DNA of 33,284 bases from a virus. The notes under the pieces were generated by a model. That model had not been told where the DNA came from and ran no database searches. It saw nothing but the letters and a program-made list of their open reading frames with translations. Location of the stretch: positions 1 to 33,284 of the IMG/VR virus record IMGVR_UViG_3300005823_000010. One strand, 5' to 3'. This document shows, in pieces, positions 1 through 33,284 of the stretch (position 1 is its first letter; each line of letters begins with the position of its first letter). The position numbers were made by a program, and so were the translations under genes.

Positions 1-807
1 AGGAGCATAGGCGTACTGACTGCCGGATACGGTCTGCCACCGGGGGAGTGTGAAGCCGCGGGCCGTCGCACCTTGCTCGTGCATGACGTGATTATTTTTC
101 TCGTCCAGATAGACGATCATCCAAGGGTAGCCCTCGCCTTCGCCGTTCTGGCCCTTGTAGATGTCCGTCGAGACCACCAGCCTCATGCACTCGACTTTCT
201 CGAGATCCTTGATGCCGGTTAGCTTTTCGATGTTCTCGTGCAGGTTCCAGCCCATTTTCTTGAGCTGCTTGACCATCGGCTTCCACCTCACGTAGATCTC
301 GCCAACGGCGCCAGTCTCGTCCTCGGCCCATGCGACGTCGCGCAGATGCCAGGAGCGGAACAACAGGTGAGGATTCGGCGTGTTCCAGTTGATCTCGTGC
401 GAGATGCAGCACTGGCCGAAGGCGGCGAAATCCGCATCGCCTTCCGTGGTGGCGCGAATGAAATGCGCGTGCCGGTCGTACATCAGCTGGCGCTGGCGCT
501 TGGTGGCCCAGTGCAGCCACTCCTTGCCGGCCTGCGTGAGATCGTCCGGGTCATCGACCGAGACGGCAAACCACTCTTTAGCCCGTGGGCGCAGCATCGC
601 TGCCAGAGAGGTTGAGAGCTCGCGATGCACAATGATCGGGTAGCTCGAGTAGAGGTGTTCTGCGAATTCCTGCCCGACATAGCGGGTCAGTGTGAAATCC
701 GCGCGCTGCGGATAGAAGTTCTCAGCGATGGTCTGCCACAGCGTCAGGATCGATTTGCGATCGCTATAGAGCTGCGCACCGCGGAGTATCAGTTCCTTGG
801 GCTTCAT
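1..807 (-). CDS. Portal / head-tail connector protein, podovirus type (3' part outside window)
   Basis: Portal proteins form the dodecameric ring at the capsid vertex through which DNA is packaged and ejected. The reading frame is open for 269 codons from the ATG at 807 to the window edge, so the C-terminus is missing. Near residues 23-39 the protein reads LWQTIAENFYPQRADF, the hallmark N-terminal segment of the T7-gp8-like head-tail connector family (Head-tail_con). Near the window edge it reads GFTLPRW followed by SGSQYAYAP, which matches the conserved 'GF.vPRW...sG..Yg.sP' block of that family. The start overlaps the upstream small gene by four bases (ATGA), so translation is probably coupled. 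Its place directly after terminase fits the usual packaging-portal order. The assignment rests on recalled family motifs and is quite firm. Confidence 0.88.
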   Translation of the reverse strand, partial: MKPKELILRGAQLYSDRKSILTLWQTIAENFYPQRADFTLTRYVGQEFAEHLYSSYPIIVHRELSTSLAAMLRPRAKEWFAVSVDDPDDLTQAGKEWLHWATKRQRQLMYDRHAHFIRATTEGDADFAAFGQCCISHEINWNTPNPHLLFRSWHLRDVAWAEDETGAVGEIYVRWKPMVKQLKKMGWNLHENIEKLTGIKDLEKVECMRLVVSTDIYKGQNGEGEGYPWMIVYLDEKNNHVMHEQGATARGFTLPRWQTVSGSQYAYAP

Positions 808-1046
808 CCGAGGGTCTCTCGATCTGTCATCACGGTTGAGGCTCGGGAGCCACGACGCTTGGCGGCCTTGCGGCGCTCGACGCGACGAATATCCTCCTCG
901 TCGGGCATCATGGCGTTCTGGAACATTTTGTTTTTGGCTTTAGTGACCTGCGCTTTCTTCTTGTCGCGCCGCTCCTGATTTGTCATGTAGCCGCGGCCGA
1001 GAGACGCATTGCCAATTCGCTTTACGGTGTTGTTCAGCCCACTCAT
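804..1046 (-). CDS. Small basic protein between large terminase and portal, 80 aa
   Basis: This 80-residue protein has no function I recognise. The start chosen is the ATG at 1046, which overlaps the terminase stop by four bases (ATGA). It is preceded by AAGGAG and AAGGAA at suitable distances. A longer frame upstream (to 1133) only mirrors terminase sequence. The protein is rich in Arg and Lys (for example RRVERRKAAKRRGSR near residues 56-70) and contains no hydrophobic segment, so it may bind nucleic acid or be a head-assembly accessory. Its last codons overlap the portal start, again as ATGA. The position between TerL and portal suggests a packaging or head role, but this is inference only. 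Confidence 0.75.
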   Translation of the reverse strand: MSGLNNTVKRIGNASLGRGYMTNQERRDKKKAQVTKAKNKMFQNAMMPDEEDIRRVERRKAAKRRGSRASTVMTDRETLG

Positions 1047-2692
1047 CGGTTCCTTCTCCTTGGACCCATGTTGACTGCCGGACGGCGGCCTGCTTTGCCA
1101 AGCATCGTACCCGCAAGCTGATCTTTTCGCCACTCATGCAGATGCGTCACAGCCCGGGCGCCAGCCGACCACGATTGAACAACAGCGTCTCCGCGGTCTG
1201 GAGATCTGCCGAGGATCGCGACCACGTCTTTTTTCGGCGTCACCTTGATGCCGTTTGCGGTCAACTCCCATGCCAGCGCCGTGAGATCTGAGACGATCAT
1301 CGGATCGTCCGGCAGTGCGATCGGAGAGCCACCGTCCTGCTCTGGATCGAGCGCCTCCATGAATCGCCAGTAGACCTCGGCACGCTTGTTGAAGAACTTG
1401 AGCTGCTTGGTTTTGGTGCGGCCGACAGACGGATCCAGACCAACGTGGCGCATACACTCGACGCCGTTCTCCTCCAGATGCGCAAAGGCCTCGGCGCCAG
1501 TGCGCTCACCGCAGTCGATCACCGGCACAGCACCGTGCTTTCTGTGCTTCAGGACGAGTGCAGCGAGATCACGCCCATGGGGTGTTTCAGAACCGGGCGC
1601 AGCAATAACTGCCGGATAGAATCCATCGTATCTGGGAGCCAGTACGGCCTCGTCTCTCTTGGACGCGCCATCGACACCAATGGCGCACATCGGGACATTG
1701 AGCGGTGGACGTCCTCCATAGTCAGACATCCAGCGGTTTTGGGCTGCCCGGATCCAGTCAGTAGGGATGAGCTGATCCGGCTCGTCCTGTCGTGCAGCCA
1801 TAAAGTTGCCATCTCGGATTGCAGAGCGCAGAGGCTCTTGGAGAGCATCGAGCTTGGCGGCGTATTTGCCATCCGAGGCAAGGAATGGGTTGTCGTCCAG
1901 TCGGCCAGGGATAAAGGTTCTGGACTCTGGGGTGAGGTACTTCGGCGTGCCGTCATCGTTGTGTCTCCCGCTTGGGATCTTGATGTCCGGGCCATCGACC
2001 CAGTGATCGAATGAATTGCCGGCATCGTCCTGCATGGTGACGACCCATCTGAGCTCACCAGGCTTGGCCGGATTGTCGTAGCGATTGTCGAGCCACGGCG
2101 CAAACATCGGAATGATCCAGTCGCCGGCCGATGTCGTGGGAGGGTTGCTCGCCAGAATGACACGACACCGCTGACCTTCCTCCGCGGATCTGACCCATCC
2201 CATCAGAAAGCGGATCTGCTTCTCACGATTCTGTACCACCTCGTCCACCGCCAGCAGATCATGCGCCTGACCCTGCCAGTGCTCCTCATCGCCCGGTTTG
2301 GCGATACCGCCGAAATCAATGAGCCGGCCCTCGACCGTTTTCAGGCGTGGCGGGATCGATCCGTTGTAACCCTTCTCGGTGCCATTGATCTCCTTGGCCC
2401 GATCGGTGAGCGCGGTCAGATCGACGTAGTGCTTGCGAATAATCAGCGTGCGCTTGTGCTCGGTGTGCGCCAGACCCAGTATCAGGTCGGTTTTTCCCGA
2501 GCCACCAGAACCACCGTAGAGCAACACGTCAGCCTTGCATTCAACCGCCAAGAGCTGCGGGCCCGGAGTGGGAAACCAGAGCCGGCCCTGAGAGCGATCC
2601 TCAACCAGCTTGTCCATCTCGGCTTTTTTCTCAGGCGAGAGACCATCGTATTTCTCGATGAGCTCATTGATTAGCGCGGATTCCTGACTCAT
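1043..2692 (-). CDS. terL: Terminase large subunit (packaging ATPase and nuclease)
   Basis: TerL drives ATP-dependent DNA translocation into the prohead and cuts the concatemer. From the ATG at 2692 (549 aa) the Walker A motif is GGSGGSGKT at residues 60-68. Walker B with the catalytic glutamate is LLAVDE at 146-151, and the coupling motif is ASNPP at 181-185. The C-terminal RNase-H-fold nuclease starts with AIGVD near 337-341, has a second acidic strand PVIDCGE near 390-396, and a late Asp in SPDRGDAVV. The start at 2692 overlaps the previous stop as ATGA; ten further codons are open upstream but lie inside the neighbour. The length is normal for the family. The partner small terminase is encoded at 3947-4561, separated by four small genes. 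Confidence 0.95.
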   Translation of the reverse strand: MSQESALINELIEKYDGLSPEKKAEMDKLVEDRSQGRLWFPTPGPQLLAVECKADVLLYGGSGGSGKTDLILGLAHTEHKRTLIIRKHYVDLTALTDRAKEINGTEKGYNGSIPPRLKTVEGRLIDFGGIAKPGDEEHWQGQAHDLLAVDEVVQNREKQIRFLMGWVRSAEEGQRCRVILASNPPTTSAGDWIIPMFAPWLDNRYDNPAKPGELRWVVTMQDDAGNSFDHWVDGPDIKIPSGRHNDDGTPKYLTPESRTFIPGRLDDNPFLASDGKYAAKLDALQEPLRSAIRDGNFMAARQDEPDQLIPTDWIRAAQNRWMSDYGGRPPLNVPMCAIGVDGASKRDEAVLAPRYDGFYPAVIAAPGSETPHGRDLAALVLKHRKHGAVPVIDCGERTGAEAFAHLEENGVECMRHVGLDPSVGRTKTKQLKFFNKRAEVYWRFMEALDPEQDGGSPIALPDDPMIVSDLTALAWELTANGIKVTPKKDVVAILGRSPDRGDAVVQSWSAGARAVTHLHEWRKDQLAGTMLGKAGRRPAVNMGPRRRNR

Positions 2693-2970
2693 GCCGGTTG
2701 TTTCCAGATGCCGAAACGCCACCAGCCCGGGACACCCTCGATCGGCTGCCCGTTCAAACTGGCGACGACCTCGGTGATGATATGCGCCGGCACCATCAGC
2801 ATTTTCAGCGCGCCCTGCATCTCCGGGTTCGGGAACGGCGTAATGAACCGCGGGTTCTTGACCTCGACGATGCTGTTGTCGGTGCGCTCGTAATCCGTGC
2901 CGATCAGGCCAAAACCGACCGGCTCTGGCGCAGCGCGGATCTCGTCCATGAACTCGGTCATGGTTTTCAC
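2689..2970 (-). CDS. Unknown small protein, 93 aa, GTG start
   Basis: No family is recognised. The best start is a GTG at 2970: it has AAGGAG eight bases upstream and overlaps the stop of the preceding gene as GTGA. The ATG at 2961 lies too far from that ribosome site. The longer open frame up to 3255 is antisense-like noise over the preceding gene. The protein reads from an acidic N-terminus (EFMDEIRAAPEP) through NPRFITPFPNPEMQGALKMLMVP to a tryptophan-rich end (GWWRFGIWKQPA). It has no transmembrane segment and looks like a compact cytoplasmic protein. It ends by overlapping the terL start (ATGA), so it is in the packaging operon and probably co-translated with terL. Confidence 0.7.
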   Translation of the reverse strand: MKTMTEFMDEIRAAPEPVGFGLIGTDYERTDNSIVEVKNPRFITPFPNPEMQGALKMLMVPAHIITEVVASLNGQPIEGVPGWWRFGIWKQPA

Positions 2971-3425
2971 TTTTTCGGCTCCTTGCGCATTATCAGATTC
3001 TTGGCCTCGGCAAAGCTGATGATATTCCCATACATCGGCGCCGACAATCGCTTCGCCATGCCCTTCAGGTAGAGCCGACGCGCATTGCGCGGCTGACCGC
3101 ACTGGCCATAGACGTGATACTCGATCTGGTGCGCCGGCACCTCTTGGCGCAACCGCCACACCGGATCCATCAGAAAACGGTGCCACCACGATTTCACCCC
3201 GCCCGGATACTTGGCCTGCTGCATGAAATGCACCTTCTCGTGCTCCACCAGCCACGGCGGCAACTTTTCACCCCCAGGGTTATAAATCACCTCGTCATAG
3301 GCAAAGATGTTGCGATCCGTCACAGGCAAAACCTCGCGGATCTCCTCGATGTTCGGCGGCCAGTCATTGATGACCCGCACACCATGCTGCGTCGTCACCA
3401 ACGTCGACTCAGCCACCGCACTCAC
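2967..3425 (-). CDS. HExxH zincin-like protein, 152 aa
   Basis: The protein carries HEKVH at residues 62-66 (context WLVEHEKVHFMQQ), the zinc-binding signature of HExxH metallopeptidases. A downstream acidic residue at E95 in RLRQEVPAHQIEY could act as third ligand, in a gluzincin-like arrangement. The arrangement 'HExxHxxQQ ... W ... RxxxExxAxxxEY' recalls small predicted peptidases encoded in phages and prophages. The start is a GTG at 3425 that overlaps the upstream stop as GTGA. It has no signal peptide, so it would act in the cytoplasm or inside the particle. Being in the packaging operon, it might process a head protein, but substrate and activity are unknown. The motif is seen; catalysis is inference. 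Confidence 0.7.
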   Translation of the reverse strand: MSAVAESTLVTTQHGVRVINDWPPNIEEIREVLPVTDRNIFAYDEVIYNPGGEKLPPWLVEHEKVHFMQQAKYPGGVKSWWHRFLMDPVWRLRQEVPAHQIEYHVYGQCGQPRNARRLYLKGMAKRLSAPMYGNIISFAEAKNLIMRKEPKK

Positions 3426-3607
3426 TGCTTATCCCGCTCAACACACAGCGCAATAAATTCGACATCGCTGCGCTCGAAGCGCACGCTGCCTGCCGATCTC
3501 TCGCAGGCATCCAACTGCCGATACGTGCCAACCTCATAAGCCGGCGCCAATACCGGACCCTCCGGGCCACCCACCACCAACCACACGACTAAAATCCACT
3601 CAATCAT
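3422..3607 (-). CDS. Small protein with N-terminal hydrophobic segment, 61 aa
   Basis: The ATG at 3607 has GAGGAG at ideal distance. The first 14 residues (MIEWILVVWLVVGG) are strongly hydrophobic, followed by a short Pro/Gly segment and a soluble tail with two cysteines (near residues 35 and 55). This could be a short membrane anchor or an uncleaved signal, placing the tail in the periplasm; the two cysteines could then form a disulfide. No family is recognised. It overlaps the next gene by four bases (GTGA) and follows the preceding gene after three bases, so it belongs to the same minus-strand operon. Confidence 0.65.
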   Translation of the reverse strand: MIEWILVVWLVVGGPEGPVLAPAYEVGTYRQLDACERSAGSVRFERSDVEFIALCVERDKQ

Positions 3608-3610
3608 TCT

Positions 3611-3781
3611 CTACTCCTCGATTTTTTTTCGTGCCCTCGGTCTCGCTCCAGCGAGGCGGGCTACTCGGTGCAAGCGGTCGGGCTCCGTGAGCTGGCACGT
3701 TGACGGATCGATCTCCCTGCCTGTGTGGCGATACCAACGCATCTGCCAGGATTCACCGGGGATACGATCGCGAATCGTCAT
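3611..3781 (-). CDS. Unknown small basic protein, 56 aa
   Basis: The preferred start is the ATG at 3781, with GGGAAAG seven bases upstream and a one-base overlap with the stop of the preceding frame (TAATG). Seventeen more codons are open upstream but lack a ribosome site. The sequence has MRWYRHTGREIDPSTC followed by an arginine-rich end (RVARLAGARPRARKKIEE), so it may contact nucleic acid. Its last codons contain the GAGGAG that serves as the ribosome site of the next gene. No family is recognised. The small size lowers certainty, but the tight spacing on both sides supports a real gene. Confidence 0.6.
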   Translation of the reverse strand: MTIRDRIPGESWQMRWYRHTGREIDPSTCQLTEPDRLHRVARLAGARPRARKKIEE

Positions 3782-3969
3782 TACATCACTTTCCCGGCGA
3801 AATTTTTTGAAATTCTGTACGGAGTTGCCCAAAGCCCCACCGCGTCGTCGCGCTCAGCGGCCCCCCGGTCGCATATAAGGCACCCCCACCCCTCGCCGTT
3901 TGTTTGAACGGAAAGTTTCCGTTCGTGTCCTTCTATGGCTGGCAATTCAATCACTTGCAACGGGCTCAT
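3781..3969 (-). CDS. Possible small protein, 62 aa, spanning an operator-like palindrome
   Basis: An ORF starts at the ATG at 3969, overlapping the end of the small terminase gene by 23 bases, and its stop overlaps the next start as TAATG. It contains a CxxC pair (GWGCLICDRG, residues 28-37). Without it, about 165 bases after the terminase gene would be empty. Against it: no clear ribosome-binding site is visible, and residues 16-21 are encoded by a perfect 19-bp palindrome (3906-3924) that also occurs elsewhere in a non-coding position. The stretch may therefore be a regulatory gap instead. The call is deliberately cautious. Confidence 0.4.
   Translation of the reverse strand: MSPLQVIELPAIEGHERKLSVQTNGEGWGCLICDRGAAERDDAVGLWATPYRISKNFAGKVM
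3906..3924. promoter_or_regulatory. 19-bp palindrome, copy 1 (GAACGGAAA-N-TTTCCGTTC)
   Basis: A perfect inverted repeat of 9-base arms around a single central base (G on the plus strand). A second copy with the same arms and a different centre lies at 19235-19253; the flanking T on the left and G on the right are also shared. A one-base spacer cannot form a normal RNA hairpin loop, so a dimeric DNA-binding protein site is the likeliest reading. It lies 23 bases beyond the small terminase stop, upstream of the small packaging-operon genes in the direction of transcription. Confidence 0.75.
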
Positions 3970-4561
3970 TGTCTGTCATTACAGCGGATTCGCCCTCAAT
4001 GATCTTGCCGGCAGCCTGATCCTCCAGCATGAACAGGGCCAAGCGCCTCATCTTCTCCCGGGCTGTCAGTGTCGTGATGTCTACACGATGGACATGGCCT
4101 ACCTCGCCGGAGTGCTCGACCTCGACATGGTCGCCGTACTTCTTAGGGCCAAGCCGGGACATGAGCCACTTGCGGGCATCGATCCTCAGCCTGTCACGCT
4201 GCACATTGGCGTGATTGGCCACCATGACCTCGTTGCCATGCTTGTCTGTCCCGGGCATCGTGTCCAGCGTGCCATCGTCACTGATCTCGATGAGATCCTC
4301 GGCCCAATGGTCCAGTAGATCGTCGCGCGCGATCGCGTATTGGTCGCGGAGCTCAGGCTTTTCACGCAGCCATCGCATCACTGTCGACTTCGCCGGCATT
4401 TCCGGGTCACGGCACACTGCTCTGAGGCTCTCGCCATTGGCTATCCGGTCACAGATGACCGTGAACAGAGCGGGAGTGAAGATCGAGGGCGTAGATCTCT
4501 CTATAGGCGCTTTCGGGCTCTTTGCTGTATCCAGCGCAGTCTCTGGTGATGTTGCCTGCAA
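3947..4561 (-). CDS. terS: Terminase small subunit, Sf6-like (204 aa, TTG start)
   Basis: TerS recognises the packaging start site and loads TerL. The region SIFTPALFTVICDRIANGES followed by LRAVCRDPEMPAKSTVMRWL is the typical N-terminal helix-turn-helix of Sf6-type small terminases. It is followed by the helical oligomerisation segment (IARDDLLDHWAEDLIEISDD) and the conserved LRIDARKWLMSRLGPKKYGD block. No ATG exists near the N-terminus. A TTG at 4561 has GGAGAG five bases upstream and is my preferred start. The frame stays open to a GTG at 4690, but that extension reaches into the divergent promoter region and is Pro/Arg-rich. The C-terminal tail after KKYGDHVEVEH is the usual TerL-contacting region. 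Identification is firm; the start is moderately sure. Confidence 0.88.
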   Translation of the reverse strand: MQATSPETALDTAKSPKAPIERSTPSIFTPALFTVICDRIANGESLRAVCRDPEMPAKSTVMRWLREKPELRDQYAIARDDLLDHWAEDLIEISDDGTLDTMPGTDKHGNEVMVANHANVQRDRLRIDARKWLMSRLGPKKYGDHVEVEHSGEVGHVHRVDITTLTAREKMRRLALFMLEDQAAGKIIEGESAVMTDNEPVASD

Positions 4562-4618
4562 GGTCGCTCTCCGGGGTGGCTTGGTTCTGCCAATCTTAGC
4601 CTTTTTTGCTTCAGCCTG

Positions 4619-4648
4619 TTGACAGCGGAAACGATTTCCGGGTAAGGT
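4619..4648 (+). promoter_or_regulatory. Predicted sigma-70-type promoter of the early plus-strand operon
   Basis: A perfect -35 box TTGACA (4619-4624) is followed after 18 bases by TAAGGT (4643-4648), a weak -10 box. It points towards the first plus-strand gene at 4706. A weak -10 together with a perfect -35 is common for promoters that depend on regulation. The spacer holds a dyad (see next entry). The placement between divergent operons supports the call; the exact -10 is uncertain. Confidence 0.55.
4626..4640. promoter_or_regulatory. Operator-like dyad CGGAAA-CGA-TTTCCG in the early promoter spacer
   Basis: Six-base inverted arms CGGAAA / TTTCCG around CGA lie exactly between the -35 and -10 boxes. 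The half-site equals the inner six bases of the two 19-bp palindromes at 3906 and 19235, but the centre is three bases instead of one. A protein bound here would block RNA polymerase. It may be a variant site of the same regulator; the different spacing argues for caution. Confidence 0.5.
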
Positions 4649-4677
4649 GGCCTTCGGCCAACCGGGAGCGGTTAGCC
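4648..4677 (+). other. Structured leader before the first early gene
   Basis: Downstream of the predicted -10, the plus strand contains TGGCC-TTC-GGCCA (4648-4660) and, as an alternative overlapping fold, AACC-GGGAGC-GGTT (4660-4673) extended by outer GGC/GCC pairs. The two folds share bases, so they could be mutually exclusive. No U-run follows, so this is not a terminator. It could affect leader stability or early translation. Confidence 0.35.
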
Positions 4678-4705
4678 ACAACGAGACCACCGCGAGGAGA
4701 GACAG

Positions 4706-5218
4706 ATGGAAGCAACAGCAAAAGCACTTTGGGATACCATGAGCGAGGCATCAGAGGCTCATGGAGAGACCAACGACTGCACAGTAAGAGCACTGACCGC
4801 AGTCACTGGTCTGACCTACGACGACTGCCACCGGCAGCTGGCCAAGCAAGGCCGCAAACCCCGCAAAGGATGTCACTGGTTCATCGAAGGCCCCAAGGCC
4901 GCCGAGGCTCTGGGATGCACGATGCGCCGGATGCAGCGGAACGAGTACCGGGCCAAGACAATGATCTCAGCCGAACGTGACCCTGCACTGCGCAACGGTC
5001 GTTTCGCTGTACTGGTCAGAGGCCACGTCGCCGGCATGATCGATGGCAACGTCATCGACTGGAGCCAAGGCCGACGCCATCGGATCGTCGATGTCTACGA
5101 GGTCACTGGCCAAGCCGAGGCACCGACACAAGTTCGCCGCGATGCACTGCCCAAGGGCTCAGGCGATTGGCAGTCATTCCGCAAGTACCGCAAGCAAGAC
5201 AATCTGGAGCTGTTCTGA
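4706..5218 (+). CDS. Papain-like cysteine-peptidase-fold small protein, 170 aa
   Basis: The first gene of the early operon starts at the ATG at 4706, preceded by CGCGAGGAGA. Residues 22-30 read TNDCTVRAL, which matches the 'NDCxxRAL' start of a group of small papain-fold proteins, with candidate nucleophile C25. A histidine follows in VRGHVAGMIDG (H107) and an aspartate in GNVIDW (D118), completing a C-H-D triad in the expected order. A conserved-looking 'LAKQGRKPRKGCHW' block lies at 45-58. Such proteins could act as peptidases, amidases or transglutaminases against host factors, but the substrate is unknown. The gene ends by overlapping the next start by one base (TGATG), so it is co-translated with the PP-loop ATPase. 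The fold is inferred from motif order. Confidence 0.7.
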   Translation: MEATAKALWDTMSEASEAHGETNDCTVRALTAVTGLTYDDCHRQLAKQGRKPRKGCHWFIEGPKAAEALGCTMRRMQRNEYRAKTMISAERDPALRNGRFAVLVRGHVAGMIDGNVIDWSQGRRHRIVDVYEVTGQAEAPTQVRRDALPKGSGDWQSFRKYRKQDNLELF

Positions 5219-6219
5219 TGCCTGCACAGATTGACCTGTTCCCAGTATCAACACCCGGCCGGATCGAGCTCCCTGAGGGCTCTCCGGTCGTGGTGTGCTA
5301 CGGCGCTGGTGTCGACTCGACTGCCATGCTGATCGAGCTCCACAAGGCTGGCATCAGGCCAGACGCAATCACATTCGCTGACGTAGGCTCGGAGAAGCCT
5401 GAGACCTACGCCATGGTCGACACCATGAACGACTGGTGCCGGTCAGTAGGCTTCCCCCAGATCGTGACCTGCACCAAGCAGACTCTCCCCACGACAGGGT
5501 ACTCAACGCTGACCGGCAATTGCCTCGACAACGAGACACTGCCATCGCTGGCCTTTGGCATGAAGTCCTGCAGCATCAAGTGGAAGCAGGGACCGCAGGA
5601 CCAGTACATCATGGGCTGCAAGTCTGGGCCGAATAAGTGTGCCCCTCACCCGCTCTGGGAAGATTGCCAGGTTCGCGGGATCAAGCCGGTCAAGCTCATA
5701 GGATATGATGCGGGACCCGCTGACCAGCGCCGCTCGAAGCGCCTCAAGGATCACGACGATCACTTTGAGTATCGCTATCCGCTGCAGCAACTGGGCATGG
5801 CTCGTGAGGAGTGCATCGCCACGATCATCGAGGCCGGTCTGCCTGTCCCGATCAAGAGCGCCTGCTGGTTCTGCCCCGCATCCCAGAAGTGGGAGCTCTG
5901 GTGGCTGGCCGGCGCGCACCCTGAGCTGTTCGAGAAGGCGCTGCAGCTGGAGGTCAAAGCAATGACCGGCCGGCATACACGATTCGACGAGATTGAGATG
6001 GGCGCCGGCTTCATGGAGCTCATCGGATCCGGCAGCCGCTGGCCGTCGACAAAGACAACGGTTGGCCTTGGCCGATCCTTCGCTTGGAACCACTGGGCAA
6101 GGATGAACAAGGTCTGCAACAACGAGGGCACCGTCATCGCTGATCCTGAGTGGTGTCTGGCCCAAGCCAATAAACTGAAGGCCAAGGGCGGCAATGCAGC
6201 CGACCTGCGGACCTGCTAA
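5218..6219 (+). CDS. PP-loop ATPase, PAPS-reductase-like family (first of two), 333 aa
   Basis: PP-loop enzymes adenylate a substrate and often transfer sulfur or amino groups to nucleic acids. After a disordered start, residues 23-36 read PVVVCYGAGVDSTA, a variant of the SGGxDS pyrophosphate loop with YGAGVDS. DVGSEKPETYAMVDTMNDW (56-74) is the typical next segment of phage PAPS-reductase-like proteins. Cysteines occur at SCSIKWK (117-123) and in SACWFCPASQKWELWW (C216, C219), a probable metal or Fe-S site. The start overlaps the upstream stop by one base (TGATG); longer N-terminal codons overlap the neighbour. True PAPS reduction is unlikely: the classical C-terminal ECGLH motif is absent. 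A role in modifying DNA or nucleotides is inference (compare DndC). Confidence 0.82.
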   Translation: MPAQIDLFPVSTPGRIELPEGSPVVVCYGAGVDSTAMLIELHKAGIRPDAITFADVGSEKPETYAMVDTMNDWCRSVGFPQIVTCTKQTLPTTGYSTLTGNCLDNETLPSLAFGMKSCSIKWKQGPQDQYIMGCKSGPNKCAPHPLWEDCQVRGIKPVKLIGYDAGPADQRRSKRLKDHDDHFEYRYPLQQLGMAREECIATIIEAGLPVPIKSACWFCPASQKWELWWLAGAHPELFEKALQLEVKAMTGRHTRFDEIEMGAGFMELIGSGSRWPSTKTTVGLGRSFAWNHWARMNKVCNNEGTVIADPEWCLAQANKLKAKGGNAADLRTC

Positions 6220-6239
6220 ACCAACCGCGAGGAAATACC

Positions 6240-6653
6240 ATGACGACATCAATCACAGCACATATCAAGCAATACCGGGCCAACTGCGCCGAGGTCAAAG
6301 CCGGCGCTGAGAAGGACTGCCACGCCCGCTGCCACATCGTAGGCCGAGGCGTAGAGATCATCGCCCTCGACGAGACTGGAGAGCGCAACGATGATCTCGG
6401 AGGACCTGACTACATCGGCGCCAACGAGCTCACCGTGAAGTACCTCAAGACTCTGGCCGCACAGTGGCAGAAGCACTACTCGCCCAACCGAGACGGCCGT
6501 GTCCTGACGGCGATCCACTTGGCTGGCGGCTACGATGTCTACGACTCATTCTCGGACTACATGCAGGCCATGAAAGGCGACTGGATGGACAACGAGATCT
6601 GGGATGACTGGGCAGGGCAGGACATCCCGCTCACCGATCTGCTCACTGACTGA
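6240..6653 (+). CDS. Unknown acidic protein, 137 aa
   Basis: The ATG at 6240 follows CGCGAGGAAA, the extended ribosome-binding motif shared by several plus-strand genes. The protein is soluble and acidic, with many aromatic residues towards the end (YDVYDSFSDYMQAMKGDWMD, then NEIWDDWAGQDIPLTDLL). Two cysteines lie near residues 16-31. The acidic, tryptophan-rich C-terminus resembles DNA-mimic or protein-binding surfaces, which would suit an anti-host factor, but I recognise no family. It sits alone between two PP-loop/methyltransferase units, with 20 bases upstream and 70 bases downstream gaps. Confidence 0.72.
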   Translation: MTTSITAHIKQYRANCAEVKAGAEKDCHARCHIVGRGVEIIALDETGERNDDLGGPDYIGANELTVKYLKTLAAQWQKHYSPNRDGRVLTAIHLAGGYDVYDSFSDYMQAMKGDWMDNEIWDDWAGQDIPLTDLLTD

Positions 6654-6723
6654 GTTACCAGCTACAGCGTCCTGCGGGGCGCTGACTGGTGGTAATTTTG
6701 CCATCGAAACGCGAGGAAAGACC

Positions 6724-7092
6724 ATGAGAAAAGCACCATGGAACGACACCGAGAATCAGGCTCTCAACAGCCTGTACCATCGGATGCACCAAGGCGTCCA
6801 ACGCACTGAGAACCTGAACAAGGCGGCACTTATCCGCATCGCTCAGGGACAGGCCAAGGACACTGATAGAGCCACCAGCACTGACGGCTTCGCCGGCTTG
6901 CTGGCCGAGCGCAGCCGCGGATCCATCGAGGCCAAGCTGATGAACCTGACCGCCGTCCTGCACGATCTGGGCCGCGCGCAGTTCAGCATGTCCGAGCACG
7001 GATACCGGCCGCTGAGCAACTATCAGGCTGATCTGAAGCAGGCCGCCGTCGACTACCTGAACGATGTAGTCGGCATCGAGACTGCAGCATGA
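6724..7092 (+). CDS. Unknown helical protein, 122 aa
   Basis: The ATG at 6724 follows ACGCGAGGAAAG. Longer open codons upstream lack a ribosome site. The N-terminus WNDTENQALNSLYHRMHQG, then a region with ERSRGSIEAKLMNLTAVLHDLG (about residues 60-85), recalls the short helical 'RSxGSIxxKLxN' motif found near the start of some HNH-type or SANT-like DNA-binding proteins. This suggests a DNA- or nucleoprotein-binding helical domain. No catalytic residues are visible. It ends overlapping the next gene by four bases (ATGA), so it is translationally coupled to the methyltransferase-like protein and may be its partner. Confidence 0.7.
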   Translation: MRKAPWNDTENQALNSLYHRMHQGVQRTENLNKAALIRIAQGQAKDTDRATSTDGFAGLLAERSRGSIEAKLMNLTAVLHDLGRAQFSMSEHGYRPLSNYQADLKQAAVDYLNDVVGIETAA

Positions 7093-8084
7093 TCGAGCGC
7101 CTTCCAAGGCTCGATGTCACACGTCTGGCCGCTGACTTTTCAGCGGCCGTTCGTGCGGCACACTCCGAGGCTGAGCTGCAAGCGATCCGAGATCGCAATG
7201 CCGCGGAGACCGACCCGGCCGTCGACCACGTCCACGACTTCACTGATGCGAATGACCTGATGGCTGAGGCCATCGATCTGCAGTGGAAGGGACTGGCCGA
7301 CTTCACGGAATCTGACTGGAGCTGGTCTGACTTCAGCGACGAGATCGAGACAGCATGGAACCGGGCCAAGAGCACCGGCTTCCATCTCTGCCGGATCCTC
7401 GTTGGCTGCGAGTTCAGCGGCACCGTCCGCGATGCGTTCATCGAGCGCGGTCACTCAGTCATGTCGTGCGATCTGCTGCCTACCGAGGCACCGGGCCCAC
7501 ACTATCAGGGCGACGTCCGCGACATCATCAACGATGGCTGGCATCTCGGGATCTTTCATCCGAGCTGCACCAATCTCACCAATGCCGGCGTGAAGCACCT
7601 CGTTCGAGGTGGCCAGCGGATCAACCCTGAGAGGTGGATCGCCATGGAGCGTGACGCCGAGTTTTTCAGGGATCTGGAGAGCGCGCCAATCGAGCGGATC
7701 GCTCGCGAGAATCCGATCATGCACTGCTACGCTCGGGAGATCGTCGGACGCAAGGCTGACCAGTACATACAGCCGAACCGCTACGGCCATGACGTGAGCA
7801 AAAAGACCGGGCTCTGGTTGAAGGATCTGCCCAAGCTGCTCGACGATCCAGCGCAGCACATCGCGCCGAGGCTGATCGAGTACAAGGGCAAGATCGTGAA
7901 GCGATGGGCCAACCAGTCACCTTGCGGCGCAGACAGCCGCGGGCCCAGTGCGACACGAGGCCACGAGCGCAGCGTTTTCTTCAGTGGGATAGCCAATGCA
8001 ATGGCTGACCAGTGGGGAGGCATCATGGCCAAGCTCAGGGCGCCTGCCGGCGCATCTGTCACTCAGCTGGAGCTCGCACTATGA
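7089..8084 (+). CDS. Cytosine-methyltransferase-like fold protein with extra N-terminal domain, 331 aa
   Basis: Residues 102-250 match the phage group commonly labelled DNA cytosine methyltransferase. The SAM-binding glycine loop is RILVGCEFSG (102-111), and the acidic residue after strand 2 is D128 (VMSCDLLP). Motif IV is FHPSC (156-160), in the place of the 'PPC' of C5-methyltransferases, with C160 as candidate nucleophile. Motif VI-like ENP is at 207-209, followed by YIQPNRYGHDVSKKTGLWLKDLP. No target-recognition domain is evident. The first 100 residues form an additional acidic helical domain not usual for this group. It overlaps the preceding gene (ATGA) and the second PP-loop gene (ATGA), so the three are one translation unit. 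It may methylate DNA or perform another base modification. Confidence 0.78.
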   Translation: MIERLPRLDVTRLAADFSAAVRAAHSEAELQAIRDRNAAETDPAVDHVHDFTDANDLMAEAIDLQWKGLADFTESDWSWSDFSDEIETAWNRAKSTGFHLCRILVGCEFSGTVRDAFIERGHSVMSCDLLPTEAPGPHYQGDVRDIINDGWHLGIFHPSCTNLTNAGVKHLVRGGQRINPERWIAMERDAEFFRDLESAPIERIARENPIMHCYAREIVGRKADQYIQPNRYGHDVSKKTGLWLKDLPKLLDDPAQHIAPRLIEYKGKIVKRWANQSPCGADSRGPSATRGHERSVFFSGIANAMADQWGGIMAKLRAPAGASVTQLELAL

Positions 8085-8938
8085 GCAACAAGCCAGTAAA
8101 CGGTCGCCCGACCTACTGCACCTACGAGCCGGAGTACATCCGGCTCAAGGGTGTGGTGCCGGCGCCGAACGACAATGGACCTGAGGCGCTCGTCAATCTG
8201 GGCGCTCAGTTCTACGTCAGTCACTCAGGCGGCAAGGACTCGCAGGCCATGTATGCCTACCTCCTCCGCATCGGAGTACCGCACGACCAGATCACCGTGG
8301 TCCATGCCAACCTCGGAGAGGTGGAGTGGCCCGGAGTCATCGATCACATCAGGGCCAACATCAGCCACGAGCTGCATGTCGTGAAGGCCGGCAAGACGTT
8401 TCTGGAGATGGTTGAACGCCGCTTCGAGAGCAGGCCTGAAGTGCCATGCTGGCCGAGCCCGAAGCACCGCCAATGCACGTCCGACCTGAAGCGCGGGCCG
8501 ATCTACAAGTTCATCAGGAACCACATGAAGGACAACGGCTACACGCTCGGGATCAACACCATGGGCCTGCGAGCTGAGGAGTCATCGAGCCGAGCCAAGA
8601 TCGCACCGGGCCGGATCAACATGACCCTGAGCAAAGCCGGCCGCACCGTCCACGACTGGTTGCCGATCCACAGCTGGAAGGTCAACCGCGTCTGGAAGGA
8701 GATCGAGCTCGCTGGCCAGCAACGCTTCCATGCCTACAACTCAGGCAACGAGCGGCTCAGCTGTATGTTCTGCATCATGGGCTGCGAGGGAGATCTCAGG
8801 AACGCTGCACGACAGAACCCGGAGCTCGCGGCCAAGTACATCGAGCTGGAGGAGCGCACCGGCTACACGATGTTCCCCTCGGGCCCACTGGCCGAGAAGC
8901 TGCTCAACCTACCACCAACCCAGAAGGAGCTATTCTGA
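8081..8938 (+). CDS. PP-loop ATPase, PAPS-reductase-like family (second of two), 285 aa
   Basis: This protein has a canonical PP-loop HSGGKDSQAM (48-57). It also has the family's RQCTSDLKRGPI (130-141) and GLRAEESSSR (162-171) blocks, plus three cysteines in LSCMFCIMGC (C228, C231, C235) that could bind an Fe-S cluster. This arrangement is like phage PAPS-reductase-like proteins and broadly like DndC of DNA phosphorothioation. The ATG at 8081 overlaps the methyltransferase-like gene by four bases. It shares little sequence with the other PP-loop protein 5218-6219, so the two are probably not recent duplicates. A joint role in nucleotide or DNA modification is inferred from family and gene order, not shown. 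Confidence 0.85.
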   Translation: MSNKPVNGRPTYCTYEPEYIRLKGVVPAPNDNGPEALVNLGAQFYVSHSGGKDSQAMYAYLLRIGVPHDQITVVHANLGEVEWPGVIDHIRANISHELHVVKAGKTFLEMVERRFESRPEVPCWPSPKHRQCTSDLKRGPIYKFIRNHMKDNGYTLGINTMGLRAEESSSRAKIAPGRINMTLSKAGRTVHDWLPIHSWKVNRVWKEIELAGQQRFHAYNSGNERLSCMFCIMGCEGDLRNAARQNPELAAKYIELEERTGYTMFPSGPLAEKLLNLPPTQKELF

Positions 8939-9192
8939 TGAGAACCGCGAGAGAGAAAGAGATCCACCAGCAACAGATCGACTATGTCAACAACTCAGGG
9001 ATCACCGTCGAGGTGGTCCACATCCACGGCACCGTCGACATCAAGCGAGACGGCGAGACGCTGGTCTACCTGCAGGGATTCGAGGGCGAGGTGTTCTGCA
9101 CCGAGGCGCTGCATCTCTGGAACAAGTACGAGGACATCACGCAGAGCGAGGTCAATGAGCTGCTGGCATATCCGTATGCCGACATCGAGTGA
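8938..9192 (+). CDS. Unknown small protein, 84 aa
   Basis: The start at 8938 overlaps the stop of the PP-loop gene by one base (TGATG) and has AAGGAG upstream. The protein begins with a charged helix (REKEIHQQQIDYVNNSG) and continues with alternating strand-like residues (VEVVHIHGTVDIKRDGETLVYLQG) and a short acidic end. No hydrophobic anchor or zinc motif is present. I recognise no family. Translational coupling suggests it works with the second PP-loop ATPase, perhaps as a small partner. Confidence 0.7.
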   Translation: MRTAREKEIHQQQIDYVNNSGITVEVVHIHGTVDIKRDGETLVYLQGFEGEVFCTEALHLWNKYEDITQSEVNELLAYPYADIE

Positions 9193-9237
9193 TCGCTTCG
9201 AGCGCATCAGGCCTAACCTGGCACTGGTGTTCTCGGA

Positions 9238-9269
9238 GGGAATCATTCCCAAGGTCCCAATGCGGGACC
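9238..9269 (+). promoter_or_regulatory. Palindrome GGGAAT-C-ATTCCC and following hairpin before the HTH gene
   Basis: A perfect 13-bp dyad with one-base centre (9238-9250) is followed by GGTCCC-AATGC-GGGACC (9253-9269). Both lie in the 99-base gap before the small HTH gene at 9292. The dyad is a candidate autoregulatory operator for that protein; the second element can form an RNA hairpin just upstream of the ribosome site at 9277. No clear promoter boxes are visible. Confidence 0.5.
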
Positions 9270-9291
9270 CAACCAACGCGAGGAAAGCGAC

Positions 9292-9489
9292 ATGAAGCCA
9301 GACGCCAGCACCCACGACACCAGCCACAAGTACCAGCACGATCTGATTCTCTCGACAGGGATGACTCAGCCGGCGCTGGCCGAAGCACTGGGCGTTACGG
9401 ACAAGACAATCAGGAATTGGCAGTCGGGGAGGAGACCCTGGCCGTACACGGCGCAGTTCTGCATCGAATGTATTGTGCTGCAGCCTTAG
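9292..9489 (+). CDS. Small helix-turn-helix DNA-binding protein (Cro/XRE-like), 65 aa
   Basis: Residues 24-46 read MTQPALAEALGVTDKTIRNW followed by QSG, a classical helix-turn-helix of the XRE/Cro type ('tQ..lA..lGvt..tI.nW..G'). The start ATG at 9292 has CGCGAGGAAA upstream. At 65 residues it is the length of a minimal Cro-like repressor, although the C-terminus (YTAQFCIECIVLQP) is unusual. It is last in the plus operon, preceded by a palindrome at 9238-9250 that could be its operator. Its stop overlaps the end of the convergent minus operon by four bases, with no terminator between. It may regulate the early operons; the target is unknown. Confidence 0.82.
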   Translation: MKPDASTHDTSHKYQHDLILSTGMTQPALAEALGVTDKTIRNWQSGRRPWPYTAQFCIECIVLQP

Positions 9490-9839
9490 TGCCGGACGCC
9501 AGTGTCCATATGGCCGGCAGTGCCCGGAGCGAAATCGTCAGGATCATCAGACTCTCTGTACTTCTTGGATTCGGGGATCCTGACGAGGCCGAGCTGGCCG
9601 TCCTTCAGGCAGAGCACGTCGCCCGGGCTGACTTGGATCTCCATGCCAGTGAACGCACCTTGGATGAGCAGCTGGTTGCCGGGGATCGCCTTCATGCGGC
9701 ACATGAAGGGCTCAAGGAACCGAGCGACCTCCTCCTCATTCTCGACACGCCATTGCACGTAGCTATCGACCTTGGGCAGATCGCGCGGCATCGGTATCGA
9801 TGCTGCTACGCCGCGTCCTCGAAGTTTATCTCCCGCCAT
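9486..9839 (-). CDS. Unknown protein, 117 aa, end of minus early operon
   Basis: The ATG at 9839 has GGAG eight bases upstream and overlaps the preceding small gene by 34 bases. The middle contains VDSYVQWRVENEEEVARFLEPF and a strand-rich part (NQLLIQGAFTGMEIQVSPGDVL) ending in CLKDGQLGLV. This reads like a small beta-barrel or PUA-like domain, a common pattern in short phage early proteins. No catalytic motif is seen. It is the last gene of the minus operon and meets the plus operon tail to tail with a four-base overlap of stop codons. Confidence 0.72.
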   Translation of the reverse strand: MAGDKLRGRGVAASIPMPRDLPKVDSYVQWRVENEEEVARFLEPFMCRMKAIPGNQLLIQGAFTGMEIQVSPGDVLCLKDGQLGLVRIPESKKYRESDDPDDFAPGTAGHMDTGVRH

Positions 9840-9964
9840 TCACCATTCTCCAGACACTCGGGCGGCTCCAGCGGAGACCGGATCCGAATGATCTGACCAC
9901 AGAACATCTGATACTTCGGCCAAGCAGGATTGCGCTTGACGATGATCGGACGGTAGATGGTCAT
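9806..9964 (-). CDS. Unknown small protein, 52 aa
   Basis: The ATG at 9964 overlaps the stop of the Ref-like gene as ATGA; eight more codons upstream belong to the neighbour. The protein is short and basic in its first half (MTIYRPIIVKRNPAWPKYQM) and acidic at the end (GEWREINFEDAA). No family is recognised. Its 3' end overlaps the next gene by 34 bases in another frame. Coupling on both sides supports a real but tiny gene. Confidence 0.6.
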   Translation of the reverse strand: MTIYRPIIVKRNPAWPKYQMFCGQIIRIRSPLEPPECLENGEWREINFEDAA

Positions 9965-10407
9965 TGTCTTGCATTCAGTTCTATCCATCGGTTTCGAGTA
10001 CGCCTTGCGGCCCTTCTATTGACATTGTGCTCAGGCCAAGGGCTCTCGTCAAACTGAGCAATGAGAAAATTCTGCACAGGAATCAGGATCTTGACCTCAT
10101 CCCCGAACACCTCCTCGAACGCATACCGGCCATGAGCCAATGCGGGACCCAGTTCTCGGGTCATCGGATCGCGCTGCAACCCAGGATCGCAAACCCCGAA
10201 GTGGTGCCACATACAGAGGCCCACGGTGTTGGCGTGTTGGTCTGATTCGACACCGACCCGGCGCCCGTTCTCTGTGACGTGCTCGATGGTGGTCCAGCGG
10301 TCGAGGTGGCCGCGGAGCAGGCAGGGCAGGCACCCGCAATAGATCTTGATTTTGTCCAGCCGGACCCGCTCGTCCTTCAGGATCCGCGGAGTCTTACCGA
10401 CCAAGGC
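9961..10407 (-). CDS. Ref/NinG-like HNH nuclease, about 148 aa (start uncertain)
   Basis: The protein shows IYCGCLPCLLRGHLDRWTTI, then EHVTENGRR, then VGLCMWHHFGVCDPG: paired cysteines, a histidine-rich strand and a C..HH ending. This is the pattern of the Ref family of phage recombination-associated HNH nucleases, which cut DNA at RecA-bound sites. It is followed by a 'REL..ALAHGRYAFEEVFGD' tail also typical of that group. No ATG lies before the domain. A TTG at 10407 overlaps the preceding small gene by 14 bases and is used here. The frame is open up to a GTG at 10482 but mirrors the neighbour there. A frameshifted fusion with the 57-residue ORF is another possibility. Confidence 0.68.
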   Translation of the reverse strand, partial: ALVGKTPRILKDERVRLDKIKIYCGCLPCLLRGHLDRWTTIEHVTENGRRVGVESDQHANTVGLCMWHHFGVCDPGLQRDPMTRELGPALAHGRYAFEEVFGDEVKILIPVQNFLIAQFDESPWPEHNVNRRAARRTRNRWIELNARQ

Positions 10408-10567
10408 CGGGGCCCCGGTCGAAGTGGGGCACGATGCGCAACCCTGGTTGCGGATTCTTGTACTCACCGATCCAGCCAACACGGATGAACAGAGCTCGGA
10501 TCTCGTCGGACCTCAGCGTCGACAGCTTGCTGCCCTGCTTGGTCGCACTCACATAGTTATTTGCCAT
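10394..10567 (-). CDS. Unknown small protein, 57 aa
   Basis: The ATG at 10567 has a perfect GAGGAG seven bases upstream within the motif ATCGAGGAGTA, which also precedes two other minus-strand genes. The product begins MANNYVSATKQGSKLSTLRS and ends in RIVPHFDRGPGLGR. It is basic, without membrane segments. No family is recognised. The strong ribosome site makes translation likely. Its end overlaps the putative start of the Ref-like gene, whose own ribosome site is poor, so this ORF may serve to couple or, by +1 frameshift, to start that protein. Confidence 0.65.
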   Translation of the reverse strand: MANNYVSATKQGSKLSTLRSDEIRALFIRVGWIGEYKNPQPGLRIVPHFDRGPGLGR

Positions 10568-10590
10568 TCAATACTCCTCGATGTCGTTGT

Positions 10591-10902
10591 TCACAGCTCC
10601 GGCCTCTTGCCGACCAGTATCGTGTCGTCGCCCCTGAGCGACGAGGCAATCGTCAGCTCGAGCCAGTCCTGATTCTCCTCGTCCCAGTCCCACGCATAGC
10701 CGTGCATGACCTCGTAGCTCCCGAACGAGATGTAGAGCACCGGATCGCCGGATTCAGTGTCCTTGGTGCGTAGCACACCGAGGTTGCTCAGAATGTCAGC
10801 CACGGCGACGGCCGCAGCCTTGCGCTGCTTTTTCTTGTAGCCCTGATCCTTCATCCAGTCGAGGCAATGCTCCTCGACCCAGTCGATCATTTCCTGTTTC
10901 AT
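10591..10902 (-). CDS. Unknown acidic protein, 103 aa
   Basis: The start is the ATG at 10902, overlapping the DUF1064 gene stop as ATGA and preceded by GAGGAG. Longer codons upstream mirror the neighbour. The product has an amphipathic N-terminal helix (MKQEMIDWVEEHCLDWMKDQ), a short basic stretch (KKKQRK), and an acidic C-terminal half rich in aromatic residues (YAWDWDEENQDWLELTIASS). It is probably cytoplasmic. No family is recognised. Its location after a nuclease-like gene suggests a DNA-metabolism role, but this is only context. Confidence 0.7.
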   Translation of the reverse strand: MKQEMIDWVEEHCLDWMKDQGYKKKQRKAAAVAVADILSNLGVLRTKDTESGDPVLYISFGSYEVMHGYAWDWDEENQDWLELTIASSLRGDDTILVGKRPEL

Positions 10903-11333
10903 GTGTACTCCTCGATGTCGTAGCCCATTGCTCTCATAAGGGCTCGTTTGATTTTGTAGATCCCCGTGCGGTGCCCGCTCTGCATCTTCACGTCCTCGAT
11001 GACGATAGGCCACCAAGGTTTCTCCCATCTCTCATATTTGAAATCAGCCTCGTAGGTCAGGTGCCGGTCCCACTTGTTGTGCTGGTTCGAGCTCACCATG
11101 ATCGGCACGCCGCCAATGGTGATCGGAAATTTCGGATGCACTTCGAGGTGCCGGATCTCGCCGGCCTTTTCGAGCAGCTTGAGCTCCATGTAGCGATTGA
11201 GCTCGCGCTTGCTGTCGAACCGGATGCCATCGTGGACAGGCTTGCGGACGTTGCCGTAGCGGCCCTTGCTGCGCTTCTTGCCAACCGATGTCTTGCCGAG
11301 ATCCTCCTCAGTCCATCGCCTTTGCTTTACCAT
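10899..11333 (-). CDS. DUF1064-family nuclease-like protein, 144 aa
   Basis: The protein matches the phage DUF1064 family: RYGNVRKPVHDGIRFDSKRE (25-44), LLEKAGEIRHLEVHPKFPI, then YEADFKYE (94-101) and VIEDVK (111-116). E44, D97, E113 and K116 form the pattern E...D...ExK of PD-(D/E)XK-type nucleases, and this family is generally considered to be Holliday-junction-resolvase- or endonuclease-like. The ATG at 11333 gives the normal family length. A GAGGG lies rather far upstream, inside one arm of an inverted repeat (11342-11409), so translation may depend on RNA structure. It could cleave branched replication or recombination intermediates. Confidence 0.82.
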   Translation of the reverse strand: MVKQRRWTEEDLGKTSVGKKRSKGRYGNVRKPVHDGIRFDSKRELNRYMELKLLEKAGEIRHLEVHPKFPITIGGVPIMVSSNQHNKWDRHLTYEADFKYERWEKPWWPIVIEDVKMQSGHRTGIYKIKRALMRAMGYDIEEYT

Positions 11334-11341
11334 GTCACTGT

Positions 11342-11409
11342 CGCCCTCAGAAGGTATGGGGAGCTGGTCCGCACGGTAGCTGCCAGTGAACCTAAAGCCA
11401 CTGAGGGCG
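11342..11409 (-). repeat. Inverted repeat, 9-bp arms with 50-base loop
   Basis: CGCCCTCAG (11342-11350) and CTGAGGGCG (11401-11409) are exact inverted copies framing the gap between the 83-residue gene and the DUF1064 gene. The 50 bases between them can pair further (AGGT/ACCT). The downstream arm on the minus strand carries GAGGG, the only ribosome-site-like sequence for the DUF1064 gene, so folding would hide it. There is no U-run, so it is not a terminator, and no cloverleaf consensus, so not a tRNA. Confidence 0.6.
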
Positions 11410-11412
11410 GCA

Positions 11413-11664
11413 TCATTGCTCGCTCCGTTTCACAAATAATTTCACGATCTCGCGGGCCTCTTTGTATTCCTTCCAGTCTCGGATCTCGTCACCCAGGCCA
11501 TCAGCCTCCTCCCACACCGCCTCACCGAACCACGGCAGCCAGTCGGAGCCGTAGCGCATCTTGAGTACCACCAACGCGATGGCCAGCCTGTCGGCCAGCA
11601 GCGTGATCCGTTTATCGGATTTTGCCCTGCGCGCGCAGTTTTCGTTGCATTGCTCCGTAGGCAT
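11413..11664 (-). CDS. Unknown small protein, 83 aa, overlapping the helicase 3' end
   Basis: The ATG at 11664 has GAGGAAAT directly upstream and lies 53 bases inside the end of the helicase gene. The long open frame up to 11883 is only a mirror of the helicase. The product has two cysteines near the start (TEQCNENCARR) and a helical body (RLAIALVVLKMRYGSDWLPW), then an acidic-to-basic helix at the end (DEIRDWKEYKEAREIVKLFV). No family is recognised. The spacing suggests translation by the same ribosomes that finish the helicase, hence a possible partner. Confidence 0.68.
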   Translation of the reverse strand: MPTEQCNENCARRAKSDKRITLLADRLAIALVVLKMRYGSDWLPWFGEAVWEEADGLGDEIRDWKEYKEAREIVKLFVKRSEQ

Positions 11665-13183
11665 ATTTCCTCGACTGGATGTAGTTGCGGACCCGTTTGT
11701 CGGGCGGGATGGTGGCTTGGATCTCCCACTGTGGATCTGGCCAGCAGAGGGACTTTTTCTTGAACTGGTTGCGAGCCCAATTTTCCGACTCGTTGTTCGC
11801 GTTGGCGTGATGCCTGAGCATGGCGTAGAACTGCTCGTGGCTGACCCAACCCTTCGGCAGGGCCTTGACCATGTTCTTGCCAATGCGCACGAGGTCGGCC
11901 TCTTGCACGGCCACGTCTCGCTTGGCCAGTGGCACCTCCCAACCGCATTTTGGACAGATCCTCATGCCGCTGAAGATGTGGCTGCACTCCTCGCATACCT
12001 GCTCACGCTTCTCGTGCTCGCCTGACTTGGGATCCTTGGTCCAGTTCTCGCAGGCCTTCTGGCCCTCATCGAGGCGCCAGCGGAACAGATCGTCGGCCAT
12101 GCCCAGAGCGGTCACGTTGCCGGCGTGGTCGAGCACCATGCACGTCTTGAACCCCGGATCGTCGGGGTCCTTGATGACGTCGCCAAGCTCGTCGACCGCG
12201 GGCCTCATGCCCCGGCCGATCATCTGGAGGTGCAGGACGATGGACTTGGTCGGCCGCGCGATGACGATGCAGTTCACACTCGGCGCATCGAATCCGTAGC
12301 TGGCAATCGACACGTTGACGAGCACCTGGATCTGGCCAGCCTTGAACTGCTCGACAATCTCTGCGCGCTGCTCTGGCGTTTTCTTGACGTGCAAGGAGGC
12401 CGAGCTGACACCGAGCTCACGGAACCGATCATGCAGGGCCTCGCAATGGGCTATGTCGACCGCGAAAACGATGGTGTGGCGATCTGAGGCCAGCCTGAGC
12501 CAATTGTCGACGACATCCCCGACCAGCGTGACACAGGCAGCCGACAGCGGCTTGCTCTGGTAGTCGCCCTTCGAGACCTTGACGCCTGTCAGATCTGGCG
12601 TGGCGCCGCCCCAGTATTCGCAAGGTGCCAGCCAGCCATCGGTCGTCAGGCGCCGGACGCTGGTGACGTGCTTGATCTCAGTGAAAAATCTCCCGAGGCC
12701 CTTACCAGTCTGACGCGCTGGCGTGGCTGTGTATCCATCTATCCGGGCCTTGGGAGCGTAGTGGTGCAGGATCTCCAAGATCTTCGGCGCCATGCTCAGG
12801 TGACACTCGTCGACGAGCACCCGATTGACTTTGGGGAACCAGAAATTTGAGCGTCGTGCTCTGGCGATCAGTGTCGGCCAGCTCACAACATGGACAGGCG
12901 CGACAGGATTCCATCGTTCGCCCGGGCGCTTGGCCCTCAGGATCCCGACATTCTCGATGCCGACCTGACTGCCGACTATTCGAGCAGTCTGCGTGAAGAT
13001 CTCATTCCGAGGTGTCAGGATCGCCGTGTCATCGCCTCGGGCCAGCTCCCGCTTGGCGATCAGTGCTTGAATGATTGTCTTGCCGGAGCCCGTTGGGCTG
13101 CAGTGGATGACGCGGTCATCGATGCCGTGGTGCATGGCATAGTTGACGTCATCGTCCTGGTACTGGCGCGGCGTGATTATCAT
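11612..13183 (-). CDS. SF2 DNA/RNA helicase with C-terminal zinc ribbon, 523 aa
   Basis: Superfamily 2 helicases unwind nucleic acid with ATP. Motif I is SPTGSGKT (29-36), motif II is DECH (125-128), motif III is TATP (152-155) and motif VI is QMIGRGMRP (320-328). A Q-motif-like PRQYQ lies at 5-9. These make a complete RecA-like pair of the UvsW/RecG/SSL2-like phage type. After it comes CEEC...CPKC (C397, C400, C410, C413), a zinc ribbon that may give DNA specificity. The ATG at 13183 overlaps the preceding stop as ATGA with AGGAAG upstream. It probably acts in replication initiation, branch migration or origin melting together with the recombination operon at 16784-19236. Confidence 0.93.
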   Translation of the reverse strand: MIITPRQYQDDDVNYAMHHGIDDRVIHCSPTGSGKTIIQALIAKRELARGDDTAILTPRNEIFTQTARIVGSQVGIENVGILRAKRPGERWNPVAPVHVVSWPTLIARARRSNFWFPKVNRVLVDECHLSMAPKILEILHHYAPKARIDGYTATPARQTGKGLGRFFTEIKHVTSVRRLTTDGWLAPCEYWGGATPDLTGVKVSKGDYQSKPLSAACVTLVGDVVDNWLRLASDRHTIVFAVDIAHCEALHDRFRELGVSSASLHVKKTPEQRAEIVEQFKAGQIQVLVNVSIASYGFDAPSVNCIVIARPTKSIVLHLQMIGRGMRPAVDELGDVIKDPDDPGFKTCMVLDHAGNVTALGMADDLFRWRLDEGQKACENWTKDPKSGEHEKREQVCEECSHIFSGMRICPKCGWEVPLAKRDVAVQEADLVRIGKNMVKALPKGWVSHEQFYAMLRHHANANNESENWARNQFKKKSLCWPDPQWEIQATIPPDKRVRNYIQSRKYAYGAMQRKLRAQGKIR

Positions 13184-13365
13184 TTCGGCTTCCTATGCTT
13201 GTTTGCGTTCGGGCAGGTCGCGAAGTGGCTGATGTGGCCACGCTCAGGATCGAACACGAACGGATCGTCAGGAGGCACGGAGCTGTAGTCGACTGGCATG
13301 TTCTTGCCCGACTTGGTTTTCATCCAGACGATGATCGCCCCACAGCTCCGACACTCCGTACTCAC
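13180..13365 (-). CDS. Small zinc-finger-like protein, 61 aa, GTG start
   Basis: The GTG at 13365 overlaps the preceding stop as GTGA, with GAGGA just upstream. The product has ECRSCGAIIVWMKTKSGKNM followed by PVD, then HISHFATCPNA. This is a recurring small phage protein with CxxC near the N-terminus and HF.tCP near the C-terminus, probably holding one zinc ion. The function is not known; such proteins are usually near helicases and primases in phage genomes. Here it lies directly before the SF2 helicase, coupled by ATGA. Confidence 0.75.
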   Translation of the reverse strand: MSTECRSCGAIIVWMKTKSGKNMPVDYSSVPPDDPFVFDPERGHISHFATCPNANKHRKPK

Positions 13366-13859
13366 TCCTCGGTCTCCTCCAGCTCGTCCTTCTGAGCAAA
13401 GCCACCAGCAGGGCAGCTGTTGTACTCATTCGGGGTGCCGGCTTCGAGTGGCGTCATAACTTGGCGCTTGATGACAGCGTTGCGGAACACAATCTTGAAC
13501 ATCTCCTTGTGATCCTCGCACCGCTTCTCCTCGTACATGGCGGTCATCTCGTGCCGTGTCATCTGGGCCTCGCGGTCGAGCAGCTCGCCCTCACGCTTAC
13601 GGTAGTGATCCAGCTCGCTGGTCAGATCGCCAACGGCATCGCGCGTCCTTTCCAGAACCAGCTCGACGTCCTTGATCTGCTCCTCCAGCTCTTTGTTGTT
13701 CCTCCTCAGGTAGTTGTTGGTGAATTCGAGGCCATCAGCCTCGTCCTTCAGCTGCAGGAACTGGTGCATCGCGTCGGCACTGAATGTCGACTTGGTAGAC
13801 AGCTCACTGATGATCTCGCTGATTTTATCGATATGGTTCTGTTCTTGTTCTTCTGCCAT
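13362..13859 (-). CDS. Coiled-coil protein, 165 aa
   Basis: The ATG at 13859 overlaps the ParB-like stop by one base (TGATG) and has GGAG seven bases upstream; upstream codons are noise. Residues about 40-110 form a long heptad-rich coiled coil (NNYLRRNNKELEEQIKDVEL followed by VLERTRDAVGDLTSELDHYR). It is followed by a mixed C-terminal part with EEKRCEDHKEMFKIVFRNAV and a low-complexity acidic end. It likely oligomerises, perhaps as a scaffold for the ParB-like or helicase proteins beside it. No catalytic motif is present. Confidence 0.75.
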   Translation of the reverse strand: MAEEQEQNHIDKISEIISELSTKSTFSADAMHQFLQLKDEADGLEFTNNYLRRNNKELEEQIKDVELVLERTRDAVGDLTSELDHYRKREGELLDREAQMTRHEMTAMYEEKRCEDHKEMFKIVFRNAVIKRQVMTPLEAGTPNEYNSCPAGGFAQKDELEETEE

Positions 13860-14581
13860 CACTTGCTCCTGAGTACCAGCACGGCATGGCTGCACCACGC
13901 TGCCACGTACTCGAGATCCGCTGTGTCGTCCTTGTCCAGCTCTAATGAGGTGACGTCCTCGCCACCATAGGGAAAGGCCTTTATCAGGCCCAGTGCTTGC
14001 CGCAACTCGCTGCGTTCTATCTCAGCCTGAGTAGGCGGCACCTTGGTCGGCCGGACATCGTCTGGCGATGGATCCTCAGCCTTGCCCTTCTTGGGGGCCT
14101 TCTTGCGCTTGCCGACATCGAGGTCCATGTCGTCGCGGATCTTGCGAACCGTGCGATCGGTCACTCGGCAGATGTCTGCGATCTGGATGATCTGCAGCTG
14201 CGAGATCTCGGGGTCCTTCAGCGCCAGCTCGACAGCGTTGCGCTTGTCGGCATTGGTGCGCCTGAGACCGTGCTCGTCGTTGGCTCCGAGTGCCCACATC
14301 AGGGCCTCGTGCAGGCCGCCCTCGTGGACTTCAACCTTGCACTCGCCAATCTCGGCGTTGATGTAGGCGTGAAGCCGATGAAAGCCATCAGCCAAGATGT
14401 ACCGCTCGGAGCCCTTCTCCGCGAACACCACCAGCGCCGGGAACTGCGCGCCGTTTTTCATCTGCTCGGCATAGGACTCGATGACCGTGTGGTCGAGCTT
14501 CTTGCGCACCTGGGTAGCAGCTGAGGCGAGGATGTTATCCGTCGCCAGCATCATCTCTGGCCACTTTTTACTTGTCGCCAT
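13859..14581 (-). CDS. ParB/Srx-like nuclease-fold protein, 240 aa
   Basis: Residues 25-75 contain the ParB-type domain: RYILADGFHRLHAYINAEIG (60-79) corresponds to the conserved 'DGhHRl.A' box. In phages such domains act as DNA-binding NTP-hydrolysing or nicking modules. A helix-turn-helix follows at about 127-150 (QIIQIADICRVTDRTVRKIR), as in chromosomal ParB. A basic linker (GKRKKAPKKGK) and an acidic C-terminal domain follow. The ATG at 14581 has GGGAG at good distance and overlaps the previous gene by 14 bases. Without a ParA partner, a transcriptional or replication role is more likely than partition. Identification of the box is clear. Confidence 0.85.
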   Translation of the reverse strand: MATSKKWPEMMLATDNILASAATQVRKKLDHTVIESYAEQMKNGAQFPALVVFAEKGSERYILADGFHRLHAYINAEIGECKVEVHEGGLHEALMWALGANDEHGLRRTNADKRNAVELALKDPEISQLQIIQIADICRVTDRTVRKIRDDMDLDVGKRKKAPKKGKAEDPSPDDVRPTKVPPTQAEIERSELRQALGLIKAFPYGGEDVTSLELDKDDTADLEYVAAWCSHAVLVLRSK

Positions 14582-14864
14582 TGTCGTCTCCCAGATCCAG
14601 CCCCTGCTGGTTGTTGTAGATATGCTCGAGCGCGGCCTCCTTCTCGTTGGCCAGCTCAGTGATGAGCCGCTCCTCGAGAGTCTTGGTCATGCCACCGGAC
14701 AGCAGCCTGAAAATGTCGTACTTGTTCAGACCAGTGTCCGCGGCCACGAGCTCTGCCTCAGTGACCTCCTCGAACTTCCGCTTGATCTCGCCAAGCTGTG
14801 TGGCCGCGTCGTTGCGCAGCCGCTGCCGAAATGACAGCTTTGGTGCTTTATTTTTCTTCGCCAT
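14568..14864 (-). CDS. Unknown helical protein, 98 aa
   Basis: The ATG at 14864 has GAGAGGAC upstream and overlaps the preceding gene by 17 bases. The product is basic at the start (MAKKNKAPKLSFRQRLRNDA) and acidic at the end (NNQQGLDLGDDNGDK), with helical segments AATQLGEIKRKFEEV and LNKYDIFRLLSGGMTKTLEE between. The middle part could be a small helical DNA-binding unit. No family is recognised. It lies upstream of the ParB-like gene with a 14-base overlap, suggesting a functional pair. Confidence 0.7.
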   Translation of the reverse strand: MAKKNKAPKLSFRQRLRNDAATQLGEIKRKFEEVTEAELVAADTGLNKYDIFRLLSGGMTKTLEERLITELANEKEAALEHIYNNQQGLDLGDDNGDK

Positions 14865-15096
14865 CGTCCTCTCTCTTTCCAATTTCAATTTCCGCAGCCT
14901 TCAGAAACTCCCGCATGTCGGTCTCCATTTTCTTGACCTCCTCGATGGATTTCATCGTGCCGTCCTCGTTCTTGCGGTACTGCATCAGTGGCACTGGGTC
15001 GATCTTCGCTACGCACCACCTCAGATAGCCCGTGGGAATGTCGCTCAGGGCCGTACCTTCATGCTTGCCAAAATGGCATACCAACTCCTCACTCAT
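14848..15096 (-). CDS. DUF3820-like small protein, 82 aa
   Basis: Residues 5-28 read LVCHFGKHEGTALSDIPTGY followed by LRWC, matching the DUF3820 signature 'fGKykGk.lsdIP..YL.Wl', also found at the C-terminus of some exonucleases. The rest is a charged helix (MKSIEEVKKMETDMREFLKA). The ATG at 15096 overlaps the preceding stop by eight bases; five further codons upstream are less likely. The domain probably binds nucleic acid or another replication protein; its precise role is not established. The match is to a well-known short motif and is fairly firm. Confidence 0.78.
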   Translation of the reverse strand: MSEELVCHFGKHEGTALSDIPTGYLRWCVAKIDPVPLMQYRKNEDGTMKSIEEVKKMETDMREFLKAAEIEIGKREDDGEEK

Positions 15097-15373
15097 CGTT
15101 TCTATCCTCAAAGTTCAACAGGTAATTGTGCTGCTCTATGTCGTGCAAAATGTTGGCCACGCGCTCCAGTCCAACCAGATGCGAGTAGCCAACGAAAAAG
15201 TATTCCCACCGCGGCCGAGCGTGTGACGGTATGTAGTAAAACCACGCCACCGCCTGCTTGCCGCTGCTCTTGTCGAACACCACGCAGGCCGTGAGGTCCG
15301 ACAGCACGATGGTCTCCCTGACGTGGAAGGTCTCGCCGTTCTTGTTGCCGCCGCGGGCCTTATTCGAGAACAT
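15089..15373 (-). CDS. Unknown protein, 94 aa
   Basis: The start chosen is the ATG at 15373, because it has GAGG eight bases upstream and lies just after the stop of the preceding gene (TGAGATG). A GTG/ATG pair at 15442/15439 would give 117 residues but would overlap that gene by 67 bases and has no ribosome site. The product contains ETFHVRETIVLSDLTACVVF, then KQAVAWFYYIPSHARPRWEY, a beta-rich pattern with many aromatic residues. It appears to be a compact soluble domain. No family is recognised. Confidence 0.65.
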   Translation of the reverse strand: MFSNKARGGNKNGETFHVRETIVLSDLTACVVFDKSSGKQAVAWFYYIPSHARPRWEYFFVGYSHLVGLERVANILHDIEQHNYLLNFEDRNDE

Positions 15374-15374
15374 C

Positions 15375-15560
15375 TCAGCGACCTCGAGGGCGCGCTTGCG
15401 CAGCAGTATTGCGGTCTGCCTTTCCAATCTCCTCTCCATCACTAAACAGCAGATGCGTCAGCTTGGCGCTCGGAAAGAGCTCCCTGATCGCATCCAGAAA
15501 ATCTCGGTCCACGTCGCTCAGCTTGGCGCGGATCCGCATTCGTTCTATGTCCTTGCTCAC
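15375..15560 (-). CDS. Unknown small protein, 61 aa, GTG start
   Basis: The GTG at 15560 has GGAGGT four bases upstream, the best ribosome site in this stretch. The product reads MSKDIERMRIRAKLSDVDRD, then FLDAIRELFPSAKLTHLLFS, followed by a basic tail. It is mainly helical and soluble. No family is recognised. It is the first gene after the 308-base non-coding stretch 15561-15868, so its expression may depend on the RNA structures there. Confidence 0.65.
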   Translation of the reverse strand: MSKDIERMRIRAKLSDVDRDFLDAIRELFPSAKLTHLLFSDGEEIGKADRNTAAQARPRGR

Positions 15561-15868
15561 GTTACCTCCGGGCTCAATGACCCGCCTTTGGCCTGCAGGA
15601 CTCCTGTCAGGTTACTCGGCTCGCCTTTGTCCGTGCAGTTGCCTAAAGCCACGCAGATCAACGGATAGCGGGTTGATCCTCCCTGCGATTTGTCTCAGTC
15701 TGAGTTTCGGTAAGACCTCTCGAAAACACCGCGGGCTGCGGAGAGAGGTTGCGGCGCGGATTGGTCTTGTAGGATAATCGACCTGCGCCGGGGCCCTGTC
15801 CATGCAGAAATCCCGAGAAGGCTCACCATTGATAGTGGTGGGCCTTCTGAATTTTGAGAGTAATAAAA
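15561..15868. ncRNA. 308-base gene-free stretch with at least four hairpins; candidate structured RNA
   Basis: No convincing gene lies here on either strand, unusual in so dense a genome. Visible inverted repeats: GATCAAC/GTTGATC (15656-15662/15672-15678); ACCTCTC/GAGAGGT (15715-15721/15743-15749) with an inner CCGC/GCGG; CGGCGC/GCGCCG (15752-15757/15785-15790) with inner GGTC/GACC (15763-15766/15780-15783); and a 13-pair stem at 15816-15848. Read on the plus strand, the series ends with the stem and TTTT, which resembles an independent antisense RNA. Read on the minus strand, it would be an untranslated region inside the operon. A replication origin is a further possibility. The type is inferred from structure only. 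Confidence 0.4.
15816..15855 (+). terminator. Stem-loop resembling a terminator
   Basis: AGAAGGC-T-CACCA (15816-15828) pairs with TGGTG-G-GCCTTCT (15836-15848), a 13-pair stem with one G-U and a seven-base loop. On the plus strand it is followed by GAATTTT, a short U-run three bases after the stem. On the minus strand it lies 21 bases beyond the stop at 15869 and is followed by CGGGATTTC, a poor U-run. Termination is thus more plausible for a plus-strand RNA; for the minus operon it may attenuate or protect an RNA end. Confidence 0.45.
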
Positions 15869-16084
15869 TCACCCGTGTTCGTCCACCAGTTTCTTGCGCT
15901 CGTCGCACCATTGGCACTGGAACACCTCGTAATCGTCTGGGAACCCCTCCTGTATCACGCCGTCGACGCAATGCGCGTTCGGGCACCTGGCCAACTCGAG
16001 CAGCTTGCAGGCCTCGATCAGGGCCACACGAACCTCGGTGAGCTCGTGCATGGTGCCCGTGTCGCACGTCTCGAAATCACCCAC
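15869..16084 (-). CDS. Small four-cysteine zinc-knuckle protein, 71 aa
   Basis: The product contains ARCPNAHCVDGVIQEG and FQCQWCDERKK, two CxxC-type knuckles (CPNAHC has a four-residue spacing) separated by about 15 residues. This is the layout of small phage zinc ribbons of the Lar or DnaJ-like C4 kind. A preceding helix reads VRVALIEACKLLELA. The start is a GTG at 16084 overlapping the previous gene by eight bases; an ATG at 16051 is the alternative. Zinc binding is likely; a role in nucleic-acid binding or counter-defence is inference. It is followed by the 308-base non-coding stretch. Confidence 0.72.
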   Translation of the reverse strand: MGDFETCDTGTMHELTEVRVALIEACKLLELARCPNAHCVDGVIQEGFPDDYEVFQCQWCDERKKLVDEHG

Positions 16085-16421
16085 GAGGACGTCTCGAGAA
16101 TACAGTCTTGTCCGACTCTGGGCAGGCCAGATCCATGCGGCCGTTGGGCTCGCGCACGAGCAGCTGGAAGGTGCCCATCGTTGCCTGTGACAGGCTGGCG
16201 CCGGCGACCATGCACATGGACCGGATCAGCTTCATCTTGGAGACAGCCTCATCCTCGCCGCGCGAGAGCATGGCGCACTGCAGAGACTCGTCGCTCTCCA
16301 CGATGACGACCACCGAATGCGCCTGAGTGGCGCCGGCGATGCTCTCAGCGAAGGCATCGATCTGCATTTGCGTGACCTCGTCGAATCCCGGGGTGCCCTT
16401 GAACTCCCCGTAGTCGCTCAT
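16077..16421 (-). CDS. Unknown protein, 114 aa
   Basis: The ATG at 16421 overlaps the preceding stop as ATGA. Residues 20-50 (QIDAFAESIAGATQAHSVVV, then IVESDESLQC) and a methionine-rich helix (SKMKLIRSMCMVAGASLSQA) form an alpha/beta pattern. The C-terminus is basic (FSRRPRG). No catalytic or binding motif is recognised. It is probably soluble and works in the early phase because it is near the operon start. Confidence 0.7.
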   Translation of the reverse strand: MSDYGEFKGTPGFDEVTQMQIDAFAESIAGATQAHSVVVIVESDESLQCAMLSRGEDEAVSKMKLIRSMCMVAGASLSQATMGTFQLLVREPNGRMDLACPESDKTVFSRRPRG

Positions 16422-16573
16422 ATCTTGCTCCCGGGCTGCACCACCGTCTCCTCGAGCTCGTCCTTGGGCAGGTTCTCGGGGTAGTCCTTGGGCTGGTCGA
16501 CGAACTGGCCATCGATTTGCTCCGGTGCCGGCGTACCGACGACGAAGTCTTTGATCTTCTCGAACAGGGTCAT
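16418..16573 (-). CDS. Unknown small acidic protein, 51 aa
   Basis: The ATG at 16573 overlaps the regulator stop as ATGA and the stop overlaps the next start as ATGA, so the gene is locked between two neighbours. The product starts with an amphipathic helix MTLFEKIKDFVVG and continues as an acidic, proline-rich, probably unstructured tail (DQPKDYPENLPKDELEETVV). It may bind a partner protein. No family is recognised. Confidence 0.62.
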   Translation of the reverse strand: MTLFEKIKDFVVGTPAPEQIDGQFVDQPKDYPENLPKDELEETVVQPGSKI

Positions 16574-16722
16574 ATTGGGATCCTCGCTTTCTTGGCTTCT
16601 GCCCGGAGGAACCGGCGCAGATACTCGGTTTTACTTATTCCCTTCCGTTTCGCGAGGGCCTCGAGGGCGTTGTTTTCGCGAGGCGTCAGGCGCATCTGAA
16701 AGGGCTTGTCTTTGGTTTCCAT
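16570..16722 (-). CDS. Ribbon-helix-helix (Arc/CopG-like) regulator, 50 aa
   Basis: The ATG at 16722 opens a 50-residue protein: a short strand KPFQMRLTP (6-14), helix RENNALEALAKRKG (15-28), turn IS, and helix KTEYLRRFLRAEAKK (31-45). This is the minimal ribbon-helix-helix fold of Arc, MetJ and CopG repressors, which bind DNA as dimers through the strand. It is the first gene of the minus early operon, and the DNA immediately upstream holds TAATGACA direct repeats and an ACTTGT/ACAAGT dyad, suiting cooperative binding by two dimers. Hardly any leader exists between the predicted -10 box and the ATG, and no ribosome site is seen, so the mRNA may be almost leaderless. Autoregulation is inferred. 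Confidence 0.85.
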   Translation of the reverse strand: METKDKPFQMRLTPRENNALEALAKRKGISKTEYLRRFLRAEAKKARIPI

Positions 16723-16729
16723 GGGCTCT

Positions 16730-16759
16730 ATAGTAATGACACTTGTAATGACAAGTCAA
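16730..16759 (-). promoter_or_regulatory. Divergent promoter and ribbon-helix-helix operator
   Basis: On the minus strand, TTGACT (16754-16759) and TACTAT (16730-16735) with an 18-base spacer form a good sigma-70 promoter for the regulator gene. The spacer holds two direct repeats TAATGACA (16734-16741 and 16746-16753, plus-strand reading, 12 bases apart) and the dyad ACTTGT-AATG-ACAAGT (16741-16756). Twelve-base spacing is near one helical turn, so two dimers could bind side by side. The divergent recombination operon begins 25 bases beyond, so one operator may control both. Confidence 0.6.
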
Positions 16760-16783
16760 TACACTTACGCGAGGAAAATAATC

Positions 16784-17800
16784 ATGTCCGACAATTCAGA
16801 ATTCATCCCTGCTGACGACGAGCAGGAAACACTCGAAAACCGAGTCATAGTGTTCAACATCAATGACGCTGCGATCGCTGAGGTCAAAGAGGATCTCGGT
16901 GAGGTGGATGCCTACAAGGATCTCGACCACGCCAAGGCCGCGAAGAAAACCCTGACCAAGATGCGCAGCTCCCTGGCTGACGCGCACAAGGAAGCCAAGG
17001 CCGAGGCGCTGGCCTACGGTCGGCGCTGCGATGCCGAGAAGAATCGACTGCTCGCCAGCATCGCTGAGATCGAGGACCCGATCACCAAGCAGCTCGACGA
17101 CATCAAGAACGCCGCAGCCAAGGCCGAGGAGGAGCGTGTCGCCGGCATCATGGCCAAGATCGAACAGATCCAAGCCTTTGCTCTGGACCGTCACGATCTC
17201 ACGCTGGACCAGCTTAACGAGAGGCTCAGCACCCTGCTCAGCCACCCGGACCCATCCGAGGAGGACTACGACGAGTTCGCTGAAGATGGTGCCAACGCCA
17301 AGGAAGTCAGCGAGTCGAAGCTGCGCATCGCGATTATGAACGAGGAGGCGAGGCTCAAGGAGGCCGAGGAGCAGGAGCGTGTTCGCAAGGAGAACGAGGA
17401 GCTCAAGGAGAAGCTGGCCAAGGCTGAGGCTGCCCAGAAGATCATCGACGACGCTGCCGCTGCAGAGCAGGCCGCCAAGGACGCCGAGCGTCAGGCCGAG
17501 CTCGACAAGCAGGCCGAGGAGCAGGCCGCAGCGCAGAAGGTCATCGACGATGAGAACGCGCGCCTCGCTCAGGAGCAGGCCGACAAGGACGCTGCCGAGG
17601 CAGCAGACAAGGCCGCCAAGATCGCTGCACTGCAGGCACCTGATGCAGAGAAGCTGGCGCTCTACGCTGCCGACATCCACACCCTGATTGAGAATCGCCC
17701 GGTGCTCCAGTCCGACGCCGGCAACAACATACTCCTCGACGTGACAGCGAGCCTGATCCAAGTCGAGGAATTCATCGAGAGTAAAAGCGAGGAACTGTAA
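16784..17800 (+). CDS. Long coiled-coil recombination-associated protein, 338 aa
   Basis: The ATG at 16784 has CGCGAGGAAA upstream; 26 further open codons upstream cross the operator and are rejected. Residues about 50-90 and 190-290 are strongly heptad-like (VRKENEELKEKLAKAEAAQK, then many Ala/Glu/Lys repeats AEQAAKDAERQAELDKQAEE). The N-terminal part (FNINDAAIAEVKEDLGEVDA, then YKDLDHAKAAKKTLTKMRSS) resembles the DUF1351-like proteins usually found before ERF or RecT genes. The C-terminal part (ALYAADIHTLIENRPVL) ends with an acidic tail. It may scaffold the annealing protein and exonuclease. It overlaps the ERF gene by one base (TAATG). Confidence 0.8.
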   Translation: MSDNSEFIPADDEQETLENRVIVFNINDAAIAEVKEDLGEVDAYKDLDHAKAAKKTLTKMRSSLADAHKEAKAEALAYGRRCDAEKNRLLASIAEIEDPITKQLDDIKNAAAKAEEERVAGIMAKIEQIQAFALDRHDLTLDQLNERLSTLLSHPDPSEEDYDEFAEDGANAKEVSESKLRIAIMNEEARLKEAEEQERVRKENEELKEKLAKAEAAQKIIDDAAAAEQAAKDAERQAELDKQAEEQAAAQKVIDDENARLAQEQADKDAAEAADKAAKIAALQAPDAEKLALYAADIHTLIENRPVLQSDAGNNILLDVTASLIQVEEFIESKSEEL

Positions 17801-18534
17801 TGTCTGAAGATCAAGCGACCTACGAGGTCAAACCAACCCAGACGCTCGTCCAAGTTGGCGAGGAGTTATTCGAGGAGGCAAAGCACCTTGCCTCTATGAT
17901 TAAGCCAGACTACGACAAGCTGTTCGCTGCACTGGCCATAGCCCAGGGCCAGATCCAATCGGCCATCGCAGACAAGGAGAACACGCACTTCAATTTCAAG
18001 TACGCGGATCTCGATGCCTGTTGGGAGGCCTGCCGGAAGCCACTGTCCGAGAACGAGCTCTGTATCGTGCAGATCCCATCAGTCGGTGAGTCTGGTGCCG
18101 TGACCATGCGTACCATCCTTGGCCACAGCTCTGGACAGTCGATCTCCTGCACGTACTCGATGCACCCTGACAAGGGCGGGCCACAGGCCCTCGGGTCCTG
18201 CATGACCTACCTGAGACGCTACAGTCTCTGCTCCATGGTCGGGATCTCGCAGGAGGATGACGATGCGAACGCTGCGACCGCAGATCCCGACGAGTACGTG
18301 CGGATCTCCAAGACGCAGGTCGATGAGGTGCTGGTGCTGGCCGACAAGCTGTTCGGCAAGTCAGCCGACGCAGTGGTCGACAGGATGCTGGCCAAGGTGT
18401 TCCAAGTCACCACGGTCGCGGACATCCCCGAGGCCCTGCATCAGGAGGCCCTGAACCTGCTCGAGAACCAGTCGAAGCGGGAGAAGGAGCAGGCCAAGAA
18501 GAAGGCAGAGAAGCCGGCCGCCGAGAAGAAGTAG
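17800..18534 (+). CDS. erf: ERF-family single-strand annealing protein, 244 aa
   Basis: ERF proteins anneal complementary single strands and circularise or recombine phage DNA. Residues 64-85 (FNFKYADLDACWEACRKPLS) and 128-152 (PQALGSCMTYLRRYSLCSMV, then GISQEDDDAN) are the two hallmark blocks of the family: 'yaYa.L......p.L...gl' and 'GSa.TYarRY.l....gi..eeDDDgn'. The C-terminus is a helix followed by a charged lysine-rich tail (KEKEQAKKKAEKPAAEKK). The start overlaps the coiled-coil gene (TAATG), and the next gene starts right after the stop. Together with the YqaJ exonuclease it forms a typical phage two-component recombinase. Confidence 0.93.
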   Translation: MSEDQATYEVKPTQTLVQVGEELFEEAKHLASMIKPDYDKLFAALAIAQGQIQSAIADKENTHFNFKYADLDACWEACRKPLSENELCIVQIPSVGESGAVTMRTILGHSSGQSISCTYSMHPDKGGPQALGSCMTYLRRYSLCSMVGISQEDDDANAATADPDEYVRISKTQVDEVLVLADKLFGKSADAVVDRMLAKVFQVTTVADIPEALHQEALNLLENQSKREKEQAKKKAEKPAAEKK

Positions 18535-19236
18535 GTGGACTGCCGCATCATCCGTGTCGAGCAGGGATCCGACGAGTGGCTGGCACTACGCCGCTCGCGG
18601 ATCACTGCCTCGAGGCTGGCCGATGTCATGGCCAAGCCAGACACCAAACGCTACCAGAAGTACCGACGCGAGAAGGTGCTCGAGCTGCTCGGCAACGAGA
18701 ACGTCGAGGAGTCTCCCGAGTGGGCCAGACATGGCAGGGAGAACGAGCCCAAGGCCATCGCCGGCTACGAGTGGAAGTACAACGTCGACGTCGAGCACAA
18801 TGTTTTCCTGATCTCCAAGAAATACGACTGGCTCGGCGCCAGCCCTGACATGCTGCACATCGTTGGCGAGACCGACGACGACATCCAGCAGCAGGAGGAC
18901 ACTGAGGACGAGTTCGACGAGGGCGGCGAGATCAAGTGTCGCGCGCTGTTCAAGAACTACAAGGCACGACGCACCCAGGCTCGGCTCTACGAGGGCCAGA
19001 CTCAGGCGATCCCGCCAGCCGACAGGCATCAGGTCCAAGGCAATATGTGGTTGACCGGCTGGAATCGCTGGTGGTACATCGACTATTACATTGGCGACGA
19101 CCTCGAGGGAGGCCTGACCCAGAAGATCCACCGCGTAGCAGTGAAGCGTGACCAGACACTGATCGATGCGATGGAAGCAAGGTGTTTGAAATTTATGAAG
19201 GAATGCTACGAACGAGCACAGTTACAACAACCCTGA
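18535..19236 (+). CDS. YqaJ-type viral exonuclease, 233 aa, GTG start
   Basis: This exonuclease makes single strands for the ERF annealing protein. Residues 9-32 read EQGSDEWLALRRSRITASRL followed by ADVM, the family start block. ARHGRENEPKAIAGYEW (64-80) provides a helix glutamate. WLGASPDMLH (99-108) holds catalytic D105, and EIKCR (132-136) is the ExK motif. A final helix around 164-190 contains the conserved RHQVQGNMWLTG. An acidic insertion (112-130, GETDDDIQQQEDTEDEFDE) between D105 and ExK is longer than usual. The start is a GTG directly after the ERF stop; no ATG is available. The stop codon TGA is the first part of the 19-bp palindrome at 19235. Confidence 0.92.
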   Translation: MDCRIIRVEQGSDEWLALRRSRITASRLADVMAKPDTKRYQKYRREKVLELLGNENVEESPEWARHGRENEPKAIAGYEWKYNVDVEHNVFLISKKYDWLGASPDMLHIVGETDDDIQQQEDTEDEFDEGGEIKCRALFKNYKARRTQARLYEGQTQAIPPADRHQVQGNMWLTGWNRWWYIDYYIGDDLEGGLTQKIHRVAVKRDQTLIDAMEARCLKFMKECYERAQLQQP

Positions 19237-19253
19237 ACGGAAAATTTCCGTTC
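19235..19253. promoter_or_regulatory. 19-bp palindrome, copy 2 (GAACGGAAA-N-TTTCCGTTC)
   Basis: It has the same 9-base arms as the copy at 3906-3924, with A instead of G at the centre and the same outer T and G. It begins within the exonuclease stop codon and ends 17 bases before the next ATG at 19271. Preservation of both arms at two sites 15.3 kb apart, one intergenic, is strong evidence for selection. Likely an operator for a dimeric regulator; no -35/-10 pair is clear beside it. Confidence 0.75.
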
Positions 19254-19270
19254 GCACCATGGAGACAAAA

Positions 19271-19588
19271 ATGACAGACGAACAGAACAACGGCGGCGCG
19301 GCACCAGACGCGCCAACAGCTGAGCCATCCGATGTCGCGGAGGCAGTAAAGACTGCGATCAATGAACAGTCAGGGCCGGCGAAGCTGGACCTCAACCATT
19401 GCCCGTGCGGCGAGAAACCTGAGGGCCTCTACATCGAGATGCCTGAGCGCGGCAAGTACGGGCGGGCAACAGGCCAGTGCTGTGCTGAGTGGTCGGTCGA
19501 ATTCAGGAACGGCTACGAGGCCAATCCAGATAAGACCCTGGCCAAGGCTGCGAAGGCGTGGAACGACGCGCCGAGAGCTGCCGCGTGA
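19271..19588 (+). CDS. Lar-like restriction-alleviation zinc protein, 105 aa
   Basis: After a disordered Ala/Pro/Glu-rich N-terminus (residues 1-35), the protein reads LDLNHCPCGEKPEGLYIEMP, then ATGQCCAEWSVEF, then LAKAAKAWNDAP. This is the layout of Lar-type restriction-alleviation proteins: CPxCG..., a second cysteine pair, and the terminal 'A...WN.R' helix. The first pair is CPCG and the second CC, slightly divergent. The ATG at 19271 has GGAG seven bases upstream; an ATG at 19259 would add four residues. Lar relieves type I restriction in E. coli phages; the same role here is inference. Confidence 0.75.
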   Translation: MTDEQNNGGAAPDAPTAEPSDVAEAVKTAINEQSGPAKLDLNHCPCGEKPEGLYIEMPERGKYGRATGQCCAEWSVEFRNGYEANPDKTLAKAAKAWNDAPRAAA

Positions 19589-19689
19589 GAGCACTGCCTT
19601 GGATCCTGCTGGCATTCCTGCTCGGCGGGATCGGTCTGGCCCTGCTTGCGTTCTGGTGGATTAGTGAGGGCGGCCTGACTATGATGTAG
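19585..19689 (+). CDS. Single-pass membrane peptide, 34 aa, GTG start
   Basis: A GTG at 19585 overlaps the Lar-like stop as GTGA, with GAGAG upstream. The peptide MRALPWILLAFLLGGIGLAL continues LAFWWISEGGLTMM: one hydrophobic helix of about 22 residues with a glycine-rich centre and a Trp pair at the interface. Such peptides may modulate membrane proteins or act as a superinfection or lysis-inhibition factor, but no family is recognised. The gene is short, so coding status rests on the coupled start and the clean hydrophobic pattern. Confidence 0.6.
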   Translation: MRALPWILLAFLLGGIGLALLAFWWISEGGLTMM

Positions 19690-19693
19690 CCAT

Positions 19694-19709
19694 CTTTCCT
19701 CGCGGAAAG
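19694..19709 (+). ncRNA. Hairpin displaying an anti-ribosome-site sequence in the 3' untranslated region
   Basis: CTTTCC-TCGC-GGAAAG forms a six-pair stem with a four-base loop, five bases after the membrane-peptide stop. Its sequence TTTCCTCGCG (19695-19704) is the exact reverse complement of CGCGAGGAAA, the extended ribosome-binding motif of the plus-strand genes at 6240, 6724, 9292 and 16784. A strong terminator follows at 19751. A short 3'-derived RNA ending there could pair with these leaders. The match is seen; an sRNA function is a hypothesis. Confidence 0.4.
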
Positions 19710-19750
19710 CTGCCCGGAGCCCCCTGCCGGTACTCAGAAGTGAACGGGGA

Positions 19751-19786
19751 AAGGGTGCCGAACGTAAGTTCCGGCGCCCTTTTTAT
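19751..19786 (+). terminator. Rho-independent terminator of the recombination operon
   Basis: AAGGGTGCCG (19751-19760) pairs with CGGCGCCCTT (19772-19781) through ten pairs including one G-U, with an inner GAAC/GTTC extension, and is followed by TTTTATT. The stem is strong and GC-rich. It sits between convergent operons; the minus-strand late operon ends at 19783 inside its U-tract, and the same stem may also stop late transcription. Confidence 0.85.
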
Positions 19787-19974
19787 TTGCCAGTCTTGCC
19801 CTCGAGCCGGCCGACAGCGCGGGAGATCCCCGGCACCTGACTGCACACCCGTTCGACGTGCTCGACCTTGCCCTCGAGGCGCGTGATCCTGCGCTCGCCG
19901 CGCATGGCCAGAGCAATGCCGCCAGCTGCGAGGATGATGGTCTGGATAACGACAGCCCAGATCTCAAGCGTCAT
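19783..19974 (-). CDS. Membrane-anchored coiled-coil protein, 63 aa
   Basis: Residues 5-23 (IWAVVIQTIILAAGGIALA) form one transmembrane helix, followed by a charged helix (RITRLEGKVEHVERVCSQVP) with heptad character. The layout is like small XhlA-type or spanin-like accessory lysis proteins. The ATG at 19974 overlaps the preceding stop by one base (TGATG). It is the final gene of the late operon, and its stop lies in the terminator. It probably acts at the inner membrane, perhaps with the next upstream gene, which has a similar plan. Confidence 0.7.
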   Translation of the reverse strand: MTLEIWAVVIQTIILAAGGIALAMRGERRITRLEGKVEHVERVCSQVPGISRAVGRLEGKTGK

Positions 19975-20273
19975 CAGTTCCCTCCGGCCAAGTCGAGAGC
20001 AATGTCCTCCAGATCTTCGACGTCATCCTTGAGCTCAATGACCTTGGTCTCGAGCACGATGATCTCGCTGCCGACCTCCTGCAGTCTGGCGCTGTAGCTC
20101 AGACCTGCGTCAGTCTTGAGCTCCTCCTGCAGTACCGTGCGGATCTGCTCTTTGTCGATGGCTGCGCTGCCGGCATTGAACACGCCGCCAACCCAAGCGA
20201 GAACGCCCATGACCAGGGCCGTCGCGACCGCGGTTAGCACGTTGCTAACTATCGGGTTCATCTTTTCCGGCAT
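19974..20273 (-). CDS. Membrane-anchored coiled-coil protein, 99 aa
   Basis: The N-terminus has a hydrophobic helix ([20 protein letters not shown], residues 10-29), followed by a long acidic heptad region ([20 protein letters not shown], then [13 protein letters not shown]). This suggests an inner-membrane protein with a soluble coiled coil. The start at 20273 overlaps the collagen-like gene by 29 bases; an ATG four codons later (20261) is an equally possible start. It is next to a 63-residue protein of the same plan, so the two may form a complex in lysis or membrane sensing. No family assignment is certain. Confidence 0.7.
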
Positions 20274-21186
20274 CTTCCTTGCTCCTCTTTTCTAAGATCC
20301 GCTGACGTACTGACTCGCGTCGAGCCTCACCAGCTTCATTGGCCTTGCGCAGGGCCGCCGCCTCCCGCTTTAGTCGATCGATCTCTGCCTGCTCCTCGGC
20401 CTGATCCCGCTCGAGCTCCTCGATGAGTGACTGCTGTTGTGCGTACCTATACTCGGACTGCTCGAAGTGATCCGCGACGTCCTCAGCACTCTGCGCCATG
20501 AGCTCGAGATCCTGCAGCTCGTCCTCGTAGACCAGCACCATGCCGGGAGGTATCTGCGCCGGCTCAGGAGCTGGAGCTGCGGCCGGTGCGATGGAGCTCA
20601 TGTCCATCTTCATCTTGCGGTCGCCACCAAACTCGAAGCCGAAGGATCCACGGATCGCAGTCTCGTCGCCGGCACGGCCAACCGACAGCGTCAGTGCTGA
20701 GTTGCGATCGTTGTCCAGCATGTAGGCGTAGCCGACACCGACGCCAGTCGTGTTGTTGATCCTGACCCCGCTGAAGGTGATGCGCTGAGTCTGGTCGTGC
20801 GGCAGGAACGTCTGGATTGCAGCATCAGCTGCGATCGCATCGCGCGCTGCCCGGATCCACTTGTTGTGAATGTTGAACGTGTTGTTTGTCTCGGTGATCC
20901 ACTCGGTCGGGATCTCACCCGGAGGTCCCTGAGGACCGGGAGGGCCAGCGGGACCCGGAGGACCCGGAGGACCTGCAGGCCCGGGAGTACCCGGAGGACC
21001 AGCTGGCCCCGGAGGTCCGGCAGGACCGGGAGGCCCCGGAGGCCCGGGCTCACCGCAACCGACCTCGATGAACCGAGGATGGTCACACTCCATGGGCTCG
21101 TCCCATGCGTAAGCGCGAGTAGATACGACCGCGACCGTGCCCAGGACGATCAGGAGGATCACGATATGTCTGAGTCTCAATTTCAT
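20245..21186 (-). CDS. Secreted collagen-like protein with coiled-coil C-terminus, 313 aa
   Basis: The product has a signal peptide (hydrophobic core [16 protein letters not shown], cleavage likely after AYA at 27). A proline-rich collagen region of about 15 Gly-X-Y triplets spans residues 45-91. A domain at about 95-185 ([20 protein letters not shown], then [20 protein letters not shown]) resembles the head-to-anchor part of trimeric surface proteins. A charged coiled coil at 235-305 follows ([20 protein letters not shown]). Collagen stretches are common in phage tail fibres, but those lack signal peptides; this one should be exported by the infected host. It lies in the lysis cassette, overlapping the spanin stop (ATGA). 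It might trimerise and coat or bridge the envelope. Function unknown. Confidence 0.82.
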
Positions 21187-21614
21187 AGTGCTACCAATAT
21201 CCCGAGAGCGATCAGCCCTCTGTGAAACCAGTTGTCGACGAAGTGGTCCCGGCGCTCCCTCGCCAGTTGCTCCTCGCGGATCTGGGTGAATTGTCGCTGC
21301 AGCTTACCAACCTCGATCAGTTGGTTGTAGGCCTCTCCCTGAGCGTCAGCTGCTGCTCCGTTCTCTTGCGCAATGGTGTAATTGCCGTCTCCGATGTCCA
21401 CGATGTCGAGGATCGTGCGAAAGCCTGCGGTGTCGAAGGTCACAGTGTCCTCGGTGCTGGACACGGGAGAGGGCAGCTCAGGCCGGCTGAGCGGTGCTTG
21501 CGAAGTGGACTCGACTGGGCTGAGATCCCACTCGGGGATCTCGACTGGGCTACTGACGCACCCGCTTAGACTTCCAATCAGAAAGCAGATCAGCCATGGG
21601 TGGATCCTTTTCAT
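21183..21614 (-). CDS. Lipoprotein spanin candidate (o-spanin or u-spanin), 143 aa
   Basis: The ATG at 21614 has GGAGG six bases upstream and lies inside the end of the preceding gene. The N-terminus [19 protein letters not shown] is a lipoprotein signal with lipobox LSGC (C19), so the mature protein would be anchored in the outer membrane. A proline-rich linker ([20 protein letters not shown]) and helical body follow. The end [11 protein letters not shown], after FHR, is a short hydrophobic segment that could insert in the inner membrane. Lipobox plus C-terminal membrane helix is the plan of unimolecular spanins such as T1 gp11. Overlap with a type II membrane protein upstream is the plan of two-component spanins. 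Either way it should fuse the membranes in the last lysis step. Confidence 0.72.
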
Positions 21615-21846
21615 CTCGAGCCTCCAGTATCGCCTCGGTCTTTTCGGCCGCGAGTTTAGCATTCGCCTTGTGTTTATCGGCTACTTTCTTGAGCTTGTCG
21701 GCCTTCACCATGCCGGCCTTGGTCCTGCCGGCGAGCTCGTTGTCGCGCTTGGCCTCGACTCGCTTCAGCTGCCGGCCGTCTCGACCGAGGATAGCCAGGG
21801 CCGCCACGAGGAGCAGGCCACCGAAGCCGATGATCCACCGCTTCAC
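21550..21846 (-). CDS. i-spanin (Rz-like) candidate, 98 aa, GTG start
   Basis: A GTG at 21846 overlaps the holin stop as GTGA. Residues 3-21 (RWIIGFGGLLLVAALAILG) are an N-terminal signal-anchor helix, followed by a long charged helix (LKRVEAKRDNELAGRTKAGM, then ADKLKKVADKHKANAKLAAE). This is the layout of inner-membrane spanin subunits. The lipoprotein gene starts 65 bases before its end in another frame, as Rz1 does within Rz. Holin, Rz-like and Rz1-like genes in a row make the call likely, although sequences in this class are too variable to confirm by eye. Confidence 0.65.
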   Translation of the reverse strand: MKRWIIGFGGLLLVAALAILGRDGRQLKRVEAKRDNELAGRTKAGMVKADKLKKVADKHKANAKLAAEKTEAILEARDEKDPPMADLLSDWKSKRVRQ

Positions 21847-22106
21847 TTGTCTGCCGCTCCGCTCAGGCTATTGGCAGCGAAGCCAACGACCAGCGCAGTG
21901 TAGAACGTGGCGGTGTCCGAGAAGTACAGGCCAGCCGTGCCACCGACCGCGTAGAACACAGTCATCGCTGTCTTGTAGGGGTACAGCGTGAGGAAGTCCT
22001 TGAGCGTGAACGTGGCATCAGTCTCGCGCTGTTGGATGACCTTCTTGAGGACGTGGCCAGCGATGCCTGCGAGGCAGCCAGCAGCTACGATCAAATAATC
22101 AATCAT
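21843..22106 (-). CDS. Holin candidate with three membrane helices, 87 aa
   Basis: Holins make the inner-membrane holes that release or activate the endolysin. From the ATG at 22106 (GGAG six bases upstream), three hydrophobic helices can be drawn: YLIVAAGCLAGIAGHVL (4-20), TAMTVFYAVGGTAGLYF (46-62) and TFYTALVVGFAANSL (67-81), with charged KKVIQQRETDA between the first and second. This matches class I holin topology and size. It is placed between the endolysin/FN3 genes and the spanins. Further upstream codons give a non-protein-like basic extension and were rejected. Confidence 0.7.
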   Translation of the reverse strand: MIDYLIVAAGCLAGIAGHVLKKVIQQRETDATFTLKDFLTLYPYKTAMTVFYAVGGTAGLYFSDTATFYTALVVGFAANSLSGAADK

Positions 22107-22143
22107 GTTCATCTCCAGAATGTGCAGCCAGACCCGCGTCGTC

Positions 22144-22560
22144 TTACGTCGACGACAGGCCCGCAGGTGCCATCGGGACACGCGGGCCTATAGTAAAATT
22201 TATCTCGTTCGATGGCCCAGACTCAGCGCCCGCGTTTGGCGGTATTGGCAGAGTCGTGGTCGTCAGGTGACAGGTGTAGCTGCCGGTCGGCAGGCCAGTG
22301 AGATCTACAACGTCAGAATGCACACCGATGGCCATGTCGATCTCTTTGACAGTGGATCCGTTGCAGTAAAACGTGTAGAGATCCAGCTCCTGCTCGAGGA
22401 GTGGGGCGCCGTCTGTGTACTCAGTGGGAGGGCTCCAGCTAATCGTGAGAGCACCAGTTGCTTGTGCGTAGGCAGCCTTCAGTTGGAAGCCGTCCTCGAA
22501 GTCGAGGGTCAGGCTTGCGAGAAGGATGACAGCCACAGTCCATTGCAGCAGTCGCTTCAT
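22144..22560 (-). CDS. Secreted fibronectin-III-like protein, 138 aa
   Basis: The ATG at 22560 has AGGAG eight bases upstream. The first 32 residues form a signal peptide (core WTVAVILLASL, cleavage after AYA, followed by QATG). The mature part is one FN3-like beta sandwich: GALTISWSPPTEYTDGAPL, then VDLTGLPTGSYTCHLTTTT, then ESGPSNEINFTIG, with the typical W, Y and L/G-Y positions. A short proline-rich tail follows. A signal-bearing FN3 domain next to lysis genes is odd for a virion protein. It may be exported to the periplasm or host surface, for example as an adhesion or exclusion factor. The fold is reasonably clear; the role is not. Confidence 0.75.
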   Translation of the reverse strand: MKRLLQWTVAVILLASLTLDFEDGFQLKAAYAQATGALTISWSPPTEYTDGAPLLEQELDLYTFYCNGSTVKEIDMAIGVHSDVVDLTGLPTGSYTCHLTTTTLPIPPNAGAESGPSNEINFTIGPRVPMAPAGLSST

Positions 22561-22561
22561 G

Positions 22562-23008
22562 TCAGAGTCTCCTTACCCCGAGTAGTCGCGACCGAGGATA
22601 CCTCGAAACCTTGACGGTGTCAGACTGGTTGCCGCCGAGCACCTCGATGAACTCCCCGAACATGCCGGCGTAGAATCCAACGTGCCCCGGCGCGTCAGTG
22701 ACCTCAGGCCCTGGCTGATCTCCACCACCCCGCTGCAGGATGATGATGTCATTGTGCCGTGCCTTCTCGAGCGGGATCCCGAAGCCGATGTTGAGCCACG
22801 ATCGCGCGCGCAGATCCTTGGACCTCGGCAGGCGGGAGAGCCAGCAGATGTAGTTCACGAACGCGGAGCACCATGGCACCTCGTCGTTGCTTGGCCACTT
22901 CGCATCGAGCCTGAGCATGGCCATGATCTGATTGTTGTCGACGGTGCCGCCGACCTCCTCGAGGCCGATGAATCTCTGGGCCAAGCTGAATGGTGTGATG
23001 CACGTCAT
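22562..23008 (-). CDS. CHAP-like (TIGR02594-type) endolysin or amidase, 148 aa
   Basis: Residues 42-52 read DEVPWCSAFVN, with catalytic C47. LRARSWLNIGFGIP (67-80), then DIIILQRGG, GHVGFYAG (108-115, with H109) and VLGGNQSDTVKVSRYP (123-138) follow in the order of the TIGR02594/CHAP-like peptidoglycan hydrolases ('EvPWCsAFVn ... A.sW..wG ... GHVGFy ... vlGGNQ'). The protein cleaves murein, presumably as endolysin, since a holin and spanins follow downstream. No signal peptide is present, in keeping with holin-dependent release. The ATG at 23008 overlaps the sulfotransferase stop as ATGA. Confidence 0.9.
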   Translation of the reverse strand: MTCITPFSLAQRFIGLEEVGGTVDNNQIMAMLRLDAKWPSNDEVPWCSAFVNYICWLSRLPRSKDLRARSWLNIGFGIPLEKARHNDIIILQRGGGDQPGPEVTDAPGHVGFYAGMFGEFIEVLGGNQSDTVKVSRYPRSRLLGVRRL

Positions 23009-23637
23009 GTCGATAGCCCCATGTCTGCTGCGTAGTAGGTCTCGATCGCCTGCCGCTGCGGGCCAGTGGCGATCTGCTTGATGAAAGTCTCGTAGCGCCA
23101 GTGAGCTCTCGAGACGTTGGGAAGCTGGTCAGGAACCGTGGCACCAAAGGCCGCGAGGATCGTGCCCAGAGAATTCACGTAGTCGGAGAACGGTAGCGTC
23201 GTGATGTTACCGAGCGTCAGCCATGCGCTCTGCGGACGCCACACTGCTTGGTCTGCATTCGGCACGATCAACGTGTCGATGATCTCCTGCGGGTCGAAGT
23301 CATACCGAGGGATCGCCAGATGATACGACGAGATGAATCGATCGACAGGATCTCGAACCATGCAGAAATTCTGGTAGCTGTTGTATTGCGCCAGCGTCAG
23401 GAACCCATTGTCGATCGCAGTCTGCGGAGTGATGTGCGCGCGACGTCGCCCAGGTGTGCCGTTGGCATGGTCGGGCATGGCGTCGAAGTTTGCCGAGGCC
23501 GGAAAAAAATGCGTGTCGGCCAAGACATCCTGACTCAGATCCAGACCGGAGAGCAGGCGCAAAAGCATCTCAATGTTAGAGCTCCCGGTGCGCGGTATCT
23601 TCCAGAAATTGACCTGTTTGCTGTGGGAAATAATCAT
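23005..23637 (-). CDS. Sulfotransferase-family protein, 210 aa
   Basis: Sulfotransferases move a sulfo group from PAPS to a hydroxyl or amine, often on sugars. The 5'-phosphosulfate loop is visible as FWKIPRTGSSNIEMLL (11-26, core KIPRTGSS). The 3'-phosphate motif is NFCMVRDPVDRFISSYH (90-106, core RDPxxRFxSSY). Both match the Sulfotransfer_2-type layout, and a 50-residue insertion between them is normal. The ATG at 23637 has GGGG at good distance. Position between tail fibre genes and endolysin suggests modification of the particle or of host surface glycans during late infection. Substrate unknown. Phage sulfotransferases are uncommon. Confidence 0.8.
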   Translation of the reverse strand: MIISHSKQVNFWKIPRTGSSNIEMLLRLLSGLDLSQDVLADTHFFPASANFDAMPDHANGTPGRRRAHITPQTAIDNGFLTLAQYNSYQNFCMVRDPVDRFISSYHLAIPRYDFDPQEIIDTLIVPNADQAVWRPQSAWLTLGNITTLPFSDYVNSLGTILAAFGATVPDQLPNVSRAHWRYETFIKQIATGPQRQAIETYYAADMGLST

Positions 23638-23646
23638 GCTGGCCCC

Positions 23647-24378
23647 TTAGTTTTTCGCGTCCGCTTCGACAGACATGGTGAACGCATCGGTGAATAATAC
23701 ATTGAGGCTGGTGCCATCGCGTATCTCAACATCGTAAGAGCCGCTACGGGGTCCGAACCCTACCGATAGCCCGATAGCCGCGCCCGTAACGCTCGCATCG
23801 GACCAGACGCCGTCAGCGCCGCTTACACCTTCATTCGGGGCGTCACCGCTATTAGTATTCCAACGTGAATCGTAATCGCTTATTGCACAGTCACCATCCC
23901 AAGTTCCACGGGACGCTCCCCAGGAAGTCGTACCTTCCGTCCAGTACCAATCTCCGTCCGTATGAAGGCGCCCGCGCACCCGGGACGTACAGGGGTTAAT
24001 GCAGAAGTCGTTAAGGGCAGGTATCGTCGACGCGGTATAGCTGCAGTCACCACCGGCAGAAAGGAGCGCGCGCCTGATGCTAAAGCCGGAGAGCATACCC
24101 CGCTGGTGCCTCGGGCCCTTGAAGTCGCGCATCTGTTGGAGCCGAAACTTCTGATACTCCGTGGGGCTGAGCAGTAGCTTGGCTCGAGCTCGAGTGCATT
24201 GGAAGCAGTCATATCTTGCGACAATAAATCGACGCTTCCACGCTTGGAACTCCGTGACAAATTGGTCCCACTCCCTGCGATACCAACGCTCGACTCGCGA
24301 CTGGTGCTCTGGTGGCAGGATCAGGTGCCCAGTCTTGCCGTTGGGCAGGAAGATCCGCTTCTCGAAGTTGGTAGACAT
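23647..24378 (-). CDS. Unknown cysteine-containing protein after the tail fibre, 243 aa
   Basis: The ATG at 24378 overlaps the tail fibre stop by one base (TAATG); 17 upstream codons are noise. Residues 1-100 are basic and helical (SRVERWYRREWDQFVTEFQA, then RYDCFQCTRARAKLLLSP, with CxxC). Residues 100-243 are rich in Gly, Ser, Thr, Trp and Asp (DWYWTEGTTSWGASRGTWDG, then SGSYDVEIRDGTSLNVLF) and strand-rich, like a carbohydrate-binding or fibre-tip domain. No family is recognised. Coupling to the fibre gene suggests a fibre accessory, chaperone or tip. The base composition of the second half looks less GC-rich than its neighbours, which may indicate recent exchange. Confidence 0.7.
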   Translation of the reverse strand: MSTNFEKRIFLPNGKTGHLILPPEHQSRVERWYRREWDQFVTEFQAWKRRFIVARYDCFQCTRARAKLLLSPTEYQKFRLQQMRDFKGPRHQRGMLSGFSIRRALLSAGGDCSYTASTIPALNDFCINPCTSRVRGRLHTDGDWYWTEGTTSWGASRGTWDGDCAISDYDSRWNTNSGDAPNEGVSGADGVWSDASVTGAAIGLSVGFGPRSGSYDVEIRDGTSLNVLFTDAFTMSVEADAKN

Positions 24379-27300
24379 TAGGCGCCGTAGTCTGCGCCGG
24401 CAGCAAACCATGTCGTGCCGCCGTCCCATGTCTCGAACGTAAAGATCGAGTATCCGTTGAGCGTTGCGTTCATAACGTGGGCGGTATCACCCGGCCACTC
24501 GAACGTGCCGCCAGCCCATGTGATCGTGCGGGCCGTGACCGAGTCCTGAGTCACCAGCACCGTGATCTGACCGTAGTTGCCAGAGGTCGGGCCGCCGCTA
24601 ATCGTGATCGTAATGTTGCCAGTAACGCTCTCGAGATCAACCTCGAAGGCAGGACCCTGGTCGAAGGTCAGTGTCTCGGTCGTGCCTGTCGGGGTTGTCG
24701 CGACGTTCGCAATCTCGTAGGCCTGCAGAACGTCCGGCATCCTCGTGAACGAGATCGCCACCGGCTCGCCGCTGTTGAATATGGTGCTGGTGTCCATCGG
24801 CGCGACTGCGATCGTGTGCCAGCCAGTGTTGTCAACAACGGTGTCGCTGACCCTGTATCGCTGGTAGCGCGCATCGCCGGAAGTCGTCGACGTGATCTCA
24901 ACGACATCGCCAATCCTGAGATCGAAGAACTTGCTGCCGTGTGTATAGCTACCCTTGTCAGCGTCGTTGATATAGATGGCGGTGACGCTGGCCATCGTGG
25001 CGCTGTTGAGACGGAAGTCACCAGTACCAGGGTCTCCCGAAGCGGTCGACGTGTCGAACGTGTAACGGAGCTCGTGATTGGTGTTGAGCATGAACGCGGT
25101 CTGATCCGCGTCGTTGGTCCATGCAAGCTCGTTCGGTGTGAGGTCCAGCAACCAGAGCAGGCCGCCTGCTGCACCAGTGGCACCGTAAGGTCTCGACGCT
25201 GACTCGCGGAACTCGATACCGAATGGACCAAAGAACCCATCGTCGCCGGCATCGTTGGTGAAGCCCATGCGATTCGATGCCAGATTCTCAACCCAGATCT
25301 GACCGTAGTTCGGCTTGTCTGCCTGCGCTGCGGCCTGCTCCTCGATGAAGAAGCCGGCGCTATCGAACTGCAGAGTGCCGCTGGCTACATTGATCGTGGT
25401 GTTGGTGCCGTTGGACGAGATGATTACATCAGAGCCAGCACCGATCTGTATTTCACTGTTGTCACCGAATAGCATGTCGGTGCCGCCCGGTACTGTCTTG
25501 ACCAAGCCATTCAGCGTCAGGTTCGCGGCGTTATTACCGACAGCTACAAGCCGCGTGACGACATCGATCGATAGCGCGGCCGTGAACTGAGCTGCCGAGT
25601 CATCGGTGCCACCAACAAAGAACACATCGTCCTGCATGTGCAGCCAGCCGTAGTCGGCCACGTCGCCTGTACTGGTGTCATCGTGGACCTGCAGCTGATA
25701 AGCATTGCCGCGGATCGTCACATCTTCACCGTCGAACGTGAGGTCAGACGAGCCCTCGATGTCATTGGCAGTCGTCGCACCGACCGCGATCTGATTGTCT
25801 GTGATCGAGCCACCGATGCCACCACCGGCACCAGCCGGCACAGAGTAGGCGCCAGTCTCATCGAGGTAGTTGGTAGCAGCGCCGCCAGTCGTGAGAGCCA
25901 CACTGTTGAACGAGGTGGCCGTGATGTCACCAGTGACAGCTGCACCCGTGGCAGTCGTCGAGAACTTGGCGTTGTTGTTGTGGTACAGCGTGACTGCACC
26001 GTTCCGCACCATCGAGATCCAGACGTCCTCGGCCAAACCAGCACCAGAGGTCTGGCCAATCTGTCCGTTGCCGGTCGTGGCGTTGACGTTGAGAGTGATG
26101 CCGCCAGCTGAGTTGCGAGCGATGATCGTGGTCGCAGTCGCCGCGCCTGAATTATCCAGGTCGAGCAGGCTGCCGACAGCTATCAGCGACGAGCCATCCC
26201 ACGTCAGGTCTGCAGTGCCCTCGATGTCGTCCGCTGTCGTAGCGCCGACCGCGATCTGGTTGTCAGTGATCGAGCCACCGATGCCACCTCCAAGGTCGCT
26301 CGTCGTAAGCACCCGCTCCCATGTGCCGGCGCCATCGGTGTTGACTTGGAACACGCCGCTTGCGACAGGCATCGTGCGGGTCGCAGGGAACGGCGAGACA
26401 GAAGCCTCCATGTAATACGAGATTACAGTACCAAGCTGACCGTCATAGTCATCAGCAACGTTGCCAGTCGGGTTGATAAGCAGGCCCGGAGTAATGCTCG
26501 ATACGAGAGTGCCACGCTTGACTTCAAACGCTGTCGGTTGCTGCGTCATGCCATTTCTTAGTTTGAGGACATCGCCAGTACCGTAGACACCAAGCTCCAT
26601 GAATGTCTGGTTGTTGTTGCGGTTCCGCATGGTGATGATCTGGTCATCATTCGGAGCGTTGCTGCCTAACGCAGTGCTGTTTGATGTTAGGAATAGGCTA
26701 CCCTCAGCAGTTAGTTGCATTCCGATTAGTGCAGTAACCTGACCAAAGCCCATGTGAATGATCGAGGTGTCGGCTGCGCCGTACATCTCATTGATGATCT
26801 GCAATTCATTCGAGCCGTTGAATCCGTAGGTGGCAAGTAAATCTACACCTTCGAGGTCGTAAATCTCGAAGTTGCCAGTGACCGCCTCGGTCGTCGGAGG
26901 CGTGGCCGTGTTGATGTCGGTTACGACCCGGCCAGCAACATTGAGCTCGTAGTCATTGCCGGCATCGTCGGTGAACATCGGCGTGTTGGGCGCATCGCTG
27001 CGCACCCAGAACTGACCAAAGCCAATCTCGTCAGCCGAGGCCGCGGCCTTCTCCTGCCAGTAGAACCCGCCTTGACCTGAGCCGCCTTGCGTCACCCAGT
27101 CGTAGAAGAACACCGCACCGTCAGACTCCATGCGCATGAACGGGAAATCATCGATCTCATACTGCATGTAGGCCGGCGAGACATTGAAGGCCGCGAACGC
27201 ACCGAAGTTATCGACCGCGCTGGCACCGTCCTCGACGCGCCACACACAGCCCTGCCCGGACGTGCCAAAGTCGTGGTTAATGTTGCCGCTGGTACGGGTT

Positions 27301-29486
27301 GTCGAAGCTGGTGAGCCAAGCTGGATCCTGCCACCAATCGGAGGAGAGAGCGGGTTGATCCTGATGCCCGCACCAGAGGCCTGATACTTCGACGTCGATG
27401 CCTCCCAGTATGGAATGTCGCCCGCATTCACGGGCTCAAACCCACCGTCGACAAACGCTGTCGGGTTGAACTCAATCAGGATTTCGGTGCCGTTGGTGAT
27501 CGTGGCGTCACCGCTGCCAGCCAGGTAGTCGATGTTCAGATCCCACCAGCCCACGTTATCCGTGATGCCGACGATCGTATAGATCCGGTACTGAGTGTTG
27601 TCCTCGGTGTTGCGCAAGACGAAGTGAGCGCCATAGGCGAGACCGCTCAGGATGTTCTGGATGTCGGTGCCGCCAACGTCAGTGTCGCTGAGCATGATCC
27701 GTGTCGGGCTGGCTGGATTCAGCGAGTTCATTCTGAAGTTGCCAGCGCCAGGATCCGCTATCGTGAGGGTGCTGTCATACGCCCATGTGATAGCGCCGGC
27801 ACCGCCGCCGCCAGCCGCATTGAGCTCGTAGTCGACGCCAGCCTCGTCGGTGAACATCGGCGTCTGATCTGTGTCGTTACGCACCCAGAACTGACCGTGA
27901 GCGGCTACCGGAGTAGCAGCCGACGCCCTCTCTGCGATAAGGAATGCCGCATCAGCCAGCACCCGGATTTCCATGTCGCGATTGATCTCAAAGAGCTCAG
28001 TATTGACAGCAGAGTTTCTGGTGCCCCACGAGAGATGATCGGGCGAGGCGTTCATGTCGGCCGCGTGGTAAAGGCCGGTGTTGGCGTCCTGACTGACGTA
28101 GTACAGGCAGGCTGAGTTGACGCCCAGATTGAACTGGAACATCGGGTACGTGACATTAAATCCAGTGGTGGACCCCAAGGAGATGCGGCCACCATTCGGA
28201 GGGCTGTTGACGTTCACCCGTATGTTGGCGCCAGAGGACTCCCACCTGTTAGTTCCGTTCTCCCAATACAGCAGATCAGATTGATTGCTGACTTCGGCGC
28301 CACCCTCAGTCCATGCGCTCGAACTGAAATTGATGTTGACGGTCTCGTCAGCCGCAATCGACGTGTCACCGGCACCTTTGATGTAGTCGACATTGACCTG
28401 CCACCAAGTCGTGTTGTCGACAATCGACGTGATCGCATAGATGCGGTACTGGCTGCGGTCGTTGGCATTCTCCAAGGCGAAATAGCTGCCGGCTGCCTGA
28501 CCGTCCATGACGTTCGAGACATCGTCACCAGCATCGTCCGTCTTGCTGATATAGAACGCCCCGACGCTTGAAGGGTTGCCAGTGCTGAGCCTGATATTGC
28601 CGGAGCCCGGATCGCTCGGACCCGCACCGCTGACAAAGACATTCCATTGCACGGCCTGCCCGCCAGCGCCACCGCCGAGGAGCTCGTAGTCGACGCCGGC
28701 CTCATCGGTGAACATTGGCATCTGGGCTACATCGTTGCGCACCCAGAACTGTCCGTAGGTAGCAGTGTCGGCCGCAGCTGCTGCGCTCTCAAGAATCTTG
28801 ATGTTGCTGGCGCCGAGCCTGACCGAGGTGTTCTCCACCCAGTTTGGATCCGTCCAGATGATCGAGGAATCATTGACCGTGCCAACAGGCAGCACACCGG
28901 CAAGGCCAGAGAGCTGGACATCGTTGCCCACGTCATCGGTGAACATCAGGACATTGGGCGCGTCGTCTCGAACCCAGATCTGGCCGATCGTAGGCAAGCT
29001 GGCGTCAGGCTTGGTTGTCATCTCAGTGATGAGCAGCGAGCCACCGTTGAGCTGGACAGAGTTGGTTGTGACTGCGCCAATGTCGGTGACGTCCTGCAGG
29101 CTGCTGGCGCTCGGAGCTGCAGGGTTGAACAGCAAGGTGATCGAGGTCGCGGTCGATCCTGGCAAGATGGTGCCGGCCGTCTGGACCTGCCAGAGCTTGT
29201 CGTCCTGACCTGAGGATCCGGCCCATACCGTCGAGCCCTTCTCGACGTCGCGGTTGCCGTCCCAGTCTGCAGCGCGTGTCCATGGCCCACCGCTCACGAC
29301 ATCCCAGACACCGTTTTCAATCGGGTCAGTCTGAGCGGTCAGCAGTACGCGGTCGCCGGCTACGACACCGATCGCCTCGATCGTCTGCTCGTTCTCCAGC
29401 GCAGCCACGTTTGCCTCGGCCCCTACTACGCACCGCACTTTGATCGCCTTGCTGGCGACCACTCCGTTGAACCTGTCAGTAGCCAT
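24378..29486 (-). CDS. Large modular tail fibre protein, 1702 aa
   Basis: This is the host-contact fibre, inferred from size, late position and repeat architecture. The N-terminus (residues 1-120: ATDRFNGVVASKAIKVRCVV, then ENGVWDVVSGGPWTRAADWD) is the conserved virion-attachment module found in many phage fibres. Then about five modules follow, each with 'GQFWVRND..PMFTDEAGVDYEL'. Longer repeats run from 'DPG.GN.R' to 'QYRIY..........WW.....DY..G.GD', and there are two GGGIGGSITDNQIAVGATT blocks in the second half. The C-terminus (GQITVLVTQDSVTARTITWA, then YSIFTFETWDGGTTWFAAGA) is the usual beta-rich end; no S74 self-cleaving chaperone is seen. The start overlaps the previous stop (TAATG). 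Sugar specificity cannot be read. Confidence 0.85.
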   Translation of the reverse strand: MATDRFNGVVASKAIKVRCVVGAEANVAALENEQTIEAIGVVAGDRVLLTAQTDPIENGVWDVVSGGPWTRAADWDGNRDVEKGSTVWAGSSGQDDKLWQVQTAGTILPGSTATSITLLFNPAAPSASSLQDVTDIGAVTTNSVQLNGGSLLITEMTTKPDASLPTIGQIWVRDDAPNVLMFTDDVGNDVQLSGLAGVLPVGTVNDSSIIWTDPNWVENTSVRLGASNIKILESAAAAADTATYGQFWVRNDVAQMPMFTDEAGVDYELLGGGAGGQAVQWNVFVSGAGPSDPGSGNIRLSTGNPSSVGAFYISKTDDAGDDVSNVMDGQAAGSYFALENANDRSQYRIYAITSIVDNTTWWQVNVDYIKGAGDTSIAADETVNINFSSSAWTEGGAEVSNQSDLLYWENGTNRWESSGANIRVNVNSPPNGGRISLGSTTGFNVTYPMFQFNLGVNSACLYYVSQDANTGLYHAADMNASPDHLSWGTRNSAVNTELFEINRDMEIRVLADAAFLIAERASAATPVAAHGQFWVRNDTDQTPMFTDEAGVDYELNAAGGGGAGAITWAYDSTLTIADPGAGNFRMNSLNPASPTRIMLSDTDVGGTDIQNILSGLAYGAHFVLRNTEDNTQYRIYTIVGITDNVGWWDLNIDYLAGSGDATITNGTEILIEFNPTAFVDGGFEPVNAGDIPYWEASTSKYQASGAGIRINPLSPPIGGRIQLGSPASTTRTSGNINHDFGTSGQGCVWRVEDGASAVDNFGAFAAFNVSPAYMQYEIDDFPFMRMESDGAVFFYDWVTQGGSGQGGFYWQEKAAASADEIGFGQFWVRSDAPNTPMFTDDAGNDYELNVAGRVVTDINTATPPTTEAVTGNFEIYDLEGVDLLATYGFNGSNELQIINEMYGAADTSIIHMGFGQVTALIGMQLTAEGSLFLTSNSTALGSNAPNDDQIITMRNRNNNQTFMELGVYGTGDVLKLRNGMTQQPTAFEVKRGTLVSSITPGLLINPTGNVADDYDGQLGTVISYYMEASVSPFPATRTMPVASGVFQVNTDGAGTWERVLTTSDLGGGIGGSITDNQIAVGATTADDIEGTADLTWDGSSLIAVGSLLDLDNSGAATATTIIARNSAGGITLNVNATTGNGQIGQTSGAGLAEDVWISMVRNGAVTLYHNNNAKFSTTATGAAVTGDITATSFNSVALTTGGAATNYLDETGAYSVPAGAGGGIGGSITDNQIAVGATTANDIEGSSDLTFDGEDVTIRGNAYQLQVHDDTSTGDVADYGWLHMQDDVFFVGGTDDSAAQFTAALSIDVVTRLVAVGNNAANLTLNGLVKTVPGGTDMLFGDNSEIQIGAGSDVIISSNGTNTTINVASGTLQFDSAGFFIEEQAAAQADKPNYGQIWVENLASNRMGFTNDAGDDGFFGPFGIEFRESASRPYGATGAAGGLLWLLDLTPNELAWTNDADQTAFMLNTNHELRYTFDTSTASGDPGTGDFRLNSATMASVTAIYINDADKGSYTHGSKFFDLRIGDVVEITSTTSGDARYQRYRVSDTVVDNTGWHTIAVAPMDTSTIFNSGEPVAISFTRMPDVLQAYEIANVATTPTGTTETLTFDQGPAFEVDLESVTGNITITISGGPTSGNYGQITVLVTQDSVTARTITWAGGTFEWPGDTAHVMNATLNGYSIFTFETWDGGTTWFAAGADYGA
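25753..26290 (-). repeat. Direct DNA repeat inside the tail fibre gene
   Basis: Two about 73-base segments (25753-25825 and 26218-26290) are near-identical, including GTGATCGAGCCACCGATGCC. They encode the two GGGIGGSITDNQIAVGATT protein modules, 465 bases apart in register. Such repeats allow recombination between modules and hence fibre-length change or exchange. Less similar repeats (CCCAGA[A/T]CTG boxes near 25291, 27005, 27885, 28743 and 28973) mark the GQFWVRND modules. Confidence 0.75.
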
Positions 29487-32400
29487 TAGTCTCTCGTCCC
29501 TGTGAGATATTCCAGTATCTCTGGATCGTCCTCATCAATGAGCGCCTCGAGCAGCCTGTTTGTTTGGCTGGCGGGCAGATGGAATATCGTACCAAATGAA
29601 TTGACAAACGCCTTGCGCAGAGCTGGATCCATTTCGCCCTGTCCTGCCTGAATGTAGAGCTTGAACAGATCGTTGCTCAGTCCACCGATGGCGGTGTTGC
29701 CAGATCCGAACGCAGCACTCGGAACTTCGCGCACAAACGGGATGCCAGCAGCGACCGAGGCGGCCGTCTCCTTCATGGCCATAAGCATCAGCTCCTCAGG
29801 ATCATCCTCCCAGTCCCATCGTCCGTAGATCCATGACGATGCGATGCCCTCGACCGTGAACAGCAGCAGCATGTCGGTCGCGTAGAGGATCGAATTCTTG
29901 AAGCTGAGCTCCCGCTTGAGCTCGTTGGTTTTCATGTACGCGAGGTTGCCCTTGCGTGCCATGTAGGAGATCAGTGTGGTCCACAGCCGGACGAACTGAC
30001 TCTGCCTCGTGGTTGCGCTCAGGGTGCCGCGCTCGATGCCTGAGCGATCCGTGAAGAAGCCAGACGTCTGGGCCATCTCGACCTGCGCGTCGGCATACAG
30101 CACGGCCTCGTTGTCCGACAGCCCCATCTTGTTCCGGGCTTTCCAATAGCCGCCGTACCATGTAGTGAGATCCACCAGCTGCTGCATCTTGGCGATAGGC
30201 CAGAACATGCTGCGACCGAATGCCTCCCAGGCTCGACGCTCGATCGTTGGCAGGCCGCCACCGAACTCCTTGAGGATGCCGGCAGCGTCAGTCACGTCCT
30301 TGTTGAACGCGAGGTGCTTGCGGTCGTAGCGAACCCTCAGGAACGCGGAGACCTCGATAGCATCCTTCCATGCGCTGAGCGGGTTGCGCAGGATGTAGCC
30401 GGCGCCGTAGGCCATCGCCTCGAGGCCGACCATGGCGATCGACTGGGCATAGCCAGTGAGCTGCAGCGCAGCCGTGTAGAGGTTATAGGCCAGCTTGCTC
30501 TTGGTGAAGCCGACCCGGGCCCATGCCATCCACCGCTCGAGCTCGTTGTTCGCCGGCAGCTCACCGACCGCAACGTCAGCCAGCCAGAGCTTGAGCTCCT
30601 TCAGCGCGACGTGGTTGTTGGTGTTCTGCATGGCGTTGCGGACGCCTGAATCGTTCAGCAGGTTCACGACGAAGTTGACCTCGTCGCCAATCGCTATGTC
30701 GCGGGTGATCTCCTTCAGGTGCCGGTCGATGATATGCAGGCCGAGCTGCACCACCATCTTGTGATTCTTGACGCGGTTGTGCGTGGCGCCAGCACGAGTC
30801 GACGCGCTGACGTAGGTGCCGTTTGTCATCTGCGAGAAGTGATCCTCGTAGACATCAGCCTCGCCCCGGGCACTGTGCTCGTAGTTGTATTTCAGTGGGT
30901 AATAGCCACCGCGGAGCGTGAGCTCCTTGCCGTCTGCCGTGCGAACGACGAACGCTCGAGGCTCGACGCGCTCAGGTGCAATGCCGCGGCGCTGCTTCTC
31001 CATCTTCGAGAGGGCTGGCCAATACGAGTCGAGGTAATCCCAGACCGCTTGCACGAACAACCAGTCACGCTCGGTGAGTTTGTCCAGTGCCGCCTGCACC
31101 TCAGCCTCGGGGTAGGCCAGCTTGCCGTCGACACGGATGCCGTTGAGCAGGGCCTCGATGTTGCCATCGTTGCCGTGGTTCAGCGCGATCGAGAGCACGT
31201 CACTGAGCGACAGAGTCTCTCCGTTGATCGTTGCAAATCCCTTCTTGGGGAACCTGCGCAGCTCGGCGTTGGTGTAGTGGTCCTGATACATTTCGGACAC
31301 AGCCATGATTGCCTGATGCTGCATCGGCACGAGGCGCTCGACGTTTGCTCGCCTGATCGTGGTGACGATCATTCGCGTGAACGCACCCCAGTCCTGACCG
31401 TCGAGGATCCTGGCCATCACGCCCGGGCTGATCCAGTGAGACAGGCCGCTCCTGACTGCCTTCTGCCGGCGCTGCTTTCGGGTTTTCTCACCGATGCCAA
31501 TGTCCACAATCCTGTTGGCATCGAGGACGGTCTGCGCGAGCTCCGTGGTTGCGTCCTCGAGGACGATCATCTCGCCGTTGACTGGCATCGACAGAGTCTT
31601 GTTACCCTGAAACTCCAGCTGCTTGATGATGTCTTTCATGGCCTCGAACTCGTCGACCGTGAGCTCCTGCCAGTTCTTGAACGGTGCCTCGTTGAGGACC
31701 ACCGTCTCCTTGCCGTTGGCTGCGACCTCGACGTGGTACAGGAACTCAGCGATCGGTGTCACGACGCCGCCGTCATGGATGTCCTGCGCCAGCTGCTGCA
31801 GTGCCGCTCGCTTGTTGATCTCCTTGAGCGTCACCTTCTTGAGCTCGATGCCCTCGAGGATGGCCAGGATAGGATCGATCACACCCAGTTTGCCGAGGCG
31901 CTGGATCACCCGAGGCTTCGAGAACTTGCTCAGGTAGTTGTTTGTCTTTTGCGCATTCTCTACAGCACGCTGAGCCGCTCGATACATCTCGTGGTTGACG
32001 ACCTGCTGGCGCTTGTAGACGTAGGCCTTCTCGTAATCGCTGCGAGCTGCGGCCTCGAATGCCTGCCGGCCTGCCTTGCTCTCGGCGGCCAGATACTTGT
32101 GAGGCTGCACGTCCATGATGCGCATGGCGCCGATCTTGGCCTTGGCTGCCACCTTGATGAGGGCCATCTCTGCACGCTTCGGCAGGGTGCCCTTGTTCGC
32201 TTCGCGGGCCTCCCGGTCGGTGCGCTTGGCCTCCTTCTTGGTGGCGCTGACGATCTTCTGGTCACGCTTTCGCAGTTGCCTGAACCGCCGCATCTCAGCG
32301 GCGAGGATGTTACCCCGGCGCTCGTTGTGGACGGCCTTGATCGCCTCGTCGGCAATCGATCCATCCAGCAGCGGATCAGGGAACTGAGCCTGCATGATCT

Positions 32401-33284
32401 GATCGGTGTTGTAGTCGATCCAGTCCTTCATGGCCGGCGCTTTGACCATGGCCTCGACCAGTGCCTCACCGTCCTTGTAGTGCAACCCTCGAGCTGCCAC
32501 GTCGACATCGACGCCGCCCTTGACTGAGTACACCCATGGCTTCGGCAGGCGCCTGAGGAAATCCTTGCCGAACTTCTCGACGAGACTGTCCTTGCTGATC
32601 TTGAACGCAGAGCCCTGATCGAGCGGCGAGCCGTCAGGCTTTGTGCCGCTGCCGAGTAGCGAGATCGCCTGATAGACCTTGCGAGTGTGAGCCTCCTTCT
32701 CGACCTCAGCCCTGACCTTGGCGCGCTCCTCCTTCCACCATGTCATTTTGTCGCGGTTCGCTGCAGCCATGAGCCGCTTGGTCTCGCGCTCGATGGCGTC
32801 GTTGTTCTCCTTGAGGATGCTCTCCTTGTAGGCGTCGAACACCTCCTGAGACACACCCATCTGCTCGGCCGTGGAGAATACTGCAGTGAACTCCTGCTGG
32901 ATCTTGGCCTGCGCAATCTGTGCATCACTGGCCAGCATCCGATCCATGACGTCGCGGATCTCTGGCGTCAGGATGATGCCGTCAGGTGACTCGCCTTTCA
33001 TGCGGGCCCAGATGTCAGAGAGCCAGCGCCGGAATGCGTTAAACGCTGACTGCAGCTCGACGCTCGGAGCGTTGCCTTCATGCAGGTACTTCTCGAACGA
33101 CTCAGCCCAGAGCTCGTGATGCTCGCGCGTGATCTCGGCTCGATTCTTGACGCCCAGGTACTCGAGGATCTTCTGGTAGTCGTCGGTGATCTGCTTCGGC
33201 GCACCCTTCTGCTCGGCCAGAGATCCCATGATCTCGAGGTACAGGTGGCCGGCCTCGTGCAGGAACGTCGACAGGTCCCGTGAC
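29486..33284 (-). CDS. Giant virion protein with zincin motif (5' end outside window), at least 1265 aa
   Basis: The frame runs off the right edge; an internal ATG at 33229 is not the start. At the edge the protein reads STFLHEAGHLYLE, and HEAGH (33245-33259) is a HExxH zinc-peptidase signature typical of large phage polyvalent proteins. A long helical central region follows (residues 100-700, many Lys/Glu/Ala). The C-terminal third (SKLAYNLYTAALQLTGYAQS, then WPIAKMQQLVDLTTWYGGYW, then YATDMLLLFTVEGIASSWIY) is the 'large polyvalent protein' C-terminal domain (LPD38-like), hydrophobic and aromatic. Such giants are thought to be internal virion or ejected proteins that travel into the host. 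The stop overlaps the tail fibre start (TAATG). Confidence 0.78.
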   Translation of the reverse strand, partial: SRDLSTFLHEAGHLYLEIMGSLAEQKGAPKQITDDYQKILEYLGVKNRAEITREHHELWAESFEKYLHEGNAPSVELQSAFNAFRRWLSDIWARMKGESPDGIILTPEIRDVMDRMLASDAQIAQAKIQQEFTAVFSTAEQMGVSQEVFDAYKESILKENNDAIERETKRLMAAANRDKMTWWKEERAKVRAEVEKEAHTRKVYQAISLLGSGTKPDGSPLDQGSAFKISKDSLVEKFGKDFLRRLPKPWVYSVKGGVDVDVAARGLHYKDGEALVEAMVKAPAMKDWIDYNTDQIMQAQFPDPLLDGSIADEAIKAVHNERRGNILAAEMRRFRQLRKRDQKIVSATKKEAKRTDREAREANKGTLPKRAEMALIKVAAKAKIGAMRIMDVQPHKYLAAESKAGRQAFEAAARSDYEKAYVYKRQQVVNHEMYRAAQRAVENAQKTNNYLSKFSKPRVIQRLGKLGVIDPILAILEGIELKKVTLKEINKRAALQQLAQDIHDGGVVTPIAEFLYHVEVAANGKETVVLNEAPFKNWQELTVDEFEAMKDIIKQLEFQGNKTLSMPVNGEMIVLEDATTELAQTVLDANRIVDIGIGEKTRKQRRQKAVRSGLSHWISPGVMARILDGQDWGAFTRMIVTTIRRANVERLVPMQHQAIMAVSEMYQDHYTNAELRRFPKKGFATINGETLSLSDVLSIALNHGNDGNIEALLNGIRVDGKLAYPEAEVQAALDKLTERDWLFVQAVWDYLDSYWPALSKMEKQRRGIAPERVEPRAFVVRTADGKELTLRGGYYPLKYNYEHSARGEADVYEDHFSQMTNGTYVSASTRAGATHNRVKNHKMVVQLGLHIIDRHLKEITRDIAIGDEVNFVVNLLNDSGVRNAMQNTNNHVALKELKLWLADVAVGELPANNELERWMAWARVGFTKSKLAYNLYTAALQLTGYAQSIAMVGLEAMAYGAGYILRNPLSAWKDAIEVSAFLRVRYDRKHLAFNKDVTDAAGILKEFGGGLPTIERRAWEAFGRSMFWPIAKMQQLVDLTTWYGGYWKARNKMGLSDNEAVLYADAQVEMAQTSGFFTDRSGIERGTLSATTRQSQFVRLWTTLISYMARKGNLAYMKTNELKRELSFKNSILYATDMLLLFTVEGIASSWIYGRWDWEDDPEELMLMAMKETAASVAAGIPFVREVPSAAFGSGNTAIGGLSNDLFKLYIQAGQGEMDPALRKAFVNSFGTIFHLPASQTNRLLEALIDEDDPEILEYLTGTRD

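Follow-up and report, generated by a model that had tools for sequence, protein, structure and literature searches.

Two homologous PP-loop proteins and a C5-methyltransferase-fold protein in the early region of a podovirus-like phage: a possible counter-defence cargo

Results

Organization of the early cassette

The window analysed here, the whole 33,284-nucleotide stretch of the IMG/VR virus record IMGVR_UViG_3300005823_000010, carries an early cassette at positions 4706-9192, in which an ORF check located PP1 (5218-6219), MT (7089-8084) and PP2 (8081-8938) together with small partner genes. The features are as follows.

4706..5218, + strand: small early protein, 170 aa; phrog_3754 (unknown function)
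5218..6219, + strand: PP1, PP-loop protein with the variant loop YGAGVDS, 333 aa; phrog_424, AF2 model
5299..5319, + strand: PP1 PP-loop YGAGVDS, residues 28-34; sequence
5569..5571, + strand: PP1 Cys118 (SCSxKWK), first cysteine of the triad; conservation, hhalign
5863..5874, + strand: PP1 Cys216-x2-Cys219 (CWFC), remaining triad cysteines; conservation, hhalign
6240..6653, + strand: small protein, 137 aa, whose position within the cassette varies among relatives; no profile match
6724..7092, + strand: small protein, 122 aa; resembles the N-terminal third of the PADLOC candidate PDC-S36
7089..8084, + strand: MT, C5-cytosine-methyltransferase-fold protein, 331 aa; phrog_757, structural model
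7557..7568, + strand: MT motif IV HPSC, residues 157-160, with catalytic Cys160; conservation
7707..7715, + strand: MT motif VI ENP, residues 207-209, with Glu207; conservation
8081..8938, + strand: PP2, BrxP/DndC/SspD-like PP-loop protein with the canonical SGGKDS, 285 aa; PF01507, phrog_424, PADLOC profiles
8225..8242, + strand: PP2 PP-loop SGGKDS, residues 49-54; sequence, conservation
8474..8476, + strand: PP2 Cys132 (QCTSDLK); conservation
8762..8773, + strand: PP2 Cys228-x2-Cys231 (CMFC); conservation
8938..9192, + strand: small protein, 84 aa; no confident match

The 1- and 4-base overlaps that the original prediction had described among the four genes at 6724-9192 were all found: 4 bases between the 6724-7092 gene and MT (start 7089), 4 bases between MT (end 8084) and PP2 (start 8081), and 1 base between PP2 (end 8938) and the 8938-9192 gene. 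One more, a 1-base overlap between the 4706-5218 gene and PP1 (ATG 5218), was absent from that prediction. The same genes recur, reshuffled and rearranged, in about 14 further IMG/VR contigs, so the cassette is not a chance assembly. The 4706 homologue sits 5′ of PP1 in most relatives, and the 6724 homologue, whose family has no match in Pfam, adjoins every complete MT in the lineage of the window. The terminase of the phage is 40% identical to that of Bordetella phage BPP-1, and the cassette lies in the early region, which is variable, of this podovirus-like phage. Promoter and terminator scans and Rfam returned nothing useful, and no tRNA gene turned up in the window. Profile searches of the PDB with PP1, PP2, MT and the 6724 family gave no useful match, the few weak ones looking like chance.

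PP1 and PP2 share a cysteine triad and lack the reductase motif

Both PP1 (7.5e-23) and PP2 (9.5e-40) matched phrog_424 in the profile search, and PP2 also matched PF01507 above its cut-off (37.5 bits), which bore out the original recognition of two distinct PAPS-reductase-like PP-loop proteins, their motifs in place. PP2, which also carries GLRAEESSSR and a CMFC..C cluster in its sequence, matched the profiles of BrxP (3.7e-16), DndC (8.9e-11) and SspD (2.9e-10), and the C-terminal half of PP1 was matched by the SspD profile (1.3e-10). Against the NCBIfam DndC equivalog TIGR03183, PP2 scored 30.8 bits, below the cut-off of 290.4.

The AF2 model of PP1 (pLDDT 90.8, pTM 0.88) resembled the PAPS/APS reductases of yeast, E. 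coli and M. tuberculosis (Z 11-12.4), as well as TtuA (5mkp; Z 11.0, rmsd 2.6, 168 aligned), NcsA (6scy; Z 10.5) and LarE (Z 9.4). The tRNA lysidine synthetase TilS was also among its non-reductase structural neighbours, and its best Foldseek match was the sulfurtransferase 5ztb.

Gly29, Gly31 and Ser34 of the PP1 loop are kept in 149-150 of the 153 PP1 ORFs, and Cys118, Cys216 and Cys219 in 152. In the 88 PP2 ORFs, Cys132 is kept in all, and Cys228 and Cys231 in 87; Cys132 is the single near-invariant cysteine of the PP2 middle region, in a comparison made across these ORFs without a DndC alignment. Alignment of PP1 with PP2 by hhalign (97.6%, E 2.6e-12) matched Cys118 to Cys132 and Cys216/219 to Cys228/231. 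By sequence comparison, PP1 and PP2 are thus remote homologues with a common near-invariant three-cysteine set like that of the [4Fe-4S] thiolases, and in both proteins these three residues appear able to hold an open-site cluster as in those enzymes. The reductase motif ECG[ILVMF]H occurred in 0/153 PP1 and 0/88 PP2 ORFs (241 in all), and no later cysteine column was of comparable conservation, the best reaching 75/153 in PP1 and 18/88 in PP2. Lacking the catalytic cysteine motif of true PAPS reductases, PP1 and PP2 are therefore not to be read as sulfate-assimilation genes.

The original prediction had seen no cysteine desulfurase or DndD/E-like protein, and this held: DndA/B/D/E, SspA/B/C and BrxC/PglZ were not found among the scanned window proteins, which include a second PP-loop protein instead. 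PADLOC and Pfam likewise gave no linked desulfurase, scanning ATPase, DNA-recognition gene or DUF4007 in the scanned subset of ORFs of a window that may be a fragment. The deazaguanine route found no support: QueC, QueD, QueE, FolE and DpdA profiles had no match in the scanned proteins of this possibly fragmentary window, and the PP-loop proteins matched phrog_424, not QueC.

MT retains the catalytic residues of C5-methyltransferases

MT matched phrog_757 ‘DNA methyltransferase’ at 3.9e-46, and had no match to the PF00145 profile. Its model (pLDDT 78.5) was closest by Foldseek to 1dct and resembled DNMT3B/3A (Z 13.0), M.HaeIII (12.3) and M.HhaI (12.3). It comprises a lineage-specific helical N-terminus (residues ~1-95) and a catalytic domain whose target-recognition region is very small. 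Among 86 family ORFs, Cys160 and the Asn and Pro of ENP are present in all and Glu207 in 85. The residue preceding PPC is H, F or N and never S in these ORFs, and the family reads QxxQPxxFG in the region of C5-methyltransferase motif VIII (QxRxR). As modelled, MT folds like DNMT3 and M.HaeIII with the catalytic Cys and Glu retained, in agreement with the C5-methyltransferase-like protein originally proposed from HPSC and ENP.

PP1 and PP2 recur as a pair, and MT is not linked to them outside its lineage

The original prediction had proposed co-occurrence of the PP-loop and methyltransferase families across phages as its own test, and the outcome went against it; only the PP1-PP2 pair recurs. 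Outside the lineage, phrog_424 occurred in 4/39 MT contigs versus 2/42 random contigs (p 0.42), and one or other of the tested methyltransferases lay within 1 kb of PP1 or PP2 at 18/206 loci versus 4/88 random loci (p 0.33). PF00145 was found in 6/40 PP1 contigs versus 7/42 random contigs, and phrog_757 in 4 of 49 PP2 contigs, two of these belonging to the window's own lineage. Linkage of any methyltransferase within 1-3 kb of PP-loop genes was not supported either. A general PP-loop/methyltransferase linkage was rejected after four tests gave it no support, and the three-way system of MT, PP1 and PP2 does not generalise. Two relatives (L003 and L007) have neither PP1 nor PP2 but still carry MT together with homologues of the 6724 and 4706 genes, and the order of the cargo genes is reshuffled among relatives. 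The cassette is thus not one obligate machine, because MT is unlinked to the PP-loop genes outside the lineage and relatives keep it without both.

Separately, tight methyltransferase-PP-loop adjacency was seen in pWW0, Pseudomonas phage Dolphis (where an N6/N4 methyltransferase gene overlaps PP2), PseuP_222, KB12-38, L196/L197 and L289/L290; these cases are real, and their number is not above background.

PP1 and PP2 lay within 7 kb of each other, always on the same strand, at 16 of the 67 phage PP1 loci that do not belong to the MT lineage, versus 0/88 random loci (p 5e-7; non-independence of the contigs makes this and the other Fisher values too low) and 0/72 MT-cargo loci. Among bacterial loci, 10/79 likewise had the pair within 7 kb, with either gene first. 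On the PP2 tree, pairing needs 7 changes, at least 5 of them forced by starred branches. Most PP1 and PP2 genes elsewhere are solitary, and in L089 and L090 PP1 is present and PP2 was not detected. Neighbourhood clustering gave no conserved third partner, and no description of the pair was found in the literature searched, most subscription papers lying outside its reach.

Relatives of PP1 lie among counter-defence genes

Relatives of PP1 occur in 134 plasmid records, 67 of them conjugative. In the conjugative laboratory plasmid pWW0, one (NC_003350.1, 12857-13948) lies two genes ahead of a C5-methyltransferase and near SSB; another adjoins acrE1/acrF3 in an anti-CRISPR island. ArdC, DarB-like, ParB-like and C5-methyltransferase genes are among the neighbours, and the window itself has a ParB-like gene at 13859-14581. 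This setting agrees with the anti-restriction role put forward originally, whereas evasion through a broad change of bases was weakened by the palindrome counts. Of the 19 testable 6-bp palindromes, 10 are missing from the window, against 4 of 1028 non-palindromes. Such strong avoidance argues against broad genome-wide protection, since restriction-proof modification should make avoidance needless. It is not special to this phage, because random phage contigs avoid palindromes too (median 0.76 observed/expected); on relatives of 10-15 kb, the statistics lacked the power to tell contigs that have PP-loop genes from those that do not.

Discussion

We tentatively favour, at somewhat below even probability, a counter-defence cargo in which an orphan C5-methyltransferase and a putative two-PP-loop nucleic-acid thiolation pair are loosely joined. 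MT, with its miniature recognition region, would methylate the phage's own DNA, as its fold and catalytic residues suggest. PP1 and PP2, two different homologous PP-loop ATP pyrophosphatases, would act as a pair, and one or both may bind a [4Fe-4S] cluster through the common cysteine triad. PP-loop enzymes adenylate their substrates; PP1 and PP2 could thereby activate an oxygen on nucleic acid, which sulfur from a host cysteine desulfurase would replace, and the resulting thiolation would presumably serve protection. The evidence weakly favours DNA over tRNA as the substrate.

A loose anti-restriction cargo, in which MT would be a plain orphan methyltransferase that shares a variable region with two unrelated accessory PP-loop genes, is rather unlikely in our judgement. 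It accords with co-occurrence no higher than in random contigs, with the two relatives that keep MT alone of the three and with the reshuffled gene order, but PP1 and PP2 pair repeatedly, far more often than at random or MT-cargo loci, and the overlaps of MT with PP2 in the window and of the N6/N4 methyltransferase with PP2 in Dolphis are tight. The pair might instead thiolate, repair or protect tRNA, countering a tRNA-targeting defence or tuning translation for phage or plasmid. Established PP-loop thiolases act mostly on tRNA, and TtuA, NcsA and TilS are among the non-reductase neighbours of PP1; yet the window has no tRNA gene, the best family matches of PP2 are the DNA-modifying BrxP, DndC and SspD rather than TtcA, TilS or MnmA, and the neighbouring genes concern DNA defence, all of which makes this reading improbable. 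Phosphorothioation by a minimal Dnd/Ssp-like apparatus, relying on the host's IscS and on a scanning protein that has escaped recognition, such as the 6724 product, draws on the BrxP, DndC and SspD matches of PP2, the SspD match of PP1 and the ability of host desulfurases to replace DndA (PMC10853773). The wide miss of the DndC equivalog cut-off and the lack of a DndB/D/E, SspB/C or DUF4007 match in the scanned proteins leave it with a small probability.

The thiolation pair that we favour has also to be set against two readings without a thiolated product. Non-sulfur hypermodification, with MT transferring a non-methyl group and a PP-loop enzyme ligating a group by AMP-forming chemistry, would suit the adenylation by PP-loop enzymes and the ParB-like gene. 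It has a precedent in the carboxymethylcytosine system, where the phage protein CmoX is homologous to C5-methyltransferases and CmoY is a ligase of the AMP-forming kind (PMC12783734), but MT-family proteins have HPSC/HPPC rather than SPPC, no CmoA or asparagine-synthetase match was found in the scanned proteins and the cysteine triad suggests sulfur chemistry; we consider it very unlikely. The usual annotation as cysH auxiliary metabolic genes of assimilatory sulfate reduction follows the fold match to PAPS/APS reductases, the phrog_424 and Pfam names and the literature, where cysH is reported to rank among the commonest auxiliary metabolic genes of viruses and is taken to serve sulfate assimilation (PMC9301287). 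It is hardly credible here, as ECGxH is missing from all ORFs of both families, PP2 retains the ATP-pyrophosphatase loop SGGKDS, each phage has two different copies and the context is anti-defence. For two phage families filed as cysH without the reductase catalytic cysteine and with a thiolase-like site, the metabolic reading is thus probably wrong. A bolder proposal, which we hold to be rather improbable, is that PP1 and PP2 form an undescribed module that thiolates nucleic acid, perhaps at DNA bases or in the backbone, independently of known Dnd/Ssp machinery, a counter-defence cargo that phages have in common with conjugative plasmids and that the name ‘cysH auxiliary metabolic gene’ conceals. 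The recurrent pair, together with PP1 on pWW0 and beside anti-CRISPR genes, represents a concrete and testable candidate for a nucleic-acid modification or a counter-defence activity not described before.

Comparison with known systems

PP1 and PP2 have in common with APS/PAPS reductase (CysH) the adenine-nucleotide alpha-hydrolase fold, and both match the phage cysH-type family phrog_424 ‘phosphoadenosine phosphosulfate reductase’; they differ from cysH-type genes in lacking the C-terminal catalytic cysteine motif and in being two different members in one cassette. With the [4Fe-4S]-dependent tRNA thiolases TtuA, NcsA and TtcA they share the PP-loop fold and the three-cysteine pattern, and PP1 matches TtuA and NcsA in structure, although there is no sequence match. 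Those enzymes thiolate tRNA, whereas DndC and SspD put sulfur on the DNA backbone. PP2 is related to DndC, SspD and the BrxP of type 4 BREX by its profile matches, PP-loop and conserved cysteines; BrxP itself lacks the DndC cysteine dyad (PMC12839542). CasCysH of type IV-B CRISPR-Cas, a plasmid CysH-like PP-loop protein without the catalytic cysteine for which ATP alpha-hydrolase activity has been proposed (PMC8175902), is by description alike in being CysH-like, plasmid-borne and devoid of that cysteine; no csf genes were seen at the window. MT differs from the phrog_757 phage methyltransferases and from C5-methyltransferases such as DNMT3 and M.HaeIII in its very small target-recognition region, the missing PF00145 match and the extra N-terminal domain of its lineage, and has in common with them the C5-methyltransferase fold and the catalytic Cys and Glu. 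Compared with CmoX/CmoA/CmoY, MT lacks SPPC and the scanned proteins gave no CmoA or CmoY match, but in both cases a C5-methyltransferase homologue lies beside an AMP-forming enzyme with a ParB-like gene nearby.

Layout of the phage and its cassette

The window spans a 33.3-kb IMG/VR virus record, and its large terminase shares 40% identity with that of Bordetella phage BPP-1; a podovirus-type head-tail adaptor is present in one relative of this phage. The original prediction had proposed that two PP-loop proteins (PP1 and PP2) and a C5-cytosine-methyltransferase-fold protein (MT) form one modification system. All the genes it described were found where it had placed them; the last two entries below are further genes of the window:

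4706-5218: small cassette protein; its stop overlaps the start ATG of PP1 (5218) by 1 base
5218-6219: PP1
6724-7092: small partner of MT; 4-base overlap with MT
7089-8084: MT; 4-base overlap with PP2
8081-8938: PP2; 1-base overlap with the next gene
8938-9192: small cassette protein
13859-14581 (-): ParB-like protein, phrog_1033
20245-21186 (-): protein with collagen-like GPP repeats, close to lysis-type genes

A near-identical leader, CGCGAGGAAA, was observed at 4691, 6226, 6710, 9277 and 16768 (one copy with a mismatch). It stands ahead of four genes of the cargo and of one stretch further along on the + strand. Leaders of this type gave 7 matches in the window vs 3 expected, and the element is possibly just a strong ribosome-binding site. 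ParB-domain proteins have been reported near phage CmoX carboxymethyltransferases (PMC12783734).

PP1 and PP2 resemble [4Fe-4S] thiolases and recur as a pair

Both PP1 and PP2 belong to the PHROGs family phrog_424, and profile comparison showed that they are remote homologues. PP2 passed the PF01507 cut-off and matched BrxP, DndC and SspD in PADLOC, whereas PP1 missed the cut-off and matched SspD through its C-terminal half. Sequence searches of the PDB with the two families yielded no useful match for either. The AlphaFold2 model of PP1 (mean pLDDT 90.8) gave similar Z values in its matches to PAPS/APS reductases and to TtuA and NcsA, two tRNA thiolases of the [4Fe-4S] kind. The profile alignment superposes one cysteine, lying in a (S/Q)C(S/T)xxxK motif, and a CxxC further towards the C-terminus, and these three cysteines are near-invariant across 153 PP1 and 88 PP2 ORFs. 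The loop S-G/A-G-K-D-S of ATP-pyrophosphatase type is kept in 88/88 PP2 ORFs, and that of PP1 is mostly Y/F-G-x-G-V/T-D/N-S. ECG(I/L)H, the catalytic motif of sulfonucleotide reductases, was absent from all 153 PP1 and 88 PP2 ORFs, and with this motif missing neither protein passed as a PAPS reductase; neither passed as DndC proper. A conserved C-terminal cysteine of sulfonucleotide reductases has been described (PMC8175902). We infer that PP1 and PP2 are [4Fe-4S]-type sulfurtransferases: phrog_424 PP-loop proteins that most likely work like [4Fe-4S] thiolases. A further PP-loop type (SFSGGRTS) was observed near phrog_757 methyltransferases on two unrelated contigs (L035:3488-4336 and L043:4786-5727).

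Outside the lineage of related phages sharing MT, 16/67 phage PP1 loci have a PP2-type gene no more than 7 kb away; it always shares the strand of PP1, and the distance is mostly 1 kb or less. The controls gave 0/88 random phage loci and 0/72 loci centred on MT, the latter serving as a comparison with another cargo gene; p-values for this pairing overstate the case because the contigs are related to one another. Among bacterial PP1 loci, 10/79 carry a PP2-type gene, in both gene orders. Mapped on the PP2 tree, pairing requires seven changes of state; at least five of them are forced by well-supported branches, and these separate changes argue for a functional link between PP1 and PP2. Most PP2 genes are nevertheless solo. 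No description of such two-PP-loop pairing was found in the searchable literature.

MT and the PP-loop genes are independent outside the lineage

Within the lineage the cargo order is reshuffled: PP1 precedes MT in the window type but follows PP2 in L008, L091/L092 and L194. Comparison loci L007 and L003 keep MT and homologues of the 6724 and 4706 proteins while both PP1 and PP2 are absent, L007 additionally keeping homologues of the small 6240 and 8938 proteins; in L089 and L090, PP1 is present without a detected PP2. Outside the lineage, phrog_424 occurs in 4/39 MT contigs vs 2/42 random contigs. PF00145 occurs in 6/40 PP1 contigs vs 7/42 random contigs, and any tested methyltransferase lies within 1 kb of PP1 or PP2 in 18/206 loci vs 4/88 random ones. 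MT and the PP-loop genes are thus independent of each other there, with co-occurrence near the random-contig level, and the three-part system is therefore unsupported as a general unit. The observation behind the original prediction stood, as did the PP-loop and C5-methyltransferase-like identities; its interpretation held in part.

MT, which had no match in Pfam, is a C5-methyltransferase-fold protein of phrog_757. Its model (pLDDT 78.5) best matched DNMT3B/3A, M.HaeIII and M.HhaI, and its homologues keep Cys160 in 86/86 cases and Glu207 in 85/86. MT is most likely an active C5-methyltransferase, perhaps of low specificity. Its target-recognition region would be very small, as in DNMT3, because little space lies between the conserved motifs. 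Among the loci examined, its N-terminal ~95 residues occur only in this lineage. The 6724-7092 protein resembles the first third of the PADLOC candidate defence protein PDC-S36 (2.1e-12), and had no match in Pfam, PHROGs or cultured phages.

Restriction-site avoidance and a proposed counter-defence setting

Palindromic hexamers are wholly absent from the window in 10/19 testable cases vs 4/1028 for non-palindromes, and CTAG was observed 0 times vs 38 expected; this phage line is thus still marked by type II restriction. The test is supporting rather than decisive, because palindrome avoidance is also seen in random phage contigs, and many bacterial genomes have few CTAG sites. MT, PP1 and PP2 probably do not shield the genome as a whole from restriction; they may modify it narrowly, have been acquired recently or act against other defences. 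In coliphages of the T4 kind, the share of host restriction sites avoided is 2.4% with a DNA hydroxymethylase and 55.8% in relatives that lack it (PMC6286503).

Bacterial relatives of PP1 are located in plasmid and integrative-element loci with ParB-like, ArdC-like, DUF3560/methyltransferase and large helicase-methyltransferase genes, identities that we take partly from reading their sequences. PP1 relatives occur in 134 plasmid records, 67/134 of them conjugative. On pWW0, the laboratory TOL plasmid (NC_003350.1, 12857-13948), a homologue with 55% identity, annotated only as hypothetical, lies two genes before a PF00145 C5-methylase and near SSB and DUF932 genes. On a P. aeruginosa plasmid (NZ_CP077979.1, 8422-9597; L443), the homologue adjoins acrE1, acrF3, another anti-CRISPR gene and a small HTH gene. 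Plasmid leading regions are known to gather anti-defence genes, orphan methyltransferases and SSBs (PMC11541004). The context of PP1 and PP2 fits counter-defence cargo. In PseuP_222, PP2 is located after an N6/N4 methylase, and in Pseudomonas phage Dolphis (MT711888.1, gp103-gp104; L446:4992-6970) a PP2 homologue shares 4 bases with an N6/N4 DNA methylase gene; MT and PP2 are coupled in this way in the window too, where the methylase is of a different class.
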